Part shown: piece by piece, positions 1 to 64,000 of the stretch
How positions within the stretch are numbered: the first letter of the stretch is position 1
Layout of the letters: each line of letters starts with the position of its first letter
Assembly (NCBI GenBank): GCA_001804805.1
Contig: MHBH01000032.1
Location: 114,299-178,298, forward strand
From: Lentisphaerae bacterium GWF2_49_21
GTDB lineage: Bacteria > Verrucomicrobiota > Lentisphaeria > Victivallales > GWF2-50-93
DNA length: 64,000 nt
Direction of reading: 5' to 3'
The notes under the pieces: generated by a model
What the model saw: the letters and a program-made list of their open reading frames with translations, nothing else
Databases searched by the model: none
Told to the model about the DNA's origin: nothing
Made by a program: the position numbers and the translations under genes

Positions 1-840
1 CGGATTGGATTCGGAAACCGTAAATTCGGTCATCTCCGAGATTTGGCGCAAGCCTTTTGCTGTGAAAATGCCTATTATGATGATCACTATCAGGATCACT
101 GTCAGGCATCCGCATCCGAGCGAGCCGAGGAAGAGGACGATCTTCCCGCCTTTGCCTGATTTCTTCCATCGCACGGCAAGCAATATGAGGAGAAGGACGG
201 TGATGAATCCTGTGAATATGGCGCTTCCAATAAGAATGGTTTTCAAGGTGGAGCCGCTCAAGAAGGACTTCTTCTCAGGAACTTGGACTTCTTCAGGTTC
301 TTCAGTCTGAACTACTGGCTTTGGCTTGAAGTCTTCTTCCGGAAGAACGGGCACTTTTATGACATTTTCCTTGACGTTTTCCTTCTTGACTTCAGGAGGA
401 AGGACTGCGTCAGGCTTTGCAGCTTCAGGCGTCTTGTCATAATATATTACCTTGCCGGTGTCGACTGGTGGTGGTTTTGGTGCTTCCTGCTTTGCAGTAG
501 GAATCCTTTTCAGCTTGAAAGGACCTTTGTATTCGGTCTTGTCGGCAGACGTGATTACGATTTTGCCGTTCCGCGGTTCATAGCCCTGGGCATTGATTGC
601 AATGGTGTAACTGCCATCGGCGAGCTTGTTGAATACGATGATGCCATTGTCGTCGGTGTTCTCGAAGGCTTCACTTTTATCCGGACCTTTCAGTGTGACT
701 GCTGTACCGGGCAGGGGCTTGCCGGATTCATCGGCCACTGTAACCGTAAGATTGGCCGTCTGGGAGAATAGATTTGAGCAAATGGTGAATCCCAGCATGA
801 AGATAAGCAGCAGGGCGAAATTCCTGAATGTGTCTTTCAT
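1..840 (-). CDS. exported membrane protein with carboxypeptidase regulatory-like domain (3' end off window)
   Basis: This gene enters the window from its left edge, so its C-terminus is missing; 280 codons are open. It begins with a signal peptide (MKDTFRNFALLLIFML..., ending near NLFSQ). Next is a beta-sandwich domain of the carboxypeptidase regulatory-like kind (residues about 28-105, with LTVTVADESGKPLPG and a DDNG turn), usually an extracellular binding or structural module. A Pro/Lys/Glu-rich linker and two hydrophobic segments (about 200-222 and 233-260) follow. I chose ATG 838-840 because AAAGG lies 9 bases upstream; an in-frame ATG at 847-849 would sit right against that site. Function is unknown. 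Confidence 0.75.
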   Translation of the reverse strand, partial: MKDTFRNFALLLIFMLGFTICSNLFSQTANLTVTVADESGKPLPGTAVTLKGPDKSEAFENTDDNGIIVFNKLADGSYTIAINAQGYEPRNGKIVITSADKTEYKGPFKLKRIPTAKQEAPKPPPVDTGKVIYYDKTPEAAKPDAVLPPEVKKENVKENVIKVPVLPEEDFKPKPVVQTEEPEEVQVPEKKSFLSGSTLKTILIGSAIFTGFITVLLLILLAVRWKKSGKGGKIVLFLGSLGCGCLTVILIVIIIIGIFTAKGLRQISEMTEFTVSESNP

Positions 841-1152
841 TTGTTGCATCCTTTTTAATATATAGGTGTCGGGTGTCTATAGGTGTCAGGTGTCGGGCCA
901 AAGAGTAATAACAAATTAAAGAATTTGTATTTGCTTCTTATGCCTGAACACTGATACCTAAACATTGACAATTGACTCAAATTAACTGCGTCCGTTCATA
1001 ATTTATGTTCAAAATCCGCCAAATCCAAATCAAAAAGCCCGGCTGCGGCTCCAATCTTGATGAAATCCCGTTGCTGGCACAGTTGAAAGATCCAGTTTTT
1101 GCAGTAAACTCTTCATTTTATATGGGTTTTGAAATTACCTCGGAGGGAATTG
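841..1152. other. divergent intergenic region with degenerate heptamer repeats
   Basis: This gap separates the leftmost minus-strand gene from the rhomboid gene. Bases about 866-898 are a degenerate seven-base array (units such as AGGTGTC). Bases about 943-975 hold a looser, inverted version (units near ACACTGA and ATTGACA). Similar inverted array pairs occur near 14.3, 25.5, 33.3 and 43.2 kb. I see no convincing gene in the rest. The open frame at 1005-1310 overlaps the rhomboid start and has no good ribosome site. Confidence 0.5.
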
Positions 1153-2010
1153 ATGGCGGACAGGGACTACAACATGGGAAATCCATTGCGGGACCGGCAT
1201 TCGTCGGTAAGCGTTGTCATGCTTCTTGTGATCGCGAATGTCGTGACATATCTGTACCAGGTCACTACTGTACAGACGCTCTATGGCGTACAGGTCTCAG
1301 AGGTCACTAATTCCCTGTCCCTCGTGGCGACGGATGTAAGGAAGGGCGAGATATACCGTCTTTTCACATATATGTTCCTCCACGGAGGATTCTTCCATAT
1401 ATTCTTCAACATGTGGGGCCTTTATTTGTTTGGTTCACTGGTTGAACAGAGGATAGGGGCCGCCCGTTTCTTCAATCTTTATTTCATAAGCGGGCTCTGC
1501 GGCGCAGGGCTCTGGATGCTCTTCAACTGGAACAACGATATCCCATGCGTAGGCGCGAGCGGAGCCATCCTCGGCATAACGTTGGCGGCCGCGATGTTCT
1601 ATCCCGACATGATGATCATGCTCCTCATCCCTCCGATCCCGATGAAAATGAAGACGTTTGCAGTCGTGTTTTCTGTGGTATCGATACTTCTGCTGATCAC
1701 AGGCGACAACAGCGGAATTGCACATCTCGTGCACCTCGGAGGATTCATAGGAGGATATCTCTACATAAAGCTCATTTACAAAAACGAGGTATGGGATATA
1801 TTCTCCATCTTTAAATTCAAAAAGAAAAGAAGCCTTTATTCGATGGACAAGCCGCCTGCGGGCTGGAGCGTGTCGGACAGGGTTTCCCAGGCGGAGCTCG
1901 ACAGGATACTCGACAAGATATCATCGGGCGGTATCAACAGCCTCTCCGAGCAGGAGATGGAAAAACTTAGAAAAGCGCGCGAGCAGATGCACGCGGAAAG
2001 AAAAGGATAG
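1153..2010 (+). CDS. rhomboid-family intramembrane serine protease
   Basis: This is a polytopic inner-membrane protein of 285 residues that should cleave transmembrane substrates. Family hallmarks are visible: HGGFFHIFFNMWGLYLFG in the loop and second helix region, the nucleophile motif GASGA (Ser136) and the partner histidine in HLVHLGG (His194). The soluble tail after residue 215 contains LDRILDKISSGG, a helical segment often seen at the C-terminus of rhomboids of this subgroup. I start at ATG 1153 because CGGAGGG lies 5 bases upstream; the TTG at 1129 would precede that site. The stop lies two bases before glgA, so the two are probably co-transcribed. Confidence 0.9.
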   Translation: MADRDYNMGNPLRDRHSSVSVVMLLVIANVVTYLYQVTTVQTLYGVQVSEVTNSLSLVATDVRKGEIYRLFTYMFLHGGFFHIFFNMWGLYLFGSLVEQRIGAARFFNLYFISGLCGAGLWMLFNWNNDIPCVGASGAILGITLAAAMFYPDMMIMLLIPPIPMKMKTFAVVFSVVSILLLITGDNSGIAHLVHLGGFIGGYLYIKLIYKNEVWDIFSIFKFKKKRSLYSMDKPPAGWSVSDRVSQAELDRILDKISSGGINSLSEQEMEKLRKAREQMHAERKG

Positions 2011-2012
2011 CA

Positions 2013-3581
2013 ATGCAAGTTAAAAGGAAGAAAGTTAAGAATAAGGCAAATGCCAGGATAGATCATGGTGAAATAATTCATAAGCACGCGCCTTTGAAAA
2101 AAGGCTGCAGGGAGATCGTCTGGCTGACAAGCGAGGCGTCACCCTATGCCAAGACCGGTGGTCTTGCGGATGTTTCCGCGGCGCTTCCTCTGGCCTTGTC
2201 CGAAAGGGGACACAGGGTTTCAGTGATAATGCCCTATTATCCGCAGGTCATGGGGGAACACAACAAGAAAGTCAAGGTATGCTACCAGCTTCTCGGAGTA
2301 CCTTTCAACGACAGGACCGAGTGGGCGCAGATACTTGAACACCAGGTAAATCCGAACCTGACATATTATTTCATAGAATTCCACAGCTTCTTCAACCGTC
2401 CATCGCTCTACGACTGGCTCGGAATGGAATACGGGGACAATTCTGAAAGATTCATATTCTTCTGCAGGGCGGCGATGCAGGCGATCCTTGCCCTGAAGAT
2501 CAAGCCCGATATCCTCCACGCGAACGACTGGCATACCGCCCTTTGCTGCGTGTATCTTAAGAGTCCGCTTTACAGGAATCTGCCGGCCTTCCATAAGACG
2601 GCGTCTGTTCTGACGATCCATAATCTTGCATACCAGGGAGTCTTCCACAAGTCACATCTGTATTTCACAGGTCTCGGATGGGAGTATTTCACAGTCCAGT
2701 GCCTGGAATTCTACGACCAGATAAATCTTCTGAAGGGCGGGATAATGACGGCTGATTTTCTGACGACTGTCAGCCCCACCCATGCCAATGAAATAATTTC
2801 TCCTGCATTGGGATTCAATCTCGATGCTCCGCTGAGGGAGCGCAACAAGGCGGGAAGGTTGCGGGGAATACTCAACGGTATCGATGTCAGGAAATGGGAT
2901 CCGCAGCATGACCGGCTGATACCTGCGCACTTCTCACCCGATGATCTGCAGGGCAAGGCTGTCTGCAAGGCGGAACTCCAGAAGAGCTTCTCTCTTCCGC
3001 ATCGTCCGCATGCCCCGGTGTTCGGGATTGTCACGCGGCTGGCATATCAGAAGGGGATCGATGTCTTTTCAGCCGCAATAGATGACATGCTGGTGTATGA
3101 TGATGCACAGTTCGTGATTCTTGCTTCCGGCGATGTGGGCCTCCAGAACTGGCTGTCGCATATTGCGGCGAAGCATCCGACCAAGATGGCCGTGCATATC
3201 GGTTACAGCGACAAGCTTGCGCACCTGATCGAGTCCGGCGGCGACTTCTTCGTGATGCCATCAAGATATGAACCCTGCGGACTCAACCAGATGTACAGCA
3301 TGCGCTACGGGACTCCTCCTGTCGTTCGTTCGACCGGCGGACTTGAGGATACGGTAATAAACTACAATCCTAAGGATTATTCAGCATCCACCGGATTCAA
3401 GTTCTGGGATCTCAATCCGAAATCGCTGCTGAATACCCTGCGATGGACCGCGTCGGTCTACAGGCATGAGCCCGAAGGTTACCGCCAGACCCAGATCAAC
3501 GGCATGAAACAGGATTTCTCATGGAACCATACCGCAGGACTCTATGAGGAACTTTACAACGATGCTATTGAGTCAATTTGA
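2013..3581 (+). CDS. glgA: glycogen synthase, ADP-glucose type (GT5)
   Basis: The product (522 residues) transfers glucose from ADP-glucose to the end of a growing alpha-1,4-glucan. The N-terminal Rossmann domain carries KTGGLADVSAALP (Lys47), HANDWHTA and TIHNLAYQG. The C-terminal domain carries VTRLAYQKG, MPSRYEPCGLNQM and STGGLEDTV, together the GT5 signature. An unusual basic stretch of about 33 residues precedes the first strand (REIVWLTSEASPYAK). An AAAGGA site spans the preceding stop. The gene follows the rhomboid gene by two bases and overlaps queA by 20 bases. No other glycogen genes are in view. Confidence 0.95.
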   Translation: MQVKRKKVKNKANARIDHGEIIHKHAPLKKGCREIVWLTSEASPYAKTGGLADVSAALPLALSERGHRVSVIMPYYPQVMGEHNKKVKVCYQLLGVPFNDRTEWAQILEHQVNPNLTYYFIEFHSFFNRPSLYDWLGMEYGDNSERFIFFCRAAMQAILALKIKPDILHANDWHTALCCVYLKSPLYRNLPAFHKTASVLTIHNLAYQGVFHKSHLYFTGLGWEYFTVQCLEFYDQINLLKGGIMTADFLTTVSPTHANEIISPALGFNLDAPLRERNKAGRLRGILNGIDVRKWDPQHDRLIPAHFSPDDLQGKAVCKAELQKSFSLPHRPHAPVFGIVTRLAYQKGIDVFSAAIDDMLVYDDAQFVILASGDVGLQNWLSHIAAKHPTKMAVHIGYSDKLAHLIESGGDFFVMPSRYEPCGLNQMYSMRYGTPPVVRSTGGLEDTVINYNPKDYSASTGFKFWDLNPKSLLNTLRWTASVYRHEPEGYRQTQINGMKQDFSWNHTAGLYEELYNDAIESI

Positions 3582-4599
3582 ATTCAAGCTTCCTGAAGAG
3601 CTGATCGCCCAGTTCCCTCCTGAAGAACGGGGGATGTCGAGAATGCTTGTAATGGACAAGCTTTCCGGGCACTGCGAAATCCGCAGTTTCAGCGATCTCC
3701 CCGACTATCTCACGGAAGGTGACTGTGTCGTCATCAACAACACCAAGGTCATAAACGCCCGGATTTTCGGGCGCAAGAACGGCGACGGCGCCAAGGTCGA
3801 AATCCTTTTCCTGAAGAAAATAACCGACATGAAGTGGACATCATTCTTCAGGCCAGGCAAGCGGATGAGGAAAGGGACGAGGATCAAAGTCCAGACGCCT
3901 TCAGGGGAAGACTGCTGGCTTGTAATCGCTGAGAGGACTGACGATGGGATTTTCATTGTCGAGTCGGAGGATATCCCCATAGGACGGATCCAGGAACTTG
4001 CAGGACATGTTCCACTCCCGCCTTACATAAGGAGAGGAGACGAGGTCTCGGACAAGGGCAGGTATCAGACTGTCTATGCGAAGGAGGAGGGGGCTGTTGC
4101 AGCGCCGACGGCCGGACTCCATTTCACGGATGATATTTTTGCGGAATTCGCACGGAAGGGTGTGTCGGTTGCCGAACTTACCCTTCATGTCGGCCCCGGT
4201 ACTTTTCTTCCTGTGAGCTGCGAGAACATTGAAGACCACAAGATGCATGCCGAATATTTTTTTCTGCCGTCTCTGGCAGAAAGAAATATAAATGAAGCCA
4301 AGGGAAAAGGCAGGAAAATATTGGCTGTAGGGACGACAACGGTGCGAGTGCTTGAATCCTGTGCGAACGAGGACGGTACTGTGGAGGCGGGATCAGGAGA
4401 GACATCGATATTCATTTATCCTCCGTATAAACCGAAGGTTGCCGACATGCTTCTGACGAATTTTCATCTTCCCGGGAGCACTCTGCTGATGCTGGTTTCG
4501 GCTTTTTCAAGCCTTGAGAATGTGATGAAGGCATATGGGGCGGCAGTTGAAAACAAGCTGAAGTTCTACAGCTACGGCGACTGCATGCTGTTCAAATAA
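3562..4599 (+). CDS. queA: S-adenosylmethionine:tRNA ribosyltransferase-isomerase
   Basis: QueA moves the ribosyl part of SAM onto 7-aminomethyl-7-deazaguanine in tRNA, giving epoxyqueuosine at the wobble position of GUN anticodons. Family motifs are present: LPEELIAQFPPEERG at the N-terminus, AAPTAGLHFT, HVGPGTFLPV, VGTTTVRVLES and NFHLPGSTLLMLVSAF. ATG 3562 gives the standard MLLSQFEFKLPEEL start, with GAGGAAC upstream, and overlaps glgA by 20 bases. A longer frame from 3544 lacks support. It is the last gene before a hairpin shared with the convergent GH5 gene. Confidence 0.95.
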   Translation: MLLSQFEFKLPEELIAQFPPEERGMSRMLVMDKLSGHCEIRSFSDLPDYLTEGDCVVINNTKVINARIFGRKNGDGAKVEILFLKKITDMKWTSFFRPGKRMRKGTRIKVQTPSGEDCWLVIAERTDDGIFIVESEDIPIGRIQELAGHVPLPPYIRRGDEVSDKGRYQTVYAKEEGAVAAPTAGLHFTDDIFAEFARKGVSVAELTLHVGPGTFLPVSCENIEDHKMHAEYFFLPSLAERNINEAKGKGRKILAVGTTTVRVLESCANEDGTVEAGSGETSIFIYPPYKPKVADMLLTNFHLPGSTLLMLVSAFSSLENVMKAYGAAVENKLKFYSYGDCMLFK

Positions 4600-4623
4600 A
4601 AAATCCGGAATCCCTGATTTTTT
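4598..4623. terminator. possible bidirectional terminator between queA and GH5 gene
   Basis: AAAAAATC is followed, after a 10-base loop, by GATTTTTT. It sits between convergent stops (4599 and 4626), giving an A-run before and a T-run after in both directions. The stem is AT-rich and lacks a GC core, so the call is weak. Confidence 0.4.
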
Positions 4624-4625
4624 AT

Positions 4626-5810
4626 TTACTTCTTCCCCTGGAGCCAGTTCCTGAAGAACTCTCCGGAATCGGTCGGGGTGAAATCCTTGTCCTTAAGGAG
4701 GCATGGACGCCATGAGTAGGACATGCACCAGGCGGCCCAGCTTATATTTCCGGCATCAAAGGTCTTCTTGAGTTCCTTCTGGTAGTTCTCAACGATCTCC
4801 TTGAGGTAGGCGGCAGCTCTGTCGTTTGCAATAAGAGTGTCAAAGAGCTTCTTGTTGAGATCGCTGTAGTAGAGCTTGTTTCCACGGAGCCTCCTGACTT
4901 CGTCCATCTGGGGCTTTATTTCAGGATATATTTCGATGAGCTTCCTCTGGACATCGGTCATGTTGGCGAAAAGTTCAAAGTCATATCCCACTTCTGTGAC
5001 GAAGACGAAATATTTCTTCGCCACGGATGAGACTATCTTGAGGTTCTTGATTGTAGTGAGCTGGGAGTCGAAAGGATAGGGATGTACTGAATATCCCACG
5101 TTCTTCCTGTTGATCGGATAACCGGCGACAAATGAGATGTCATGGGCCCATGAAAGGCCGGAGATGAGGCAGATTGCGTCAGGATCGATTCTCTGTACTG
5201 ATTCAGTAAGCTGCGCCATTACATCGGTCCATTCAACCCAGTCCTTTTCAGTGATCTTCATGAATTCCTTAGTGACCGGCTCGCTGAAGAGCTCATACAT
5301 CACGACCGTCCTGTTGCCCTTGAAATGCTTGGACACCTCGTTCCAGAAGCCATATAGTTCCTCGGTGGTGGTGCGTGCCGATTTATCGGAAGGATTGTCG
5401 GTGCTGGGCCAGCCTGCAGCCTGATAGGTTATCATGACATACATGTTGTTTTTCGCTGCAAGTTCTACTGCTATGTCAAGAGCCTTCAATGTGTTGTTCT
5501 TGCCCTGGAGTTTCCAGGTGAAAGGGAGGACGGGGAGTCTTACGATATTGGCGCCCCAGGATTTTATGTTGGTGAAAAGTTTCTCGTCAAGAGGGACGCA
5601 TTCGTTCTGGAAGCTTGCGTTGCCGGTATGCATCGCAACGGGATCCCTGATTGAAATACCCTTGAAGATAAAAGGTTTCTTGGCATCGTCGACAACAGCA
5701 TTGTTCTCGATATGGAACTTTTTCGGATATACCGGCTGTTCCTGTGAAAAAACCTTCAGGCTGGAAACTGAAACTGTAAGCAAGAGTATAAGAAAAAGCG
5801 ACTTTTTCAT
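4626..5810 (-). CDS. exported glycoside hydrolase family 5-like protein
   Basis: This 394-residue protein has a signal peptide (MKKSLFLILLLTVSVSS...) and a (beta/alpha)8 glycosidase domain of the cellulase/GH5 kind, likely cleaving beta-linked glycans outside the cytoplasm. Visible landmarks are GANIVRLPVLPFTW (about 87-99), YELFSEP with the probable acid/base Glu177, SVHPYPF (about 241-247) and VTEVGYD with the probable nucleophile Glu273. The motif before the acid/base is normally NEP; here it is SEP, so the conserved Asn is Ser. Start ATG 5808-5810 has GGAGG 5 bases upstream. The neighbouring esterase suggests a polysaccharide-use role, but the two are not tightly linked. Confidence 0.85.
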   Translation of the reverse strand: MKKSLFLILLLTVSVSSLKVFSQEQPVYPKKFHIENNAVVDDAKKPFIFKGISIRDPVAMHTGNASFQNECVPLDEKLFTNIKSWGANIVRLPVLPFTWKLQGKNNTLKALDIAVELAAKNNMYVMITYQAAGWPSTDNPSDKSARTTTEELYGFWNEVSKHFKGNRTVVMYELFSEPVTKEFMKITEKDWVEWTDVMAQLTESVQRIDPDAICLISGLSWAHDISFVAGYPINRKNVGYSVHPYPFDSQLTTIKNLKIVSSVAKKYFVFVTEVGYDFELFANMTDVQRKLIEIYPEIKPQMDEVRRLRGNKLYYSDLNKKLFDTLIANDRAAAYLKEIVENYQKELKKTFDAGNISWAAWCMSYSWRPCLLKDKDFTPTDSGEFFRNWLQGKK

Positions 5811-5874
5811 TTTTCCTCCGTTATGATTAATCGTTTACTATATTCCATATATGCATCACTTTCTTCCCCGAAAA

Positions 5875-6675
5875 TCATAAAAATGCATTTTTTTTCAACC
5901 ACCTGACACACAGGTCCGGCCACGAGGAAACTGATAAGTCGTTAAGGGCAAGGCCCATCCCATGCGGTCCTTCGGGGTACACATGAAGTTCAAAGGGCAC
6001 TTTCTCCCTGCTCATGGCTTCGGCGAAAAAAAGGCTGTTCTCGACAGGCACAAGTGCATCGGTAGCCGTATGCCAGAGGAATACAGGAGGCATTTTTCCA
6101 TGGACATTGACTTCAAGGGACATCTTTTCCAGGTCTTCTGCGGATGGATTTTCTCCGAGAAGGTTTTTAAACGAGGCCGGATGCCCGAAGTTGCGGGTTG
6201 TCAAAACAGCATAGCACAATATTCCGGCATCAGGCCTGGATGAAATCCCGTCCTTGGCCGGCAGGATCGATTCGGCCCATTGATAGTGGACGCACAGGGT
6301 TCCGGCAAGGTGACCGCCTGCGGAGAAACCCAGTACTGCAATCTTGTCCGGTCTGATATTCCATTTTTCCGCGTTTCTCCTTACAATCCTCACAGCTTCG
6401 GCGGCGTCGAGCATCGGAGCGGGATGGTGGTTGGGCGCAACCCTGTAGTCAAGCATGAAGGAGTGGAGCCCGGCCTGGTTGAATCTCTGGCAGATATCAC
6501 GGCCTTCATATGTGACCATCTTTTTCTGGTAACCACCGCCGGGCATGACTATTACAGCCCCGACCGGCTTGTCGGTTTCAACAGTAAATCTTTCAATAAA
6601 CGGCTGATAACCATCACCATTATCGGAAAATGGCGCGCCATCAGGCCACAACATTATTTTTTCCGGTGTATTCAT
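5875..6675 (-). CDS. alpha/beta hydrolase, carbohydrate esterase-like
   Basis: This 266-residue protein resembles the small esterases often annotated as acetyl esterase or xylanase-like. The oxyanion region is VIVMPGGGYQ (about 41-50), the nucleophile elbow is GFSAGGH (Ser118), and the likely acid and base are Asp206 (HTATDALVP) and His238 (EGPHGMG). No signal peptide is seen, so it probably acts in the cytoplasm on short acylated substrates, perhaps acetylated sugars from the adjacent GH5. The ribosome site is weak. Substrate is inferred from context only. Confidence 0.85.
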   Translation of the reverse strand: MNTPEKIMLWPDGAPFSDNGDGYQPFIERFTVETDKPVGAVIVMPGGGYQKKMVTYEGRDICQRFNQAGLHSFMLDYRVAPNHHPAPMLDAAEAVRIVRRNAEKWNIRPDKIAVLGFSAGGHLAGTLCVHYQWAESILPAKDGISSRPDAGILCYAVLTTRNFGHPASFKNLLGENPSAEDLEKMSLEVNVHGKMPPVFLWHTATDALVPVENSLFFAEAMSREKVPFELHVYPEGPHGMGLALNDLSVSSWPDLCVRWLKKNAFL

Positions 6676-6772
6676 ATAATCTCAATATTTAACAGTTGTC
6701 TGATTCAATAACGAATGGCGGATGCCAGATATTGTGTATCGAATTCTGAATAACGGATATCGAAGTAAATAC

Positions 6773-6814
6773 TGATTCCAAGTTTCAAGTATCCAGCATC
6801 GAGTATCAAGTATC
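6773..6814 (-). repeat. heptamer array (unit GATACTN) after holB
   Basis: Six seven-base units read on the minus strand begin 11 bases after the holB stop codon. Units vary as GATACTT, GATACTC, GATGCTG, GAAACTT and GGAATCA. The same unit and orientation follow six other genes in this window. Confidence 0.7.
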
Positions 6815-6825
6815 AAATTTCATCC

Positions 6826-7878
6826 TCACTTCCCAAACTCGACGCCCATGCAGAATTCCCTGAACGCGAGATCGGTGTCCACGTTCCAGTTCAGTATCTG
6901 CAGCAGATCCTCTGATTTCCTCATCATCCTGTAGGCCTTTTCCGGATCTATGCTGCTGATTACATTCAAATCTCTGGGGAAGAGTTCTGGATTTGCAATG
7001 GAATCTCTGGGTATCCCGCAGGAAAGCATGTATGCCTGCGCCGACCAGGAATGAATCAGGCTCAGCATCGAGTCCCTCATTTTAAGGTATTCGGCACTGA
7101 TCGCGGCCTCGTGCTGTTTTTCAAGACGTTTCTTGGCGGGAGGTTCCAGATATTTTGAATCCTCGAATATCCTGTCCCATTTCACGTCGGCCTTTTCCTC
7201 CGCGAATTTCTCAAGGTTGTCTGAAATTGAAATCATTGCAAAGGCGCATTCCTCCGCAGTCGAGATTTTATTGGAGGACGACATCAGCTCCCACATGATC
7301 CCTGCAATCCCCCTGATCTTTTCATCCTCATATGACGTCTTGTTCCTCAATAAAAGGATTGACTGGCATCTGGAACGTATTGTCGGAAGAAGGGTAAAGG
7401 GATTTGCCGTGACAAGCAGTACATGCGAGGAAGGCGGAGGCTCCTCGAGAGTCTTTAGGAAGCAGTTCTGCGATTCATCGTTCATGCAGTCGGCATCATA
7501 GATGATTCCGATCTTGATTCCTCCGGCCATGGAACTTTTCATGTGGAACAGGGATCTGAACCAGCGCATGGTGTCAGGTATCGTGTCATCGACCCCAATC
7601 ACTATCTGTCTTGATTTCGATACCGGTGCGAGCGTGAAGAGCTCGGAATATGTCCTGTGTTCAAGCTGTTTGCAGACAACACAATTCCCGCAGGAATCGC
7701 CGTCGGGCAGGGGATTTGTGCACGCAAGCGCCTGCGCCAGCGAGATTGAAAAGTCATCTGCAAGCTTGCCGTCGTCGTTGTGGATAAGGAACGAATGCGA
7801 AAGACGGCCTGCTTTTTTCGCGGACAGCAAGGCCTTCACAAGATATGGGAATTCATTTTGGAAATGACGCAATTGCAT
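6826..7878 (-). CDS. holB: DNA polymerase III delta' subunit-like clamp-loader ATPase
   Basis: This AAA+ protein (350 residues) is the delta'-type subunit of the clamp loader that places the beta clamp on primed DNA. It carries a four-cysteine zinc module (Cys53, Cys63, Cys66, Cys69), then FLKTLEEPPPSSHVLLVTAN and the SRC motif (TIRSRCQ) that supplies the arginine finger. No intact Walker A loop is present (the region reads HNDDGKLADD), so it probably does not bind ATP, which is common for delta'. Its start overlaps the end of tmk by 26 bases; tmk-holB is a familiar bacterial pair. A heptamer array follows the stop. Confidence 0.85.
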   Translation of the reverse strand: MQLRHFQNEFPYLVKALLSAKKAGRLSHSFLIHNDDGKLADDFSISLAQALACTNPLPDGDSCGNCVVCKQLEHRTYSELFTLAPVSKSRQIVIGVDDTIPDTMRWFRSLFHMKSSMAGGIKIGIIYDADCMNDESQNCFLKTLEEPPPSSHVLLVTANPFTLLPTIRSRCQSILLLRNKTSYEDEKIRGIAGIMWELMSSSNKISTAEECAFAMISISDNLEKFAEEKADVKWDRIFEDSKYLEPPAKKRLEKQHEAAISAEYLKMRDSMLSLIHSWSAQAYMLSCGIPRDSIANPELFPRDLNVISSIDPEKAYRMMRKSEDLLQILNWNVDTDLAFREFCMGVEFGK

Positions 7879-8518
7879 TTTCGACTGCCTTGACTATGTC
7901 ATTGTGGACTGCTTCTATCGGTCTGTCTGAACTGATCATTTTAACTCGTTTCGGTTCGGCCCTGGCGATTTTCAGGAAGGCGTTCCTTACCTTTATATGG
8001 AAGGCGACGCGCTCGTTCTCGATCCTGTCGTGTACCTTGTCCAACTTGTTTCTTTCCATGATCCTTGCGCGGCTTTCCTCCGGTGGAAGGTCGAGTATCA
8101 CCGTGAGGTCCGGGGTGCGGCCTATCGATGCGAACTTGTTCAGGACTCCTATGAATTTCAGGTCAAGTCCGCGTGCATGGCCCTGGTACGCCACGGTCGA
8201 ATCGGTGAAACGGTCGCAGATGACGCTTGTCCCCTTTTGCAGTGCCGGGATTATGACTTCGCGGACGTGCTGGGCGCGGCTCGCTGCGAAGAGAAGAAGT
8301 TCCGCTTCGTCGGAAACCGGGTTCTTGCCGGCATGGTGTTTCACTATGGTGCGGATCTCCTCGCCGATCTCGGTGCCGCCGGGTTCCCGGGTGAGGACAT
8401 ATTTGATCTTCTTTTTCTGGAAATATTTCTCTAGCAGTCTTATATGTGTCGATTTTCCGGCGCATTCAGCGCCTTCAAAAGTGATGAAGATTCCGCGTCT
8501 TGTCGATTTGTTTTTCAT
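7853..8518 (-). CDS. tmk: thymidylate kinase
   Basis: The 221-residue enzyme phosphorylates dTMP to dTDP. The P-loop reads GAECAGKST, with Ala-Glu-Cys where many relatives have Gly-x-Asp-Gly. LTREPGGTEIGE, the CDRFTDST nucleotide-binding motif and the LID-region arginines (ESRARIMER) are all present. Length is normal. The upstream bases include AAAGGG, though at wide spacing. It is first in the tmk-holB pair and overlaps holB by 26 bases, suggesting translational coupling. Confidence 0.93.
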   Translation of the reverse strand: MKNKSTRRGIFITFEGAECAGKSTHIRLLEKYFQKKKIKYVLTREPGGTEIGEEIRTIVKHHAGKNPVSDEAELLLFAASRAQHVREVIIPALQKGTSVICDRFTDSTVAYQGHARGLDLKFIGVLNKFASIGRTPDLTVILDLPPEESRARIMERNKLDKVHDRIENERVAFHIKVRNAFLKIARAEPKRVKMISSDRPIEAVHNDIVKAVENAIASFPK

Positions 8519-8701
8519 ATAAGCCGTGCCCTTTATCCAAGGCTTATAAAATATTAGAAAAAGAAATTATAGCAAGAATGTTTTCGCTGAAAGTCTGTTA
8601 AATGCCAAGCGTAGTATATGCAGTCAGGCCAGTATTATTTTTCGAATTCGAACTTGACCACTAAGACAATGATAAGATGTTTTATTGTATGATGAGGCTG
8701 T

Positions 8702-9958
8702 TCAAGATGAAGGGACAAGGAGATACACCTTGTCATTTTTCCTTGTCTTGAAGTCCGTAGGAAACGTCGCTACCTGCCCTTTCAGGGCCCGGACTGCGGA
8801 TTTTCCTTCAATTCTCAGGGATCCTATCTTCATTTTCCTGGCGCCGGTGGTGTGGCCTGTTATCAGGATTTCATCGCCGGTCTCCAGGCCGCCTGCGGAA
8901 AGATTGATTTCGGCAATTCCGGCTTTATGGAAATAGTTGAGGATCTCTCCGATATGGATCTTCTTCAATGTGGCGGCGCTTCCCGAGATTCCGCTCCATT
9001 CACCCGCCTTGTCGCCAAGATAATAGCCCCCGTGCCAGAAGCCTCGGTTGAAGACCGACTCAAGCCCGACCTCAAGCTTCTTGGCCGCTGAAATGGAAAA
9101 CCTGCCCTTGTTCCAGAGCCCGGCGGCCTTCTTGTACGCTCCGGTCACGCTTGAAACATAATCCGGAGCCCTTCCTCGTCCCTCGATCTTGAGGACGGAG
9201 ACCCCGGCATCAAGGATCTTGTCGAGTATCCTTATCGTACAAAGGTCCTTCGGCGACATTACATACTGATTGTCTATTGCCATCTCAAATCCGGTCTCCT
9301 CGTCCTTTACAATATATCTCCTGCGGCACGGCTGGTAGCAGTCACCGCGGTTCGCCGATGTGTCGTAGGCGGCGAGGCTCATGTAGCATTTCCCGGAGAT
9401 CGAGACGCAGAGCGCACCATGGGCGAAAAGCTCAATCCTTACAGGTTTCCCCGAAGGGCCGATGATCTTCTCCTTTTCTATTGCACGGACAATTCCACTT
9501 ATCTGCCCGAGTGAAAGCTCCCTGGCGAGGATGATCACGTCTGCGAACTTCGCAAAGAACCTGACGGCCTCGATGTTCGAGACGTTCGCCTGGACGGAAA
9601 GGTGTACCGGCATGTTTATCGAGCTGGCATATTCGATTGCGGCGATGTCGGACGCGATGATCGCGGAAATTCCTGCGGATTTCGCAGAATCGCAGATTCT
9701 TTTCATCTCCGGAATGTCGGAATCATATATGATTGTATTGAGTGCGAGATAAGGCTTTACTCCGGATTTCCGGCATATCCTTGAGATCTTCGCCATGTCG
9801 CCGGCGGTGAAGTTTTCGGAAGCCCTTGCCCGCATGTTCAGTTTTTCCACGCCAAAATAGACGGAGTCCGCACTGGCGCGGATCGCCGCTGAAAGCGACT
9901 CCCACGAACCCGCAGGGGCGCAGATTTCCACATTGTTTCCATTAAAGGACTTCTTCAT
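8702..9958 (-). CDS. peptidase U32 family protein (RNA hydroxylation / collagenase-like)
   Basis: This matches the U32 family, whose members include rRNA and tRNA hydroxylation factors as well as proteins once called collagenases. The domain begins EICAPAGSWESLSAAIRA, and the U32 signature ELFAHGALCVSISGKC is intact, with two further cysteines in GDCYQPCRRRY. I place the start at ATG 9958 (MKKSFNGNN), which gives the family-standard N-terminus. The frame stays open to 10030 and would add 24 residues encoded across a perfect palindrome. No strong ribosome site favours either start. It appears to be a single gene. Confidence 0.85.
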   Translation of the reverse strand: MKKSFNGNNVEICAPAGSWESLSAAIRASADSVYFGVEKLNMRARASENFTAGDMAKISRICRKSGVKPYLALNTIIYDSDIPEMKRICDSAKSAGISAIIASDIAAIEYASSINMPVHLSVQANVSNIEAVRFFAKFADVIILARELSLGQISGIVRAIEKEKIIGPSGKPVRIELFAHGALCVSISGKCYMSLAAYDTSANRGDCYQPCRRRYIVKDEETGFEMAIDNQYVMSPKDLCTIRILDKILDAGVSVLKIEGRGRAPDYVSSVTGAYKKAAGLWNKGRFSISAAKKLEVGLESVFNRGFWHGGYYLGDKAGEWSGISGSAATLKKIHIGEILNYFHKAGIAEINLSAGGLETGDEILITGHTTGARKMKIGSLRIEGKSAVRALKGQVATFPTDFKTRKNDKVYLLVPSS

Positions 9959-9962
9959 ATAT

Positions 9963-10004
9963 GTATTTTTCTTTCCAGCCCAGTCGGGCTGGAAAGAAAA
10001 ATAC
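9963..10004. other. perfect 19-bp inverted repeat before the U32 gene
   Basis: GTATTTTTCTTTCCAGCCC is followed by a 4-base loop (AGTC) and its exact reverse complement. It lies 4-5 bases before the preferred U32 start codon and 70 bases before the divergent gene at 10074. The T-run is on the 5' arm and the A-run on the 3' arm, opposite to an intrinsic terminator. It could mask the ribosome site or serve as an operator. Confidence 0.75.
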
Positions 10005-10073
10005 TTCTGCAAGAGCTGTTTGAAAAGCATTTTTCAGAACGTAAATTAATAAATCATCAAGGAGTCATGGTTT

Positions 10074-11651
10074 ATGGATGAAAATAAGAACCAGCCGCCA
10101 CCTCAGGATTCGCAGAATGCGTCGGTGAACGACATCGTGCATTTCGTGAAGGCGCTATGCCTGACATATTCCCAGCTCGCATATTATCCCGCCACGCATC
10201 CTGTCACAATAAAACAGATGCAGGACGCCTGGAAGGAGCTCCAGCCCGTCTTCGAGAAGTTCGGCGATGTCAGCATTTCACTGACGGAAGGCAAGATGCT
10301 TTTCTTCGGAATGCCGGTCGAGGACAGGAATCCCGCAGTTTCAAAGTTCGCGAAGCACTTCGAGTCGCTCCACATCCACAGCATAAAATTCAAGAAGGGC
10401 CTGACCAACGAGGAGTTCGTCACATTCTTCACCTTCTTCTGCAAGGATACGCAGGCGATAACGGATGCCGGAGGCGTCGATGCAATAATAAAGGAGAAGA
10501 ATCTCCAGCACATAACCTTCAATACCGCCGTATACAGGGTCATCAGCGAAGATGAGAAAGTCGTCAGCAAATCGGAAGTGTATTCCGGCAAAGTAAGCGG
10601 AGAAGCTGATGAGAAGACTGAAATGCTCCGCTACTTCCTCAACAAGATGATGGATAAATCCGAGGATCAGAAGGGGCTTCTTTCGGAAATTAAGAACGAT
10701 CCTGAGAAGATGGCCGGACAGATCGTGAAGATAATCGAGCACATCGGGACTGAGGGGAATGTCGACAGGGATTCAATGGTCGAGGCGTTGCTCCACAACA
10801 TCCAGATGGTTTCAGATACGATGTCGCAGAAGGATCCCTCATCCACAGGCGGCGAACATGAGACCATGGCCAACGCGATGGTCTCCCTGGAGAACGAACT
10901 TCAAAGGAAATCAAAGAGCATGTCCTCAGGGGCTTCCGTAAGGTTTGTAAAGAGGATTGCCGATGTGGTCTCATCATATACCGACAAGGTCAAGGCCGAC
11001 AAGGTCCTTGGTGAATTCCTTAGCCATGAGAAGTCGCTGAAGGCGGCTGAAGAGATGATGAAGGAGATATCCACCGGTTCCTCTTCAGACCAGCGCATCC
11101 TCAGCAGGATAAAAACCCTGATGAAGGAGAAGGGGCTGCAGGAGGACCAGCTCCTCTCGCATCTTGAAGGCGTCGCTGAAACCAGGAAGCCAAAGAAACA
11201 GATCAGCAAGACATTCCATCCGCTTGCCGACAGGCTCCAGCAGAAACTCGACTCCGAGTTCAAGGAGATAAAGGAGAAGGACAGGGAGAGGCTTCTCGAA
11301 TACCTTAACAACGTATATGTCAGGGAGACGAAGAAGCTTGAGGAGAAGAATGTCGAACTCCAGCATGAGCTTGAGGACATCCAGCAGGTCATCCAGAGCG
11401 TCGAGGAGATCTTCGAGGGCACAAACCTCGGCATCATACTGATTGACAGGAAGCATAATGTCTGTTTCATAGAGCATGGGAACAAGTTGCATTTTGAACT
11501 CATGCTCAATGAACCACTCCCCCAGAAGCTGATAGACGAGCTTTCCAACTTCAAGGAGAGCGAACCTGTTTCACTGGGCAATGTGACGATAATGCAGGTC
11601 ACCAGGAATCCCCAGAAGTACATCAAGGCCATACTCTTCCAGTATGAATAA
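10074..11651 (+). CDS. coiled-coil protein of unknown function with YPxxHP-type N-terminal domain
   Basis: This 525-residue soluble protein has no signal peptide or membrane segment. The N-terminal part (about 17-160) has LTYSQLAYYPATHPV and later IHSIKFKKGLTNEEF, features I associate with an N-terminal domain of some HEAT-repeat and HD-GYP-type signalling proteins. A long charged helical region, rich in Lys and Glu, spans roughly 260-440. The C-terminal 90 residues (after VEEIFEGTNLGIILIDRKHN) resemble a small PAS-like fold. AAGGAG lies 9 bases before the start. No catalytic motif is seen; a scaffold or sensory role is a guess. Confidence 0.7.
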   Translation: MDENKNQPPPQDSQNASVNDIVHFVKALCLTYSQLAYYPATHPVTIKQMQDAWKELQPVFEKFGDVSISLTEGKMLFFGMPVEDRNPAVSKFAKHFESLHIHSIKFKKGLTNEEFVTFFTFFCKDTQAITDAGGVDAIIKEKNLQHITFNTAVYRVISEDEKVVSKSEVYSGKVSGEADEKTEMLRYFLNKMMDKSEDQKGLLSEIKNDPEKMAGQIVKIIEHIGTEGNVDRDSMVEALLHNIQMVSDTMSQKDPSSTGGEHETMANAMVSLENELQRKSKSMSSGASVRFVKRIADVVSSYTDKVKADKVLGEFLSHEKSLKAAEEMMKEISTGSSSDQRILSRIKTLMKEKGLQEDQLLSHLEGVAETRKPKKQISKTFHPLADRLQQKLDSEFKEIKEKDRERLLEYLNNVYVRETKKLEEKNVELQHELEDIQQVIQSVEEIFEGTNLGIILIDRKHNVCFIEHGNKLHFELMLNEPLPQKLIDELSNFKESEPVSLGNVTIMQVTRNPQKYIKAILFQYE

Positions 11652-11717
11652 ATCCAGAGTGAGCAGGATTTATATCATTTTCATGAAACCATGAGAACGG
11701 AAGCTGAAAGAACCAGT

Positions 11718-12416
11718 TTAAGAGTTCTTATTGTGTTCCGGATATAGCTTTTTCATGCATTCGGGACAAATGCCATGGGTGAAGTCGGCTTGTGGCTGTT
11801 TGATAAAGTAGTTTTCAATGGGGTGCCAGTTACCCTGGCCATCCCTGATACTTTTGCAGCTTGAACAAATTGGGACTATGCCGCGCAAAGCTTGAATCTC
11901 CATAAGATAATCTGATAATTGCCTGTTTTTGTCACCGAGAGCCTGATTCATATAGATCAATTCGAGGTTTGATTCAATGATGCTGCGGAACTTCAGGATG
12001 ATCGACTCTGCTGTCGGTGAATATTGATTTGCTTTATTATCAAGCACGCAAATGGTTCCAAATGGTTTTTTGCCTGGCAGCATGATGGGGAATCCCAGAT
12101 AGGAGATCATGTTGAGCTTGACATCCGGATTGTTCTTCCATTTTTCGTCCGTAAGGGCGTTAGGGACCAGTAGCTTGCCGCCTGATTTTATCACCGTCTC
12201 ACAGTATAGGCCTGAACCGGAAAAATGCTCCTTGTCTCCTGGATGATAAGGATTCCTTTCACTTTTGCTTGAAACAAAAACTTTAATGTCTGGATCGCTC
12301 AGCCGCATTATCAATGCGGCCGGGACATCAAGAACTTGCGACAGGATATCGGCGATTTCCTGCCAATCCCTGATGATCGATTCAGGTACACAGATGTCGA
12401 TTTCGTTTTTTATCAT
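11718..12416 (-). CDS. GAF-domain sensor with C-terminal CxxC...CxxC motif
   Basis: The 232-residue protein begins with a GAF domain (about 15-165, with LLVPNALTDEKW and FGTICVLDN), a ligand- or redox-sensing module. A short coiled segment follows, then a C-terminal motif with PICSSCKSIRD, GNWHPIENY and HGICPECMKKLYP. The two CxxC pairs and a histidine suggest a small metal-binding or redox module. The protein at 60466-61008 ends in the same motif. No output domain is present, so it may act by protein contact. AAAGGTG precedes the start. It is not in an obvious operon. Confidence 0.8.
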   Translation of the reverse strand: MIKNEIDICVPESIIRDWQEIADILSQVLDVPAALIMRLSDPDIKVFVSSKSERNPYHPGDKEHFSGSGLYCETVIKSGGKLLVPNALTDEKWKNNPDVKLNMISYLGFPIMLPGKKPFGTICVLDNKANQYSPTAESIILKFRSIIESNLELIYMNQALGDKNRQLSDYLMEIQALRGIVPICSSCKSIRDGQGNWHPIENYFIKQPQADFTHGICPECMKKLYPEHNKNS

Positions 12417-12813
12417 TTGAGAATCACACCTTTATTATACGTATTTTTTCTTTTCAGCAAAATAGCACTTTTTTCAGTGCAATACAATACGCACAAGACG
12501 GTTGGAGTCCGGTAAGACCAATTCAAAGTAGTAAATCGGGATGCCGAAAAGTTCGCATAAGTGAAGAAATCAGTTATTCAATACAAAGATTTGCTTGCGA
12601 TATGATATTTGTTCGTAGTTAAGGCATTATTGGCTGTCTCTCTTAATAATCTAAGAAACACGCAAAAATGCGTTAACTACAAGCGAAAAAGTCCGACACT
12701 TCGTTGTTCGAGTGTTCGGCAGCCTAGGAACACATACAAGACCTGTACTGACCTGTACTGAGCTTGTCGAAGTTTACCTGTGCTACATTATTGTCGGCAA
12801 GATGCCGGCGCTC
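12417..12813. other. noncoding region with palindromic repeat elements
   Basis: No gene is visible. The stretch holds a 66-bp inverted-repeat element (12615-12680). After about 12740 come pieces of dispersed palindromes: a CTGAGCTTGTCGAAG-type sequence, then GTCGGC-AAGAT-GCCGGC followed by GCGCTCC. Related pieces occur near 39.4, 43.6, 56.1 and 58.1 kb. Confidence 0.5.
12615..12680. repeat. intergenic stem-plus-hairpins element (GTAGTTAA class), copy 1
   Basis: Ends are 14-bp inverted repeats with one mismatch (GTAGTTAAGGCATT / AATGCGTTAACTAC). Inside, the second hairpin is CGCA-AAAA-TGCG, while the first is degraded (GGC-ATTATT-GGC). A second copy with the same ends and spacing is at 22510-22573. 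Confidence 0.7.
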
Positions 12814-12855
12814 CGTTACTTCGACATTCGAAATTCAGCGTTCGAAGTTCGTTAT
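12814..12855 (-). repeat. heptamer array after the PurF-like gene
   Basis: On the minus strand, six units of seven bases begin directly after the stop codon. Several end in CGA (for example ACTTCGA, ATTTCGA, ATGTCGA). The unit differs from the GATACTN class, but period and position are the same. Confidence 0.6.
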
Positions 12856-14256
12856 TCATCCTTCGGCGTCCCAGCAGTAGGTGCAGAGGTTTTTCTTTGG
12901 AAGGCCGATCGCCTTCGTCAGATCATCAAGCCGCTGGTACCTGAGGGAGGTGAGACCGAGCTCCTTGCGGATTATCTCAACCATTGCAGCGTGGCACTTG
13001 GAGCATGGATCCGCATATTTCTCGAGCTTCTTGCAGTCGTCCCCTTCGAGAGTCTTCACTGCACGGCGTCCAGCCAGATCAAGGATCGAACGCGAACGCG
13101 AGAAGTTCAGGAACTTGCAGCCGTGAAGAAGAGGAGGGCATGCAGGCCTCATATGGACTTCCTTTGCACCGGCTTCGAAGAGGCGTTTGATCGTGTCCCT
13201 AAGCTGTGTGCCGCGGACTATTGAATCCTCGCAGAAGAGAAGTTTCTTCCCCTTGATGATCTCCCGTATCGGTATCAGTTTCATCTTGGCGACGAGATCG
13301 CGTGTCAACTGGTTCTGGGGCATGAAGCTTCTCGGCCAGGTCGGAGTGTATTTCACGAACGGGCGCTCATGGGGGATCTTTGCGGCATTGGCATATCCGA
13401 TGGCGTGGCCTGTGCCGGAATCGGGAATCCCCGCGACAAGATCCGGTTTGACATCGTCCCTTTTTGCGAGGGAGGCGCCGCAGCGGTAGCGTGACTGTTC
13501 GACATTTATTCCTTCGTATGTTGAGGAAGGATAGCCGTAATATACCCATAGGAACGAACAGATCCTGAGAGTTCCGTCGGGCTTGGCCTTCTGTTCGACA
13601 CCGTCCTCAGTGATAAGGACGATTTCGCCGGGCCCAAGATCCTTCATGTGATCGTAGTCTAAATTAGGGAAGGCGCATGTCTCCATGGTCACGGCATAGG
13701 CTCCGGGTTTTTTCCCGATAATGACAGGCGTCCTGCCATACCAGTCGCGTGCCGCATAGATTCCGTGCCTGGTCAGCAGCAGTATTGAACATGAGCCTTC
13801 AACCAGCTCCTGGACCTTGCGGATGCCGGCCTCAAATGTGGATTCCTCGTTTATGATGGTGGCGACAAGTTCGGTGGGGTTGATCTCCCCGTGGCTCATT
13901 TCGGAAAAGTGCGTGGTGCGTTTCTTGAAGGCGGCCTTTTTCAGGACGTCAAGATTCTTTATGACTCCGACAGTCACGATCGCGTAGTCACCGAGATGTG
14001 ATCCGATGATGAGCGGCTGGTCTTCGTTGTCGCTTATGACGCCGATACCGAGATTCCCGTTCATCTTGACGATGTCATCCTCGAACTTCGAGCGGAACTG
14101 GCTGTTTGTAATGTCGTGGATGGATCTTGTGAATCCATTGTTGTTGATGACAACCAGCCCGCCGCGCATCGTGCCGAGATGGGAATGATAGTCCGTGCCG
14201 TAGAATAAATCAGTCGTGCAGCCGTTCTTTGAGGCCACACCGAAAAAACCGCCCAT
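12856..14256 (-). CDS. purF: amidophosphoribosyltransferase-like protein lacking the N-terminal cysteine
   Basis: The fold matches PurF, which makes 5-phosphoribosylamine from PRPP and glutamine as the first step of purine synthesis. The phosphoribosyltransferase half is well preserved, including the PRPP loop (LLFCEDSIVRGTQLRDT) and GIPDSGTGHAIGYA. The N-terminus reads MGGFFGVASK, where the canonical family has a cysteine as first residue of the mature enzyme (CGVFGI-like). That Cys is the glutaminase nucleophile, so glutamine hydrolysis is doubtful. It may use ammonia or have another role; I recall similar cysteine-less homologues in some Firmicutes but not their function. CGGAGG precedes the start. 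It lies downstream of carB, a second glutamine/ammonia-using enzyme. Confidence 0.8.
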   Translation of the reverse strand: MGGFFGVASKNGCTTDLFYGTDYHSHLGTMRGGLVVINNNGFTRSIHDITNSQFRSKFEDDIVKMNGNLGIGVISDNEDQPLIIGSHLGDYAIVTVGVIKNLDVLKKAAFKKRTTHFSEMSHGEINPTELVATIINEESTFEAGIRKVQELVEGSCSILLLTRHGIYAARDWYGRTPVIIGKKPGAYAVTMETCAFPNLDYDHMKDLGPGEIVLITEDGVEQKAKPDGTLRICSFLWVYYGYPSSTYEGINVEQSRYRCGASLAKRDDVKPDLVAGIPDSGTGHAIGYANAAKIPHERPFVKYTPTWPRSFMPQNQLTRDLVAKMKLIPIREIIKGKKLLFCEDSIVRGTQLRDTIKRLFEAGAKEVHMRPACPPLLHGCKFLNFSRSRSILDLAGRRAVKTLEGDDCKKLEKYADPCSKCHAAMVEIIRKELGLTSLRYQRLDDLTKAIGLPKKNLCTYCWDAEG

Positions 14257-14280
14257 GATAAACCTCCGTTGTTTAAAAAG

Positions 14281-14316
14281 TAATCAGTGATCAGTAATCA
14301 GTGATCAGTCATCGGC
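14281..14316. repeat. heptamer array upstream of the PurF-like gene
   Basis: Period-seven units read TCAGTGA, TCAGTAA, TCAGTGA, TCAGTCA on the plus strand. It is inverted relative to the array at 14437-14471, so the two could pair across the carB/purF-like intergenic RNA. Confidence 0.65.
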
Positions 14317-14436
14317 AGAGAAATACGAAATCTTCTCTGTTACTGCGAGCTCATACTGATACATTTTTATTTTGATAATAAAAATTTATAAATCCGGCTT
14401 CGAAGAAGCCAGGCGTACTGTTATGCCTGCCCTCTT

Positions 14437-14471
14437 TCCACTGACAACTGATTACTGGTTACTGATAACTG
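14437..14471 (-). repeat. heptamer array directly after carB
   Basis: On the minus strand, CAGTTAT, CAGTAAC, CAGTAAT, CAGTTGT and CAGTGGA follow the carB TAA with no gap. Between this and the partner array are two small hairpins (GGCTTC-GAA-GAAGCC and AGGC...GCCT, about 14395-14428). Confidence 0.7.
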
Positions 14472-17400
14472 TTATTTAATATCCGCGTGATAATCCTGGA
14501 GGGACTTTACGCCCTTCCTGCTCTTCTGTGTCGCGGCGATCCCTTTTGCCGTGGCGCTTGCCGCTGCAAGGGTGGTGAAATACGGGATCTTGTATTTTAT
14601 CGCCGACTTCCGTATATACGAATCATCTTCCTTGCTCATCTTTCCGATAGGAGTGTTGATGATCAGGTTGATGTTCTTGTTCGCGATCGCGTCAAGTATG
14701 TTCGGACGTCCTTCATGGAGTTTCAGCACCTGTTCCGACTTCACGCCGTGCTTGGCCAGGAATTCCATGGTTCCACCTGTCGTGAGTATCTTGAAGCCGA
14801 TCTTCGTGAACTCCTTTGCGATCTCGACCACAAGCGGCTCCTTCGAGCAGAGGCTCATCAGCACCGTGCCGCTTGTTGGAAGCACAAGCTGTGTCGCTTC
14901 CTGCGCCTTGTAGAATGCGAATCCGAAGGAGTCTGCAAGCCCGAGAACTTCGCCGGTAGATCTCATTTCCGGTCCGAGGATCGGATCGACTTCCGGGAAC
15001 ATGTTGAACGGAAATACGGATTCCTTGACGCCGAAATGCGGGATCTTCTTGTGTTTCAGCTTCATCGCGGAAAGCTTCTTACCGAGCATAAGTTCCGTCG
15101 CCAGCCTTGCCATCTGTATGTTGCAGACCTTGGAGACAATTGGAACTGTCCTCGATGCGCGAGGGTTCGCTTCGAGCACATAGACCTTGTCGTCGGCAAT
15201 GGCATACTGGATGTTCATCAGCCCGACGACATTCAGCTCGCAGGCGATCTTCCTTGTGTATTCATTTATTGTATCAAGGTGTTTTGCGGGTATCGTCACC
15301 GGCGGGATCACGCAGGCTGAATCGCCGGAGTGGATTCCTGCAAGCTCGATATGTTCCATGACTGCCGGCACGAAGGCCTCCTTGCCGTCGGCAAGAGCAT
15401 CAGCTTCGCATTCGAGCGCGTTGACAAGGAACTTGTCGATGAGGAGAGGACGGTCCGGCGTCACGTTCACCGCCGCCGCGACGTACTGCCTCAGCATCTG
15501 TTCGTCGTAGATGACTTCCATTCCGCGTCCGCCGAGGACGAATGAAGGGCGGACCATCAGCGGATAGCCGATACCGCCGGCAATCTTCAGCGCCTCGTCG
15601 ATCGTTGAAGCCATTCCGGATTCCGGCATCAGGATATTCATCTTCTCCATCTTCTTGCGGAAGAGGTCGCGGTCTTCGGCGACAGCGATTGTTTCAACAG
15701 TTGTTCCGAGGATCGGGACTCCGGCATCCTGGAGTTCCGCGGCTATGTTGAGAGGCGTCTGGCCTCCGAACTGCACGATCACGCCCATCGGCTTTTCCTT
15801 CTCGTATATGCTCAGCACATCTTCAACGGTCAGCGGTTCGAAATACAGCTTGTCAGAAGTGTCATAGTCCGTGGAGACAGTTTCGGGATTGCAATTGACC
15901 ATGATCGTCTCATAGCCCTGGTCGCGAAGTGCGAATGCGGCATGGACGCAGCAGTAGTCGAACTCGATTCCCTGTCCGATCCTGTTCGGTCCGCCTCCGA
16001 GTATCATGACCTTCTTGTTCTTTGTGACCTTGGTGACGTCCTTCGCATTGTATGTCGAATAATAATAGGCGGCATTTTCGACGCCGCTCACCGGTACCGG
16101 ATGCCATCCCTCGACAACACCGAGCTTGATGCGCTGTTCGCGTATTTTCTTCTCTGGTATTTCAAGTATCCTGGAGAGGTATTTGTCGGCGAATCCATCC
16201 TTCTTGGCCTGGACAAGGAGCTTGTCGGGGAGTTTTCCGCCCTTGTGCTTGAGCATCTCCTCTTCGAGCTGGACGAGTTCACGCATCTGGTTTATGAAGT
16301 AGGCCTTGATATGGGTCAGGCTGTGGAGTTCCTCGGTCGACGCTCCTTTTCTTATTGCCTCATACATGATCCACTGACGTTCGCTGGTAGGCTCAACGAG
16401 CATCGCGAGGAGCTCCTTGAGGGGCTTGCTGTTGAAGTCCTTAGCGAATCCAAGACCGTGCCTGCCGTTTTCGAGGGAACGGATCGCCTTCTGGAAGGCC
16501 TCCTTGTAGTTCTTTCCGATGCTCATGACTTCGCCGACGGCCCGCATCTGAGTACCGAGCTTGTCCTGGACGCCCTTGAATTTTTCGAATGCCCAGCGCG
16601 AGAATTTTACGACGACATAGTCGCCGGAAGGAGTGTATTTCTCAAGCGTCCCGTCACGCCAGTATGGAATATCGTCCAAGGTGAGTCCGCCTGCGAGTTT
16701 CGCAGAGACCTGTGCGATGGGGAATCCTGTTGCCTTCGAAGCGAGCGCCGATGAACGCGAAGTGCGTGGATTGATCTCGATCACGACGACTCTTCCGGTC
16801 TTCGGATCATGGGCGAACTGTACGTTTGTCCCGCCGATGACCTCGATGGCGTCGACAATGTCATATGAATATTTCTGCAGCTTCTCCTGGAGGGATTTGC
16901 TGATGGTCAGCATCGGAGCCGTGCAGTATGAGTCGCCTGTATGGACTCCCATCGCATCGACGTTCTCTATGAAACAGACGGTTATCTTCTGGCCTTTGGC
17001 GTCGCGTACAACTTCAAGTTCAAGCTCCTCCCATCCGAGGACCGATTCCTCGATGAGGATTTGTCCGACAAGGCTCGCGGCTATTCCGCGTGCGGCGACA
17101 GCGCGCAGCTCTTCGAGATTGTAGACAAGGCCTCCGCCTGTTCCGCCCATAGTGTAGGCAGGACGCACTACGACGGGATAACCGAGTTTGTCCGCGATCT
17201 TTTCAGCTTCTTCCACGGTATAGGCGGGATCGCTTTTCGGCATGTCGATACCGAGCTTGCTCATCGTCTCCTTGAACACAATCCTGTCTTCTCCGCGCTC
17301 TATCGCCTCGAGGTTGACTCCGATTATCTTCACGCCGTATTTCTTCAGGACGCCGGCCTTGCCGAGTTCGGATGAGAGATTGAGCGCAGACTGTCCGCCG

Positions 17401-17669
17401 AGATTAGGGAGCAGGGCGTCCGGACGTTCCTTCTCTATGATTTCAGTCATCCTGGCGAGATTGAGCGGTTCGATGTATGTGACATCCGCCATGCCTGGAT
17501 CTGTCATTATTGTGGCGGGATTGGAATTGACAAGTACGATCTTGTAGCCGAGGGACCTGAGGGCTTTGCATGCCTGGGTGCCGGAATAGTCGAACTCGCA
17601 GGCCTGTCCGATGATGATCGGGCCCGAACCAATGATCATCACCTTCGAAACACCTTTTACTTTTGGCAT
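14472..17669 (-). CDS. carB: carbamoyl-phosphate synthase large subunit
   Basis: This 1065-residue enzyme makes carbamoyl phosphate from bicarbonate, ATP and ammonia for arginine and pyrimidine synthesis. It has two ATP-grasp halves starting KVMIIGSGPIIIGQACEFDYS and, near residue 555, KVMILGGGPNRIGQGIEFDYC. The C-terminal allosteric MGS-like domain has ILTTGGTMEFLAKHGV. Length is normal. The small subunit carA is not in the window. Its ATG overlaps the end of a 50-codon upstream ORF, and GAGGTG lies 5 bases before the ATG, so initiation may be coupled to that ORF. argH further upstream on the same strand fits an arginine context. Confidence 0.96.
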   Translation of the reverse strand: MPKVKGVSKVMIIGSGPIIIGQACEFDYSGTQACKALRSLGYKIVLVNSNPATIMTDPGMADVTYIEPLNLARMTEIIEKERPDALLPNLGGQSALNLSSELGKAGVLKKYGVKIIGVNLEAIERGEDRIVFKETMSKLGIDMPKSDPAYTVEEAEKIADKLGYPVVVRPAYTMGGTGGGLVYNLEELRAVAARGIAASLVGQILIEESVLGWEELELEVVRDAKGQKITVCFIENVDAMGVHTGDSYCTAPMLTISKSLQEKLQKYSYDIVDAIEVIGGTNVQFAHDPKTGRVVVIEINPRTSRSSALASKATGFPIAQVSAKLAGGLTLDDIPYWRDGTLEKYTPSGDYVVVKFSRWAFEKFKGVQDKLGTQMRAVGEVMSIGKNYKEAFQKAIRSLENGRHGLGFAKDFNSKPLKELLAMLVEPTSERQWIMYEAIRKGASTEELHSLTHIKAYFINQMRELVQLEEEMLKHKGGKLPDKLLVQAKKDGFADKYLSRILEIPEKKIREQRIKLGVVEGWHPVPVSGVENAAYYYSTYNAKDVTKVTKNKKVMILGGGPNRIGQGIEFDYCCVHAAFALRDQGYETIMVNCNPETVSTDYDTSDKLYFEPLTVEDVLSIYEKEKPMGVIVQFGGQTPLNIAAELQDAGVPILGTTVETIAVAEDRDLFRKKMEKMNILMPESGMASTIDEALKIAGGIGYPLMVRPSFVLGGRGMEVIYDEQMLRQYVAAAVNVTPDRPLLIDKFLVNALECEADALADGKEAFVPAVMEHIELAGIHSGDSACVIPPVTIPAKHLDTINEYTRKIACELNVVGLMNIQYAIADDKVYVLEANPRASRTVPIVSKVCNIQMARLATELMLGKKLSAMKLKHKKIPHFGVKESVFPFNMFPEVDPILGPEMRSTGEVLGLADSFGFAFYKAQEATQLVLPTSGTVLMSLCSKEPLVVEIAKEFTKIGFKILTTGGTMEFLAKHGVKSEQVLKLHEGRPNILDAIANKNINLIINTPIGKMSKEDDSYIRKSAIKYKIPYFTTLAAASATAKGIAATQKSRKGVKSLQDYHADIK

Positions 17670-17809
17670 GACGACACCTCGCTGATAGCGATGTCGTGCA
17701 TGACCTTCATGGGCCAGCCACGTATTTTTTCAGAATCATGACAATCAATGCCGTAGAACAGAACAGAAGTGCAGTCGCCTTTCAAGGCAACATCAAAAAA
17801 GCCGCCCAT
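17657..17809 (-). CDS. 50-residue ORF overlapping carB start, resembling the PurF-like N-terminus
   Basis: The peptide begins MGGFFDVALKGDCTSVLFYG, close to the MGGFFGVASKNGCTTDLFYG start of the PurF-like protein encoded downstream, then diverges. AGGAG lies 6 bases before its ATG. Its stop codon falls inside codons 4-5 of carB in another frame, so ribosomes finishing it would be placed at the carB start. It is either a leader peptide or the remnant of a duplicated purF-like gene whose start has become a translational feeder for carB. The frame extends upstream to 17878 without a likely start. Identity is by visual alignment only. Confidence 0.6.
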   Translation of the reverse strand: MGGFFDVALKGDCTSVLFYGIDCHDSEKIRGWPMKVMHDIAISEVSSCQK

Positions 17810-17999
17810 GAGAATCTCCTTGTTTCCTTTGTTGCAATCGCAGTGGACCAGCAGAGAGTAAGAAAACACTCGACGCATTTTCGACAGTTACGACTGCTGT
17901 TGAAATTAATCCATTGGCAATCAACTAAGGGATTCTTAATATGTAATACGTAGATTTCTTTTCAAGAGAAAAAACATTTGATGTGTCGAATTTTGCGAT

Positions 18000-19013
18000 C
18001 TATTTCAGCAGCATAGTGAGATGGGATTCAACTGCGAGGGCAAGCCCTCCTGTGTTGTAGCCGCCTTCGAGGAGGGAGACGACTCTGGATTTCGAGTAGG
18101 TGCCGGCAAGCCCCATGATCATTTCCGTCAGTCTGGCAATGCCTTTGTCCGTGACCTTGAAGTCGCCTAGCAGATCATCCTTCCTGCAGTCGAAGCCCGC
18201 GGAGATCAGGATCAGCTCAGGTTTGAAATTTTCGGCCGCGGGGAGGAGTTTATTCTCAAACGCATCTATGATCGCCTTGTCGTCGGCACCTGAGGGCAGG
18301 GGGGCGTTGATGTTGAAGCCGTATCCTTCTCCCTTGCCTTTTCTGTCGGGGAATCCGGTGAAGGGAAAAGCTTCAAGCTTATGGGTGGAGAAGAAAAAGA
18401 CCGAAGGATCCTCGTAGAAGGTCCACTCGGTACCGTTGCCGTGATGGAAATCCCAGTCGGCTATCAGGATCCTTTTCAATCCATATTTCTCTTTTGCGAA
18501 CTTCGCAGCTATCGCGACGTTGTTGAAGAAACAGAAGCCGTATTCGCCAGTGTCCGTTGCATGATGGCCGGGTGGGCGCAGGGCGCAGAACGCATTTTTC
18601 GCCTTTCCGGTACATACGGCATCGACAGCGGCAAGGGCTCCGGATACGGCAAGCCTGCAGATCTCAGGAGAACGCGCCTGTTTTTCAACAAGCTTGATGT
18701 GTTTTTCGGAATGGACTTTGCTGATCCATTCCGTGGCATCCTTGTCTTCAGGCGCAATCTTTATAAGATCGTCTTCAAGCCCTGAATCCCTGAGTCTTTT
18801 CAAGATGGCCTCAAGCCTCTTAGGAGATTCAGGGTGGCCTTCTGAAAGGAGATGCGAGAGATATTTGTCGCTGTAGATGAAGGCGGTTTTGGAATTTTTG
18901 TCCTTGATAAGGTTTTCAGCAAAAGCTGGCAGAGGCGTGGAAAATCCTGCGGCAAGTCCGGCGGCCGCGGCGGATCTGATGAAACTTCTCCTTGATATTC
19001 CTTCGTCTTTCAT
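18000..19013 (-). CDS. Tat-exported histone deacetylase-family hydrolase
   Basis: The catalytic domain is that of the zinc-dependent deacetylase superfamily, which in bacteria includes acetylpolyamine and acetoin-type hydrolases. Motifs are RPPGHHA (His150, His151), DWDFHHGNGT (zinc ligands Asp188 and His190), SAGFD (third ligand Asp275) and LLEGGYN. The N-terminus is a twin-arginine signal (SRRSFIRSAAAAGLAAG, Arg8-Arg9), so the folded metalloenzyme should be exported. The start lies 9 bases after argH and has no clear ribosome site, which suggests read-through translation from argH. The substrate is unknown; exported acetylated amines or acetylated glycans are possible. Confidence 0.88.
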   Translation of the reverse strand: MKDEGISRRSFIRSAAAAGLAAGFSTPLPAFAENLIKDKNSKTAFIYSDKYLSHLLSEGHPESPKRLEAILKRLRDSGLEDDLIKIAPEDKDATEWISKVHSEKHIKLVEKQARSPEICRLAVSGALAAVDAVCTGKAKNAFCALRPPGHHATDTGEYGFCFFNNVAIAAKFAKEKYGLKRILIADWDFHHGNGTEWTFYEDPSVFFFSTHKLEAFPFTGFPDRKGKGEGYGFNINAPLPSGADDKAIIDAFENKLLPAAENFKPELILISAGFDCRKDDLLGDFKVTDKGIARLTEMIMGLAGTYSKSRVVSLLEGGYNTGGLALAVESHLTMLLK

Positions 19014-19022
19014 GTCGACGGA

Positions 19023-20396
19023 CTACTTTTGGAGTTTCTTGCGCCAGTAGTCGATGCGGCTGCGGACTTCGCACGGACCTGTTCCTCCGTCAACCTCGCG
19101 CTTGGATACGCTCCTGGCAGGATCGAAGATTTTAAGCAGGGCCTTGTTCGCTTCGGGAATGTGCTTTTTCATCTCGTTGAAAGAGACTTTGTTCAGCGGG
19201 ACTTTGTTGGAGCTGCACCATTTGACAAGAGCACCGGTCCTCTCGTGCGCCTTTCTGAACGGCACGCCGAGTTTCACAAGTTCCTCGGCAAGATCTGTCG
19301 CCATGAGCTCCGGATTGTTCGCGGCCGCAAGCATCTTTTCCTTCCGCACGTGCATTGTCGCCAGCATGGGAGGCAGGACGGACAATATCTTGATGACTGT
19401 GTCGATGGAATCAAACAGCGGTTCCTTGTCCTCCTGCAGATCCCTGTTATATGACATTGGAAGACCTTTGCAGATCGTAAGGAGCGCGACAAGGTTTCCA
19501 TAGATCCTGCCGGTTTTTCCGCGCGCGAGTTCCGCAACATCAGGATTCTTCTTCTGCGGCATCAGGCTCGAGCCTGTGCAGAATTCATCGGCGAGTTCGA
19601 CAAAGGAGAATTCCCTGGAAGACCAGAGGACGATGTCCTCGGACAGGCGCGAGACATGCATTGCGAATATCGCAAGGCATGCGAGGAATTCGCATTCGAA
19701 ATCACGGTCGGCCACCGCATCCATGCTATTGGCGGATATTTCCGGGAATGACAGGTCCTTCGCGACTTTTTTCCTGTTTATCGGAAGTGTCGTTCCGGCG
19801 ATCGCCCCGGAACCAAGCGTAAGGATGTTGAGCCTGCCAAGACAGTCCAGTAGCCTTGAGGAATCGCGGCTGAACATTTCAACGTATGCCAGCATATGAT
19901 GCGCGAAAAGGACCGGCTGGGCATGCTGTAGGTGCGTGTAACCGGGCATTATGGCGTTGGAATTATTCTCTGCCTGGGAGACCAGGGCTCTTTGGAGGTT
20001 TCTGATGCCTAGGACAATTTTTACAGACTCATCCCTGAGATAGAGCCTGGTGTCTAGATTTACCTGGTCGTTGCGGCTTCTCGCCGTATGGAGCCTTGCA
20101 CCCTCGTCACCGAGCGCCTTGATTATTTCGCTCTCGATATGCATATGGATGTCTTCAAGCCTGCTGGTGAACTTGAATCTGCCTTCGTCTATGCGTTTCC
20201 GGATCTTCTCGAGCTCCCTCTTGATGGATTTTGCGGTTTTCGCAGGAATTATCCTGCAGGACGCCAGCATGTCGACATGGGCCTTGCTGCCGTCGATGTC
20301 ATGGCTGTAGAGCCGCTTGTCGAACGACACGGATTCCGTGAATTCAATCAGTTCATTCTTCTGTCCGCCGCTGAATCTTCCGCTCCAGAGCGCCAT
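19023..20396 (-). CDS. argH: argininosuccinate lyase
   Basis: ArgH splits argininosuccinate into arginine and fumarate, the last step of arginine synthesis. The fumarase/aspartase-superfamily signature GSSLMPQKKNPD is intact. MALWSGRFSGGQ at the start, HTARSRNDQ and PGYTHLQHAQP are all typical. Length (457) is normal. GAGGT lies 5 bases upstream. It is followed after 9 bases by the exported deacetylase-like gene, and carB lies further down on the same strand. Confidence 0.96.
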   Translation of the reverse strand: MALWSGRFSGGQKNELIEFTESVSFDKRLYSHDIDGSKAHVDMLASCRIIPAKTAKSIKRELEKIRKRIDEGRFKFTSRLEDIHMHIESEIIKALGDEGARLHTARSRNDQVNLDTRLYLRDESVKIVLGIRNLQRALVSQAENNSNAIMPGYTHLQHAQPVLFAHHMLAYVEMFSRDSSRLLDCLGRLNILTLGSGAIAGTTLPINRKKVAKDLSFPEISANSMDAVADRDFECEFLACLAIFAMHVSRLSEDIVLWSSREFSFVELADEFCTGSSLMPQKKNPDVAELARGKTGRIYGNLVALLTICKGLPMSYNRDLQEDKEPLFDSIDTVIKILSVLPPMLATMHVRKEKMLAAANNPELMATDLAEELVKLGVPFRKAHERTGALVKWCSSNKVPLNKVSFNEMKKHIPEANKALLKIFDPARSVSKREVDGGTGPCEVRSRIDYWRKKLQK

Positions 20397-20440
20397 AATT
20401 ACCTCATGACATTTTTGATTTTTGATTTTCTATTTTCGAC

Positions 20441-20476
20441 TTGCCCGCCGTAGCAACTCTTGGCGAAGGCGGATTG
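20441..20476. repeat. REP-like imperfect palindrome (CCGCCGTAGC type)
   Basis: CCCGCCGTAGC and GGCGAAGGCGG flank a short loop. Related copies are at about 32951-32978, 50191-50220, 58032-58066 and 63189-63217, and a variant forms the loop of the hairpin at 60414-60464. Confidence 0.65.
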
Positions 20477-20533
20477 ATGATTTTATTCTCATGCATTTAT
20501 CTGACATCTGAACACTGACACCCTTCCTCTTTT

Positions 20534-20596
20534 TGGCATCCAGCATCGTATTCCTGATTTCCAGTTTCAAGTATCAAGCGTCCAGTATCAAGTATC
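20534..20596 (-). repeat. heptamer array (GATACTN) after pgsA
   Basis: This is the longest array seen, with nine seven-base units starting 6 bases after the pgsA stop, in the gene's orientation. Units include GATACTT, GATACTG, GACGCTT and GATGCTG. Confidence 0.75.
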
Positions 20597-20602
20597 TGCT
20601 TC

Positions 20603-21193
20603 CTAAAGCTTCTTGTCCAAATACAGATGTCTCAGCCTATAGAAGTAGTTTGCGCCTGAATAGACAGTGACGGCTATGATCACCCATTTTGCGATCTCCC
20701 AGCACCACCAGACCCATATGGTATTCTTGATCTCAGGGCCTTTCCAGCCAAGAATCCAGAAGTATCCGCCTATCACCACAAATGCCATCTGCAGCGAGGT
20801 CTTGAGTTTTCCAGTGATGTCCGCGGGAATCACTACCCCCTTGCCGGCACCGAGAAGCCTGAGGCCAGTGACAAGGAACTCCCTGGAAAGGACAATGACG
20901 GCCACCCAGCCCTCAAGAATCCCCTTGTCCACAAGCATGATGAACGTTGTCGCCATGAATATCTTGTCGGCGAGCGGATCCATGAGCTGCCCGAAATCAG
21001 TTATAAGATTGTATTTTCTGGCAATGTATCCGTCGAGGATGTCCGTGAGGCCTGCGAGGAAAGCGAAGAGCACTCCAACTATCTTCCATGGCATCTGCCA
21101 GTTTGCAGGAAGCCTTTCGTCGACATTGCAGATGACGAGAAAGATGAAGATCATCACAATTCTCGCCATTGTTAATTTGTTTGGAAGATTCAT
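20603..21193 (-). CDS. pgsA: CDP-diacylglycerol--glycerol-3-phosphate 3-phosphatidyltransferase
   Basis: This membrane enzyme makes phosphatidylglycerol phosphate, the committed step to phosphatidylglycerol. The CDP-alcohol phosphotransferase motif is complete: DILDGYIAR, then G and the two aspartates in DFGQLMDPLADK. About five hydrophobic segments are visible. I start at ATG 21193 (MNLPNKLTMARI), the usual family start, with GGAAAG upstream; the frame stays open to 21223. The gene stands alone and is followed by a long heptamer array. Confidence 0.9.
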   Translation of the reverse strand: MNLPNKLTMARIVMIFIFLVICNVDERLPANWQMPWKIVGVLFAFLAGLTDILDGYIARKYNLITDFGQLMDPLADKIFMATTFIMLVDKGILEGWVAVIVLSREFLVTGLRLLGAGKGVVIPADITGKLKTSLQMAFVVIGGYFWILGWKGPEIKNTIWVWWCWEIAKWVIIAVTVYSGANYFYRLRHLYLDKKL

Positions 21194-21336
21194 CCGCTTT
21201 AACTTTCCAGTTTTTAAACTCAAAATTGTAACTTATCACAGCTTTCACAAGAGACAACGCATTTTTGATTTTCAATTGGCGAATTTTGATTTAGAGGTTC
21301 CTTTATGTGAAGGAAGCAAGGAACAGGAATTTTATC

Positions 21337-22380
21337 ATGTCGAACATATTGTTTTTATGCAAGGAACGATTCGAGGATTCTCTTTCCGCCGAGATAACAT
21401 CAAAATGCGGGGCAGGGGGCCTTCTGAAAAAATCACCAGGTCTTGTAAACGCTGAATTCCCTTCTGACCAGCTGTTGCCGGAAAAATTTTTCATCTTCGA
21501 GCGCCAGAGAGTTGAAAATGCCGTCTTCATCCAGGAAGGCAATCTTGGGAACATGGCCCGCGATGTCGTAAAGAACATCCTCCCCGGAATCACAAGGTCG
21601 GAAATGCAATGGACCCTCCATGTCTTTCCCCCTGAGGATACGGGTATTTCAATTGCCCCCAAGATAAAATATTTCAAGAAGCAACTGATTGATTTCTGCA
21701 GGGACCATTTCGGCCGTGTAGCAAGGAGGTTCGTGCTGGATGCAGATCTCCGGAAGGAGAACATGATGGTGTTGAACATCTGCATGCTCCAGGAAGGACT
21801 CTGGGGAGCCGCGATGCTTTCTGAAAACCTGAGCGATCCATGCCCGGGCGGATGCCACAGGATGATCTTCGACGAGGATGCCCCTTCACGCTCCTTCCTG
21901 AAAGTCGAGGAGGCTCTCGATATCATGAAGACAAAGCCGTTGCAGGAGGAACGCGTCTTCGATCTCGGTGCCGCACCCGGCGGATGGTCATATGCCTTCC
22001 TTAAAAGAGGATGTATTGTGACCGCCGTCGACAACGGTCCGATGAAAATCATGAGTTTGAACAGCCTTCCCGGCAAACTCGTTCATGTCAAGGCCGACGG
22101 TCTTCTCTATGAGCCTGAAAGCAGATTGCTTCCCGCGGACTGGCTTGTCAGCGACATGCTTGTCGCAACGGGTAAGAATTTCGCGCTGATAAAGAACTGG
22201 CTAGGTGGGAAACGTGCGCGGAAATTCATCATCAACATCAAGCTTCCACAGGTGGAACCATATCCGGTAATCAAGCCGATGGAGGAATGGCTGAACGCAA
22301 GGCCTTTCATACATTATAATATAAGACAGCTCTACCACGACCGGCACGAAGTCACGCTCTTTGGTACAGTGGATATTTAG
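21337..22380 (+). CDS. rlmM: 23S rRNA 2'-O-ribose methyltransferase RlmM-like
   Basis: RlmM methylates the 2'-OH of a cytidine in 23S rRNA using SAM. The protein (347 residues from this start) has an N-terminal THUMP-like region and a C-terminal FtsJ-type methyltransferase domain. The joining motif APSRSFLKVEEA and the SAM loop FDLGAAPGGWS match the family, as does the catalytic Asp in LVSDM. I prefer ATG 21337 (AGGAA 8 bases before) over an in-frame GTG at 21307. It is transcribed away from pgsA. Confidence 0.88.
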   Translation: MSNILFLCKERFEDSLSAEITSKCGAGGLLKKSPGLVNAEFPSDQLLPEKFFIFERQRVENAVFIQEGNLGNMARDVVKNILPGITRSEMQWTLHVFPPEDTGISIAPKIKYFKKQLIDFCRDHFGRVARRFVLDADLRKENMMVLNICMLQEGLWGAAMLSENLSDPCPGGCHRMIFDEDAPSRSFLKVEEALDIMKTKPLQEERVFDLGAAPGGWSYAFLKRGCIVTAVDNGPMKIMSLNSLPGKLVHVKADGLLYEPESRLLPADWLVSDMLVATGKNFALIKNWLGGKRARKFIINIKLPQVEPYPVIKPMEEWLNARPFIHYNIRQLYHDRHEVTLFGTVDI

Positions 22381-22509
22381 AGCCGGACAGCTCTAAGTAT
22401 AAGTTGAAAATCAGAGTTGAACAATGCGCACGCTAAAGCTGTGAACTCCAACTAAATCAATACAGTTCAAAAGAGGCAATTTTGCAATTCCCTCGAATGT
22501 TAAAAGTTT

Positions 22510-22573
22510 GTAGTTAAGCCATTTTTGGCTGTGTTTTCTTTAGCATGGGAACACGCAAAATTGCGTTGACTAC
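22510..22573. repeat. intergenic stem-plus-hairpins element (GTAGTTAA class), copy 2
   Basis: The outer arms GTAGTTAAG and GTTGACTAC pair with mismatches. Hairpin 1 is AGCCA-TTTT-TGGCT, and hairpin 2 is CGCA-AAAT-TGCG. The T-rich and A-rich loops are complementary. The layout matches the copy at 12615-12680. Confidence 0.75.
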
Positions 22574-22603
22574 GAACAAATACAAATCCAATTCCAGTTC
22601 CAT

Positions 22604-22679
22604 GGAATGTGGTACAGGCGTCTCGCCTGTAATTATTTCTTCATTAATTTTCACAGGCGGGACGCCTGTCCCACATTCC
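22604..22679. repeat. intergenic stem-plus-hairpins element (GGAATGTGG class)
   Basis: Outer arms GGAATGTGG (22604-22612) and CCACATTCC (22671-22679) pair perfectly. Hairpin 1 is TACAGGCG-TCT-CGCCTGTA, and hairpin 2 is ACAGGCG-GGA-CGCCTGT, separated by about 21 AT-rich bases. Loops TCT and GGA can pair, counting one G-U. Confidence 0.85.
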
Positions 22680-22684
22680 TTAAT

Positions 22685-22705
22685 CGAATTCAAGTATCGA
22701 GTATC
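22685..22705 (-). repeat. short heptamer array overlapping the rimO stop
   Basis: Three units (GATACTC, GATACTT, GAATTCG) on the minus strand; the GA of the first unit is part of the rimO TGA stop codon. Confidence 0.6.
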
Positions 22706-24056
22706 AAGAAACAATCTCACCTTCGACATCATAGATTCCACAGGAAGTTATTTTCACTTTGACGACATCACCGGGTGAAACTTCCGATTTGCCGATTTTG
22801 ACCTTTACTGTATTGTCGATATCCGGGGCATCCATGAATGTCCTGCCTGTCGCCTGTCCGTTCTCAACCTTGTCGACAAGCACTTCAAGGATTTTTCCTC
22901 CGAGCAGGGTGTTGCGTTCAAGGGAGTTCTCGGCCTGTATCCTCATTATGATGTCCTTCCTTTTCTCCGCGACATCTTCCGGAACCTTGTTCGAGAATGC
23001 CGATGCAGGAGTGCCGGCTTCCGGATAATAAGTGAATGCCCCGAGTCTCTCAAACTTCTGAGACCTTACGAAATTCCCAAGTTCCTTGAAATCCTCTTCC
23101 GTCTCTCCGGGATAACCGACAAGGAAAGTCGTCCTGATTGCAATTCCGGGGATCTCCGCGCGGAGTTTCGAAAGGAGTATATTGATCTGTTCAGACCTGA
23201 TCTTCCTACCCATGCTCATCAGTATCCTGTCGGAAATGTGCTGGAGAGGCATGTCTACGTATGGCAGGATATGCTTTGAATTCTTGAATACAGCGATCAG
23301 TTCGTCGGAGAAGTGCGCTGGATGGGTGTAGAGGAGCCTTATCCAGAAGTCTCCTTTTAGACTGTCGAGTTCCTTAAGGAGGTTGGGGAGATTTTCATGC
23401 GAATTCCGCAGATCTTTTCCGTAGGCGGTCGTGTCCTGCGCGATGATGATCAGCTCCTTGCATCCGTTTGCGATGAGGGATTCGGCCTCGTTCAAAACAG
23501 ATTCCGAAGGTCTACTCCTTAATCCGCCGCGGATCCCGGGGATGGCGCAGTATGCGCAGCGGTTGTCGCAGCCGTCGGCGATTTTGATGTAGGCATAATG
23601 ACGTGGCGTCAACTGGAGGCGAGGGGTGTTTTCATCGTGGAGGAATTCAGGATTCTCGGAATATGATCTTACAGGTTTGCCAGTGTTATTCTCGTAGAGG
23701 GCCCTGACATGTTTTGCGATGTTCGCAACCTTGTCGATACCGAGCCAGAGATCGACCTCGGGATATTTTCCTGCGTATTCCATCTTCTTGTCCCACTGCA
23801 CGAGACAGCCGCAGATTGCGATCTTCCTCGTTGATGGCTTTTTCTTCTTCCATGCGACGGCCTTCCGGATGAAGGATTCCGCTTCGGTGCGGGCAGGGGG
23901 GATGAAGGCGCAGGTGTTAATCATGTAGACGTCGGCCTCGCCCGGAGTTTCGGCCAGGCCGATGTTCCCGGACAACAGGTGTCCGGTCAGGATTTCGGTG
24001 TCGACGAAATTCTTCGGGCATCCGAGGCTGACAGTATATACGTAAATTTGCTTCAT
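22704..24056 (-). CDS. rimO: ribosomal protein S12 methylthiotransferase
   Basis: RimO is a radical-SAM enzyme with two iron-sulfur clusters that methylthiolates an aspartate of ribosomal protein S12. The N-terminal domain has VSLGCPKNFVDTE, INTCAFI and CGCLVQ, whose cysteines bind the auxiliary cluster. The radical-SAM motif is CDNRCAYCAIP. A C-terminal TRAM domain covers about 380-448. SLGCPKN followed by VD favours RimO over MiaB. Length is normal. The gene ends inside a heptamer array. Confidence 0.94.
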   Translation of the reverse strand: MKQIYVYTVSLGCPKNFVDTEILTGHLLSGNIGLAETPGEADVYMINTCAFIPPARTEAESFIRKAVAWKKKKPSTRKIAICGCLVQWDKKMEYAGKYPEVDLWLGIDKVANIAKHVRALYENNTGKPVRSYSENPEFLHDENTPRLQLTPRHYAYIKIADGCDNRCAYCAIPGIRGGLRSRPSESVLNEAESLIANGCKELIIIAQDTTAYGKDLRNSHENLPNLLKELDSLKGDFWIRLLYTHPAHFSDELIAVFKNSKHILPYVDMPLQHISDRILMSMGRKIRSEQINILLSKLRAEIPGIAIRTTFLVGYPGETEEDFKELGNFVRSQKFERLGAFTYYPEAGTPASAFSNKVPEDVAEKRKDIIMRIQAENSLERNTLLGGKILEVLVDKVENGQATGRTFMDAPDIDNTVKVKIGKSEVSPGDVVKVKITSCGIYDVEGEIVS

Positions 24057-24300
24057 TTAAAAATGCTTACTCATAAATGCTCGGCCTGAATGGGATTTTA
24101 AATACTTCTCAAACTTTAAAGCTTTTCCTTTTTCAGTGAAGGATATGCAGGAAACAAGTATCCATAAAATGTATGTCCGTCTTCGTTTGACGTTCCGCCT
24201 CAACTACGCCGAGACAGTCTTCGTCTTTGTGACTTCATCTGCGTTGATGCTTTTCCCTCTGGTGTGCCTAGGCGAAGTCAAGCGTAGCGCGGACGAAGAC
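24057..24300. other. intergenic region with inverted repeat next to tRNA
   Basis: CAGTCTTCGTC (24215-24225) is the reverse complement of GACGAAGACTG (24292-24302), whose end overlaps the tRNA CCA. Between them are AGGCGAAG and AGCGTAGCGCGG, which resemble pieces of the REP-like palindrome. No gene is visible. Confidence 0.45.
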
Positions 24301-24376
24301 TGGTGCGCCTGGTAGGAGTTGAACCTACGACCTTGTGATTAAGAGTCACCTGCTCTACCAACTGAGCTACAAGCGC
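24301..24376 (-). tRNA. tRNA-Lys (anticodon CUU)
   Basis: The 76-base cloverleaf includes an encoded CCA. The acceptor stem GCGCTTG pairs with CAGGCGC (one G-U). The D arm is GCTC...GAGC with GGTA, the anticodon loop is CTCTTAA (anticodon CTT), and the T arm is GTAGG-TTCAACT-CCTAC. The first anticodon-stem pair is a G-A mismatch. It reads AAG lysine codons. Confidence 0.95.
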
Positions 24377-24464
24377 ATGTTGTCAGGATGGAATTATCCG
24401 TAAAACTCGCATAATATTGCCTATATCCGCATCTTGTCAAATATTGAAGGCAATAACTATGAAT

Positions 24465-25439
24465 TTATTCTTCAGGTTCCGCCGCGGCGCCTTCCTTGTT
24501 TTCCTTATTCATGATTTTCGACAGATTGTTCATTGATTCGGCTTCCGGGGACATCGCCAGATTCTCGACCTTGTATTCCTTGAGGGCGAAATTCATCATG
24601 TCGGACGAGGCCTGCAGCGGAGTAGGTCCCGGCTCCTTTGTCCATTGTGCGGAGACAGATTCGTTCTGGGCCGTGGCGACATCCATGTTGTAGCCTAACC
24701 TGCCTTCACCGCCGACACGCCTGGTCTTGAAGTCGGGGCTTCTTGGGAGCGCCATTTCATCCTTCCACAAACCGAGCATCCGCAGATAGACTTTCGAGCC
24801 GGTTGTTGGAATTCCTTCTCCCGGCGGATAGAAGTTTGCGTAGAATCCGACGACCCTGTTCTGGTTGTCAACAGCCACTGAGATTTCTTCTACGACCATT
24901 CCTTTCGAATGCTTCTTAAGGATTTCATCGACATATGTATATATCTTGCCTTCGACCCCGAATCCTTTTGGAATAGGCTTGGTTTCTGCGGATTTCGCAA
25001 GTTTTATCTCGATGAACTCCTTGTCGATGACATCAAAGATTCCGAGGGGGGCATCCTTTGAAATTCCATAGCTTTTTCCTGTAATTGACCTGTATATCAA
25101 GAATCCGACGACTATGATTATCAGGGGAACTACGACAAACTTGATTATCGGGATGATCTTCTGGGCCATGCCCGGGCCTTGTTCCTCGGTGGATTCCTCC
25201 TCTGCGGGCGCCTTTATCTTCTTTCCGGTATTGAAATTATAGCCGCATCCGACGCAGATGACGGCGTCGGGCCCGACTGTTGCCTTGCAGAACGGACATT
25301 CCTTGATGTCGGTTCCATCAGCAGGAGCCTGCGGGATCTCTAGTTTTTTTCCGCATTTGCAGGCGAGTGATTTTCCGCCATGGACGTTTTCAAACTTATA
25401 TTTCTCCCTGCATTCCGGACACTGGATGAAAATAGCCAT
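24465..25439 (-). CDS. zinc-ribbon membrane protein of unknown function
   Basis: From ATG 25439 the protein (324 residues) starts MAIFIQCPECREKYKF, with CPEC and CKC forming a first zinc ribbon. A second follows (CPFCKATVGPDAVICVGCGY). After an acidic linker is one membrane span (about 122-145, IIPIIKFVVVPLIIIVVGFL), then a folded domain of about 150 residues that I do not recognise. GGGAGCGG precedes the chosen start; the frame runs 26 codons further up through an octamer repeat array and is unlikely to be translated there. The next gene upstream has the same double zinc-ribbon front end. The zinc ribbons should face the cytoplasm. Confidence 0.75.
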   Translation of the reverse strand: MAIFIQCPECREKYKFENVHGGKSLACKCGKKLEIPQAPADGTDIKECPFCKATVGPDAVICVGCGYNFNTGKKIKAPAEEESTEEQGPGMAQKIIPIIKFVVVPLIIIVVGFLIYRSITGKSYGISKDAPLGIFDVIDKEFIEIKLAKSAETKPIPKGFGVEGKIYTYVDEILKKHSKGMVVEEISVAVDNQNRVVGFYANFYPPGEGIPTTGSKVYLRMLGLWKDEMALPRSPDFKTRRVGGEGRLGYNMDVATAQNESVSAQWTKEPGPTPLQASSDMMNFALKEYKVENLAMSPEAESMNNLSKIMNKENKEGAAAEPEE

Positions 25440-25467
25440 ATAACCGCTCCCTTCTTTATTGTTATTG

Positions 25468-25502
25468 TATGGATGGTTGGATGACTGGATTGATGGATGG
25501 CT
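25468..25502. repeat. octamer-like array upstream of zinc-ribbon gene
   Basis: Period-eight units of ATGGATGG / TTGGATGA type. It is inverted relative to the array at 25611-25650, about 110 bases away, so the two can pair. Confidence 0.6.
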
Positions 25503-25610
25503 GGGTATCAAAGACATAGGACCAACACAGGACCACTGGGAAAAAGCGCAATGTCTTTTTCAACTTCTGCATGAAAATGCCTCTTCCCAATTTTCTTTGA
25601 CCTTAAACCC

Positions 25611-25650
25611 AATCATCCATTCATCCAATAATCCATCCATCCGTCATCTC
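25611..25650. repeat. octamer-like array, inverted partner
   Basis: Period-eight units such as CATCCATT, CATCCAAT and AATCCATC. It is complementary in style to 25468-25502. Confidence 0.6.
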
Positions 25651-25695
25651 TGGCCGTACCCGGCACGGGCAGACCTATGGGATGACTCTGTTGTA

Positions 25696-26286
25696 TTACA
25701 GTTTGTTTATATGTTTTCCTATGATGAACATTGCCGAAAGAAGCAGTCCGCATGGTCCGAACACCAATAGCACGAACACCCACGTCTGCCTTTCCGTGAA
25801 ATCTACGAGCGCACTCTTCAATATCTGGAATTCGCCGGCGAGAAGGAATGCGACACCCTGGGCATAGACCATGAGGGCCCCGGCGCAGATGAAGATCCCG
25901 GACAGGAAGACCCCCATGGAGATCACCATCAGCCCCATGAACATGAGGAATATCGCCAGTGCTATGCATGCCAGGAAGGAAAAGATGATGAGCGGTCTGA
26001 ACAATCCCGGCATGAGATCATACATGAACCTGAGGAATTTCAGCCAGATCGGTGTCGGGTCGTCGATGTGTATGACAGTTTCCATTTTCTGTTTCGTCTG
26101 GAGATTGAAACCGCATTTGATGCAGACGACAACGCCGGGTTCTAGAAGCTGCTGGCATTCAGGACATGCCTGAGGGGAAGGTGTGTGGAAGATGTTGCCA
26201 CAGGCGGCGCATTCGAACATCTTTCCGGCCTGATCCTCTTTGACGCTGTAGTCCTTCTGACAGTGTGGACACTTGAATTCTAACAT
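25696..26286 (-). CDS. zinc-ribbon polytopic membrane protein of unknown function
   Basis: From ATG 26286 (MLEFKCPHCQKDYSV) the protein has 196 residues. Two N-terminal zinc ribbons (CPHC/CAAC and CPEC/CIKC, the second followed by GFNLQT) resemble those of the downstream protein. About three to four hydrophobic segments then fill the C-terminal 110 residues. An in-frame TTG at 26295 is less likely. A family of two adjacent zinc-ribbon membrane proteins suggests a local duplication of the front end. I do not recognise the membrane domain. Confidence 0.7.
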   Translation of the reverse strand: MLEFKCPHCQKDYSVKEDQAGKMFECAACGNIFHTPSPQACPECQQLLEPGVVVCIKCGFNLQTKQKMETVIHIDDPTPIWLKFLRFMYDLMPGLFRPLIIFSFLACIALAIFLMFMGLMVISMGVFLSGIFICAGALMVYAQGVAFLLAGEFQILKSALVDFTERQTWVFVLLVFGPCGLLLSAMFIIGKHINKL

Positions 26287-26461
26287 CTTTATCAATCCCG
26301 CTGGGTTCTCTTCTGCTGATTATAAAACCACATGAGCCATTTGAATTTATTGCATTTACCATAGGTGGAAAATCAGAAAAAAGCAAGAAGTGGGAAATAT
26401 CTTCCAGGCCTGATGCATGATTTCATCACGCGGCATAAGGATAAGCCTTTCTATTTCTATT

Positions 26462-26504
26462 ACCTAAATCCGTGACGCATTTTCATGCGCTGCCGAATTT
26501 AGGT
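26462..26504 (-). other. structured intergenic element (GAAA-loop hairpin inside a stem)
   Basis: On the minus strand ACCTAAAT pairs with ATTTAGGT. Inside are an asymmetric purine-rich internal loop and CGCAT-GAAA-ATGCG. A tetraloop of GNRA type within an internal-loop stem hints at a folded RNA. It lies 176 bases before the zinc-ribbon gene start. Confidence 0.5.
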
Positions 26505-26516
26505 TGAAGAGATGGA

Positions 26517-26545
26517 GGCCGGGATTTTAAACCCGGCCTTCTTCT
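26517..26545 (+). terminator. hairpin with T-rich tail (plus-strand orientation)
   Basis: GGCCGGG-ATTTTAAA-CCCGGCC is followed by TTCTTCTTTT on the plus strand. No plus-strand gene ends nearby, so it would only block antisense transcripts. On the minus strand it may still stabilise the 3' end of the gene at 26569-27252. Confidence 0.5.
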
Positions 26546-26568
26546 TTTGCCTTACAGGAGCTTTTGAT

Positions 26569-27252
26569 TCAACGCACTTCGAAATATCTGTTCAGGAGCT
26601 CATTGTATTCGTTCTGCTTCTGTGCGCGCTGTTCTGCGGAGAGATTATCATTTGCCAGGCTGTTCTTCAGGCTTAGCATCTTCCTGAAATCACTTGCCAG
26701 CGCCTTTGCTTCAGCACCAGTCATGCTCTGGTTTGACATTGCACTTGTGAATGAGTCCTTTGCATAGACATTCTTGCCCAGCCTGTAGGTCGCCATCTGC
26801 TTGCCGTCCGTATCGTGTTTTTCCGCCCAAATGTTTGCGCTTGCCACGTTGAGGGCGTCGCGGAGGCTTGACATCTCGTCTTTTGTGAGCTTGCCGTCGG
26901 ACTTGTAGGAGCTCTCCATGGATGCTATCTGCTGCTGCTGGTTCTGGAGGCTTTTGGTCTCTTCGGGAGTCAGATACCCCTTGTTGATCCCATGCTGGAT
27001 CCGTTTTTCCTGGTTGTCCTGGCGTTTGTCGGTTCTGTTTTCCCGTTTATTTTCCTTGTTTGCGTCGATCTTGTCCTTGATGTCATCCCTGTTTTCCCTG
27101 GCCTTTTCTCTTGCGGTCTCCCTGGCCTCCTTATCGCCTTTGTTCTTCCGGCCAGATTTGCCATCGTTTCCGTCGTTGTCCTGGGCCAGTATTGCAATTC
27201 CAAACCCTAAAACGGCCACAGCCACCATCATCAACATGATTTTCTTTCTCAT
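26569..27252 (-). CDS. exported charged helical protein of unknown function
   Basis: From ATG 27252 (MRKKIMLMMVAVAVLGFGIAILAQD) there is a signal peptide, then a highly charged low-complexity stretch (about 30-90) rich in Lys, Glu, Asp, Arg and Asn. Two similar helical segments follow: LTPEETKSLQNQQQQIASME and LTKDEMSSLRDALN. These look like EF-hand-like or simple helical hairpins but lack full calcium loops. No catalytic motif is seen. AAAGGA precedes the start. The frame extends to 27279 but without support. Confidence 0.7.
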   Translation of the reverse strand: MRKKIMLMMVAVAVLGFGIAILAQDNDGNDGKSGRKNKGDKEARETAREKARENRDDIKDKIDANKENKRENRTDKRQDNQEKRIQHGINKGYLTPEETKSLQNQQQQIASMESSYKSDGKLTKDEMSSLRDALNVASANIWAEKHDTDGKQMATYRLGKNVYAKDSFTSAMSNQSMTGAEAKALASDFRKMLSLKNSLANDNLSAEQRAQKQNEYNELLNRYFEVR

Positions 27253-27436
27253 ATTCGTCCTTTCCTGTGTTAATACCATTCGTTACATAATGTACTACAC
27301 TTACGGCAATTAAAATCTTTCACTCAAGTTGAAAATTCTTTATATTATTATTATAGCATTGACAAATTCAGGTTTTCAAGGTCATTTATCATCGAAGGAT
27401 TCCCTGTAATAAGACTCTCTTTGGGGATTTTAATAA

Positions 27437-27709
27437 ATGGTCAGCAAAGTCGCTTCAATTCTAGTTGCATTATTCTATCTTGCCATGGTATATGCCTATC
27501 AGGACAGCTCGGCTGTCCTTGATACACTGATCCTGCTGATAATCCCCCTCGGATGCATATGGTTCAGCGATGAAATCGGAGGCACGGATTCCGGGCTTGG
27601 GGAGGAATCCTCCAAAAAGTCGGCTCAAAAGATAGTTGCAGCTGCAGGCTGGCTCATTTTGCTCGCCCCCATGCTCTTCAAGGGGATATCTATCCTTACG
27701 CGAAAATGA
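27437..27709 (+). CDS. small two-span membrane protein
   Basis: The 90-residue protein has hydrophobic segments at about 5-21 and 29-43 and a third near 67-84, with a short acidic stretch between (DEIGGTDSGLGEESS). GGGG lies about 10 bases before the ATG. I recognise no family. It is alone on its strand between the charged exported protein and the prepilin-like gene. Confidence 0.55.
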   Translation: MVSKVASILVALFYLAMVYAYQDSSAVLDTLILLIIPLGCIWFSDEIGGTDSGLGEESSKKSAQKIVAAAGWLILLAPMLFKGISILTRK

Positions 27710-27835
27710 ATTCCGGTGGGTTTCTCCGATTATATTCTGCGTCCCTCCTTGATTTCTTGTGATTTTTAGTATAAAATCTAAGCAGGATTGTTAAACAATG
27801 AAGATGTCTTAGCCGATTACGAATGGGGGTTTGCA

Positions 27836-28420
27836 GTGAAAATGGGACGAGGTTTTACTTTAATCGAGTTGCTCGTGGCTGTGCCCGCCATAGCTGCCAC
27901 GTTGCTACGGGGAGCGACGGCGAGAGTAACCCGATTTACTCTAATCGAGTTACTCGTGGTCATTGCGATCATTGCTATCCTGGCTGGCATGCTTCTCCCA
28001 GCTCTCAGCCAGGCCCGTGAAAAGGCGCGTCGCATATCCTGCATGGCCAATCTAAAGCAGATAGGCCTGTCTCTCCGCATATACGCCACCGAGAACAGGG
28101 AATACTATCCCAACCGGTCAGGAAGGTCCGGGCTTGAATTGCTCCGCCTCAACGGATATCTAGAGCAGGTCAAGGTTTTCTCCTGTCCTTCGACACCCGA
28201 TATTGTTCCTGACAACAATGATCTCGGGATATCCAGCGTCTCCTACCAGTATGCGTGCCTTCTGAAAGAGGGGACCTCTAGTGACAGCGGAATGGCGCTT
28301 GACAGGAACGATAATCATACCAAATATGGCAACATCCTTTTCAGTGATGGACATACGGAAGGCTTTGCAGGGATGAACTGGTCTTCCGGACATGTGGGGA
28401 ATTCATTCTTTACCTGGTAG
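27836..28420 (+). CDS. prepilin-like protein with duplicated FTLIELLV motif (H-x9-DG type)
   Basis: The C-terminal part is a secreted prepilin-like protein of the kind abundant in Lentisphaerae and Planctomycetes: [35 protein letters not shown] and the closing H-x9-DG-like motif ([18 protein letters not shown]). Unusually, the cleavage/methylation motif occurs twice, [11 protein letters not shown] and then [14 protein letters not shown], about 27 residues apart. The DNA of the two copies is nearly identical over 25 bases, and the bases between resemble the REP-like palindrome. Start may be GTG 27836 or ATG 27842, with GGGGG upstream. Which motif the peptidase would use is unclear; only the second has the full hydrophobic helix. 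Confidence 0.8.
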
Positions 28421-28477
28421 GTACGTATTCAGTAAACTATGTCGTTTACTTAATCCGTACTTTTTATCTTCCTTGAG

Positions 28478-29470
28478 TCAGATTCCACGATCCATTTTTC
28501 GGACTTCATCATGGAAAAAGCAGGCGGAAAAGTGGAATTCTCCCTCTTTGACAGGCTGGAGCAAAGGGACATCGACTTTGCATTTGTCCCTTGCAAGAGG
28601 ACATCTTGGATGGAATGGACAGCCTGATGGAGGATTCAAGGGGGAGGGCACGTCGCCGGGCAGGATTATCCGGGAGCGTTTTGTCATAGGATCAATTACC
28701 GGCACTGCTGAAAGAAGAGCCTTCGTATAAGGATGTCCGGGATTTCCGGTGACTTCCGCGCTCAGTCCGTCTTCAACGATCCTTCCCAGATACATCACCA
28801 TAATCCTCCGGCTTATATGTTCGACCACGGCGAGATCATGGGCGATGAAAAGGAATGCCACGTTCGTCTTCTTCTGTATCTCTATAAGAAGGTTGATTAT
28901 CTGCGCCTGGACGCTGACATCCAGTGCGGAAACCGGTTCGTCGGCGACGATGAGCTTCGGCTCGACCGCGAGAGCCCTGGCGATTCCGATCCTCTGGCGC
29001 TGTCCGCCGCTGAACTGGTGCGGATAGCGGTGCATCTGCTCAGCATTCAACCCGACCATTTCCAGAAGTTCAACAATCCTTTTCAACCGGCCTTCCCTGT
29101 CAAGCCTGGTATGGATGGAAAGTACTTCTTCGAGCGTGCTGAAAACTGTCATCCTCGGATTTAGCGAGCCGTATGGATCCTGGAAGATCATCTGGAAGCC
29201 GTTTCTGGCCTTCCGCAGTTCCGTGCCTTCAAGCGCAGTGATTTCCCTGTCTTCGATGAACACCTTGCCTGAGGAATGTTTTTCAAGCCTTATGATTGTC
29301 CTGCCAAGAGTGCTTTTGCCGCAGCCGCTTTCGCCGACGAGACCGAGCGTCTCTCCGGCTCCGAGTTCGAACGAGACCTCGTCCACTGCACGGAGATATT
29401 TTGCCGGACTGAACAGCGAACCCCTGATCCGGTAGCTTGTGCTTATTTTATCTACTTTGAGTAATGGCAT
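28478..29470 (-). CDS. oppF: oligopeptide/dipeptide ABC transporter ATP-binding protein, OppF type
   Basis: This ATPase powers uptake of peptides or similar solutes together with OppD and two permeases. Walker A is GESGCGKST, the signature is FSGGQRQRIGIARALA and Walker B is LIVADEPVSALDVS. The C-terminal oligopeptide-transporter extension has GCPFHPRCPLARDKC. I begin at ATG 29470 (MPLLKVDKIS), with AAAAGGAC upstream; this overlaps oppD by 19 bases. The frame extends to 29584 inside oppD. No permease or binding-protein gene is next to the pair. Confidence 0.9.
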   Translation of the reverse strand: MPLLKVDKISTSYRIRGSLFSPAKYLRAVDEVSFELGAGETLGLVGESGCGKSTLGRTIIRLEKHSSGKVFIEDREITALEGTELRKARNGFQMIFQDPYGSLNPRMTVFSTLEEVLSIHTRLDREGRLKRIVELLEMVGLNAEQMHRYPHQFSGGQRQRIGIARALAVEPKLIVADEPVSALDVSVQAQIINLLIEIQKKTNVAFLFIAHDLAVVEHISRRIMVMYLGRIVEDGLSAEVTGNPGHPYTKALLSAVPVIDPMTKRSRIILPGDVPSPLNPPSGCPFHPRCPLARDKCKVDVPLLQPVKEGEFHFSACFFHDEVRKMDRGI

Positions 29471-30450
29471 CTGCAAAAATGTCCTTTTCGTTTTTCCTCT
29501 ATCGCGGGCACTGTTGAAATACAGAGCTCCTGCTTGGGCGCGGTGATGTTTTCTGCAAGAAGGCAGCGGCCGAAGAACCTGCAACCCTTCGGATAACTTG
29601 CTGGAGACGGGACGCTGCCCGGGATTGTCGCAAGCTTTTCCTTCTGATGTGTCAGCTTTGGAACGGCGGAGATAAGGGCCCTGGTATATGGGTGCATCGG
29701 CTCCTTCAGAATAGTCTTCGCTGCGGCAGTTTCAACAACATGCCCGGCATACATGACGACAACCCTGTCGGCCATGTCCGCAACTATTCCTAAATTGTGT
29801 GTTACAAGGATGATCGACATGTGCGTCCGGTTGCGGATCTCGCGGAGGAGTTCGAGGATCTGGGCCTGGATTGTGACATCCAGCGCGGTCGTCGGTTCAT
29901 CTGCTACAAGCAGATCAGGCTTGCTCGCGAGCGCCATCGCTATCATGATCCTCTGCTGCATTCCGCCGCTCAGTTCATGCGGATAGCTCATCATCTTCTG
30001 TTCAGGTTCGGGGATGCCGACCTGCTTGAGTACGGAAATGATCTCGTCGCGGACCTTGGATTCGTTGTCAACATCACCTCTTAGGAAAATGGATTCGGCG
30101 ATCTGGTCACCTACCCGGAACACGGGATTGAGCGAAGCAGATGGTTCCTGGAAGATATATGAGATGCGGTGCCTCCGGAATTCGCGCAGGCTTTTCTTGT
30201 CCAGCCCCAGCACATCGTATTCCCTGTCAGCATGCTTGAACTTTATCGATCCGGAGGAATAGACCCCGGGAGGTTCAGGCACGAGCCTGGCAAGGGCCAT
30301 GCAGGATACGCTTTTTCCGCAGCCGCTCTCTCCGACCAGCGCCAGTATCTCCCCTTTTTCCACGGAAAAAGTGGCGTCGGTGACAGCGGGAAGGTGTTTC
30401 CCTTCGACTATGAAATCCACTGACAGGTTTTTAACTTCAAGCATCGGCAT
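29452..30450 (-). CDS. oppD: oligopeptide/dipeptide ABC transporter ATP-binding protein, OppD type
   Basis: This is the partner of the OppF-type ATPase. It shows GESGCGKSVSCMALARL (Walker A), LSGGMQQRIMIAMALA (signature) and LLVADEPTTALDVTIQ (Walker B). The C-terminal extension contains GCRFFGRCLLAEN. I start at ATG 30450 (MPMLEVKNLSVDF); GGAAA precedes it. The open frame extends to 30585, but upstream residues do not look like protein. The next gene upstream is divergent, so the transport channel must be encoded elsewhere. Confidence 0.9.
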   Translation of the reverse strand: MPMLEVKNLSVDFIVEGKHLPAVTDATFSVEKGEILALVGESGCGKSVSCMALARLVPEPPGVYSSGSIKFKHADREYDVLGLDKKSLREFRRHRISYIFQEPSASLNPVFRVGDQIAESIFLRGDVDNESKVRDEIISVLKQVGIPEPEQKMMSYPHELSGGMQQRIMIAMALASKPDLLVADEPTTALDVTIQAQILELLREIRNRTHMSIILVTHNLGIVADMADRVVVMYAGHVVETAAAKTILKEPMHPYTRALISAVPKLTHQKEKLATIPGSVPSPASYPKGCRFFGRCLLAENITAPKQELCISTVPAIEEKRKGHFCRCHYSK

Positions 30451-30633
30451 GGATTGTTTCCAATTTGCGACTTCCAGATTTAGGGTTCCCTTATAAAGAA
30501 CCTTTGAAAAATAAACTGGAATTTCGGAAATACGAATTAAAAAACGCCTTATTCTCGTGTTTGAGTAGCAATTTATATTAACCACGTTATTTTAAAAAGT
30601 CTTTTTAAAATTAAATTTACCTATCGACAATAA

Positions 30634-31866
30634 ATGAAAAATGTAGTCATAACTGGCAGAGGGCTCATAACTCCCCTCGGCAACGGCCTCCAGACCAACG
30701 AGGAAGCTCTGAAAACTGGAAGATCCGGCATTGTCTCCATGCCTGAATGGAAAGAGATCGGCCTTGAAAGCTATGTTGCTGGACTGGCGGAATCCGACCC
30801 GAAATGCGAACTCCTCAACTCCAAGAACACCAGGTTCATGACCGCCAATGCAAAGATGGCAATCGCCGCAACCTGCGAGGCGCTCAAGGAGGCGCAGCTC
30901 TCCTACGACGATGTAAGAGGCAAGAACATTGCAGTGATCCTGGGATGCGCGGGAAGCGCCCATCAACATATATATGACGGTGCGAGGGCTGTCGCTGATT
31001 CAAAGAAGGTGAAAAGACTGAGTCCTTTCACGGTCCCCCGCGTCATGGCTTCATCTGCCGTCTCCAATCTTTCCCTTGTCCTGGGTGTAAAAGGCGAGAG
31101 CTATGACATAAGTTCCGCCTGCACGAGTTCAGCGCATGCGATCATGATCGCGGCACGTCTTCTCGAGGCGGGTGTCTACGACATGATCATTTCCGGAGGC
31201 TCGGAGGAGACCAACTGGGTCCATGCCGTGGGATTTGACGCCATGCGGGCAATGTCGAGGCGCTTCAATGACAGGCCGCAGAGCGCAAGCCGTCCATTCG
31301 ACAAGGATCGCGACGGATTTGTGATGGGATCAGGAGCAGGGATCGTAATTATGGAGACTGTGAAACACGCAGTTTCAAGAGGCATCAAACCGCGTTTCGC
31401 CCTGACAGGCATAGCCGCCAACAGCAATTCCACCGACATGGTCGTGCCCAACTCCGAATCGAGCTGCGAGGTCATGGGGATGTCCGTCAAGGATGCCGGC
31501 CTGCGTCTCGAAGACATCGCATATATCAACACGCATGGCACAGGCACTCCTGTCGGAGATCCTCTTGAAATTAACTCAATCAAACTTCTCTTCGGCGAAA
31601 AATCCAAAATCGCCATAAACAGCACGAAATCGCAGACCGGACACATGATCGGCGCGACCGGGGCCGTCGAGGCGATATTCTGTACGATAATGATGGAGAA
31701 GAGTTTCATCTCGCCGTCGATCAACCTGGACAATCCTGAGCCTGAATTCGCGTGGGCGAACCTGGTGCGCGAATGCCGGACCGGGGTCCAGCTCCGCCAC
31801 ACCCTCAGCAACAGCTTCGGTTTCGGCGGCACCAACGCCTCCCTAGTCTTCTCCCTTCTCCAGTAA
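30634..31866 (+). CDS. beta-ketoacyl-ACP synthase, FabB-like
   Basis: This is a condensing enzyme that extends acyl-ACP with malonyl-ACP. The catalytic triad region is complete: SSACTSSAHAI (active-site Cys), NTHGTGTPVGD (His) and STKSQTGHMIGATG (Lys and His). Residues around GGSEETNWVHAVGFDAM, DMVVPNSESS and EAIFCTIMMEKSFISPS look closer to FabB (KAS I) than FabF. Length (410) fits either. No fatty-acid genes are adjacent and no strong ribosome site is seen before ATG 30634. It may serve general fatty-acid synthesis or a secondary pathway. Confidence 0.88.
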   Translation: MKNVVITGRGLITPLGNGLQTNEEALKTGRSGIVSMPEWKEIGLESYVAGLAESDPKCELLNSKNTRFMTANAKMAIAATCEALKEAQLSYDDVRGKNIAVILGCAGSAHQHIYDGARAVADSKKVKRLSPFTVPRVMASSAVSNLSLVLGVKGESYDISSACTSSAHAIMIAARLLEAGVYDMIISGGSEETNWVHAVGFDAMRAMSRRFNDRPQSASRPFDKDRDGFVMGSGAGIVIMETVKHAVSRGIKPRFALTGIAANSNSTDMVVPNSESSCEVMGMSVKDAGLRLEDIAYINTHGTGTPVGDPLEINSIKLLFGEKSKIAINSTKSQTGHMIGATGAVEAIFCTIMMEKSFISPSINLDNPEPEFAWANLVRECRTGVQLRHTLSNSFGFGGTNASLVFSLLQ

Positions 31867-31973
31867 TTCTTATTGTGTTTTCTTTCCTCTTGATTGTTTC
31901 CATGTTTTGTCTTATAATTGCCAATCGTCTCATAATTATTTGGAGCTATGATGTTTTTCAAAATTGCCAATTT

Positions 31974-32038
31974 AAGGTAGGGATGGCTCTCCGAGCCGTC
32001 CGTTCTTATCGGCGGTTTCGGAGAAACCGCCCTACCTT
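31974..32038. repeat. intergenic stem-plus-hairpins element (AAGGTAGGG class)
   Basis: Outer arms AAGGTAGGG (31974-31982) and CCCTACCTT (32030-32038) pair perfectly. Hairpin 1 is GGCTC-TCC-GAGCC (extendable to 9 pairs), and hairpin 2 is GGCGGTTTC-GGA-GAAACCGCC. Loops TCC and GGA are exact complements. Confidence 0.9.
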
Positions 32039-32118
32039 GGTAATTTTGAGAATCAGTCCATGTTATTATGAGACTATCAGTGAACTGCGGAATCAAATTT
32101 ATCAGGGGAACGAGGGCG

Positions 32119-32916
32119 ATGCCGGTTTTGCGGACACATTATGAGACACTGGGCATAGGTACGGGCGCCGGTTTCAAGGAGATCAAGAAGGCGTATTACC
32201 GGCAGGTGAAGCTATGCCATCCCGATCTCTTCGGCGGTTCCCGCGAGAAGGAGGAGGAATTCAAGCTCCTTGTCCAGGCATTCGATGTCCTTACAGATCC
32301 GGACAAGCGCCGGAAATACGATGTTTCGAGCGGAATCTCGCTCGAAGCTCCTTCCGACTGGGGGTTTGACGAGGAATCCATCATGGACACGTCAGCCGAT
32401 GATACACTTGAAGAGATAATTGTCGGCAACGAACCGCCGAAGGACGCAACGCTCGCAACCCTCTTCCTCGATCTCGAACGGACAGAAGTCTTCATCTCCT
32501 TCCGCGAGGGCAAGAATTATTTCCGCAAGGGGCAGTACCAGAGCGCGTTCCATTATTTCAGGAATGTCGTTGAACATTCCCCGAACAACATCCTCTACAG
32601 GTATTATCTGGCGAAGACACTGGTCGCATTCAGGAATTTCAGCGAAGCCAGGACGCATTACAACATAGGCATAGGCATAGGCGCAAAGAGAATGCCGCCG
32701 CAGAGGCTCAATCGATTCCATGACGAGCTTGATGCGATGGCGGAAAAGCAGAATCCGCGCTTGAAGAAGCTGATGGACTTTTTCGGTGGCAGGAACATTG
32801 CCCCGGAATACGTTGATGCGGAGGAGAAGACCATCAGGGAGACCAACCGTGCGATCGCAAGGCTTATGGCGGCGAGAAGAAAACTGGAAGGCAACGGAAG
32901 GAAGCTCCTCAAATGA
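32119..32916 (+). CDS. J-domain protein with helical repeat C-terminus
   Basis: The N-terminal 70 residues are a DnaJ domain (HYETLGIGTGAGFKEIKKAY, with the Hsp70-activating HPD in KLCHPDLFGG). Residues about 140-210 look like tetratricopeptide helices (FRKGQYQSAFHYFRNVVEHSP). It probably delivers clients to DnaK rather than being the general DnaJ, as it lacks the zinc-finger and Gly/Phe regions. I prefer ATG 32119 (MPVLRTHYETLG), with GAGGGCG just before it; the frame also opens at 32068. The tail is basic. Confidence 0.8.
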   Translation: MPVLRTHYETLGIGTGAGFKEIKKAYYRQVKLCHPDLFGGSREKEEEFKLLVQAFDVLTDPDKRRKYDVSSGISLEAPSDWGFDEESIMDTSADDTLEEIIVGNEPPKDATLATLFLDLERTEVFISFREGKNYFRKGQYQSAFHYFRNVVEHSPNNILYRYYLAKTLVAFRNFSEARTHYNIGIGIGAKRMPPQRLNRFHDELDAMAEKQNPRLKKLMDFFGGRNIAPEYVDAEEKTIRETNRAIARLMAARRKLEGNGRKLLK

Positions 32917-33358
32917 TTTATCTCACAAAAGTAGGTCGGGCTTTCCCTTGTCCCGCCGTAGCATCTTAGCGAAGGCGGAAGCCCGACAAGATGGCGGCCA
33001 GGAATGACCGCCCTACTTAACCGGTAAAAGTTTCTTATTGATAAAACTGCGGCCACCGCAGTAGGCCGCTACAAACAGCGCTACAAACAGAATGCCCGCT
33101 TTCCCTTTCTTGATTTGCTGGTAGTTAATGCCGTAAGGAGATTCTTTATTGAAGGTTGGATTTTGACAAATAAAACTTTCCTTTCTTGAAAAAAATAATA
33201 AATGCCATAACTTATGGCGCTTTTGTTGGGATTTGGATGAATGTTTGTTTGGATGTTTGGATGCGTGGTTTTTAATCGGCAACTTGTACTTTCCGGACGG
33301 ATGTCAGTGATCCATCAATCCCGTAATCCATCAATCCAAATTTTTAGGAGTGTGAACC
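32917..33358. other. noncoding region with repeat element and inverted arrays before efp
   Basis: This holds a stem-plus-hairpins element (32929-33018) and octamer-like arrays: TTTGGATG units at about 33222-33252, and inverted ATCCATCA units at about 33305-33338. Both arrays lie upstream of efp. The minus-strand frame at 33013-33282 translates repeat DNA and is not credible. Confidence 0.55.
32929..33018. repeat. intergenic stem-plus-hairpins element (AAGTAGG class) with REP cassette in hairpin 1
   Basis: Outer arms AAGTAGG and CCTACTT close the element. Hairpin 1 is TCGGGCTT...AAGCCCGA, and its loop holds the CCCGCCGTAGC...GCGAAGGCGG cassette (about 32944-32978). Hairpin 2 is GGCGGCCA-GGAA-TGACCGCC with one mismatch. 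It is the same plan as 31974-32038. Confidence 0.8.
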
Positions 33359-33925
33359 ATGTATGAAGCATCGGACCTGAGGAAAGGGATTAAGATTGAA
33401 ATAAACGGTGATCCATGGACCGTGAGTGAGTTTGACTTCGTGAAACCAGGCAAGGGGCAGGCCCTCTACCGCTGCAAGCTCAAGAACATGCTCACAGGAA
33501 GCACCATGGACCGTACCTTCAGGGTCGCTGAAAAGATCGGCAAGCCAGATCTCGAGGAGAAGGAGATGTTCTACTCCTACGCCGACGGAGATTTCTGTGT
33601 ATTTAGCGATGCGGAGACATATGAAGAGATGAGGATCGGCAAGGACAAGCTCGGTAATCAGTTTTATTTCCTTGTTGAAAACGCGGAATGCAAGGTGCTG
33701 TTCTTCAATGGAAGGCCGATTGAAGTGACGCTTCCCGTGTTCATCGAGAAAGTCATAGCCGATACCGAGCCCGGCGCCAGGGGCGATACCGCCACGAACG
33801 TCACGAAGCCCGCGAAACTCGACAACGGCTACGAACTCGCAGTTCCGCTTTTCGTGAACATAGGCGACCGCATCAAGATCGACACCAGAACCGGACTCTA
33901 CTCCGAACGTGTCAGCAAAGCCTGA
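33359..33925 (+). CDS. efp: elongation factor P
   Basis: EF-P relieves ribosomes stalled on polyproline. Its three beta domains are of normal length (188 residues). The modification loop reads KPGKGQALYR, with Lys32 as the site that EpmA beta-lysylates in the lysine-type EF-Ps. AGGAGTG lies 8 bases before the ATG. The last 17 bases overlap epmA, so factor and modifying enzyme are made together. The region upstream is repeat-rich. Confidence 0.96.
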   Translation: MYEASDLRKGIKIEINGDPWTVSEFDFVKPGKGQALYRCKLKNMLTGSTMDRTFRVAEKIGKPDLEEKEMFYSYADGDFCVFSDAETYEEMRIGKDKLGNQFYFLVENAECKVLFFNGRPIEVTLPVFIEKVIADTEPGARGDTATNVTKPAKLDNGYELAVPLFVNIGDRIKIDTRTGLYSERVSKA

Positions 33926-34826
33926 AATCATAAGACGCCTCTCGTCGCTGAAACTGCGGCTTGAAAAAAGGGCCGCCGTCTTTTCCGCGGTCAGGGAGTT
34001 CTTCAATTCAAACGCTTTCATTGAAGTGACGACTCCGGTCAGAATCCGCGCTCCCGCCCCTGAACCGCATATTGTCGCAGTTCCGTCCGGTGATCTTTTC
34101 CTCCGCACTTCCCCGGAGCTTGAGATGAAATGCATGCTCGCCTCCGGCTACGGGAAAATTTTCCAGATAGGCCCCTGTTTCAGGAAGAATGAGAAGGGAC
34201 GCCTCCACCGTGAGGAGTTCACCATGCTTGAATGGTACGAGGCCGGAGCGGATTATCTCAAGCTCATCGACTTTACCCGGAAACTTCTTGAATTCATATC
34301 CATGAAGGTGCACGGTTCGCCCAGATGCGTTTTTAGAGGCTGTGAAATAGATTTTGCCAAAGCTGAGATTATCACATTGAAATCGGCATTTGCGAAGTTC
34401 GCAAAAAGGAATCTGCTGGAAATTGTCGCCGATGACAAGTTCGAGGAAGTTCTTGTAACCGATGTCGAGCCGGCGCTACCTAAGGACAGGCCTGTATTTG
34501 TAAAGGATTATCCTGCGAAGTTCGCAGCATTGTCCAGACTGAGGAAGGACGATCCGGAATTTGCGGAGAGATGGGAGCTTTATCTCGGTGGTGTCGAGAT
34601 CGCGAACGCCTACAGCGAGCTGGTTGACGGCCGGGAACAGCAGGAGAGATTCCGGAAGGCGCAGGCGTGGAAGAAATATTCCGGAGAAGGCATCTATCCT
34701 GAAAACAAGGATTTTACGGATGTGCTTGGACATGGAATTCCTGAATGTGCCGGGTGTGCGCTTGGGATGGACCGGCTCGCAATGGTTATTGCAGGCGCCG
34801 ACAGCATTGATGAAATAATGGCCTGA
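33909..34826 (+). CDS. epmA: EF-P beta-lysine ligase
   Basis: EpmA is a truncated lysyl-tRNA synthetase-like enzyme that attaches (R)-beta-lysine to EF-P. It has the class II catalytic core only: FLRTSPELEMKCML (motif 2 region), GPCFRKNEKGRLHREEFTMLEWYEA and the motif 3 arginine in GCALGMDRLAMV. No anticodon-binding domain is present, which fits EpmA (305 residues). The likely start is GTG 33909, inside the end of efp. The partner EpmB (lysine 2,3-aminomutase) is not in the window. Confidence 0.94.
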   Translation: MSAKPEIIRRLSSLKLRLEKRAAVFSAVREFFNSNAFIEVTTPVRIRAPAPEPHIVAVPSGDLFLRTSPELEMKCMLASGYGKIFQIGPCFRKNEKGRLHREEFTMLEWYEAGADYLKLIDFTRKLLEFISMKVHGSPRCVFRGCEIDFAKAEIITLKSAFAKFAKRNLLEIVADDKFEEVLVTDVEPALPKDRPVFVKDYPAKFAALSRLRKDDPEFAERWELYLGGVEIANAYSELVDGREQQERFRKAQAWKKYSGEGIYPENKDFTDVLGHGIPECAGCALGMDRLAMVIAGADSIDEIMA

Positions 34827-34870
34827 AATTGGGCAATGAAAATTTGATTTTGCGAAAAATGGACTATTTT

Positions 34871-34898
34871 AAGTAAATCCCTGAGTCGGGATTTCCTT
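34871..34898 (+). terminator. possible terminator after epmA
   Basis: AAATCCC-TGAGTC-GGGATTT forms a 7-bp stem (34875-34881 / 34888-34894), extended imperfectly by AAGT / CCTT. There is a short T-run but no long U-tract, so function is uncertain. Confidence 0.4.
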
Positions 34899-34926
34899 AA
34901 ACAGTAGAATTACTTGAAGGTGAGCC

Positions 34927-35370
34927 ATGAAGCTGGTTTTAAATTTTATCATTCTTGCATTGCTTGCATCAATTCTCTCCGGTTGTTCCTCCAGCAGGAC
35001 GATACCCTTCCCGTATGATCAGGTCTCAGCTGCCGCCCAGGAGAAGTTCTACGTCAATACCTGGTCTGAGTTTGACACCAAGAAGAGCTGGAAGACCGAG
35101 AATCCCGGAAAGAATCTCAAGTTAGTATGTTATGACTGGGAATTCCCCGATACTAAGATATACTGCCAGGTGAAAGTTTATGCTGAAAAAGGCGGGGGCT
35201 CCACTGTCTACGTATATGTAAAGGACTACCAGTCGTGGTTCGGTCCGTTCACCAACTGGAGCTGGACCTATGGCGGGAAAGTGCTTGACCTTTTCGAGAA
35301 GAGGATGGCGTCAGGGGCCTGGGATCCGCTTCCATGGGCTGAAAAGAGCGAAGAGAGAAAAATCAAATAG
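34927..35370 (+). CDS. lipoprotein of unknown function
   Basis: A signal peptide with lipobox (LLASILSGCSSS, lipid on Cys20) precedes about 128 residues rich in Trp, Tyr and Lys. The pattern YCQVKVYAEKGGGSTVYVYVKDY suggests a small beta-sheet fold. I do not recognise the family. AAGGTG lies just before the ATG. It is followed after 19 bases by a second lipoprotein gene, so the two may share an operon. Confidence 0.75.
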   Translation: MKLVLNFIILALLASILSGCSSSRTIPFPYDQVSAAAQEKFYVNTWSEFDTKKSWKTENPGKNLKLVCYDWEFPDTKIYCQVKVYAEKGGGSTVYVYVKDYQSWFGPFTNWSWTYGGKVLDLFEKRMASGAWDPLPWAEKSEERKIK

Positions 35371-35389
35371 CTTTTGGACTTGAAAATAC

Positions 35390-36193
35390 ATGTCAGGAAT
35401 AAATTATAAAAGCATCGTCAGTTTTTCCGCAGTGGTCCTGCTGATCGTCCTTCTTATGGGAATTGTCTCATGCGGTGGCGGTTCGAAACAGACGAACGAG
35501 GAGCTTCTGAAGGCAGCGATAGACTCCGCCACCGGCCCCAAGGCCGACTGGCAGAAGGCGAAGACCCTTGCATACAAGGCTGTCAAGCAGAAGTCCGATG
35601 ATGCCAACGCCCACGTCATGTTGTCGCTTGCCCTTGAGCAGTGCGGACAGCCGGGCAATGCAATCGATGAGATCCGGAAGGCAGTGGAGATAGATACGAA
35701 GAATTTCATGGCCCAGTTCACCAAGGGCAGGATGCTTTTCGAGAATGAAAGGATAGGGGACAGCATAGCTCCGCTCAAGGAGGCGCAGAAGCTCAGGCCC
35801 GACAATGAGAACGTCATACTTCTCCTTGCAAGAAGTTCTGCGGCGCTCGGCAGATACAAGGAGGCTGCAGGATATTATGCTACTCTCGCAAAAACTCCAG
35901 CATACAGGAACAAGGCAGTGCCTTATAACGAGCTTGCAATACTCTATGTGAACCAGAAGGATTACCAGAAGGCCTCTGTTTTTTTCCAGGAAGCCTACAA
36001 GAAGGCTCCCAACGATCACATAGTCGTCCTGAACCTGGGCATCTTCTGCGACGTGCATCTCAAGAATCCAGTCTTTGCGATCAAGCACTATAACAGATAC
36101 CAGGAACTCACCCTGAGCAATCCTGAACTGGCTCCTGTAAGGAACAAGCTCAAGAAGCGCATAGACTACCTCAAGGCGACCTACAAGCTGTAA
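35390..36193 (+). CDS. TPR-repeat lipoprotein
   Basis: The signal peptide ends in a lipobox (LLMGIVSCGGGS). Residues about 35-255 are tetratricopeptide repeats, for example NAIDEIRKAVEIDTKNFMAQF and KASVFFQEAYKKAPNDHIVVL. Such lipoproteins are usually outer-membrane scaffolds, for instance in secretion or pilus assembly; the Tad locus lies 2 kb away, but no direct link is visible. It lies 54 bases before dnaG. Confidence 0.8.
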   Translation: MSGINYKSIVSFSAVVLLIVLLMGIVSCGGGSKQTNEELLKAAIDSATGPKADWQKAKTLAYKAVKQKSDDANAHVMLSLALEQCGQPGNAIDEIRKAVEIDTKNFMAQFTKGRMLFENERIGDSIAPLKEAQKLRPDNENVILLLARSSAALGRYKEAAGYYATLAKTPAYRNKAVPYNELAILYVNQKDYQKASVFFQEAYKKAPNDHIVVLNLGIFCDVHLKNPVFAIKHYNRYQELTLSNPELAPVRNKLKKRIDYLKATYKL

Positions 36194-36247
36194 AAATTCC
36201 ATCTTCGATGTAATTTTTACTTGCGTCTAAACTATTGCGGGAACAAA

Positions 36248-38074
36248 ATGGAACGGTTCATTCCAGACGATGTCATAAACGAAATAAGATCACGATGCGA
36301 CATCGTTGATATTGTTTCCGGCTATATCCCGCTGAAGCGCACAGGCGGGCGGTTCAAGGCCCTGTGCCCTTTCCACAACGAGAAGACTCCATCGTTCATG
36401 GTCAACCAGGAACGGCAGATATATCATTGTTTCGGCTGCCAGAAGGGCGGAGACGTCTTCCGGTTTGTCATGGAGAAGGAAGGTGTCGATTTTCCAAACG
36501 CCGCACATATCCTCGCATCCAAATGTGGAGTCCTGATCCCGGAACGCCAGCATGGGACGGGAACTGGAAAGTCATCGGACGAGTCCGGACGACAGCGCGA
36601 AAAGCTCTACAAGATCCATGAAGAGCTCGCATCATGGTATTCACGGCTGCTTTATGAACATCCTGACTCAAGAGTCGCGGAATATGTCAGGAACCGTGGA
36701 ATCCCGGAGGAATCGTTGAAGGGGTTCAGGCTCGGTGCCGCACCCGACGCCTGGGATGAGTCGCTGAAGTTTTTAAATGGCAAGGGCTACGGCGAAGAGG
36801 ACATCCTCCTGGCAGGCGTCGCCATTAGGAACGAAGAGACCCGCAGGATATACGACCGGTTCAGGAACAGGCTGGTTTTCCCGATATGGGACGAGCAGGG
36901 CAGGGTGGTCGGATTCAGTGCGAGGACGGTCGAGAAGGAGAGCGAAGGCGCCAAGTATGTCAACAGTCCTGAGACCCAGATCTTCAAGAAGAGCAGGATA
37001 CTTTACGCGCTGCACATGGCCCGTGATGCGATGCGCGAGAAGAAATATGCGGTCCTCTGCGAAGGACAGCTCGATGTTATTGCAATGCACAGCGCAGGAT
37101 TCACCAATTCAGTTGCGCCGCAGGGGACGGCGTTCACCGAGGACCAGGGCAGGATCCTCAGGCGCTATACTGAAAAGGTTTTCCTCTGTTTCGACGCCGA
37201 TGAGGCGGGCATGAAGGCTTCCCTCCGCGTGCTTGAAATACTGCTGCCGCTTGGATTCGAAGTGAAGGTCATTTCATTTCCGAACGGAAAGGATCCCGAC
37301 GAGTTTCTCAAGACAAACGGGCCCGGGGCGTTGAAGGTCTCGGTTGAAAACGCAATATCATTCTATGACCATCTGCTTTCCAAGGCGCTCAAGGAATTCG
37401 ATGTCAATTCCCCGTTCGGCAAGAACAGGATTGTTTCCGAACTTCTGTTCTACATTTCAAAGATGGAAAGTTCCGTAGTGCGTTCGGGATTCGCGGCAAA
37501 GCTTGCACTGGATTTGAAGCTTTCAGAGAATGTGGTCTTTACTGAACTCAACAAGAAACTCGAAAAACCTTATTATCAGCCGGCTGCCGCTCCTGTGCCG
37601 CCGCCTTTTATTGAGATTCCTGAAACAGCCGTTTCGAGGGCGGAGGAAGTCCTGCTTGAAATTTGTCTCGGACATGGCGATGTCGGCAAGCGGCTTTCCG
37701 AGGAGCTTCCTATTGAAATGATAAGCAATACTCCCGTGGGCCGCGCGCTCAACACTGTGATTTCATACACGCTGAATGGTGAGTGGGAAAATTCCTCAAA
37801 GGCCCTTCTTGAACAGGTCTGCGATGAGCCGAGTCCGGCGCTGAGCCGGATACTCGCTGGAACCGAAAAGGAGAATTTCAGCAGTGACAGGTTGGCCAAG
37901 GCTGTCAATGACTGCCTGTTCATAATCAAAAAGCGCAATCTCGAACTGCAGACGGAATCACTCCTCAGGGATATTGAAATCTGCCAGGATGAAAATGAGA
38001 AGAACCGGATGCGGAGCCTATGCATTGAAGCAAGAAGGAAGCTTCTGGAGCTTTCCAAGCTGAGGAAGTCGTAG
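36248..38074 (+). CDS. dnaG: DNA primase
   Basis: DnaG makes RNA primers for replication. From ATG 36248 (MERFIPDDVINEI) the protein has 608 residues. The zinc finger is complete (Cys40, His43, Cys61, Cys64), followed by the RNA polymerase basic region (RNRLVFPIWDEQGRVVGFSAR). The Toprim core has VLCEGQLDVIAMH and FDADEAGMKA. The C-terminal DnaB-binding region is helical. The frame opens at 36221, but the family start is at 36248, preceded by CGGGAAC. Confidence 0.95.
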   Translation: MERFIPDDVINEIRSRCDIVDIVSGYIPLKRTGGRFKALCPFHNEKTPSFMVNQERQIYHCFGCQKGGDVFRFVMEKEGVDFPNAAHILASKCGVLIPERQHGTGTGKSSDESGRQREKLYKIHEELASWYSRLLYEHPDSRVAEYVRNRGIPEESLKGFRLGAAPDAWDESLKFLNGKGYGEEDILLAGVAIRNEETRRIYDRFRNRLVFPIWDEQGRVVGFSARTVEKESEGAKYVNSPETQIFKKSRILYALHMARDAMREKKYAVLCEGQLDVIAMHSAGFTNSVAPQGTAFTEDQGRILRRYTEKVFLCFDADEAGMKASLRVLEILLPLGFEVKVISFPNGKDPDEFLKTNGPGALKVSVENAISFYDHLLSKALKEFDVNSPFGKNRIVSELLFYISKMESSVVRSGFAAKLALDLKLSENVVFTELNKKLEKPYYQPAAAPVPPPFIEIPETAVSRAEEVLLEICLGHGDVGKRLSEELPIEMISNTPVGRALNTVISYTLNGEWENSSKALLEQVCDEPSPALSRILAGTEKENFSSDRLAKAVNDCLFIIKKRNLELQTESLLRDIEICQDENEKNRMRSLCIEARRKLLELSKLRKS

Positions 38075-38075
38075 G

Positions 38076-38111
38076 ATATTTTCATTTCGGACATGTCCGA
38101 AATGAAAATAT
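38076..38111. other. perfect 36-bp palindrome between convergent dnaG and DUF192 genes
   Basis: Each half is 18 bases, centred on ACATGT, and it begins one base after the dnaG stop. T-runs are on the 5' side and A-runs on the 3' side, so it does not have the normal order of an intrinsic terminator in either direction. The palindrome at 9963-10004 has the same arrangement. Confidence 0.75.
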
Positions 38112-38527
38112 TATTTGAATGGCATTGCCGGATGCGCGGCTGTCGCAAATTCCTTCGAAAGCAGGGCTTCCTTCGCCTTCTCCGTCAGTTCGGCGTTGAG
38201 ATCGATGATGTCGCCCTTCTCGGTATTGGTCCTTTCAATTGTGCCCGGTGGAAGTTCAATTACCGAGACCGCGCCCGGCCCTCTTGCGAAGGGAACCCAT
38301 GGCTGGAGGTTCTTGCGGATCTCGCAGATTTTATTCTCCCTGTCGGCGAAAATGACATCGATGCCCATGGACATGAACATCGTGTGGATGCACGAGCAGT
38401 TGTTGAAGACCATTGCGTCGAAATCATTGAAGGTCCTGCCGATCATGCCTCTGCCTCTTTCATAAACGGTGAGCGCGACGACCGATTTTTTCGCAATTAC
38501 AGTTTTTTTAGTTAAGTTGTGGATCAT
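38111..38527 (-). CDS. DUF192 family protein
   Basis: The 138-residue protein has the DUF192 core: MVFNNCSCIHTMFMSMGIDVIF, then LQPWVPFARGPGAVSVIELPPGT and GDIIDL. Members are small, mostly secreted or membrane-anchored proteins of unknown role; here no signal peptide is evident. Its ATG overlaps the tadC stop (ATGA), so it is translated as the last gene of the Tad run. That tight linkage suggests a role in pilus or secretion assembly, by inference only. Confidence 0.8.
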   Translation of the reverse strand: MIHNLTKKTVIAKKSVVALTVYERGRGMIGRTFNDFDAMVFNNCSCIHTMFMSMGIDVIFADRENKICEIRKNLQPWVPFARGPGAVSVIELPPGTIERTNTEKGDIIDLNAELTEKAKEALLSKEFATAAHPAMPFK

Positions 38528-39399
38528 TTGAAAAGTATGTTGAAGCTTTTAAGTATGACAGGCCCCATGAGGATTATTATGACCGCGGGAAGAATGAAGA
38601 ACACGAGCGGGAAGAGGATTTTCACCGGAGCCTCGTTGGCGAGCTTCTCCGCGCGGTTGAACCTCTTGCCCCTGAGCTGGTCGCCTTGGATCCTGAGTAT
38701 CTGGCCGATGCTCACTCCAAGTTCGTCAGCCTGGATTATGGAATTGAGGACCATGGAAAGATCCGGCTGCTGGACACGGAGCGATAGCTCCTTGAGCGCC
38801 ACGCGGCGCTGTTTGCCGAGCTGGATTTCGCGGAATGTCCTTTCAAGCTCCTCGCCAAGTGCATCGCGTTTGCGCCTCGCCAGAATATCCCTGAGGGATG
38901 TCAGGAAGTCCTTTCCGGCCTCAACCGACAAGGTCAGCAGGTCGAGGACGTTTGGCAGGGCCTTCTGGATTTCAAGATGGCGGCGCTTTATGACGGCCTT
39001 GAGCCAGATTTTCGGGTACAGATAGAGCAAGGCCATGAAGATTATGCCGATGAAGGGCTGTTTTACAATGGTGAACAGTATGACGAAGAAGCCGCCGAAG
39101 ATGAAAAGGAGTATCTGGGCTGAGACGAACTGGTGTTCGTCGATAAGCTGTTCAAAGCCGGCCATGAGTATCTGTTCCCTGGTTTGCCTCCTGCTGGTAT
39201 CGAAGAAGGAGGATCTTGCCAGCGGTGCCACGTTGGCGGTGAAGGGGAGTGCCATTTTAATGAGCAGCGGGAGCTGTCGGGAGGTCTCTCTCTTTTCGAT
39301 CTCCAGCTGTTCAAGCAGATGGAACACGAAGAGAGTGAGGCAGGACACCGCGGCAAACGAGCAGATGCACGCCATAAATGTCATGAAAGAAATGTCCAT
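38524..39399 (-). CDS. tadC: Tad/type II secretion inner-membrane platform protein TadC
   Basis: This T2SF-domain protein forms part of the inner-membrane platform driven by the CpaF ATPase. From ATG 39399 (MDISFMTFMACICSFAAV) it has 291 residues, with hydrophobic segments at the N-terminus, near 100-135 and at the C-terminus (FFILPAVIIILMGPVIL). The domain core has LPNVLDLLTLSVEAGKDF and LNSIIQADELGVSIGQIL. The longer frame from 39450 is unlikely. It overlaps the DUF192 gene by 4 bases. Confidence 0.88.
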   Translation of the reverse strand: MDISFMTFMACICSFAAVSCLTLFVFHLLEQLEIEKRETSRQLPLLIKMALPFTANVAPLARSSFFDTSRRQTREQILMAGFEQLIDEHQFVSAQILLFIFGGFFVILFTIVKQPFIGIIFMALLYLYPKIWLKAVIKRRHLEIQKALPNVLDLLTLSVEAGKDFLTSLRDILARRKRDALGEELERTFREIQLGKQRRVALKELSLRVQQPDLSMVLNSIIQADELGVSIGQILRIQGDQLRGKRFNRAEKLANEAPVKILFPLVFFILPAVIIILMGPVILKSFNILFK

Positions 39400-39487
39400 A
39401 ATCCCCGTTCTCTGATTTTTAGTTTTGAATTGTCTTTTACTCACAGGCAAGGGTCGAAGTATGCCTGTGCTACATTTTTTTCAATTT

Positions 39488-39536
39488 CAATTCCGAACTT
39501 CCAGTATCAAGTTTCCAGTATCGAGTATCAAGTATC
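39488..39536 (-). repeat. heptamer array (GATACTN) after tadB
   Basis: Seven units begin 5 bases after the tadB stop, in its orientation. Upstream of the array (39440-39475) is a CACAGGC...GCCTGTG hairpin with a GGTCGAAGT loop. Confidence 0.7.
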
Positions 39537-39541
39537 CATCC

Positions 39542-40432
39542 TCAAATATCAATGCTTGTTATTTTCCTTATCACCAGGAAACCGGCGACGACAAGTCCAA
39601 CTGCTCCGATTATCAGGAAAAGACCCGCCATTGAATTGAAGAAGCTGCTCATCATGTCCGGAGCGATATAGTTCATGATTATCATAAGGAGGAAGGGCAT
39701 GGCGCCGACGATGTAGGACTGCATCCTGCCCTGCGCTGTAAGAGCTCTCAGCTTTCCGGAGATCCTCATCCTTTCCCGGATCATTGCGGCGAGCCTTTCA
39801 AATATCACAGTAAGTTCGCCGCCTGTCTGCCTGGCTGTCAGTATGGCTGTTGCAACAAGTTCGAAGTCTTCACTTTCAAGCCTGTGCACCATGTTGTCAA
39901 GAGCCTGTTCGAGAGGCACGCCGAGCCTTATCTCCTGGAGGAGCAGGCGGAATTCGACCGATATGGGATTCCTGTTTTCAGAGGCGATGACTTCTATCGC
40001 CTGGTTGATGCTGAATCCGGCCTTCAGGGCGCTGCTCATCGAATTCAGGGCGTCCTCGAGCTGTTCATTGAATTTCTGGAGTCTTTTTTTTCTCAGGTAC
40101 TTGAGATAGAGCCTCGGTACCGGGAAAGAGATCACTGCTGCGAGCGAGGCTATGAATGCAGCCTTGGGCCATGACCAGTTCGTGCTCGACATCCCGAACA
40201 CGATGATGGCGAGGAATGCGGAGAGACCGCATATCGCGAGTGTCAGGTCGAATATCCTGCCGGCAGGCATCTGTAGCAGTACATCGTCAAGCTCCACGGA
40301 TGTCTCGCGGATATATCTCTCCTTGTATCTTGAAGAGACGAAGGAAGTGAATTCGACAATGACAAGGGTCGCGAACATGACCGCCATGCCGGCACATGTG
40401 CTTGCAAGAAGCTGTCCATATTCCACCATCAT
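39542..40432 (-). CDS. tadB: Tad/type II secretion inner-membrane platform protein TadB
   Basis: This is the second T2SF platform protein (296 residues), with membrane spans near the N-terminus (about 8-28), at 57-100 and at the C-terminus. Core motifs are LEDALNSMSSALKAGFSINQA, RLGVPLEQALDNMVHR and TARQTGGELTVIFERLA. Its ATG overlaps the cpaF TGA (ATGA). TadB and TadC usually form a heterodimeric platform. Confidence 0.88.
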   Translation of the reverse strand: MMVEYGQLLASTCAGMAVMFATLVIVEFTSFVSSRYKERYIRETSVELDDVLLQMPAGRIFDLTLAICGLSAFLAIIVFGMSSTNWSWPKAAFIASLAAVISFPVPRLYLKYLRKKRLQKFNEQLEDALNSMSSALKAGFSINQAIEVIASENRNPISVEFRLLLQEIRLGVPLEQALDNMVHRLESEDFELVATAILTARQTGGELTVIFERLAAMIRERMRISGKLRALTAQGRMQSYIVGAMPFLLMIIMNYIAPDMMSSFFNSMAGLFLIIGAVGLVVAGFLVIRKITSIDI

Positions 40433-42186
40433 CTATAGTCTCCTCTGCCATCCTTGAATATCGAGATGTCCAGGTCGAGTTTTGCGCGCCTGATCTCCTC
40501 CATGAATGTCGGAATGTTGCCGCAGCCGACATGCTTGCCGATGATCTTCCCGTCGGGAGTCCAGCTTTCATGCTTGAATATGAAGATTTCCTGCATCGTG
40601 ATGACTTCGCCTTCCATCTTCGTTATTTCGCTGATGTTAGATACTTTGCGGGTGCCGTCCTTGTGGCGGTCGACCTGCACGATGATGGTTATGGCCGATG
40701 CGACCTGTTCCCTGATTGCGCGCAGGGGAAGATCGAATCCCGCCATGAGGACAAGAGTCTCAAGCCTTGCAAGGGCGTCGCGCGGTGAATTCGAATGGAT
40801 GGTCGTGAGCGAACCGTCATGACCGGTGTTCATCGCCTGGAGCATGTCCAGGGCTTCTCCGCCACGGCACTCGCCGACGACTATCCTGTCAGGACGCATG
40901 CGCAGGGAGTTCCTGACCAGATCGCGGATGGCGATCTCGCCTTTGCCTTCGATGTTTGGAGGACGGGCTTCGAGCCTGACCACGTGCTCCTGCTTGAGCT
41001 GGAGTTCAGCCGCGTCCTCTATGGTCACGATGCGTTCGCGCTCGGGGAGGAAGGAACTGACAACGTTGAGCAGGGTGGTTTTACCGGAACCTGTACCGCC
41101 GGATATTATTATATTCTTCCTTATCTTTACGCAGACGTCGAGGAATTTCGCCATGTCTTCGGTCATGGAGCCGAAATTGACAAGGTCTTTTACGGTATAA
41201 GGCGTCTTTGAGAATTTTCGGATCGTGATTGTCGGACCTATCAGGGAAAGCGGAGGAATTATCGCATTGACACGCGAACCGTCCTTGAGACGGGCGTCCA
41301 CCATCGGGGAGCTTTCATCGATCCTGCGTCCGAGAGGCGATACTATGCGTTCAATGGCGGCCATCACCTGGTTGTCGTCCGCGAATGCAGTGTCGGTCCT
41401 GAAGAGGACGCCTGCACGTTCTACATATACGTAGTTCGGCCCGTTCACCATCACTTCAGTTATGTCGTTCATGCAGATCAGGTCTTCAAGCGGTCCGAGT
41501 CCGATGGCCTCATGTACCAGTTCCGTCTCTATCTTTTCAAGTGTTACGCCGTAGGGCAGGGAGACTGTCAGGTCGGAGAGTATGTCATGGATCACGCCTT
41601 TCGCCTTGTCTGCAAGTTCTTCTTCGGAGGCACCGGATATGGCCATGCGTTTCAGGTTGAGCCTCTTGAGAAGCTCGCCGTGCGCCTGCTTCTTTATCTC
41701 CTGGACAATTGGCCTGGATTCCTCGGGGATGCCTGAGATCTTGAGGACGGGGATCTTCTTGCCCTCGAGGTTCTTCACTTTTTCAATGGTCTTTGCTATC
41801 TCCGCCTCGATCTTCTCCTGTCGTTTTGGATCGGCGAGCACCTTGCTTGTCAGGCTCGGATCGAATTTCTGCACTGGATCGAGCTGCGGGGAAATCTTTT
41901 CCTCGATGATTATTTCGACGTGTCCGATCTTGATGGTCGAACCTATCGGAGCCTCAACAGCTTCGGTCCCGATCTTGTTTCCATCGAGCAATGTCCCGTT
42001 GCTGCTGCCGGCATCTGAGACCTTGATGGAGTTTTCAGTTACAGTCAGCAGTGCGTGCTTCGCCGATATTTCCGGCCTGTTGAACTGCATGTGCGAAGCA
42101 GGACTGCTTCCGAGCCTGTAGACCCCGGGAACCAGTTTGGCCCTGCTGTCGGCCTTGTCCGGCTGTTTTATGATTATGGTATACAC
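40429..42186 (-). CDS. cpaF: CpaF/TadA secretion ATPase with N-terminal FHA domain
   Basis: The C-terminal 420 residues are a CpaF/TadA ATPase that powers Tad pilus assembly: Walker A GGTGSGKTTLLN, Walker B/Asp box IVVGECRGGEALDML and the His box TTIHSNSPRDALARLETL. The first 95 residues form an FHA domain: YRLGSSPASHMQF, ISAKHALLTV and SDAGSSNGTLLDG keep the Arg, Ser/His and Asn that bind phosphothreonine. Most CpaF proteins lack this domain. It suggests control by a Ser/Thr kinase. Start ATG 42186 reads directly into the FHA fold. It sits between cpaB and tadB. Confidence 0.92.
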   Translation of the reverse strand: MYTIIIKQPDKADSRAKLVPGVYRLGSSPASHMQFNRPEISAKHALLTVTENSIKVSDAGSSNGTLLDGNKIGTEAVEAPIGSTIKIGHVEIIIEEKISPQLDPVQKFDPSLTSKVLADPKRQEKIEAEIAKTIEKVKNLEGKKIPVLKISGIPEESRPIVQEIKKQAHGELLKRLNLKRMAISGASEEELADKAKGVIHDILSDLTVSLPYGVTLEKIETELVHEAIGLGPLEDLICMNDITEVMVNGPNYVYVERAGVLFRTDTAFADDNQVMAAIERIVSPLGRRIDESSPMVDARLKDGSRVNAIIPPLSLIGPTITIRKFSKTPYTVKDLVNFGSMTEDMAKFLDVCVKIRKNIIISGGTGSGKTTLLNVVSSFLPERERIVTIEDAAELQLKQEHVVRLEARPPNIEGKGEIAIRDLVRNSLRMRPDRIVVGECRGGEALDMLQAMNTGHDGSLTTIHSNSPRDALARLETLVLMAGFDLPLRAIREQVASAITIIVQVDRHKDGTRKVSNISEITKMEGEVITMQEIFIFKHESWTPDGKIIGKHVGCGNIPTFMEEIRRAKLDLDISIFKDGRGDYR

Positions 42187-42256
42187 TTAAGATCCTTGTT
42201 TTACAATTTGTTTCGAATTTCGATATTCGGATTTGGCTGCGGCTACCGCCTTGGAC

Positions 42257-43099
42257 TCACCTGCTCTTGCTCTTGATGGAAGAGGACGAACCGAAAAGAC
42301 GCCGTTCCCTGTCCTCGCTGTATTTCTGGATGTTCTCCTCGAGGAATTTGAAGTTCACGCTCTGGTAGTCCTTCACGAATATCGAATCCTCGTAGTTCCT
42401 CAGGCTCAGCGTCAGCCTGCCTTTCTGGCTCGCAAAGATGATCATTTCAACTTCCTTCGGGAAGAGTTCGAGCGTGACTGTGCTGTAGCTCCGGGCCGCA
42501 GTCTTGGATTCCGGTCCGACCGAGTTCGCCGTCTGCTGGCCGGTCGCGAGCACAAGCACGTTCTGGAGTATGGTCATTGTTATCGTGTCCAAACTCTTGT
42601 CGCCTTTCATTTCCGGAAAGCGGAATGTCCCGACGATATCTACGTGATGGCCGGGCTTGACGAGGTTTGTGACTGAAGACGTGGTGTCCACCGGGACGGA
42701 TACCGCCCTCATCGGGGCGCCGTTCCTGCGCGGATCGGCGATGATTCCAGCGAGGCCTTCGCCCTTGGCGGACTTCTCAGTGCGTATCTGGTACCACTTG
42801 AGGATGTCGCCTTTGACTATGGTCGAGTCCGTCTTCTTGTTGACGATGTCGAACCTGTCCTTCCATTCTATCTCAGGATTCTTCGAGGTTCCCATGTTGA
42901 AGCGCTTTGTTTCGAACTCCTCGAAATCGTTGAGGTTCAGCTGTTCGTCCTCAGCCTTGGTGGCCTTCAGCTTGATGAGCTTGACGGTTGTGGCTGCGCC
43001 GAGGGCCTTCTCCCTTTCAATCTTTATCTGGTAATAGGTCAGGATGAATGCGAGCACTCCGAAGAACAATGCGGCCACCAGAAGCAGTTTCTGTTTCAT
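42257..43099 (-). CDS. cpaB: Flp pilus assembly protein CpaB/RcpC
   Basis: CpaB is an inner-membrane-anchored periplasmic protein that works with the outer-membrane secretin. It has an N-terminal membrane anchor (LLLVAALFFGVLAFILTYYQI), an SAF-like domain with GDILKWYQI, and the conserved MRAVSVPVDTTSSVTNLVKPGHHVDIVGT. The C-terminal LPXTG-like CpaB region covers TITMTILQNVLVLATG. It is the first gene of the minus-strand Tad run. The secretin (cpaC), cpaE, the prepilin peptidase and the Flp pilin are not in the window. Confidence 0.88.
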   Translation of the reverse strand: MKQKLLLVAALFFGVLAFILTYYQIKIEREKALGAATTVKLIKLKATKAEDEQLNLNDFEEFETKRFNMGTSKNPEIEWKDRFDIVNKKTDSTIVKGDILKWYQIRTEKSAKGEGLAGIIADPRRNGAPMRAVSVPVDTTSSVTNLVKPGHHVDIVGTFRFPEMKGDKSLDTITMTILQNVLVLATGQQTANSVGPESKTAARSYSTVTLELFPKEVEMIIFASQKGRLTLSLRNYEDSIFVKDYQSVNFKFLEENIQKYSEDRERRLFGSSSSIKSKSR

Positions 43100-43711
43100 A
43101 AAAGACTCCAGTTATATTTGGATATATTAAGCCAATTGCCGAATTCGGCAATTGGCTGTGTTCTGGTGTCAGTGTTCAGGAAGGGCAACAAATGCCTGTT
43201 ATTCTTTCTTGTCCTGAAATCCGACACCTGACACCTTATTGCATGACGAGTCATGCAATCACCTCAAGAAAAAACATCCCCAGAAGCAATACGCAGGAAA
43301 CCTGCGGATATTACACTGGAAATTTCAATCCTTAATATAATTAGCCGATTCGCAAAACTCAAGGGAACCTCTAAAAATTGGCGTCTGACCACCTGCCTGG
43401 GAAGTCTGGCCTAGTAAGCAGGGCTGAAATTCCAAGCTCCATCCACCAGGGCGGACAAGTTCCAGACAATGTGTAAATATCAAATATTCAAACAGGATAT
43501 AGAAGTTTGAGGATTTCTTTATTTGGAACTTGGAGCTTGTTTGGATTTTGGAACTTGGAATTTGGAATCTCTTATGAAAACTTTAGAGAGGAGGGCCGCG
43601 CTTGCCTGTCATGACCTGTGCTGAGCCAAGTCGAAGTAGCTTGTCGAATGGTCTCGACCGGAGAAGAGCGGACATCGCAAGGACGTCCCTCCACTTGTAG
43701 TAATCCGCCTA

Positions 43712-43798
43712 GGCGGATTTGCGCGTTAAGTAGGTACGTGCTTCAGCATGTACCATCTTAAAGTCTAAGAATGGGACAGGCTAAAGCCCATCCCTACT
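43712..43798. repeat. 87-bp direct repeat, copy A
   Basis: This differs from copy B (43859-43945) at one base. It contains GGTACGTGC-TTCA-GCATGTACC and GGGACAGGCT-AA-AGCCCATCCC, closed by AAGTAG (43729-43734) and CTACTT (43795-43800), so it belongs to the stem-plus-hairpins family. Confidence 0.9.
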
Positions 43799-43858
43799 TC
43801 AGGAACGCTCGAACACGAGCTACTACAAACAAATATCCTAAACCCGAGAGGCTCCAGA

Positions 43859-43945
43859 GGCGGATTTGCGCGTTAAGTAGGTACGTGCTTCAGCATGTAC
43901 CATCTTAAAGTCTAAGAATGGGACAGGCTAAAGCCCGTCCCTACA
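43859..43945. repeat. 87-bp direct repeat, copy B
   Basis: This is identical to copy A except for G instead of A in AGCCCGTCCC, which improves hairpin 2 pairing. The outer right arm is interrupted (CTACACTT). Confidence 0.9.
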
Positions 43946-44109
43946 CTTGTCATATAAATTGGCTCCCGCCAATTTATATCTTTGGCAGGATTTATGCTAT
44001 AAATATTTGACAAGTCCTATGGTTCATTGTATTATAATGCGCAAGGTGATGCCGGGGAGTGGGGGAATTATCGTATCTAACGATTTTAACATATAGCGAG
44101 GTTGGTTCA

Positions 44110-44874
44110 ATGAGAAGAACAAAGTCAGTTGCCACGGCATGCCAACTGGGAAGGCGCTTCACTCTCGTTGAGATCCTGATTGTCGTCGCGATAATGGGGA
44201 TCCTGATGTTCATAGGCCTTCCAGCGTTCGAGAAGCTGGTGAAGGGAACCGGAGCGGAACTCGCATCCAGAAATGTTGCAAGCAAGATTGGCATGGCAAG
44301 AAGCTATGCAATAACAACCCGGCAGTATGTCGCGGTCCTTATGCCGACAGACGAAGCATTAGGAAGCGGGACGAACAAGCTTCCCAATGATTATATTTAC
44401 AAAGGACTCAAGCTTTGTGTCGTCTCTGCCAATTACACCTCAGGCACTCCGAATACTTTTACATTTAAAAGATGGGTTCCTTCTGAAAAATGGGACTTCC
44501 TCCCGACGGGTACTTCTATTATCGGTCTTAAGAGTACTCTTGGATATGTAAATGGTGACGAGACCACTTATCCTGATATTGTAGATGATGTTGATTTGTA
44601 TGAAATAGATAGAACAAAATATTCAGATGAGACGGCTACGCATGCTCATGGGGTTCACAGTCCTGTCGCTACAGGTAAGTGTGTAACCCATATACGTGCA
44701 ATTGTCTTCAAGCCCACGGGGAAACTTGTCGGAAGCAGTCCAAGATATGTAACTGTCGGTGAATCAACGTATAATGGTTCAACGCTGGTCCATACGGGGA
44801 GTGCAAACAGGATTGATATAAAAATTGACCAATACACCGGTAAGACGACGTTGCTTACAACTGGAATGGAGTGA
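44110..44874 (+). CDS. gspH: type II secretion pseudopilin, GspH-like
   Basis: From ATG 44110 (GAGG 8 bases before) the protein has 254 residues. The prepilin motif RRFTLVEILIVVAIMGILMFIG includes the conserved Glu at +5. The residue before Phe is Arg, not the usual Gly. The globular part is consistent with a minor pseudopilin. Position as first of four prepilin-like genes in H-I-J-K order supports GspH, though sequence alone is weak. A GATACTN array follows the stop. Confidence 0.75.
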   Translation: MRRTKSVATACQLGRRFTLVEILIVVAIMGILMFIGLPAFEKLVKGTGAELASRNVASKIGMARSYAITTRQYVAVLMPTDEALGSGTNKLPNDYIYKGLKLCVVSANYTSGTPNTFTFKRWVPSEKWDFLPTGTSIIGLKSTLGYVNGDETTYPDIVDDVDLYEIDRTKYSDETATHAHGVHSPVATGKCVTHIRAIVFKPTGKLVGSSPRYVTVGESTYNGSTLVHTGSANRIDIKIDQYTGKTTLLTTGME

Positions 44875-44881
44875 AGGATTT

Positions 44882-44909
44882 GATACTCGAAAGTTGATAC
44901 TTGAAATTT
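44882..44909 (+). repeat. heptamer array (GATACTN) after gspH-like gene
   Basis: Units GATACTC, GAAAGTT, GATACTT and GAAATTT start 7 bases after the stop, in the gene's orientation. This is the only plus-strand example. Confidence 0.65.
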
Positions 44910-44937
44910 ATAATAATTTTGCGGAGTAAAATTATAT

Positions 44938-45549
44938 ATGAAGAAACTCTTCAATTTAGTCGAAGTTACGCTTGCGATAGCCGTGGTTGGCATAGGAATT
45001 GCAGGCGTGATGTCGCTCTTTCCGGTCGGTTTCCAGGCCAGCCGCGATGCGATTGGCGACAACTATGCCTCATGCGCGGCTGAACAATTTATATCCTTCT
45101 TCTCGAGGAAATGCAACGATCCGACGGATTTGGGCAGCGGCAAGGACTTCTGGGAGACTTATATCTCCTGGGACAACGGCACAGCATCAAATTTTGCTGA
45201 TGATGTTGCTGGAAGCATTTTGACTACAATACCTACGGCTGCTGACGAGACAGCTATAACTTTCAGCACTACTGCTGTTGAAGGTAATATTTATCCTGAT
45301 TCCAATGCCTCGCCCAATCCCCAGCTCTACAGAATCAAGGCCGGATCTTCACTAGTAATAGATTTTCATGCGACTGTGAGAATATGGCGCTCTCAGCTCA
45401 ATGGCCTTTGGATCTTTGAGGATAACATGGATATTCCACACGCGATCGCAACAAGGATCAATATTGAGATAAGTTGGCCTGTTGAAAAACCATATGCCAG
45501 CCGAGAAAAAAGATACTATACGGCTGAGCTTTTCAGACAAGCTGAATGA
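44938..45549 (+). CDS. gspI: type II secretion pseudopilin, GspI/PilV-like
   Basis: The 203-residue protein has a very short leader (MKKL), then FNLVEVTLAIAVVGIGIAGVMSLFPVG with Glu at +5. Leu rather than Gly occupies the -1 position. The ending VEVTLAIAVVGIG and the FPVGFQASRDA pattern are typical of GspI/PilV-type minor pilins in PVC bacteria. It is second in the pseudopilin run. The ribosome site (GGAG) is rather far from the ATG. Confidence 0.7.
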   Translation: MKKLFNLVEVTLAIAVVGIGIAGVMSLFPVGFQASRDAIGDNYASCAAEQFISFFSRKCNDPTDLGSGKDFWETYISWDNGTASNFADDVAGSILTTIPTAADETAITFSTTAVEGNIYPDSNASPNPQLYRIKAGSSLVIDFHATVRIWRSQLNGLWIFEDNMDIPHAIATRINIEISWPVEKPYASREKRYYTAELFRQAE

Positions 45550-45665
45550 CGGAGGAAGTTGTGTTAAGTAACTTGGGCATCCTGCCCGAGGATGGCAACA
45601 GGAATAAGTTCGTAGTCAATGTCGAGTGACATGTAAGGAAAGATAGCAATTTAACAGGATTACTT

Positions 45666-46568
45666 ATGAAAAGCAAGATTAAAAAATCGCTGCGGTTTTT
45701 TACCCTTATAGAACTAATTGCCGCAATGGGCGTGTTTACCGTCATTATGCTTATACTTCTTACGTTCTTCGACGGCGCGCAGAGGGCCTGGACAAATTGT
45801 ATCAACCGCAGCCAGATATACGAGAATGCTAGAGTCGCAATGGATCTGATTGCCAGAGATCTCCAGTGCGCATATTATGAAGTTGACAAGGTTCCATTCT
45901 GGAACAAGGGATATACGAACTATGGTGGAACAAGCGCGGTTTACGACCAGCAGATGCTTGCTTTTGTCTCAGTTACAAGCATTCCGCCAAATGACAATTG
46001 CGATTCGAAGATTTGCGAGGTCAAATACCAGCTCTATAACTATGAAAGTACATTCCCAGGCGCTGATCCCAAAAAAGAAGGCTGGTTGATGAGAAGTGCA
46101 ACTGGGGATAAGACGGATGCAAATGCCGACAATGTCTATTCAACTACGAATGCTACCGGGAAATTGAACTACTACAATAACTTTACAGTTTCGGAGAATG
46201 GTGCGCCTACTGCCGTAACAAACGTTTTTACTGCGACCAGCAGCTCATCAGATGATTACCAGAAAGTTATTCCATATGTTACAAAACTTGAATTTACCTG
46301 CTATAACCGGCAAGGGACTGAAATCCCCGCAGATGCCATAGGGAATGGGTCGGGTTCCTATACGATGACCTTTCCGTATTCGGTCAGGATTGAATTGACG
46401 CTTCTTGATCAGGTATCATGGAACAAATGGAAGGCATTGAGGGGCAAGCGATACAGTAATACACTCAAGGTGCTTACAGACTCGGGCAACTCAACGGCAG
46501 AAGATATTCGGAATAGGAGCGAAAGGACATTTGTCAAGACTGTAGTCCTCGGTGAAAGAGGGCAGTAG
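45666..46568 (+). CDS. gspJ: type II secretion pseudopilin, GspJ/PulJ-like
   Basis: The 300-residue protein begins MKSKIKKSLRF, then FTLIELIAAMGVFTVIMLILLTFF, with Glu at +5 and Phe at -1. ENARVAMDLIARDLQCAYYEV after the helix is the hallmark of GspJ/PulJ minor pseudopilins. AGGA lies 6 bases before the ATG. It is third in the run. Confidence 0.78.
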   Translation: MKSKIKKSLRFFTLIELIAAMGVFTVIMLILLTFFDGAQRAWTNCINRSQIYENARVAMDLIARDLQCAYYEVDKVPFWNKGYTNYGGTSAVYDQQMLAFVSVTSIPPNDNCDSKICEVKYQLYNYESTFPGADPKKEGWLMRSATGDKTDANADNVYSTTNATGKLNYYNNFTVSENGAPTAVTNVFTATSSSSDDYQKVIPYVTKLEFTCYNRQGTEIPADAIGNGSGSYTMTFPYSVRIELTLLDQVSWNKWKALRGKRYSNTLKVLTDSGNSTAEDIRNRSERTFVKTVVLGERGQ

Positions 46569-46652
46569 ATAACGTGCTTGCGCCCGTTATAAGTTGGAGT
46601 TCACAACTTTAGTTGTGTATTATAATTAAAAAAAAAACAAAGAGAAACCGCC

Positions 46653-49541
46653 ATGAAAAAGTTGAAATTAAAATTTCCGGCCAGTGACGAGAAAGGCATA
46701 GCCCTTCTTTTCACACTCGGTATTCTTTCTGTCCTGCTCGTCATAGCCTTAAGCTTTGCGACAACATCGATAACAGAACGCAAGGCTGCCGCCAACAACA
46801 ACGACCTCACTGTTGCAAGAATGCTTGCTGAATCCGCTGTCAACAGGGCGATTGGCGCAATGAAATATTATACTTTGTATGCCCCGGGCGCAGATTATGA
46901 TAACATCATCAGCCATTATGAAAGTGTAGCAGCGGATTCTGCCGGTGATCCTGTTCTGAACAGGGAGACTTTTGACTTCTTGTGGAGGTTGGATACCGTT
47001 ATTGATGGTACGACAATCTATCAGTGGCCGAGGACAACCTATGATAAGACCAAGCCAGGGGCCGTACATTGGCAGTATATTGACAACGGGCTTACTGGCA
47101 ATGATAAGAAGCTTATTGGAAGAATTTCCTATGTTGTTGTCGGATCTGGAGGAAAGCTTGATCCTGCTGCGTGTGTCAATCAGGCTGTGGCCGTGGATGA
47201 AGGCGATACATACGGTGGCAATATTGGAGATGTGCAGGACAGGGACGGGAAATCGGTAAGCGAAATCTCAATTTATAACCTTGATCAGGATTTTAGCACA
47301 TATCTTCCCGCTGCAACTTTGACGAAGTGCAGTTACCAGCCTCTTGTTGCCGCAGGAACTCTTACTTCAGAGAAATGGGCTGACTGGGAAACGCTTTTTG
47401 CCGCTGGCGCACTCAATGTTACCCTTAACGCACAAAAAACACAGTTCCAGAAATGGTTCGTGCTTTCCAATCCCAAGGATCCGGAAGCTTTCTGGGTGGA
47501 CATAAACAATGATAACAAGGACGAGGCTGCGGAGCTTTATCACAGGTTCAACCTCGCAAGGACAACTGCACAATGGGATAGCCTTGACAGTGCTGCTAGC
47601 GGTTCTGTTCCGCCAGGGAACGGTAATGGGAGTCCTGTTGATGAAATCATAGCTGTTCCCACGAAGTACGCTACAGCCGCAACACATGACGGATCTGGAA
47701 TAAAATGGTTGAAGAATTACACGAATCTTCCCGTTGGCACCTTTACTACAGCTGAGACTAGGGCAAAACAGATAGCTGCTAATCTTATTGACTACTGCGA
47801 TTCCACTTCTTCGCCAACCAGGGACAGTGATACTGACCCGACATATACTGGAAATGAACTAACCCCTTATTTGAATGAGATTGGCGTTGAAGTTGCGTGT
47901 GCGCCAAAAATCGAGACTCAGGTTAATGGTCTCGGCCAGACAGAACACAAGAACACATATGACTTTTCAATCAAGATGGGGGCTGAACTGATAAATGTAT
48001 ACGATGGAAGAGGATATAATTTATCTGGCGCAACCACTATTGAAATTCTCGCAGGTAAAATAAAATATACGCTTAAAAGAGCTGACGGCTCAACGTATAA
48101 CGAGGAAACTGCGATCCCAGCTGCAGCGACACCTATTACTGCAGTTTCATCAAATTCCTATCTGTATGAATGGTATTTTCCGTTTGTAGATTCAAAAGAT
48201 ACCGGATGGTTTGTAACTGCTGTTGTAAATGGTGCGAGTGTGACCGATGTGTCAACCGAAATAACAAGGGTCAGGCTTAATTATGGTGGGACATTTGCGG
48301 ATTTCGCAAAACCTGACGCTACTGGCAGTTCATCAGAAGTAATCGCATCGCTTGCAACACATAACTCTGTTGGAACTATGGCTCCAGCTAAAGTATGCTA
48401 TTTTGCATATGAAGCCAACGACCCAAGACAGAACCTCAACGATGGTGACTGGATTCAGGCTAAAAAAATCGAACCGGGTGATTCATATGGTGCTGCTGCT
48501 AAAGGTTCGCCAAATGCTGTAAATAATGGGATATCTGTCGTGGCTGATGGGGATCAGGAAACCGTTGGGTCCATGACTGATCCCATATCTCTTTCAACGG
48601 CATACATAAGAAATGCCCCCATGAAGTCCCCTTGGGAACTCGGATTTATCCATAGGGGTGCGAAATGGGAGACTCTTAATATCCATGAGTACAATACTGC
48701 TACTGGAGTCGGAGATACAGCAGGAATCGGCGCATATACTGATACCAGCGGTGGAACAAATCCAAATGGTGGAGATGCAAATATCCTTGACCAGATAAAG
48801 ATGTCATCCGATACCCAGGTCTATGGGAAGGTCAGCGTGCAGTCAGCGTCTGCAGATGTTTTGAAGGCCCTTTTTGGTTATGTGAGGGTAGGCACTGTTT
48901 TACCTAATAACGGGACTGATGGAATAGCGGCCACTGCCGATGACAATGCCCCCGGAACTAGGAACAGCGGGGCGGGAGCTATTTTGGGCTGGGGGACGGA
49001 TGTCACCACGATAGCAAGCGGTGTTTCGGCGGCTCGCAGCAGTTCCGCCTTTAAGACACGTGCCCAGATGGCACGGGCTCCTGAACTGTCAAATCGCGCA
49101 TCACAGACAACAAAGGCGACAAGGGATGAGATAATTGGCAAGGTTGTAAATCTTACAAAGGTAAGTGCGGCTGATACCTTGACCATTATTGCACTTGCAC
49201 AGTCAATTCGTGATGTGGGAATTGTCCCGAGTCCATTTACCGGTCCTGGAGTTCAAATTAAAAAGGATTTGAATCAGGATGGTGATGTTTCTGACAGCGG
49301 TATTGCTGGTTCCACATATAATGCCGGGTTCCTATATGATTCGGATGCAGATGGAAATGATGATGATTCTTCAGCTCCTTCACTCCCGACAGTAAATGAG
49401 ACAATTGCCGATTGCAAGCTCGGGCAATACGACCTGGGAGCCGACGAGATTCTGTCAGAACAGAAAATTGTCGTACAGGTCTATCGCGACACAATCACCC
49501 ATAAATGGAAGATTTTAAGATTTGAATATATAGATCAGTGA
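46653..49541 (+). CDS. gspK: very large GspK/PilX-like minor pseudopilin
   Basis: The N-terminal helix (EKGIALLFTLGILSVLLVIALSF) lacks the Glu at +5, as is usual for GspK and PilX, which cap the pseudopilus. ITERKAAANNNDLTVARMLAESAVNRAI follows as in those families. At 962 residues it is about three times the usual GspK size; the extra part is rich in Thr, Asp, Asn and Gly and looks like surface-exposed repeats or inserts. It is fourth in the run, and its TGA stop ends 8 bases before the next ATG. Confidence 0.75.
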   Translation: MKKLKLKFPASDEKGIALLFTLGILSVLLVIALSFATTSITERKAAANNNDLTVARMLAESAVNRAIGAMKYYTLYAPGADYDNIISHYESVAADSAGDPVLNRETFDFLWRLDTVIDGTTIYQWPRTTYDKTKPGAVHWQYIDNGLTGNDKKLIGRISYVVVGSGGKLDPAACVNQAVAVDEGDTYGGNIGDVQDRDGKSVSEISIYNLDQDFSTYLPAATLTKCSYQPLVAAGTLTSEKWADWETLFAAGALNVTLNAQKTQFQKWFVLSNPKDPEAFWVDINNDNKDEAAELYHRFNLARTTAQWDSLDSAASGSVPPGNGNGSPVDEIIAVPTKYATAATHDGSGIKWLKNYTNLPVGTFTTAETRAKQIAANLIDYCDSTSSPTRDSDTDPTYTGNELTPYLNEIGVEVACAPKIETQVNGLGQTEHKNTYDFSIKMGAELINVYDGRGYNLSGATTIEILAGKIKYTLKRADGSTYNEETAIPAAATPITAVSSNSYLYEWYFPFVDSKDTGWFVTAVVNGASVTDVSTEITRVRLNYGGTFADFAKPDATGSSSEVIASLATHNSVGTMAPAKVCYFAYEANDPRQNLNDGDWIQAKKIEPGDSYGAAAKGSPNAVNNGISVVADGDQETVGSMTDPISLSTAYIRNAPMKSPWELGFIHRGAKWETLNIHEYNTATGVGDTAGIGAYTDTSGGTNPNGGDANILDQIKMSSDTQVYGKVSVQSASADVLKALFGYVRVGTVLPNNGTDGIAATADDNAPGTRNSGAGAILGWGTDVTTIASGVSAARSSSAFKTRAQMARAPELSNRASQTTKATRDEIIGKVVNLTKVSAADTLTIIALAQSIRDVGIVPSPFTGPGVQIKKDLNQDGDVSDSGIAGSTYNAGFLYDSDADGNDDDSSAPSLPTVNETIADCKLGQYDLGADEILSEQKIVVQVYRDTITHKWKILRFEYIDQ

Positions 49542-49549
49542 GGATAATC

Positions 49550-50059
49550 ATGAAAAAAATATTTATAGTATTTATTTCAGTGTTTTTGACGGTTTCCCTT
49601 ATGGCCCAGCAGAAAGGGACTGCTACTGTAACTCAACCTGTTGCAGAAAAGAAAGCAGCAACCTTGACTGCGTCCTCCAAGTCGACTGGTAACGATGTCA
49701 ACGCATTGATAAGTGTTACCGATATTGACAACTCAATAAAGATCGTCACGGAGAAGTTCAAGGGCGAGAAGCCAAACAAGCCGATGCATTCCTGCGAGGT
49801 GAAAAGTTATTCTGATACTTTTGCTAGGTATGCCAAGTATTCAAAAATTGAAAAAGATACTAGGATCTATGCGGTTTGGTACAAAAATGTTTCTGAAAGC
49901 CTTGTCAGGATTTGCTTGTTGAAACAAACGATGGAGCTCGCTGTTTTGAATAATAATGATAAGAAACTTGCCGAACTTGGTCCGATATATAAGGATTTCC
50001 AGCAGAAACTTGTTTACCTTCTTGAGCATCCCCAGAAGGTAGGTGCAAAAGGCGGTTGA
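49550..50059 (+). CDS. small exported protein of unknown function
   Basis: From ATG 49550 (GAGG 6 bases before) the protein has 169 residues. It has a signal peptide (MKKIFIVFISVFLTVSLMAQQ), a Thr/Ala/Lys-rich stretch and a helical domain with four cysteines or fewer. I do not recognise it. It is the last gene of the pseudopilin run and so may assist secretion, but this rests only on position. Confidence 0.7.
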   Translation: MKKIFIVFISVFLTVSLMAQQKGTATVTQPVAEKKAATLTASSKSTGNDVNALISVTDIDNSIKIVTEKFKGEKPNKPMHSCEVKSYSDTFARYAKYSKIEKDTRIYAVWYKNVSESLVRICLLKQTMELAVLNNNDKKLAELGPIYKDFQQKLVYLLEHPQKVGAKGG

Positions 50060-50374
50060 CCTTCTCTGTCTAATCGTTTGCTGGCAGTCGCATATGGTGC
50101 TTTATTCTGACAATGTGGTCTTAGGTTCTATTTTTTAGTAACGCTGGATGAAGTGAGGCTATTTATCCTTGAAAGTATGTTGGGCTTTCTGTGTCCGCAA
50201 TAGCTTCTTAGCGACGGCGGAAGCCCGACAATTCTTAAATAGGCGGGTTAAAACCCCCCTTGCTCATGAGGCAAAAACACACAACTTAACTCTTACCATT
50301 TTTCACGTTTTAAGGATTAAGAAGCTTGTTGCTTCTTCCAGAAAACATCCATTGATCTGCTTGAGCCCTTTTTC
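50060..50374. other. noncoding region with a REP-like element
   Basis: No gene is visible. It holds the nested palindrome at 50179-50229 and a small GCGGGTT-AAAA-CCCCCC-type hairpin near 50243. Confidence 0.5.
50179..50229. repeat. nested palindrome: REP cassette inside GTTGGGCTT arms
   Basis: The outer arms GTTGGGCTT and AAGCCCGAC pair (one G-U). The interior is TGTCCGCAATAGC...GCGACGGCGGA, the REP-like cassette. The arms match hairpin 1 of the element at 32929-33018. Confidence 0.75.
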
Positions 50375-50878
50375 TTACTGGCCCCGGAGCCGATGGTTCT
50401 GTTTCAACTTTGCTAGAGCCTTTTCTTCATGTTGCATCCGTCTTATGAGATCGTCTTCTGGCAGATTTGTCTTTGACGCCGAGAATGACAGCCTGATGCC
50501 AGGGAATTCTCGCTGGAATAGAAATTGCGCCCGAGGGACATGGAAGTCGGAAGTAACAACAATCAAATCGGTTATACATTGGCGTTCGACTATAGGTTTG
50601 GAGAGCATGGCATCTTGGATCGTGTTTGCGCTTTCGGCACATTCAAGAATCTGCCCTTCTGGAACGCCATGCGCCGTCAGGTATTGTCGAAGGTAATAGC
50701 CATGGGGTTTATCCGTCGTATTAAAGTGCTCTCCCCATCCGCCTGTTGGTAGTATATAAGCGTCAGGATTACGCGAATACTCGGCCAGAGTCTGCTGGCA
50801 TCTCTCAATGGCGATGCTGGAAAGATTTCCCTCGGAGTCGTTGGGAGAACCCAGAACAATGATTGCTAATTTCCTCAT
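50375..50878 (-). CDS. DUF218 (YdcF/SanA/ElyC-type) protein
   Basis: From ATG 50878 (MRKLAIIVLGSPND) the protein has 167 residues. DUF218 landmarks are AIIVLGSP, LPTGGWGEHF, LTAHGVPEGQILECAESANT and the strongly conserved VVTSDFHVPRAQFLF. Relatives act on cell-envelope metabolism or bind nucleotide-like ligands; the exact reaction is not settled. No membrane segment is present here, so it is the soluble YdcF-like kind. AGGAGG lies close to the ATG. Confidence 0.82.
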   Translation of the reverse strand: MRKLAIIVLGSPNDSEGNLSSIAIERCQQTLAEYSRNPDAYILPTGGWGEHFNTTDKPHGYYLRQYLTAHGVPEGQILECAESANTIQDAMLSKPIVERQCITDLIVVTSDFHVPRAQFLFQREFPGIRLSFSASKTNLPEDDLIRRMQHEEKALAKLKQNHRLRGQ

Positions 50879-50956
50879 CTTCCTCCTGTTATACAGAACG
50901 CCCAAGGTGTCTGGAGACCGTCAGTTAGAAACTGATTCCATAATATATTGGGAACA

Positions 50957-52048
50957 TCATTCCTTTACAACTTTGAATCGTATCTCCGGAGAATCCACAG
51001 GTATATCATTTATTTTGCTCTTTGGGTCACGCCCGCTCATCAGGGAGAATGTTTCCATGCTGGTTTTCAGAGTGTATACAGGCTTCTGCCATTTGCTCCA
51101 GTCGGTCGGGGATGGTTTGACAGGATGTTTGATCTCATAGACAAAGTTCTTGCCTTCTTTGCTCTCCAGTGTTATGTAGCGATGTTGGTTGGCAAATATC
51201 GATGTACTGTCTTCATAAACCGTCTCATTCTCGCCTTTTGTCAGCTTATTGGCCCTGATAGCACTCGACCCCATACTTCCATCAGTGATTATATTGTATG
51301 ATTTATACTGTTCTGCCGTGGCCCCAGGGAATTTAACTTGAAAAACCAGGGTGTGCACCAGATCGTTGAATTCTTTTTCGCGCATTTCAGCCTTTTCTTT
51401 CCGGAGCTTCTTCTCCTCTTCTGTCGGGGGGCCATATAAGCCATCAAGTTCACCATCCATCCACCAGTCCAAGTCCTTGATGGCGGGAGATTCCTTCGAC
51501 GGCTTGTACTTGTCCGGAATACCTTCAAGTTTACCCTTCGCCTCCATGTATGCCATGACGTATGGTACTGTATAGTTGGAAAGGCAGTCTTTTATCTCCT
51601 CCTTGGTAAGTTTCTCCACTAACCGCCGTAGACAGCTGTTTGATCGTGCCTGGGTGGACTCCGAACCAAGACCGCACATATGAGTTGTCAGGAACACGCA
51701 ATAGGCGATCTTCTTATTCTCCGGTACGCCCTGGCCATCACGATGCATGACTCCGAGATTTACAAAAGCGTCGGCATTCTGAGAGCTGAACGCCTTGAGA
51801 AACCAGTCCATGGCCGCTGGGTAATCCTGCTTGACACCACGGCCCTCGTAGTAGCATAATCCGACTTCCACCATAGCCTTGCTGTCGCCCTTCGCCGCCA
51901 GCTTTTCAAAGATGGCTATCGCCTCTTTAGTTTTCCCCTGCTGCATAAGTGCAGCGGCATCCTGTCCGCTGGGCTCCTCAACTGCACCTTTCAACGGAGC
52001 AATCGACAAGAATAACATCATTAAGATTCCGCTAATAATGACACGCAT
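50957..52048 (-). CDS. exported Sel1-repeat protein
   Basis: A signal peptide (MRVIISGILMMLFLSIAPLKG) is followed by two Sel1-like repeats (about 35-112, such as AMVEVGLCYYEGRGVKQDYPAAMDWF). A region of about 240 residues follows that I do not recognise, with a charged helix (PTEEEKKLRKEKAEMREKEF). Sel1 repeats mediate protein contacts. GGGGGA precedes the start. Base composition begins to fall towards AT around its upstream end. Confidence 0.78.
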   Translation of the reverse strand: MRVIISGILMMLFLSIAPLKGAVEEPSGQDAAALMQQGKTKEAIAIFEKLAAKGDSKAMVEVGLCYYEGRGVKQDYPAAMDWFLKAFSSQNADAFVNLGVMHRDGQGVPENKKIAYCVFLTTHMCGLGSESTQARSNSCLRRLVEKLTKEEIKDCLSNYTVPYVMAYMEAKGKLEGIPDKYKPSKESPAIKDLDWWMDGELDGLYGPPTEEEKKLRKEKAEMREKEFNDLVHTLVFQVKFPGATAEQYKSYNIITDGSMGSSAIRANKLTKGENETVYEDSTSIFANQHRYITLESKEGKNFVYEIKHPVKPSPTDWSKWQKPVYTLKTSMETFSLMSGRDPKSKINDIPVDSPEIRFKVVKE

Positions 52049-52164
52049 ATTTCCCCCTTAAATGTTTTCAGGTCTTGGCCCTGCCTCAATAATATTAATT
52101 TATAATCAATCAGATAATAAGAATGGCACCGTTATTGCCAAGAATACTTTTTAACCGTCGCATT

Positions 52165-52209
52165 GTATCAACTTCATGGATAACCCTATAAGCGCTAACG
52201 ACGCCGGTT
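52165..52209. repeat. 45-bp imperfect direct repeat, copy 1
   Basis: This matches 52777-52821 at 37 of 45 positions by eye, sharing CTTCAT, GATAACCC and ATAAGCGC. The two copies bracket the small lipoprotein gene. Confidence 0.75.
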
Positions 52210-52227
52210 GAGATAATTAAACTCGTT

Positions 52228-52620
52228 CTATTTGTCTTTCTCAAATTCAATGTCAATCACATCATTTTCTCGGATATAGATAATAATTCTGCCGGATTGC
52301 TTCTTGGGAATTATATTTGTTATGTCAATTTCTTTATTTACTTCCCTTTTGCCTTCCCTATAAGTAAGAAGGATATTGGCTTTTGGATAATATACAATTC
52401 CCACTTCCTTGCCTGAGCCAATTGAAATATCGCCAAAAAGCAACATTTTGTTCATGTCCCCCCAGGATATCTTTACTATCTCGATATTGGTTTGAGAACG
52501 ATTTCTTGCAATTACAGAATAATATGGCTTAGGGCTGCAACTTGATAGAATAAAAGACAAGAAAAAAAATCCAGCAATAAGTTTATAACAGGAAAGGTCC
52601 GACTTGTAAAGATGAATCAT
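52228..52620 (-). CDS. small lipoprotein of unknown function
   Basis: From ATG 52620 (MIHLYKSDLSCYK) the protein has 130 residues, with a hydrophobic segment and lipobox (FFLSFILSSCSPK). The rest has alternating beta-strand-like segments (SVIARNRSQTNIEIVKISW, RIIIYIRENDVIDIEF). Composition is AT-rich, with many ATA and AAA codons, unlike the housekeeping genes. The 45-bp direct repeats on both sides suggest it may have arrived or moved as a unit. Confidence 0.65.
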   Translation of the reverse strand: MIHLYKSDLSCYKLIAGFFFLSFILSSCSPKPYYSVIARNRSQTNIEIVKISWGDMNKMLLFGDISIGSGKEVGIVYYPKANILLTYREGKREVNKEIDITNIIPKKQSGRIIIYIRENDVIDIEFEKDK

Positions 52621-52776
52621 CTTGTACCCCATGAATTTAATATAAAATCCGGCATTGCGCCATTGTTTTCCATAAGCAAGCGGCGTCTAGCAAATGGATG
52701 GATATGGTCGCCGAATTTAATCTGTCTTAATCTTTCACCATATAAAGCACTTTTTTCGTTTCTGTATTCACCTGCG

Positions 52777-52821
52777 GTATCCGCTTCATTGATAACCCAA
52801 TAAGCGCAAACGGCACCGATT
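52777..52821. repeat. 45-bp imperfect direct repeat, copy 2
   Basis: This is the partner of 52165-52209, 612 bases away in the same orientation. Confidence 0.75.
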
Positions 52822-52930
52822 TCACATGGTTCTCAGAAATTGCATACTTTTGATTCTTTCGTTTTAGAAGTTTATCTTATTCAAAATAGATATATATTAA
52901 TTTTTAATATTCAATCCAGAAGGGGGTAAA

Positions 52931-55483
52931 ATGTCCTTAAAATCTTTCCTTGTCGTATTGTTTAACCTTCTTGTTGTCATGGTGCTTGCTGCCGGAGAGG
53001 GGCTCGATATTAAGACCTTGGAAAAAATTAAAAAGGCTACGGTGTTCATTAAGATCAAAAAGACATATGATTCTCGAGAGTATAGGGGGTCTGGTTTTTT
53101 TGTGGCTGAGAATATAGTCGCCACTTCATTCCATATATTTAAAATACCACCCAATGAAGTGAATGATTTCAAAGGGGAGATATCAGTTATAGTAAATAGC
53201 GGGCTCAAGGATATAGAACGTAAGATACCAGGCAAGCTTCTAGTATCTGACGTCCCAAATGACATTGCCTTCATCCAGTTGCCTAAAGACTATCTCAAAA
53301 ATATTCCAGATGGTCTTCCTGAACCGATTAAGTTTTCTGAGGACGATAAATTAAATGAGACAACCAGCATACATGTTCTAGGATACCCCTTTGGAGAACT
53401 TCTCGCCGATAAACAAAAGGAGCCGTATATCACTATTGGGCAAGGCTCAATATCAAGCATTAGACGCAATCCCGATGGTGATATTGGCATTATTCAGATC
53501 GATGGGGATATGAATCCAGGTAACAGCGGTGGCCCAATAGTTGACGATGCGGGCAGACTTGTTGCGATGTCATGTGCAGGAATGGTCGGAACAGAGATTA
53601 ACTTCGGAATACCTGCTCGTGAAATCAAAAATGGTCTTGGGGGCCGTCCAGGATATGTATTTTTGACAAAGAAAATATATAAGGATGACAAATATTCATT
53701 TGATGTAAATGCATTGCCAGTGGATCCCGCCCAGAAAATTAAGAGCGTACAATTTCAGTTTTGGCATGGTGATAATCCTAGAACAAGATGTTCAGCAGAA
53801 AATTTGAAATATAAGGGTGAACATGGGGTTCCAGGTGATGGCCCCCTTCAGAATATTACATTAAAAAAATTACAGAACGGGATATGGAAGGGGAAGGTAA
53901 CCGAATATGTTATGCCAAAGGGCTCCAGCCTTTGGTTTGTCTGTGCCACCAAAGGTGATTGCGGGGAAATTAGAAGTAAGCCAACATGCCAGGAAGCTAT
54001 GGGATGGGTAGCAATGCCATCTTTTTTCGAAGAGGAGGAAGTTGCTGAAGTCAAATGGATGAAAGAACCTTTGGCGGATCTTGTCACAAGCAAGGAAAAC
54101 CCCATGGATTCAAATGTTGAGCAAGATGAAAAGGGCCTGAAATATGCATCCTTGACTTTAAATCCTGCAACAATAAATATGCCTGAAAATATCCTGCAGA
54201 TTGTCTGTCCCCCGAGTGGAAAGGAGATTTATGCCATATGCAGAGATTATCCCAAAATAAAAGTCTTTGACCCTAAGGACTTTAGCTTAAAAGCCGAGAT
54301 CAGGACACCCAAATACCCTATCAGCATCGCGTGCGATGAGAAATACATAGCTGTAGTTTGTAATGAATCGAAGGTGTTTACCATAATAGATTCTATAACA
54401 AAAGAGCCTATAAAATCCATTATAAATGAGCTGGAACCGGGCTCATCCCCATCAAAGATATTAGGCAGAGCTCCTAATGGAGGCTTTATCACAAGATGGG
54501 ATTTAAAGACAATAGGCACAATCAATAAGGAATATGCAATTGCAAGCATGGAAGGTCTTTATCCTCTTATTAATGCCACGGGTGCAACCTACGACAGAGC
54601 CAGCCCGTTTTCTAATGGACGATACCTGTTGCTTTTCGAGGAAGGCTCTAGCCAAATCGCTTATCTTGATTTGAATACATTAAAATTATTTTCTAGTCAC
54701 CAATACCAGGAAATCAGAAAACTTCTTTCTAAAAATATCTTTGACGACAAAAGGTATCGTATTTCTTCTGGAAGTTGTTCTTATGATAATGCCACACCTA
54801 TTATTTCATTTCAGGACGACTTTTATATGTCTAAGTCGATGCTGTTTTCTCCGGATTTAAAATGGCTAAATTATGAAATACCGGGAACGTTCATAAGGGA
54901 AGTCCCTCAAAAAGGATATCTTGTTACTTGGTTAAAGAAGCATACCAAAAATTTCAATGATGGGCTTGAAGTTTATTATGTTGCCCGCTCCAGCGGAAGA
55001 ATTTTAAGGAAAATCTATATTAAATATCCCCCCATGCCAAATTCGCAAGATGTTAATTATGTCTCCAATTATGCCAGATGTGCCAATTCTCCTACATCTT
55101 TGTATGTCCCTGGTTATGAACTTCTAATTTGGAAGGCGGACTTTGGTTTTCAAGCTGAAAAATGGTTTTCACTTAGATGTGGACCAATCAAAGAGGAAAT
55201 TGTCTTCCTGCCAAACTTGACCTTGAAAAATGCACCTGGCTCCACGATTACGGCTGAAGAAAATTATGAGTTTACACCTGAGATCATAGGAAGTGTTCCT
55301 GAAAACATAAAATTTAAATTGGAAGATTGTCCAACTGGAATGTCAATAGATCCCAATACAGGAAAGATCTCCTGGAAACCTGGAAAGGCTTATATTGGCG
55401 ATTATGACTTATGTATTATTGCTGGTCTCTCTCAAGAATCAATTTCATTATGTAAATGGACATTATCAGTAAAGCCAAAATAA
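52931..55483 (+). CDS. exported trypsin-like protease fused to a propeller-like region and an Ig-like domain
   Basis: After a signal peptide (MSLKSFLVVLFNLLVVMVLAAG), residues about 30-240 form an HtrA/S1C-type trypsin fold. The catalytic triad is visible: His68 (VATSFHIF), Asp111 (PNDIAFIQL) and Ser199 (NPGNSGGPIV). No PDZ domain follows. The middle (about 405-740) has beta-propeller-like strands (VFDPKDFSLKAEI, CDEKYIAVVCNESKVFTIID). The last 95 residues resemble an Ig-like repeat (CPTGMSIDPNTGKISWKPG). GGGGG lies just before the ATG. The gene is AT-rich compared with its chromosomal neighbours, a possible sign of transfer. The target is unknown. Confidence 0.82.
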   Translation: MSLKSFLVVLFNLLVVMVLAAGEGLDIKTLEKIKKATVFIKIKKTYDSREYRGSGFFVAENIVATSFHIFKIPPNEVNDFKGEISVIVNSGLKDIERKIPGKLLVSDVPNDIAFIQLPKDYLKNIPDGLPEPIKFSEDDKLNETTSIHVLGYPFGELLADKQKEPYITIGQGSISSIRRNPDGDIGIIQIDGDMNPGNSGGPIVDDAGRLVAMSCAGMVGTEINFGIPAREIKNGLGGRPGYVFLTKKIYKDDKYSFDVNALPVDPAQKIKSVQFQFWHGDNPRTRCSAENLKYKGEHGVPGDGPLQNITLKKLQNGIWKGKVTEYVMPKGSSLWFVCATKGDCGEIRSKPTCQEAMGWVAMPSFFEEEEVAEVKWMKEPLADLVTSKENPMDSNVEQDEKGLKYASLTLNPATINMPENILQIVCPPSGKEIYAICRDYPKIKVFDPKDFSLKAEIRTPKYPISIACDEKYIAVVCNESKVFTIIDSITKEPIKSIINELEPGSSPSKILGRAPNGGFITRWDLKTIGTINKEYAIASMEGLYPLINATGATYDRASPFSNGRYLLLFEEGSSQIAYLDLNTLKLFSSHQYQEIRKLLSKNIFDDKRYRISSGSCSYDNATPIISFQDDFYMSKSMLFSPDLKWLNYEIPGTFIREVPQKGYLVTWLKKHTKNFNDGLEVYYVARSSGRILRKIYIKYPPMPNSQDVNYVSNYARCANSPTSLYVPGYELLIWKADFGFQAEKWFSLRCGPIKEEIVFLPNLTLKNAPGSTITAEENYEFTPEIIGSVPENIKFKLEDCPTGMSIDPNTGKISWKPGKAYIGDYDLCIIAGLSQESISLCKWTLSVKPK

Positions 55484-56108
55484 TTATTGTGTAATTTGAA
55501 GTTGCCATACCGTCGAGTATTTTCTGATTGATGGTTGCCCTGTCCTTTATGAATTGTTCGTCTCCCGCGCGTTCACTAAGAATGATATTCTAAAAAGATA
55601 AGCGGAAGTATGCTTGGAATGCATTTTGCAAGCATCGAGTTGCATGGTCTATGAGTTCTTGTTATTAGGGGTTTGTATATGCTTGCCAGAGCGATGAAAA
55701 ATTTGCGTTTCCCCGCTTCGGGTAGGCTGGAGACCTGGAATTTACTGAAGCTCTGCGATGAAAAGTGGAATTGACAAGATGCATGCAAGCAATAACGACG
55801 GGCGTAAACTGCGGAAAAACATAATCCCCCCAAGTATGTATCAGAATTTGCAATAAAAGCATCTACTATATTGAACCCCATTGCAATGTCAAATTACAAC
55901 CGCAATTAAATTGCAGAAAATTACATGAGGGGACAGGATGGGGGTAGGTGGGGATGGGGAAGTTCTGGAGTTCTAAAATTCTGGAGTGCGCAAGTTCGGA
56001 AGTCCGGGAGTGAAAACAGAACATTGAATATCCAATATCCAGCAAGGAATGTCCAATTATGAAGGTGGTGCAATGAAAAGAGCCGGTCTGGAGACCGGCG
56101 CTCCTCTA
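55484..56108. other. noncoding AT-rich region and degenerate heptamer repeats
   Basis: Bases 55484-55920 hold no convincing gene; the minus-strand frame at 55576-55881 has no ribosome site or family. Bases about 55955-56060 contain degenerate seven-base repeats (AGTTCTG and ATCCAAT types). Bases 56081-56098 are GCCGGTCT-GGA-GACCGGC followed by GCGCTCC, a fragment of a dispersed hairpin. Confidence 0.5.
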
Positions 56109-56143
56109 ATATTTCCAATTTCAAGTATCAAGCGTCGAGTATC
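56109..56143 (-). repeat. heptamer array (GATACTN) after murB-ddl
   Basis: Five units (GATACTC, GACGCTT, GATACTT, GAAATTG, GAAATAT) begin 5 bases after the stop, in the gene's orientation. Confidence 0.7.
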
Positions 56144-56148
56144 AGCTC

Positions 56149-58011
56149 TCACTTCTTCCTGGAAAGCGCCATTTTTGCGAGTTTCGCACAAAGTTCGACG
56201 AAGGAGAGGCCGGATGCCTTTGCGGCTTTCGGGAAGAGGCTGCTGTCCGTGAAACCGGGAATGTTGTTGGCTTCCAGCACGAATATCGCGTTGTCGGTTT
56301 TCCTGATGATCATGTCGACACGCAGGAGATCCCGCGCCTTGATGGCATTGAAGAACTTCAGTGCCGCCTCCTGCGCCTTTTCCTGTACGTCGGAGGGCAC
56401 TGAGTCGGGAGGACAGAAATACAGCGTCTCGCCCTGCTGGTGCGTGTATTTTGCGTCGTAGTCGTATGTCTCGCCCGGATACCTGATCTCTACTAGAGGC
56501 AGAGGCTCTCCTCCGAGAACTCCGACTGTCACTTCCGTGCCTTTGATATACTGTTCCACGAGGATCTCGTTGGCGCTGTATTTGAAGGCCGTGTCAAACG
56601 CCTTGTCGAGGTCCTTTTCGTTGAAGACTATTGAAATACCGACGGTGGAGCCTTCCGTGGGAGGTTTGACGACAACGGGAACCTTGAGATTCGGGGGCAG
56701 GGCTTTCCTGTCACGTGTAAGGATTGCGAAATCCGCAGTCGGGACGCCTGTTTCTACCATCAGCTTCTTGCTGGCGATCTTATCAATTGCGATACGGCAG
56801 GACTTGCTGTCACAGCCGACATAGGATATTCCTGCGTCCTCCAGGGCCTTCTGGATATCGCCGTTCTCTCCGAAACCGCCGTGCAACACTGGAAACACCG
56901 CATCCGCCTTTTTCATTGCTGGCAGGACTTCAGGCTTCTTGACATCGATCTCCTCGACGTCATAACCCGCATTCCTGAGGGCTTCCGCGACGAACTTTCC
57001 GGAGGTGAGCGAGACATCGCGTTCACTGCTTGTTCCACCCTTGAGGAGTGCAATCCTTGGAGGTTTGATGCCAGAACTCAGCAGCTTTGAGCTTTCAGGA
57101 TTTGCGAAGCGTACTTCCGGGCTGATGTATATTCCGGTCGAGTCGGCCACGACGGACCTGACCTTCAGCATGAGATCAATAAAATCCTTTTCCGCAGACC
57201 TGCCGCGGTTTATAAGGAAGTTCGCATGCTTGTCGCTTACCACCGCATCTCCTGAAGACAAGTTCTTGCCGCCTGACAAATCTATGAGTTTCCCCGCTGA
57301 CAACTCGGATACTGGATTCCTGAATACGCATCCTGCACTCCTGCCGGAAGGATAGGAATCGCGCCGCCACTGCAGTTCATTCCTTATTTTCTCCTTTTCC
57401 ACGGCCGGCTGGCTTTTGTCAAACTTGCATATCGCGGCGAGTATTATTACATCCTCGGGGATCGATGTCCTGCGGTAATCCCATTTTATATCCTTGCCTG
57501 ATCCCTTCCAGTGGTTTCCCATGTAGTCGAATCCGCAGAGCTCCTCGACGATGCCACCCATGCAGACACCGCGTGAACCGGCATTCATCCTGACAGATCC
57601 GCCGACCGTGCCGGGGATTCCTGCGAGCGGTGCTGCTCCGCCGAGGCCAGCCTCGGCGCATGTCTTGATGAGATTGTACAGTGACACTCCGGCGCCGGCG
57701 GTTACGTGGACGTGGCTGATCTTGATCCTCTTGAAATCGTTCTTGCTGAGCCTTATGACAATTCCGGGCATAGGCCTGTCGGATCCTATTACGTTGCTCC
57801 CTTCACCGAGCACGAAGACAGGTATTGCGTTCTGATGGCAGTATTTGAGGAGTTCGCTGAGCTGGATGTCGTCGTCAGGCTCGGCGAGGACCGGTATCTT
57901 TGCTCCAACTCCGAGCGTTGTCACGCTTTTCCATGGGACATTGAACTGCAGGTGCAATCCCGGCAGGAGGGACTGCATCTCATAGATCTTTGATTTACGT
58001 AGACGGGACAT
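56149..58011 (-). CDS. murB-ddl: fused UDP-N-acetylenolpyruvoylglucosamine reductase / D-alanine--D-alanine ligase
   Basis: One 620-residue protein carries two cytoplasmic peptidoglycan enzymes. MurB (about 15-305) binds FAD (VLGEGSNVIGSD, PLAGIPGTVGGSVRMNAG) and reduces UDP-GlcNAc-enolpyruvate. The catalytic Ser motif reads SAGCVFRNP, with Cys228 where Ser is usual. The final Glu is Glu299 (SPEVRF). Ddl (about 318-620) is an ATP-grasp ligase: LLKGGTSSERDVSL, VFPVLHGGFGENG, VVVKPPTEGSTVGI and LEANNIPGFTDSSLF. The start is uncertain, as ATG 58011 and ATG 57978 both lack a strong ribosome site. Fusions of this kind are known in PVC-type bacteria, to my knowledge. Confidence 0.92.
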   Translation of the reverse strand: MSRLRKSKIYEMQSLLPGLHLQFNVPWKSVTTLGVGAKIPVLAEPDDDIQLSELLKYCHQNAIPVFVLGEGSNVIGSDRPMPGIVIRLSKNDFKRIKISHVHVTAGAGVSLYNLIKTCAEAGLGGAAPLAGIPGTVGGSVRMNAGSRGVCMGGIVEELCGFDYMGNHWKGSGKDIKWDYRRTSIPEDVIILAAICKFDKSQPAVEKEKIRNELQWRRDSYPSGRSAGCVFRNPVSELSAGKLIDLSGGKNLSSGDAVVSDKHANFLINRGRSAEKDFIDLMLKVRSVVADSTGIYISPEVRFANPESSKLLSSGIKPPRIALLKGGTSSERDVSLTSGKFVAEALRNAGYDVEEIDVKKPEVLPAMKKADAVFPVLHGGFGENGDIQKALEDAGISYVGCDSKSCRIAIDKIASKKLMVETGVPTADFAILTRDRKALPPNLKVPVVVKPPTEGSTVGISIVFNEKDLDKAFDTAFKYSANEILVEQYIKGTEVTVGVLGGEPLPLVEIRYPGETYDYDAKYTHQQGETLYFCPPDSVPSDVQEKAQEAALKFFNAIKARDLLRVDMIIRKTDNAIFVLEANNIPGFTDSSLFPKAAKASGLSFVELCAKLAKMALSRKK

Positions 58012-58031
58012 ATGTCATTTTTGATTTTAGA

Positions 58032-58066
58032 CGTGTCCCGCGAAGCCCCTTGGGCGAAGTGGGATT
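58032..58066. repeat. REP-like palindrome variant upstream of murB-ddl
   Basis: GTGTCCCGCGAAGCCCC is followed by TTGGGCGAAGTGGGATT, a diverged form of the CCGCCGTAGC...GCGAAGGCGG palindrome. Flanking TTTTTGATTTT and GATTTTAATT match the flanks of the copy at 20441-20476. Confidence 0.55.
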
Positions 58067-58148
58067 GACGATTTTAATTTATCAGAAAAACACAGGCAAG
58101 ATGCCTGTGTTACATTAAGAATTGCCGGCCAGAGGCCAGCGCTCCTTT

Positions 58149-58190
58149 AAACTCCAAGTTTCAAGTTGCGAGTTTCCAGTATCAAGTATC
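58149..58190 (-). repeat. heptamer array (GATACTN) after hisI
   Basis: Six units begin 5 bases after the hisI stop, in its orientation (GATACTT, GATACTG, GAAACTC, GCAACTT, GAAACTT, GGAGTTT). Upstream (58088-58142) are CACAGGC-AAGAT-GCCTGTG and GCCGGCC-AGA-GGCCAGC hairpins. Confidence 0.75.
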
Positions 58191-58195
58191 GAGTT

Positions 58196-58573
58196 TTACT
58201 TTTTATACTTCTTTTCCGGATCGAATATCTTCTCCCCGACAGTTTCCAGCTTGTCCTTGACGATCTTCCTGTAGAAGCAGGACCTGTATCCGGTGTGGCA
58301 GGCGGCGCCGCCGATCTGGTCCACCTTGAAAAGAACGGTGTCATTGTCGCAGTCGATGCAGATTTCCTTTATCTTCTGTACATTGCCGGATTCCTCGCCT
58401 TTTTTCCAGAGCTTGTTCCTGGAACGGGACCAGTAGGTGGCGTTGCCCGTCCTGACGGTCTCCTCCCACGACTGCTTGTTTATGTAGGCGAGCATGAGCA
58501 CTTCGCCTGTCTTGTAGTCCTGCGCTATGGCGGGAAGAAGGCCGTCGCCTTTTGAAAAGTCAAGTTCGATCAT
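58196..58573 (-). CDS. hisI: phosphoribosyl-AMP cyclohydrolase
   Basis: HisI opens the purine ring of phosphoribosyl-AMP in histidine synthesis. From ATG 58573 ([19 protein letters not shown]) the protein has 125 residues. Family residues are [36 protein letters not shown] and [14 protein letters not shown], whose cysteines bind zinc. It is the single-domain form; the HisE pyrophosphohydrolase part is absent. GGAGG lies 8 bases upstream, which rules out the longer frame to 58687. Confidence 0.94.
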
Positions 58574-58626
58574 TTTGAATTCCTCCTGGTATACGGATGG
58601 ATGGCTGCTGTTGTTTTCCGGAACGG

Positions 58627-60306
58627 TCAGTTCTTTTTCGCACCGTCTGTTTTCTGGGATTCTTTTTCCGGGACGGGGAACTGGCATCTGGCCGCCAGGG
58701 AGTTTTCAAAGGTGTCCCATGCTGATCTTGTTTTCATTGAAGCATAGATCTCTGTGAATAAATTCTCCTTCTCCTTGAATTCCTGGTCGGACGGCAGGGT
58801 TCTTTTTTCAAGATATATGAAAATCGCACCGTATGGAGTCTCCCTCACGGTTGAGATTTTCCCCGGCCTTGTTTCAGTGGCAAGAGCGGCCATGAGCATG
58901 GCGTCGGGATCCTGCGGTGGCGCAAGCATGTCGAATTCCGGAAGATCCGTGAACTTGCCCTCCGGGATCTCCTCGATCTTCTTGGACTTTTCAAGCGCCT
59001 CGGATATTTTCAAAGCTGTATTCCTTGCGGTCTCCCCCGCAAGCTGGCGGGCTTTTTCCGACTTGAAATCCTTTATGGCCTTCTCCTTGACTTCATCAAA
59101 TTTCGCCGGCCTGGTCTCCTCCTTTGCTACAAGGCACGCCACGAAGCATGCGTTGTTGCCCTGGACTGCATCGGAAACAGGCTGGTCTGTAAAGAGCTTG
59201 GAAACCTCCATGGCAAGTTCCGGCTCCCTGCCGACGTTCTTTATGACCGGGTCTTCAATGCTGAAGAAACCGGCTTCATATACCTTCGGATTCACATTCT
59301 TCTTTTCCGCAAAGGCGCAGAAGGCGTCAACCATCGCCTTGTGGGACTTGAGGTCGGCCGTGGCCTGGTATGCCTCGGCTGAGAATGCCTGGGCGTCCTT
59401 CATTGCAAGGTTCCTGGCCTCTTCCTCGGCAAGCGTCTTTTTAATCTTGTCCGCGACTTTTTCAAGGGGGAGGATTTCATCCTTTTCCTTGAATCCGGAC
59501 TTGTTGTCCTCATAGTACTTTTTGATCTTCTCGTCCGATATCTTGACCTGGCCGGCATAATTGACATAATTGAACCTGACGACTTTGACCTTGAACTTAG
59601 GCGGGATCGAATATTTTTCCGCATTGGCATTGAAGAAGGTTTCAACGGACTTGTCATCGGCCTGTATCCCCGGAAGGTAGTCATCGGCCTTGAATTTCAT
59701 GGTCTTGATCTTGAACTTTTCAAACCTGATGTTGAATGCCTGCCTCACCTCGTCCGGTGTGACAATCACCCCTGAACCGATCTCTTCCCTGAGCCTGTTG
59801 ATGGAAAGCTGTTCCCTGACGGCGGTGTCGAGAGCCTGTTTGTTATATCTGAAGGGGGTCATATACAGCTTCACGAATAAATCAAACTGGGCGCTGTCGA
59901 ACTTGCCGTTCTTCTGGAATATCGGTTCGGCGCGGAGGAAGTCCGCGACTTCGGTATCGGAGGGATATATGTTCCTTTCCCTGGCCGCCCTGAGGTACAT
60001 GATCCTGAACTGCGCCATTTTGTATGCGCTGTCCCTGTAGGGTGAATTATGGATGTTGAAGCCCGGAGCCTTCAGTGATTCCATGATTGACATTGAATCG
60101 ACGTTGTCGGAAATCTCCCTGTCGGTGACCTTCTTGCCGAGGATGACAGCCGAGGCTCCTTCCGACTGTTTGTCGCCAAACAGGCCGAAGAAGCTGAAGC
60201 CGGGCGAGAAATACAGTACGAAGGAAACGATGATCGCCCCGGTAAATGTTCCGAAAATAATTCTACCATGCCTGGCGAAAAACCTGTTTAAACCGCTTAT
60301 GACCAT
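58627..60306 (-). CDS. PpiD/SurA-like membrane-anchored periplasmic foldase
   Basis: The 559-residue protein has one N-terminal membrane anchor ([21 protein letters not shown]), then a SurA-type helical chaperone domain ([54 protein letters not shown]). A divergent parvulin-like segment may lie near 340-420, but its isomerase residues are not obvious. The C-terminal region again has SurA-like helices. The layout matches PpiD, which helps outer-membrane and secreted proteins leave the translocon. hisI starts 53 bases after its stop. Confidence 0.82.
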
Positions 60307-60413
60307 TTTGAATAGGACCTTTCACTTTAAATCTGGAAACAAAAAGAAACGCCGCATAATATATTTTTGTTATGGAATCTTTAAAGCCTTGACATTGAAA
60401 ATCTTCATAAAAA

Positions 60414-60464
60414 AGCAAATATCCACTGGAGCCGCAGCTACGGCGGGGCCAGTGGATATTTGCT
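60414..60464 (-). terminator. strong intrinsic terminator after the CxxC protein gene
   Basis: A perfect 16-bp stem (AGCAAATATCCACTGG and its complement) lies 1 base after the stop at 60466. On the minus strand it runs into CTTTTTTATG, a six-base U-tract. The 19-base loop is itself a REP-like palindrome (CCCCGCCGTAGCTGCGGCT on the minus strand). Confidence 0.8.
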
Positions 60465-60465
60465 G

Positions 60466-61008
60466 TCACATCGGCTTGTTGGAGCCGGAACTCCATTTCA
60501 GGCATATGGCCTTGTTTTCCCCGTCGAAGAGATCCGGATAGAGTTTCTTAGCGCATTCCGGGCACAGGCTGTGGGAGAAGTCCGACTTCGAAAGCCCCTG
60601 GATGTATTCCTCGATGGAATGCCAGTATCCTTTCGGATCCCTGATATCCTTGCAGTTGGAGCAGATCGGGAAGAATCCATCGAATGAATCCGGTTTCAGG
60701 GCGGCTCTGAGGTTCTCTATCTGTTTCTCACGTTCCTCCAGAAGGGTCCTGGAGTCGATATTCTCCTTTGTGAGCTTCCCCGTCTTGTCCTCGAGTTTCC
60801 GTATGCTTTCTTCGAGAGTACGGCACTTGTCTTCAGAGATCTTGTTCCTTCCGTCAAGTTCCGAGAGCTGTTTCTTCAATTCATCGGAAACAGTCTTGAA
60901 TCCGGATTCGGACGCGGCAAGGCTCTTTTTCGTCTTCATAAGCAGTACGGCGAGAGCGAACCCCGCAATCACTGACACTGCAAGCAGCGCTGATGTAAAG
61001 ATTAGCAT
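60466..61008 (-). CDS. membrane-anchored coiled-coil protein with C-terminal CxxC...CxxC motif
   Basis: An N-terminal membrane helix (LLAVSVIAGFALAVLLM) precedes a coiled coil (about 30-105). The end of the protein has FFPICSNCKDIRDPKGYW, HSIEEYIQG and HSLCPECAKKLYPDLF. This is nearly the same motif as at the end of the GAF protein at 11718-12416, with a transmembrane coiled coil in place of the GAF domain. It points to a small module, perhaps metal-binding or redox-sensing, attached to different inputs. It is a single gene ending at a strong terminator. Confidence 0.78.
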   Translation of the reverse strand: MLIFTSALLAVSVIAGFALAVLLMKTKKSLAASESGFKTVSDELKKQLSELDGRNKISEDKCRTLEESIRKLEDKTGKLTKENIDSRTLLEEREKQIENLRAALKPDSFDGFFPICSNCKDIRDPKGYWHSIEEYIQGLSKSDFSHSLCPECAKKLYPDLFDGENKAICLKWSSGSNKPM

Positions 61009-61085
61009 AAGCTCAAAAGTTCGTTTGATTTATGGTGTAAAACCCTGTAAAAGACAACATAATCCCAAATTTTTCAATGGCTGGA

Positions 61086-61113
61086 TTGATTTTCTCCTGC
61101 ATTGAAGTAAAAT
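61086..61113 (+). promoter_or_regulatory. possible sigma-70-type promoter upstream of ilvB
   Basis: TTGATT (61086-61091), a 16-base spacer and TAAAAT (61108-61113). It would start transcription about 25 bases before the small leader ORF. It is judged by eye only. Confidence 0.35.
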
Positions 61114-61145
61114 AGATGCACAAATAAGTTTTTAAAGGGAATTTT

Positions 61146-61223
61146 ATGTTCTGCATCCTGGTATATCCACTTGTTGCTGTACGCGGCCCGGCCGCGGACG
61201 CCGCCATGCCTGCAGGGCTGTGA
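61146..61223 (+). CDS. possible 25-residue leader peptide upstream of ilvB
   Basis: ATG 61146 has AAAGGGA 5 bases before it. The peptide begins MFCILVYPLVAVRGPAA and ends 108 bases before the ilvB ATG. Six of its first 12 residues are Ile, Leu or Val, the amino acids made through acetolactate synthase, as expected for an attenuation leader. The coding stretch is GC-rich in AT-rich surroundings and includes CGCGGCC-C-GGCCGCG. I could not find a classic terminator hairpin with a U-tract between it and ilvB, so the call is tentative. Confidence 0.4.
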   Translation: MFCILVYPLVAVRGPAADAAMPAGL

Positions 61224-61331
61224 CGACCAGCAGGATATGCCAGTTCCGCTTCCCGGGTTATCCCATCAGAAGAATCCAAGGCATCCAAACAGCATAATCA
61301 TATCCATTAAAATTTTCTTGAAAGGTTCAGA

Positions 61332-63047
61332 ATGAGTAAAAATATAAGAAGCCACGGGCACCAGCATCCGATGAAAGGTGCGCAGATCGCGATAAAATGC
61401 CTCGAACGGGCCGGTGTAAAGACATTATTCGCATATCCCGGTGGAGCCTCAATGGAGCTCCATCAGGCATTGCAGGATTCCAAAATGCGCGTCATCCTTC
61501 CTCGCCATGAGCAGGGAGGGGCCTTTGCGGCGGCAGGATTCGCCAGGGCGACCGGTGAGACCGGCGTGTGCATGGCTACCAGCGGGCCCGGTGCCACAAA
61601 CCTGATAACCGGAATAGCGGACGCCTACATGGATTCCATACCGCTTGTGGCGATCACCGGACAGGTCAGCTCACTCCTGATCGGAAAGAATGCATTCCAG
61701 GAAATTGACATAATGGGGATGACAAGGCCGATCGTCAAGCACAGCTATCTTGTCCTCGATGCCAATGAGATACCTAAAGTTTTCGCCGAGGCGTTCTACC
61801 TCGCCAACAGCGGCAGGCCGGGGCCTGTCCTAATAGATCTGCCGAAGAATGTCCAGCAGCAGATATGCACTCCGGTTTTTCCGGAGAAGACGACAATACG
61901 CTCATACCGCGTATCTCATGAAGTCAAAAGCTCAGATATCGAGGCGATCCGGAATGCCATTGAAAAATGCAGGAAACCCTGCATCTACGCTGGTGGAGGA
62001 ATTATAACCTCCGGAGCGTCTGCTGCGTTGCGCAAATTCGCCGAAAGCTACAATATTCCGGTGACGACCACCCTGATGGGGATAGGTTGCTTCCCGGAGG
62101 ATCACCCTCTTTCCCTCAAATGGCTTGGCATGCACGGAACCGTCTATGCGAACAATGCCGCGAACGAGTGCGATCTGCTTCTCGCGTTTGGTGCGCGTTT
62201 CGACGACCGTGTCACAGGCCCAGCCAGCACGTTCGCCGTCAACTCGCTGATCGTCCATGTCGATATCGACGAATCGGAAATCAACAAGAATGTTCCTGCC
62301 GACATCGGAGTTGTCGCCAACATAGGGGATGTCCTCGACATTCTCAACAGGAAGCCGATGCGGAAGAATTATTCCGACTGGTTCAAGAAGATCCGCGAAT
62401 GGAAAACGAAATTTCCGTTGACATACAAGGCCAGCGACAAAGTCCAGCCGCAGTACGTCATTCAGACCCTGTGCCGTCTCACAAACGGGGAGGCGATCAT
62501 CGTTCCCGGCGTCGGACAGCACCAGATGTGGTCGGCCCAGTATTATACATATAAATATCCCAGGCAGCTTCTCGCTTCAGGAGGCCTTGGCGCGATGGGA
62601 TTCGGATTCCCTTCGGCGATGGGTGCGAAAGTCGCAAGACCGGACAAGCTGGTCGTCAACATCGACGGCGACGGAAGTTTCCAGATGAACATCCAGGAAC
62701 TGGGGACGCTCCACAACGAGGAGATAGAGGTAAAGACGATAATCCTCAACAACCAGCATCTTGGAATGGTCGCCCAATGGGAGGATCGTTTTTATGGCAG
62801 CCGCCGTGGAAACACGGTCCTCAAGAATGATCGTGTCGACCGTCCATATCCTGATTTCGTCGGCATTGCAAAGGGATACATGATCCCCGGCCGCGAGGTC
62901 TACAGGAGGGATGAGGTCGAGGACGCCATACGCGAGATGCTTGAGACCAAGGGCTCGTTCGTCCTGGATGTCCATGTCGAATATCAGGAGCATGTGCTCC
63001 CGATGATCCCACCAGGGAAGACATACAAGGACATCATTTATGAATAG
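61332..63047 (+). CDS. ilvB: acetolactate synthase large (catalytic) subunit
   Basis: This ThDP-dependent enzyme condenses pyruvate into acetolactate or acetohydroxybutyrate for Val, Leu and Ile synthesis. ThDP-related motifs are present: FAYPGGASMELHQAL, PRHEQGGAFAAAGFARA (the catalytic Glu) and VNIDGDGSFQMNIQELGT. FAD-domain residues such as GIGCFPEDHPLSLKWLGMHG are typical. Length (571) is normal. AAAGG lies 7 bases before the ATG. The small subunit ilvN does not follow; a terminator hairpin comes directly after the stop. Confidence 0.95.
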   Translation: MSKNIRSHGHQHPMKGAQIAIKCLERAGVKTLFAYPGGASMELHQALQDSKMRVILPRHEQGGAFAAAGFARATGETGVCMATSGPGATNLITGIADAYMDSIPLVAITGQVSSLLIGKNAFQEIDIMGMTRPIVKHSYLVLDANEIPKVFAEAFYLANSGRPGPVLIDLPKNVQQQICTPVFPEKTTIRSYRVSHEVKSSDIEAIRNAIEKCRKPCIYAGGGIITSGASAALRKFAESYNIPVTTTLMGIGCFPEDHPLSLKWLGMHGTVYANNAANECDLLLAFGARFDDRVTGPASTFAVNSLIVHVDIDESEINKNVPADIGVVANIGDVLDILNRKPMRKNYSDWFKKIREWKTKFPLTYKASDKVQPQYVIQTLCRLTNGEAIIVPGVGQHQMWSAQYYTYKYPRQLLASGGLGAMGFGFPSAMGAKVARPDKLVVNIDGDGSFQMNIQELGTLHNEEIEVKTIILNNQHLGMVAQWEDRFYGSRRGNTVLKNDRVDRPYPDFVGIAKGYMIPGREVYRRDEVEDAIREMLETKGSFVLDVHVEYQEHVLPMIPPGKTYKDIIYE

Positions 63048-63088
63048 ATGCAAAACAGGAGGCCATTGGCCTCCTGTTTTGCATCTAT
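63044..63088 (+). terminator. perfect 21-bp hairpin terminator after ilvB
   Basis: The hairpin overlaps the ilvB stop codon. The GC core ACAGGAGGCC-ATT-GGCCTCCTGT is preceded by AAAA and followed by TTTT, so it can terminate in both directions. Pairing continues outward through GATGC / GCATC. Confidence 0.85.
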
Positions 63089-63168
63089 ATTAATTACGAG
63101 GCAATTTCAAATTGCCTTTTTGAGCTGATTTCAAAAATACAATAAAACTGTTGCTGCGGAAATGTGCC

Positions 63169-63285
63169 CGTTGGAGTACAAACTTTCTGTGTCCGCCGTA
63201 GCTTCTTAGCGAAGGTGGAAGTTTGCGTATTAGCCTTTGTTTTTGGAAAAGAGAAAGAATTCAGGCTGAAGCCTGTACTCCAACG
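63169..63285. repeat. stem-plus-hairpins element (GTTGGAGTAC class) with REP cassette
   Basis: Outer arms CGTTGGAGTAC and GTACTCCAACG pair over 11 bases. Hairpin 1 is AAACTT...AAGTTT, with its loop filled by TGTCCGCCGTAGC...GCGAAGGTGGA. Hairpin 2 is CAGGCT-GA-AGCCTG. Confidence 0.85.
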
Positions 63286-63314
63286 AAGAGATATTTCTGG
63301 CGGGAGTATTCGTA

Positions 63315-63392
63315 GGAGTACAAACTTTAGTTTGCGTATTGATTTCCGGGAATTAACGTACAAGAAAATGCTCAAGCTGAAGCTTGTACTCC
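63315..63392. repeat. stem-plus-hairpins element (GGAGTAC class) without cassette
   Basis: Outer arms GGAGTAC and GTACTCC pair. Hairpin 1 is CAAAC-TTTA-GTTTG, uninterrupted. Hairpin 2 is CAAGCT-GA-AGCTTG. Its left half matches that of the neighbouring element except for the missing cassette. Confidence 0.85.
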
Positions 63393-63424
63393 AACGAAAG
63401 CAATCAGCTCAGTAGGAATATCCA

Positions 63425-64000
63425 ATGATGAAGTGTAGTGTCCTTAATTTTTCCGTATTCATTCTCCTCTCGTTACTTCTCCAATCCTGCGCAACCGTTG
63501 GAATCCCTCCCGGAATCGGTCTGGTCATAGTTGAAGCTCCAGTTCCCGCGAAGATAGCTCAACTCGGCAATGCATCGCTTGTCCTTAAGGATAAGAAAGA
63601 TGCCCGAAGGGCGATTTATCTGAACGTGGATGAAGATGACTCCGACGCTGATGGCATTCCCGCTTTTGCCGATTTCAGCTTGGTTGGCGGGGTTGTCCGG
63701 AAATTTTCTTCTTTCAGGATTAAACTCGATAAGAAGTTGTCTGAGAACTCGGTGACTTTCATCCTGGACTACACTGATTCCCCGCCGGAATCCGCGAAAA
63801 AAACTTCGGGGAAAAGCTTCTGGAGGAAATTAAAATTCTGGGAGGATGACAAGGCGGACGAGGGTAATGGATACCGTGCTCCGGCAGGTTTCCGCGTCTG
63901 GAGGAATAATTCAGCTGTCATTTCTTCCAGGTCAGTAAAGGATGGAGGCGACTATCTGCCCTCCGGCGTGGAATTATATGCCGGCGAAATCGGGATGACA
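63425..64000 (+). CDS. lipoprotein of unknown function (3' end off window)
   Basis: The frame is open for 192 codons to the window edge. It starts MMKCSVLNFSVFILLSLLLQSCATV, a signal peptide with a lipobox (lipid on Cys22). The mature part has LNVDEDDSDADGIPAFADF, an acidic motif seen in extracellular proteins of PVC bacteria that may bind calcium. AGGAA lies about 7 bases before the ATG. The C-terminus is not visible and I do not recognise the family. Confidence 0.7.
   Translation, partial: MMKCSVLNFSVFILLSLLLQSCATVGIPPGIGLVIVEAPVPAKIAQLGNASLVLKDKKDARRAIYLNVDEDDSDADGIPAFADFSLVGGVVRKFSSFRIKLDKKLSENSVTFILDYTDSPPESAKKTSGKSFWRKLKFWEDDKADEGNGYRAPAGFRVWRNNSAVISSRSVKDGGDYLPSGVELYAGEIGMT

Follow-up and report, generated by a model that had tools for sequence, protein, structure and literature searches.

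The window analysed here (the whole stretch of DNA under study, 64,000 nucleotides in length) contains a gene whose product is read as a classical HDAC/HdaH-type zinc amidohydrolase, exported by the twin-arginine (Tat) route and deacetylating primary amines, whether in small molecules or in peptides, outside the cytoplasm, a reading that is considered probable. The protein belongs to a clade of classical deacetylases with a shortened L2 loop, in which three phyla have Tat-exported members, as judged from predicted signals; these members form a recurring lineage, and the window gene is no isolated oddity. While the expected reaction is a usual one for this fold, the location and the trimmed rim of the active site are the new part. 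According to the proposed mechanism, the deacetylase would fold and bind its metal in the cytoplasm, cross into the periplasm through the Tat translocase, and there hydrolyse acetyl-amides of primary amines, either N-acetylated small amines or short or flexible acetyl-lysine-like peptides, with Zn2+ and Tyr319 polarising the carbonyl and His151 activating the water. The sequence shows the fold, the full catalytic set, the Tat signal, the start site, the loop deletion and the recurrence within the clade; export itself, activity and the kind of substrate are inferred.

Enzymes of the HDAC fold have usually been studied as cytoplasmic or nuclear regulators and as polyamine enzymes. The main text of a survey of approximately 38,000 bacterial sequences (PMC11532494), in the part available, mentions neither periplasm nor export, signal sequence or twin-arginine, and the available part of a study of class IV localisation, mostly eukaryotic (PMC13325672), contains neither ‘periplasm’ nor ‘Tat’. 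Among the open-access papers listed in literature searches, none was seen to report a Tat-exported HDAC-fold enzyme, although the signal could well be flagged already in automatic annotations. The same portion of the survey describes Legionella LphD/Smh1, likewise a classical deacylase that acts beyond the bacterial cytoplasm; that enzyme enters host cells by type IV secretion, whereas the window protein is predicted to use Tat. Export within a clade that has lost this rim loop would imply either that acetylated extracytoplasmic substrates are frequent enough for export to be favoured repeatedly, or that the fold serves as an amidase in an additional role, and the clade offers testable proteins (one of them from Methylophaga) as well as a clean natural deletion with which to probe the role of L2.

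The gene, its start codon and its catalytic domain

The catalytic domain is recognised by the Pfam profile PF00850 across residues 60-334 (E 4e-85, 286 bits, against a curated cut-off of 27.9), and this is the only PF00850 match in the window’s genome. An initial annotation, made from the DNA alone, had assigned the protein to the histone-deacetylase fold with Asp188, His190 and Asp275 intact; that assignment stands, and its numbering is exact. These three residues, together with His150, His151 and Tyr319, were invariant in a 15-sequence alignment, and all six positions were identical in 91 of 91 rows of a larger one. The motifs RPPGHH and EGGY, in which the two histidines and the tyrosine lie, are described in the consulted part of PMC11532494 as marks of robust deacetylases. 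The positions of these and other features are collected in the table.

Table. Positions of the deacetylase gene, its sequence features and its neighbours within the window
Feature	Position	Strand	Basis
Coding sequence, classical zinc deacetylase with predicted export, 337 aa	18000..19013	(-)	ATG start, PF00850 match, alignment
Residues 1-32, predicted Tat signal peptide with probable cleavage after A-F-A32	18918..19013	(-)	TIGR01409 residues 6-32; cleavage site by eye
Twin-arginine motif S7-R8-R9-S10-F11-I12-R13	18975..18995	(-)	sequence
Shortened L2 loop, residues 101-125, with diagnostic His105	18639..18713	(-)	clade alignment; model
Catalytic His150-His151 of RPPGHH	18561..18566	(-)	alignments
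Zinc ligands Asp188 and His190 (DFH)	18444..18452	(-)	alignments
Zinc ligand Asp275	18189..18191	(-)	alignments
Gatekeeper position, 281-Leu-Leu-Gly-283	18165..18173	(-)	alignment; PMC11532494 comparison
Catalytic Tyr319 of EGGY	18057..18059	(-)	alignments
argH, 9 bases upstream of the deacetylase	19023..20396	(-)	ORF list; adjacency absent in L002
carB, downstream of the deacetylase	14472..17669	(-)	adjacency kept in L002

The start of the gene is tightly constrained. The TAG of argH lies in the frame of the deacetylase and is followed by three codons and then the ATG (the 9-base gap already reported in the initial annotation), so that no earlier start is available. The next in-frame ATG, GTG or TTG is a TTG at codon 71, past the conserved H60-P61-E62...R66 and inside the catalytic domain; another usual start therefore cannot trim off the Tat signal. 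A true start downstream of that signal, which had been named as one finding that would undo the proposal of export, is accordingly ruled out as far as ATG, GTG and TTG are concerned. Read by eye, the DNA ahead of the ATG shows no clear Shine-Dalgarno sequence.

An AlphaFold2 model of the deacetylase (mean pLDDT 84) was compared with known structures using VIA-align, and the 50 matches shown, with Z-scores of 38.8-40.7, correspond to the arginase/deacetylase alpha-beta fold. The top match was 5ji5 (Z 40.7, rmsd 1.6 over 280 residues), an HDAC-superfamily protein of Burkholderia phymatum that is likewise compact, with a 305-residue chain, and that phmmer matches over residues 43-335; its solved chain differs in showing the core only. 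The HDAH of Pseudomonas aeruginosa followed at Z 40.6, Bordetella HDAH and Acinetobacter baumannii Kdac1 at approximately 40, and HDAC6 at approximately 39, while the closest sequence matches (phmmer) were the class II lysine deacetylases HDAC6 and HDAC4. The class II-like deacylases among these share the fold and the full catalytic set with the window protein, which differs from them in having an added Tat signal. It also differs in size: the mature protein would comprise approximately 305 residues, as compared with 342-374 in bacterial class II-like chains, and it is 60-70 residues shorter than the HDAH chains, a figure taken from chain lengths. In sub-cluster 1b HdaH (in the naming of PMC11532494), an extended L1 loop and a C-terminal helix make the tetramer.

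A predicted Tat signal and the clade in which it recurs

The N-terminus of the deacetylase, MKDEGISRRSFIRSAAAAGLAAGFSTPLPAFAEN, displays the layout of a Tat signal, with SRRSFIR followed by a hydrophobic stretch (SAAAAGLAAGF...) and a putative cleavage site, PAFA/EN. The NCBIfam model TIGR01409 matched residues 6-32 with 19.1 bits (cut-off 16.7), and Pfam PF10518 matched the N-terminus with 18.0 bits, below its own cut-off of 22.7. When TIGR01409 was run against the whole genome at E<=1, ten matches were obtained, among which the deacetylase ranked second; several of the others appeared sulfatase-like and one aldo/keto reductase-like when read by eye. The genome also encodes the translocase, with TatC (E 1.6e-50) and TatA (E 1.9e-15) matching contig C13 approximately 100 bases apart. 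The signal identified by the initial annotation is thus borne out by a profile above its cut-off and by a start fixed by the argH stop.

The history of these codons was assessed against the deacetylase homologue of Lentisphaerae bacterium GWF2_50_93 (locus L002), which is 77% identical. Across 18 signal codons, 8 were identical, 7 synonymous and 3 non-synonymous, versus 1 identical, 2 synonymous and 14 non-synonymous in the next 17 codons of the linker; by this codon comparison, the signal is under purifying selection and the linker behind it is not. The case for predicted Tat export of the deacetylase is strong: its start is fixed, the signal itself is present and under selection, the genome has tatA and tatC, and 23 relatives of three phyla show the same layout.

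Relatives were collected from three sets: 288 genomes of the window’s own phylum, 90 of which matched at E<=1e-20; 369 genomes from the class to which Methylophaga sp. OBS3 belongs, 20 of which matched at 1e-60; and 167 genomes of the phylum of L009, Fibrobacteres, 17 of which matched at 1e-75. Tat signals were read in 3, 13 and 7 genomes of these groups respectively, counts that are not comparable as frequencies because the E limits differ. In the window’s phylum, 70 loci were taken from approximately 100 listed matches, and N-termini were read wherever an open reading frame was found by pattern; none was found by pattern in L080-L083, L091 and L092. A quick tree of 108 domains placed all 24 recognised Tat proteins, which derive from Lentisphaerota, Gammaproteobacteria and Fibrobacterota, within one clade of 45 (SH-aLRT 99), and none of the 63 sequences outside it bore the Tat label. 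A more careful tree of 91 rows likewise placed 15 of 15 Tat proteins in one clade of 24 (support 100/99).

Most of these Tat labels were assigned by eye, and TIGR01409 alone detects 7 of the 45 members. At E<=1 it matched 7 of 45 clade N-termini versus 0 of 63 others, a check that is independent of the labels, and four further models (formate_TAT, HybA, CueO and PhsA) also matched clade N-termini, all of them models of Tat-exported or Tat-signal families; HybA, CueO and PhsA are Tat substrates. A mechanical rule’s ‘Tat?’ was overruled by eye for L042, L061, L066, L089 and L110 (the last being the least certain), either because the arginine pair had no hydrophobic stretch after it or because it lay ahead of a better start; L042 and L110 were relabelled Sec, and L004, missed by the rule, was labelled Tat. 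Its ‘Sec?’ was rejected for L059 and L095, L037 and L078 were labelled Sec by eye after the rule had missed them, and the labels of L138-L161 were assigned by eye throughout. L098 and L108 have GTG starts and are weaker cases, with a TAG within the L098 match. Left out before either tree were L097 (a duplicate of L007), L106 (a near copy of L107) and the distant L086, L087, L089, L090 and L094-L096; the 108-domain tree also omitted L084, L085, L088 and L093, which formed the outgroup of the 91-row tree, and the duplicates L150, L154 and L156.

Within the clade, the Tat label changes 7 times on the 108-domain tree, which corresponds to several gains or losses. The gammaproteobacterial genomes G440, G419, G535 and G602 each hold a Tat copy with the short loop and a normal-loop copy without a signal, and the Fibrobacterota genomes G296, G701 and G702 hold signal-bearing and signal-less copies that both belong to the short-loop clade. 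The signal is absent from 21 of the 45 members, including L003 (65% identical), so the chemistry of the clade also serves inside cells. That absence also lends something to the view that the window enzyme is not exported at all, its N-terminus being a membrane anchor or going unrecognised while the enzyme works in the cytoplasm. Such a view is nevertheless very improbable in light of the SRRxFIR consensus, the profile match above cut-off, the genomic tatA and tatC, and a signal that is under selection, recurs in three phyla and, in the Tat members L004 and L140, is accompanied by a cysteine at a lipobox-like position (by eye).

A separate group of sequences combines Sec-like signals with a normal L2 loop: L042, L047, L051, L058, L071, L075 and L078, which form one clade (98/96) in the 91-row tree, and in addition L035, L037, L110 and L068. 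It would seem, then, that enzymes of the HDAC fold came to be exported on more than one occasion. The generalisation in the initial annotation that members of this family are normally cytoplasmic therefore survives in part: it accords with the lack of Tat labels among the 63 sequences outside the clade, but 11 of those 63 appear Sec-like by eye, and the exported members form a lineage of their own.

The shortened L2 loop and the likely substrate

The segment from His101 up to Gly125, corresponding to L2, comprises 24 residues in the window protein. Its length is 24-26 residues in all 45 clade members as opposed to 38-44 in all 63 others, a deletion of approximately 15 residues that holds for the window protein as well, and residue 105 is His throughout the 45 members but Tyr in 61 of the 63 others. 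In the AlphaFold2 model, the region forms a tight turn between helices 103-112 and 116-134, with pLDDT of about 87-90. Nearly half of the clade (the 21 members noted above) has the deletion but lacks a signal; the short loop is thus a mark of the clade and not of export. As described in the available part of PMC11532494, L2 is the polyamine-specificity loop of cluster 4, where it is extended, and in sub-cluster 1b it holds a hairpin in the tetramer interface; its loss would accordingly be expected to widen the rim and to change how the enzyme oligomerises, and it probably yields a compact, more open active site.

The loop and the gatekeeper bear on whether the enzyme might be an exported acetylpolyamine deacetylase that recovers polyamines from their acetylated forms in the surroundings, a role that is judged quite unlikely. 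The fold family does include such enzymes, and bacterial acetylpolyamine amidohydrolases (cluster 4) share with the window protein the superfamily, RPPGHH and EGGY, according to the portion of PMC11532494 consulted. The same source gives the gatekeeper motif as PEG in human HDAC10 and PIS in the cluster-4 polyamine enzymes, and reports that replacing Glu with Leu in HDAC10 shifts preference to lysine over polyamine substrates. In the window protein, the HDAC10-type Glu is missing and Leu282 stands in its place within LLG, a motif that would argue against HDAC10-type polyamine specificity; the extended L2 of cluster 4 is missing as well, being replaced by the shortened segment, and the nearest structures are class II-like and not of cluster 4.

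Lysine side chains of proteins represent a second candidate substrate. A periplasmic protein-lysine deacetylase that reverses acetylation of envelope or secreted proteins would fit the closest sequence matches, which are class II lysine deacetylases, and the gatekeeper Leu, which is the same in HDAC6 CD2. The L2 rim segment is deleted, however, and in HDAC8 that segment carries an Asp that grips the peptide backbone; this role is rated unlikely. The broader proposal that a lineage of HDAC-fold enzymes without the L2 rim loop is exported by Tat and deacetylates lysines of envelope proteins or extracellular peptides is likewise speculative and doubtful. If true, it would place reversible acetylation, or at least its reversal, in the periplasm, and at the cell surface in those Fibrobacterota with a sorting-type tail. 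Under the favoured reading, in which primary amines are deacetylated in small molecules or in peptides, the export signal and membership in a clade with a trimmed active-site rim place the target probably outside the cytoplasm, and an extracytoplasmic acetylated substrate, as proposed in the initial annotation, may fairly be inferred.

Gene surroundings and C-terminal tails

The short distance to argH invites the idea of a substitute acetylornithine deacetylase (an ArgE replacement) serving arginine biosynthesis. That idea was rejected as scarcely credible: the genome encodes ArgJ (E 1.1e-138), the product is predicted to be exported, and in L002 argH is not adjacent, with a DUF218 gene (L002:4287-4985) abutting the deacetylase start at the corresponding position. 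Because the adjacency is not kept in a 77%-identical relative and ArgJ is present, the proximity of argH carries no functional message.

The surroundings of other clade members were examined in a set that included 17 loci fetched together (the HDAC of L130 was left unassigned there). Of 12 gammaproteobacterial clade loci, 8 have genes for the Aat and Ate transferases close to the deacetylase gene, no more than a few genes away, and most of these 8 also have kdsB-like and lpxK genes; a GGDEF-EAL protein precedes the deacetylase in Methylophaga and in one other genome. The gammaproteobacterial surroundings are mostly housekeeping, the Fibrobacterota loci displayed no common neighbours beyond small clusters, and among the loci read no neighbour recurred across phyla in a way that would hint at a shared pathway or substrate. 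As a separate observation, L134 and L135, from two genomes that belong to one taxonomic order, each have a Sec-signal HDAC whose neighbours are a metallo-beta-lactamase-fold protein, a fusion of nucleotidyltransferase and GHMP kinase, and a rhamnosidase-like protein.

Four Tat members from Fibrobacterota (L158-L161) carry an extra C-terminal piece of approximately 90 residues with the look of a sorting domain for type IX secretion; searched against Pfam and NCBIfam, it matched no model of type IX or other known sorting domains. A similar tail occurs in another clade member (L011:538-1716), in which no N-terminal signal was seen in the three upstream frames read. When a profile (A2) built from these five tails was run against the four genomes of L158-L161, eight more copies came up, all of them weaker (2.4e-5 to 0.009); the two copies that were read (L176 and L177) both end large open reading frames.

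Follow-up and report, generated by a model that had tools for sequence, protein, structure and literature searches.

Heptamer arrays in the window

The window, a stretch of 64,000 nucleotides, belongs to a genome assembly of 5.9 Mb in 91 contigs (termed G000 below) and carries nine tandem arrays with a period of seven that begin 0-11 nt past a stop codon. All nine were recovered at the positions and on the strands given by the initial annotation, and seven of them (starts 6773, 20534, 22685, 39488, 44882, 56109 and 58149) are indeed composed of the unit GATACTN, written on the coding strand. The other two consist of GAATNTC-like (12814) and CAGTRAT (14437) units. The list was correct as far as it went, but two further arrays had been overlooked, namely an inverted mate spanning 14279-14313 and one of GATTTTY units spanning 20411-20437. 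Pfam matches agree with the gene names holB, pgsA, rimO, T2SSF/tadB-like, murB-ddl fusion and hisI, whereas the PurF-like gene gave a weak GATase_7 match alone and the 'gspH-like' gene gave no match. The features are as follows.

6773-6814, minus strand: GATACTN array, 11 nt past the holB-like stop
12805-12814, minus strand: start of a REP-like palindrome with GGAG tag, beyond the PurF-like array
12814-12855, minus strand: GAATNTC/GAACTTC-type heptamer array, immediately past the PurF-like stop
14279-14313, plus strand: CAGTRAT inverted mate of 14437-14471, at the opposite end of the gap, close to where the PurF-like gene starts
14437-14471, minus strand: CAGTRAT heptamer array, immediately past the carB stop
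20411-20437, plus strand: GATTTTY heptamer array, pointing inward from the opposite end of the gap that holds 20534-20596
20534-20596, minus strand: GATACTN array, 6 nt past the pgsA-like stop
22664-22674, minus strand: tagged palindrome (GTGGGACAGGC...), beyond the rimO array
22685-22705, minus strand: GATACTN array, overlapping the rimO stop
39463-39473, minus strand: REP start with GTAG tag, beyond the tadB-like array
39488-39536, minus strand: GATACTN array, 5 nt past the tadB-like stop
44882-44909, plus strand: GATACTN array, after the plus-strand gene 44194-44874 ('gspH-like')
56095-56104, minus strand: REP start with GGAG tag, beyond the murB-ddl array
56109-56143, minus strand: GATACTN array, 5 nt past the murB-ddl stop
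58136-58145, minus strand: REP start with GGAG tag, beyond the hisI array
58149-58190, minus strand: GATACTN array, 5 nt past the hisI stop

The window also contains an 850-aa ORF with a GNSGGPIVD-like serine-protease motif (52931-55483, plus strand), the composition of which was not accepted as native coding sequence by the gene caller used.

Placement and polarity of the arrays in the genome

The genome was sampled in stretches totalling 1.65 Mb (28% of G000), in which genes were called by a home-made, simple hexamer-model ORF caller that misses some real genes; several families of heptamer units were delimited only after inspection of the data. Strict intergenic arrays of period 7 occur 46 times in the sample, whereas no other period between 4 and 16 exceeds 8 occurrences, and none at period 7 appeared when a 0.86 Mb subset was Markov-shuffled. 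Period 7 lies far above expectation and above the other periods, as is characteristic of long simple sequence repeats of heptanucleotides. GATACTN arrays number 42 in the sample, 40 of them in intergenic gaps; for 29 the nearest border is a stop, with the array on the coding strand. Among the 38 that have two flanking genes, 24 are found in sense orientation at most 14 nt from a stop, compared with 2.75 expected (maximum 9 in 2000 trials) when place and strand were both randomised. Arrays of the 1.65 Mb sample within 30 nt of a stop are sense in 31 cases and antisense in 3 (p = 8e-7), and the hexamer GATACT is present in sense in 30 genes and in antisense in 5 within the 60 nt past stops, the ratio before starts being 11:10. 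The arrays of G000 are thereby confirmed to be placed just past stops and to be strand-polar along the gene. The initial annotation had called them too regular for random tandem repeats, which holds for place as well as for strand, and the genome-wide scan that it proposed reveals both the enrichment after stops and the strand bias in the 28% sample. Chance or base composition as a cause is ruled out by the shuffled copies, the comparison of periods and the random placement.

With the local majority strand as a proxy for the direction of replication, the array still follows the gene in 8 of 8 cases in which the gene opposes this strand. We therefore reject a replication-strand polarity; the direction of replication is seemingly not what sets the strand of an array. 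The type of gap does matter: arrays were found at 3 of 184 convergent stops vs 25 of 451 co-directional stops, and in 39 of 451 co-directional gaps vs 3 of 142 divergent gaps. The scarcity at convergent ends makes a role as transcription terminator unlikely.

Within the GATACTN unit, positions 1, 4 and 6 show little variation and position 7 is seldom A, a pattern that neutral decay alone would not give. A fixed phase of the first unit relative to the stop codon was considered, and no clear locking was found. With increasing distance from the stop, the unit variants succeed one another in the graded series GTAACT, GATACT, GAAACT and GAAATT (concordance of 129 at a permutation s.d. of 24, 0 of 5000 permutations; unit types set after seeing the data). 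This order suggests composite copying or a functional order, and growth from one end could also produce it; it is not predicted by plain slippage.

Start-side borders and inverted pairs

The rule that arrays stand after stops in the orientation of the gene is true past stops, but borders on the start side carry arrays as well. GAACWTC, GGTGTCA and CAGTRAT units share the preference for the stop side in sense orientation, while GATTTTT and ATTGCCR prefer the start side, where the strand they are written on likewise points away from the gene; these counts per family are descriptive because the writing strand of each unit was picked after viewing examples. For arrays whose nearest border is a start, the in:out counts are 15:2 for GATTTTT, 6:1 for GGTGTCA and 4:3 for GATACTN, and a merged GATACTN/GAAACTN set within 30 nt of starts gives 5:7. 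Gaps with two arrays have one unit at both ends, inverted and pointing inward, more frequently than after re-pairing of the gaps by permutation (p < 1e-4 in G000 and 0.009 in the congener G002), and this pairing test is free of any post-hoc choice of unit strand. When all gaps of the G000 sample were compared, 28 had inverted matching ends of any kind vs 0.5 expected; about half of these matches involve short-period arrays and the remainder REPs and other repeats. Gaps of 90-140 bp make up 12 of these 28 vs 151 of 666. GATACTN arrays are mostly single and the inverted pairs come mostly from other units. The two arms have the unit in common but, for most units, not the order of variants, and inverted heptamer arms are able to form long hairpins that span some gaps. 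Taken together, the arrays seemingly extend until they reach the outermost constrained base, at either end of a gene; one array (C28:107836) ends short of a ribosome-binding site.

Some gaps of the sample are occupied by palindromic fillers of ~120-130 bp with short-period arms (AACCACAGAACACACAGA) that begin 3-12 nt off both flanking genes (C26:115801-115926, C26:165195-165314 and C5:141656-141787 in sample coordinates).

Palindromes beyond the arrays

A same-strand tagged REP palindrome follows within 60 nt beyond 14 of the 29 stop-side GATACTN arrays, and none was found before these 29 arrays or inverted relative to them. Array-free stops have a REP within 120 nt in 54 of 504 cases (p = 1.4e-6 against 14 of 29, the distance windows differing slightly). 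Past stops, REPs are sense in 93 and antisense in 38 cases, the same bias as that of the arrays. Known REP/BIME sequences with RAYT transposases also lie just past stops, between co-directional or convergent genes (PMC3733652, PMC12306157), and they resemble the arrays of G000 in their post-stop site and strand bias in addition to occurring beside them. They are, however, tagged palindromes, whereas the arrays are non-palindromic tandem repeats in which the GTAG/GGAG-tagged palindrome is lacking, the REPs being located beyond them. Twenty matches to Y1_Tnp (RAYT/IS200-like; L170-L189) were obtained in G000, several of them flanked by their own or cognate tagged REPs, and a heptamer array was present at 0 of these 20 loci. 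We therefore do not regard the arrays as part of RAYT/REP units, even though REPs come after arrays.

Related species and other phyla

Strict intergenic period-7 arrays number 46 in 1.65 Mb of G000, 37 in 0.36 Mb of G002 and 1 in 0.25 Mb of a second congener, G001. The carB gene is 92% identical to that of G000 in G001 and 87% in G002, and yet G001 is almost free of arrays. G002 has long CTCRTAG-type arrays in its gaps, 2-7 nt off stops. In the small sets of orthologs available, not a single array is common to G000 and either congener at orthologous genes: of the orthologous gaps with arrays, 2 were G000-only and 2 G001-only in the first comparison, and 4 were G000-only and 9 G002-only in the second. 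Several array gaps of G002 correspond to only 1-44 nt or to an overlap of the genes in G000. GATACT arrays were found in many phyla near gene borders with mixed orientation (in a scan leaving out near relatives), and a universal sense rule was rejected with 22 sense vs 11 antisense arrays at most 20 nt past stops. The arrays are lineage-specific, and congeneric species use different heptamers.

In G002, entire gaps are filled with heptamers (C6:43144-43282 and C1:37145-37785), one array reaching up to ~500 bp, and contigs C4 and C88 end at or near long heptamer arrays; some contigs of G002 terminate inside arrays. The assembly probably breaks at such places, as short-read assemblies may cut long arrays, and array lengths are then underestimated.

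Comparison with known heptamer repeats

Cyanobacterial STRR are tandem heptamers in intergenic DNA, a description that applies equally to the arrays of G000. The initial annotation had limited this resemblance to the period, which is essentially incorrect: a similar rule of strand and distance has been published for the heptamers GGGAATC of Xanthomonas and GGGGAYT of Nostoc, which Rehm et al. (2015) linked to G-quadruplexes (PMC4692102). Those repeats are mostly found on the coding strand when they follow a stop and on the non-coding strand when they precede an ORF, at a distance of 0-50 bp in either case; they occur as dispersed singles and as convergent inverted pairs (many in Xanthomonas), with few between divergent genes, and a leading/lagging preference was not reported for Xanthomonas (PMC4692102). 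The arrays of G000 share with them the period of 7 with variable positions, the stop-close placement on the coding strand downstream of genes, the scarcity between divergent genes, the dispersed singles and the convergent inverted pairs, although the latter are mostly contributed by units other than GATACTN. They differ in that GATACTN has no G-tract and thus forms no quadruplex, that the unit changes within one genus and that REPs often stand beyond the arrays. The placement rule accordingly does not require G-tracts. A further difference concerns conservation, since 83% of the Xanthomonas repeats hold their place between Xcc and Xac (PMC4692102), compared with none for G000 with G001 or G002, where numbers are small and the species probably more distant.

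Long simple sequence repeats were surveyed by Mrazek et al. (2007), for whom heptamers were the commonest class in most genomes and polymerase slippage was the proposed origin; as that study is described in PMC4679880, it reports no rule of strand or border such as that seen in G000. TAACTGA heptamers of Beggiatoaceae, cyanobacteria and Bacteroidetes are intergenic and taxonomically patchy like our arrays, and they provide stops in all frames of one strand (PMC4679880). In the Maribeggiatoa genome they stand mostly just ahead of start codons (PMC4679880), whereas the G000 arrays stand mostly past stops. Intergenic arrays of the TAACTGA type were detected 7 times in the 1.65 Mb, and 5 of these are nearest a stop, in antisense, rather than upstream of starts. 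The arrays of G000 join an already published kind of repeat, and a similar placement rule was known before.

Models for the origin of the arrays

On balance, we lean towards a model in which strand-polar heptamer arrays have grown by slippage-type synthesis away from a constrained flank and have spread between loci. Arrays would be gained in gaps with their 5' end abutting a constrained border, above all the stop codon. Slippage-type reiterative DNA synthesis would then proceed in the 5' to 3' direction, leaving the conserved flank behind, and an array reading away from the border would appear in gene orientation after a stop and as an inverted array on the far side of the gap. A unit family presumably spreads between loci, and its arrays may persist in unconstrained sequence where they need not serve any function; a rapid turnover of units would leave congeners with different heptamers. 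The slippage at favoured sites considered in the initial annotation is compatible with the data, but slippage alone yields no polarity. The graded unit order and the limited variation within the unit speak against the growth model, as does the start-side half of the rule, for which GATACTN on its own gives little support (in:out 4:3; merged set 5:7), and the place-keeping of the Xanthomonas repeats suggests a function or a slower turnover there (PMC4692102). That the unit changes between congeners at constant period and placement, and that the rule holds without a quadruplex, detaches the rule from the sequence and directs attention to the way in which arrays arise or are tolerated.

A functional RNA element is an alternative that we consider unlikely. 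The arrays are probably transcribed, and an array in a 3' UTR or between cistrons, alone or with its inverted mate or a REP, might set the stability, processing or translation of the mRNA of the upstream gene. The strict coding strand, the close distance to the stop, the preference for co-directional and probably transcribed gaps, the low variation at three unit positions and the ability of inverted arms to fold into long cross-gap hairpins would all suit such an element, and REPs at most 15 nt from stops have been reported to stall ribosomes in work cited in PMC12306157. However, orthologous genes of the congeners have no array in common with G000, G001 is nearly array-free, the unit depends on the species and the strand is opposite at start-side borders. 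The more specific proposal that the arrays mark mRNA 3' ends is not supported: no array is common to orthologous genes of two congeners, convergent 3' ends are the poorer ones, and heptamers also adjoin start-side borders, there on the opposite strand. Relatives without arrays at the same genes, together with the similar placement in Xanthomonas and Nostoc, give the arrays the appearance of intergenic repeat DNA with a fast turnover rather than of a conserved mRNA-end mark. The interpretation given in the initial annotation is, as a whole, partly supported.

Small mobile elements, i.e. composite or palindromic REP/MITE-like units with heptamer arms that insert just past stops, could account for the REPs on the same strand beyond nearly half of the arrays, for the frequent 90-140 bp length of gaps with inverted ends, for the graded unit order and for extra DNA where the gap of a relative is short. 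We nevertheless hold this origin to be improbable: the Y1_Tnp loci are devoid of heptamer arrays though cognate REPs flank several of them, the inverted arms of most units have no common variant order, many unrelated units are involved and inspection by eye showed no target-site duplications.

Selection for back-up stop codons is very improbable. Sense units carry TGA, TAA or TAG, and being 7 long, units with a stop triplet provide stops in all three frames. The first four heptads past the stop contain ~0.55 stop triplets per heptad vs ~0.35 for all genes, the sense units of G002 carry TAG, and antisense GATACTN, which is the strand ahead of pseudopilin reading frames, is stop-free. Yet the stop-free units GAACWTC and GGTGTCA occupy the same stop-side sense position, by which back-up stops are rejected as the sole cause, and the native stop is usually intact and aligned with that of orthologs where compared.

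A telomere-like extension, in which heptamers of a species-dependent unit would be added 5' to 3' from the flank to exposed 3' DNA ends at both ends of a gap, would explain the arrays of Xanthomonas, Nostoc and G000 by one process, but we give it hardly any credence. The array-rich G002 (~90% complete) is without an RVT_1 match, which speaks against a telomerase-like reverse transcriptase, and Ku-dependent break repair was rejected with no Ku in eight relatives, so that a model built on broken ends would require a different joining route.

Under the favoured model of polar growth from a conserved flank, the arrays would show bacterial gaps growing immediately beside genes and, at some loci, into pseudopilin leaders. 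A heptamer array stands directly ahead of the FTLIEL motif in an open frame in 7 of 54 pseudopilin cases, and the leader peptide is there apparently encoded by repeat DNA. Array-preceded examples are L060 3224-3255, L079 1524-1555 and L139/L071, among others, with leaders such as HPVSSIQYQVS-FTLIEL.

Follow-up and report, generated by a model that had tools for sequence, protein, structure and literature searches.

Intergenic REPINs of several probable families, with a nested SDR-like mini-element, in a Lentisphaerae-like genome

Elements in the window

The window, a stretch of 64,000 nt (G000:C32:114299-178298), belongs to the 5.9-Mb draft genome G000; the best match of a window protein in named genomes, at 60% identity, was in Lentisphaerae bacterium GWF2_50_93. 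The initial annotation had listed stretches in which outer inverted arms enclose hairpins, and had assigned them to no named family. Arms and hairpins were present at every listed stretch, with coordinates right within a base or two. The plan is, however, that of REPINs/BIMEs, so that a REP family explains the shape; REPINs are inverted REP doublets in which compensatory changes have been noted (Bertels and Rainey 2011, PMC3116915). The window holds at least four unrelated REP classes, and its elements are on the + strand unless stated otherwise.

The class C REPIN at 12615..12680 (foot GTAGTTAA) consisted of a degraded left REP, (G)GCA..TGGC, and a right REP, CGCA..TGCG. This heterotypic CGCA/GCCA pair was also observed in 8 other class-C REPINs and in the flanks of RAYT L017. 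The class C REPIN at 22510..22573 joined a GCCA half and a CGCA half. Two stretches described initially as half copies, 22424..22446 (− strand, GTTCACAGCTTTAGCGTG) and 46590..46625 (GTTGGAGTTCACAACTTTAGTTGTG), were indeed present, but each was a single class-B REP rather than half of the plan; a sequence identical to the former flanks RAYT L019. The REPIN at 22604..22679 was of the ACAGGCG-TCT/TCC-CGCCTGT type (foot GGAATGTGG) and gave one long hairpin in the fold. At 31974..32038, a REPIN with foot AAGGTAGGG carried two unlike TCC-loop hairpins (GATGGCTC/GAGCCGTC and GCGGTTTC/GAAACCGC).

The composite repeat at 32929..33077 (148 bp) consisted of a REPIN (32929-33018) and a tail. In the tip of its hairpin 1 (GGGCTTTCC^AGCCCGAC) a 33-nt mini-element, M, was nested at 32947..32979. 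Blast found ~8 further full or nearly full-length copies of the repeat in the genome, and ~10 further matches that start at the first base after M, which are M-less copies of the same REPIN. The class D REPIN at 43730..43797 joined a TACGTGC half and a GATGGGC half and is the M-less counterpart of C17:11741-11841; its direct duplicate lay at 43877..43944. Right behind this duplicate, at 43945-44015, a perfect 12-bp hairpin (TATAAATTGGC..GCCAATTTATA) was observed in an outer ACTTGTCA/TGACAAGT repeat. The list of copies had missed one nested element, a REP at 50175..50230 split by M at 50189..50221 (GTATGTTGGGCTTT^AGCCCGACA), with an M-less paralogue at C26:13562. The class A REPIN at 63169..63285 (foot GTTGGAGTAC), of a class that also flanks RAYT L020, held M in hairpin 1 at 63187..63219 (tip CTTT^AGTTT), and its M-less paralogue was found at C32:16124. 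Another class A REPIN, at 63315..63392, was without M.

Low-complexity intergenic tracts of ~7-nt units (GAGTATCAAGTATCCAG...) occurred at 6772-6814, 20554-20596, 22689-22716, 39480-39550, 56108-56150 and 58148-58204; such tracts carry M insertions elsewhere in the genome. A 962-aa protein encoded at 46653-49541 had no Pfam match and showed relatives across Lentisphaerae/Victivallales, and some genomes have it in multiple copies. The palindromes TGCGAACTTCGCA, TGCGAAGTTCGCA and TGCGGATTTCGCA were among the commonest 12-mers in G000 C32 and C61 (up to 27 in 450 kb) and are another repeat family.

REP classes, hairpin pairing and RAYT genes

Base-by-base reading covered 847 kb, 14% of the genome, on contigs picked partly for holding elements. 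REPs were gathered by their foot (plus loop or tail), and arm pairing was never used for choosing them. Class C gave 58 REP copies in this sample, 31 of them distinct, with pairing of 95% compared with 55% in shuffles. The covariation score of the class-C hairpin arms was 0.96 against 0.29 in shuffles (reached in 0/500), and it was at most 0.13 when the partner was slid. All four arm pairs varied on both sides. The idea that both sides change together therefore holds for the hairpin arms. For the outer stem such change was seen only when unrelated classes, which have different RAYTs, were compared; the outer sequences vary from copy to copy as a result of unrelated RAYT lineages occurring side by side, and they are not compensatory variants of one stem.

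The closing stem is the inverted foot. Its sole variable position in class C, counted in nine REPINs only, was T/T in three, T/C in four and C/T in two (own orientations), corresponding to T-A, T-G and C-A pairs, respectively; C-G was found in 0/9. As T-A, T-G and C-A occur and C-G never does, the closing stem of class C is not kept by compensation. Many REPs in the 847-kb sample stood alone, lacking a partner to close the stem. Class C and D doublets had outward feet, a short spacer and lengths of mostly 62-69 nt, and in 20/20 they paired unlike hairpin subtypes (CGCA with GCCA-type in 9/9 for class C, TAC-arm with GAC-arm in 11/11 for class D). This joining of different subtypes is the reason why two unlike hairpins had been seen under one stem. 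Instead of GTAG, the feet were GTTG in classes A/B and GTGG in the 22604 class. Loops of several window classes were TTTA or TTCA, and that of the 32929 REPIN was TTCC.

When coding sequence was masked by a simple ORF rule, at least 96% of the REP copies in classes C (97%), D and AB, and 91% in class H, were non-coding, against a baseline of ~11% non-coding in a genome that is ~89% coding. The initial placement of the elements between genes is thus borne out. A strict structure-only rule gave three matches in the window, where Markov controls gave 0.28, and the initial list lacked one of the three, so shape alone is weak evidence. Chance is excluded instead by the paralogue counts in the 847-kb sample.

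The transposase search in the genome covered the Y1 family only. Y1_Tnp (PF01797) gave 20 matches, of which two were IS200-length and 18 RAYT-like. NCBIfam REP_Tyr_transpos (NF047646) matched 5/5 tested proteins, L015 and L017 above and L020, L003 and L008 below the curated cut-off. Class A sequence (GTTGGAGTACAAGCTTTAGCTTG) adjoins RAYT L020, which lies on the same contig 5.3 kb past the window end (C32:183.6 kb). Class B (GTTGGAGTTCACAGCTTTAGCGTG) adjoins L019, class C (GTAGTTAAGCCATTATTGGCTGT and GTAGTTAACGCATTCTTGCGTG) L017, and class D (GTAGGTACGGGCTTTAGCCTGTACC) L015. The ACAGGCG type (ACAGGCGTCTCGCCTGT) adjoins L009 and also occurs within its reading frame, and related hairpins flank L011. 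RAYTs L016, L018, L012, L005, L013/L014 and L006/L007 had REP classes of their own in their flanks. In genus- and family-mates, six RAYTs had a class motif (C, H, B, A, K, G) at least twice in their flanks, and all six carried the class of the closest G000 RAYT, which random dealing of labels would give 1 time in 720. No recognisable REP was observed near the RAYT-like L004, L008 and L010, and neither the TCC-loop class of 31974 nor the 32929 REPIN with its TTCC loop was matched to any single RAYT. L003, L004 and L010 resemble RAYT subclass 2.1. In the RAYT genes L009 (G000:C67:22855) and L006/L007 (G000:C76:60159, 60748), REP sequence was translated in frame (RTGVSPVINETETGRRPV; SRAGARRSQEEMEI repeats). 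Upstream of L006, and fused with it in frame, is a coding region that by eye resembles a restriction-modification specificity protein.

The nested mini-element M and its relative M2

M is a 33-nt hairpin inside hairpin 1 of the 32929 and 63169 REPINs and inside the REP near 50175, with the consensus C(N)TGTC-CGCC-RTAGC-WTCTTA-GCGA-MGGCGGA. Its stem, CCGCC/GGCGG, has an internal loop, and its end is GGA. The genome contained 114 copies at up to 3 mismatches and 0 matches to the reversed pattern. The flanks of 81 M copies were joined and then searched, and an M-less paralogue was found for 69/81, with 60 at 38 bits or more. Random junctions matched in 23/300, with a maximum of 32 bits.

The well-supported insertions comprised 46 distinct junctions, which may not all be independent because some M-bearing host REPs were later amplified as composites. 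The insert was 32 or 33 nt with exact ends and no target duplication; it began with C at 44/46 junctions, with A or T on the right at 45/46, and most of the 5' ends were CNTGTC or CNGTGTC. Besides the junction at 32929, examples were ACAAACTTT^AGTTTGCG, GTTCGTAG^TTAAGCTC and CCGACCTGG^AGGTCGGC. For TACGTGCTTC^AGCATGTA, the M-less form is the 43730 element of the window, with 50/50 flanking bases identical. Junctions were frequent at the apical loop (TTT^A) or next to the foot (GTAG^T) of REPs, and in classes C and H the insertions adjoin the GTAG foot. In most REPs that carry it, M pointed the same way with respect to the host foot. Predicted hairpin loops held 21/46 junctions compared with 7.8 expected, so the hairpin tip is favoured but not exclusive, and it was rejected as the sole target rule.

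M2 (CTGTCCTGAGCCTGTCGAAGGA type), a shorter relative of ~20-24 nt, had 10 copies in 847 kb. An M2-less paralogue was found for 10/10, some of these matches being weak, and several copies were at tips that M also uses. At C32:224107-224160 (L029, outside the window), one M is apparently inserted in another M (GCGA^AGGCGG), beside a GTAG foot.

M-like palindromes with the TGTC tail, which was read only in the copies fetched, were detected in 45/289 genomes of the phylum. The M core and TGTC tail recur in other lineages of the phylum, where the loops differ. In G280/G263 (e.g. L215-L227) the M-like unit lies within a larger, highly amplified conserved repeat, with 68 exact core matches in G280. 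This repeat is apparently a different composite element, and as the unit sits inside one amplified repeat, its copies are not evidence of independent jumps.

M was found as the gene's own flanking REP at no Y1 locus examined in G000-G004, and it was also absent at one G012 Y1 locus. An L008-type RAYT occurred in 25/45 M-positive genomes compared with 64/244 others (Fisher p 2e-4, from a hand tally with phylogeny uncontrolled), and 20 M-positive genomes were without it, including G280 with very many copies. The L008-type RAYT as mobiliser of M is therefore only a lead. Literature searches by the M/M2 core sequence returned nothing relevant.

Interpretation and known systems

We interpret the paired-hairpin elements as REPINs of several families (probability about 0.95), with a nested mini-element like the small dispersed repeats (SDR) of cyanobacteria. 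The REPIN identity rests on the classes, the arm covariation, the doublet geometry and the cognate RAYTs beside matching REPs in the genome and its relatives. RAYT catalysis and REPIN mobility are proposed here by analogy. Each REPIN would be a non-autonomous mobile repeat of two inverted REPs, each with a short conserved foot and a hairpin. As published REP/RAYT biochemistry suggests, the RAYT (an HUH-Y1 transposase) would be guided by the foot and would recognise the hairpin by its shape and preferred loop. It would cut single-stranded DNA and place a copy of the doublet elsewhere between genes, duplicating no target sequence. On this account feet and loops would stay constant while the arms covary freely, and several classes could coexist. 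M (32-33 nt) and the smaller M2 have entered REPs, for the most part where the DNA is single-stranded, in the apical loop or the foot.

The initial annotation had instead favoured a selected three-way junction in RNA or single-stranded DNA. A structure serving the host, as riboregulator, attenuator or processing signal, would fit the covarying hairpin arms and the intergenic position, and the elements do fold better than shuffles, with z-scores of −2.0 to −12.3 for the ssDNA folds of eight elements against dinucleotide shuffles. However, of the minimum-energy ssDNA folds of these eight, only that of 32929 and, roughly, that of 63169 were three-way junctions; 12615, 22604, 31974 and 63315 gave a long hairpin, and 22510 and 43729 two hairpins. 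The closing stem was without covariation within class C, many REPs had no closing partner, and the element sequences also flank transposase genes. An Rfam scan of the whole window at gathering thresholds gave a single match, a tRNA. The 32929 REPIN was missing from the orthologous intergenic region of the genus-mate G001, where the flanking genes are 78% identical. A junction selected for host function is consequently very improbable, and the reading as DDE-transposase MITEs, whose terminal inverted repeat would be the outer stem, is slightly more so. MITEs would explain outer inverted repeats at high copy number, but a target-site duplication of at least 5 bp was found in none of 20 REPINs, the foot of the REPs forms the outer repeat, which runs on into the hairpins, feet that stand singly beside one hairpin are common, and the matching enzymes are Y1 RAYTs.

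Filled and empty copies of M give no direction when simply compared, and M might have been part of an ancestral longer hairpin whose tip was lost from the M-less copies by precise deletion. Against this, the hosts at the 46 distinct junctions of the 32-33-nt unit, which include several REP classes and heptamer-like tracts, are unrelated, so their shared descent cannot account for it; the RAYT-flanking forms are M-less, bar incidental nested copies; and the M core with its TGTC tail recurs in other phylum lineages with other loops. Tip deletion is thus improbable, if a little less so than the readings as junctions or MITEs, and insertion of M into REPINs is preferred. M may have been moved by a single-strand mechanism in trans. 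With slightly less than even confidence, we propose that M and M2 form a phylum-wide superfamily of 20-33-nt hairpins (TGTC tail, core [GT]AGC..[GT]CGA, 3' GGA). These would move independently, as single hairpins, by such a mechanism supplied in trans and land on exposed single-stranded REP loops or feet, as parasites of REPINs and among the smallest mobile DNA known.

The REPINs here are a known phenomenon in a little-studied lineage; RAYT/REP classes are unusually many for a single genome, and in two of them the doublets are always mixed. They are like REPINs/BIMEs (PMC3116915) in having two inverted REPs and a spacer, 60-80 nt length, intergenic position, compensatory changes and RAYT association, and unlike them in the many REP classes of one Lentisphaerae-like genome and in some GTTG or GTGG feet. 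Pseudomonas REPINs are symmetric, whereas the class C/D doublets are always mixed, like the E. coli Y/Z arrangement. Each RAYT has its own REP family, and several are possible per genome (PMC6006769). GTAG serves as the guide, the cut falls at C|T, and a group-3 REP whose loop is TTTA is recognised (PMC8266576). The GTAG foot, the short hairpins and one RAYT per REP class are shared with GTAG REP families and RAYT subclasses (Di Nocera 2013, PMC3733652) and with TnpAREP (PMC6006769, PMC8266576), as are the TTTA loop of Marinomonas REPMb and, in the RAYT gene L009, the in-frame REPs. For Verrucomicrobia, PMC3733652 gives Opitutus terrae as the example, and Lentisphaerae are unmentioned.

The nested M/M2 layer is less expected and matters more than the REPINs themselves. 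Comparison of filled with empty paralogues shows that the ends are exact, that no sequence is duplicated and that REP loops and feet are preferred, which makes the spread of orphan non-GTAG REPs and very small repeats directly testable. The SDRs of cyanobacteria, which Elhai is said to have described in 2008, are 21-27 nt in size. By description, M and M2 look most like these, as very small hairpins set precisely into other repeats and at times into copies of themselves. M differs in its 32-33 nt, phylum, REP-hairpin hosts and TGTC tail, and M2 (~20-24 nt) fits the SDR size.

No dedicated transposase is known for CGTC REPs, and some reportedly lie inside palindromes (PMC3733652). M resembles these CGTC/TGTC-tagged REPs in its TGTC tag; they have an 8-9 bp stem opening with A-T pairs and a short unpaired CCA-like tail, and M has instead a G-C start, an internal loop and a GGA end. 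That M is the own REP of no Y1 gene examined parallels both the CGTC REPs and RAYT subclasses 2.1 and 2.3, for which no recognisable REPs are known (PMC6006769). We hypothesise that such orphan RAYTs without REPs are linked with orphan REPs without transposase, and M is a candidate natural substrate for RAYT groups without known REPs. REPs are also targets of IS elements, as in the case of ISPpu9 (PMC8450116) and, reportedly, in Tobes and Pareja 2006. M and M2 share the REP target with these IS elements, but they are ~20-33 nt long and have no coding capacity.
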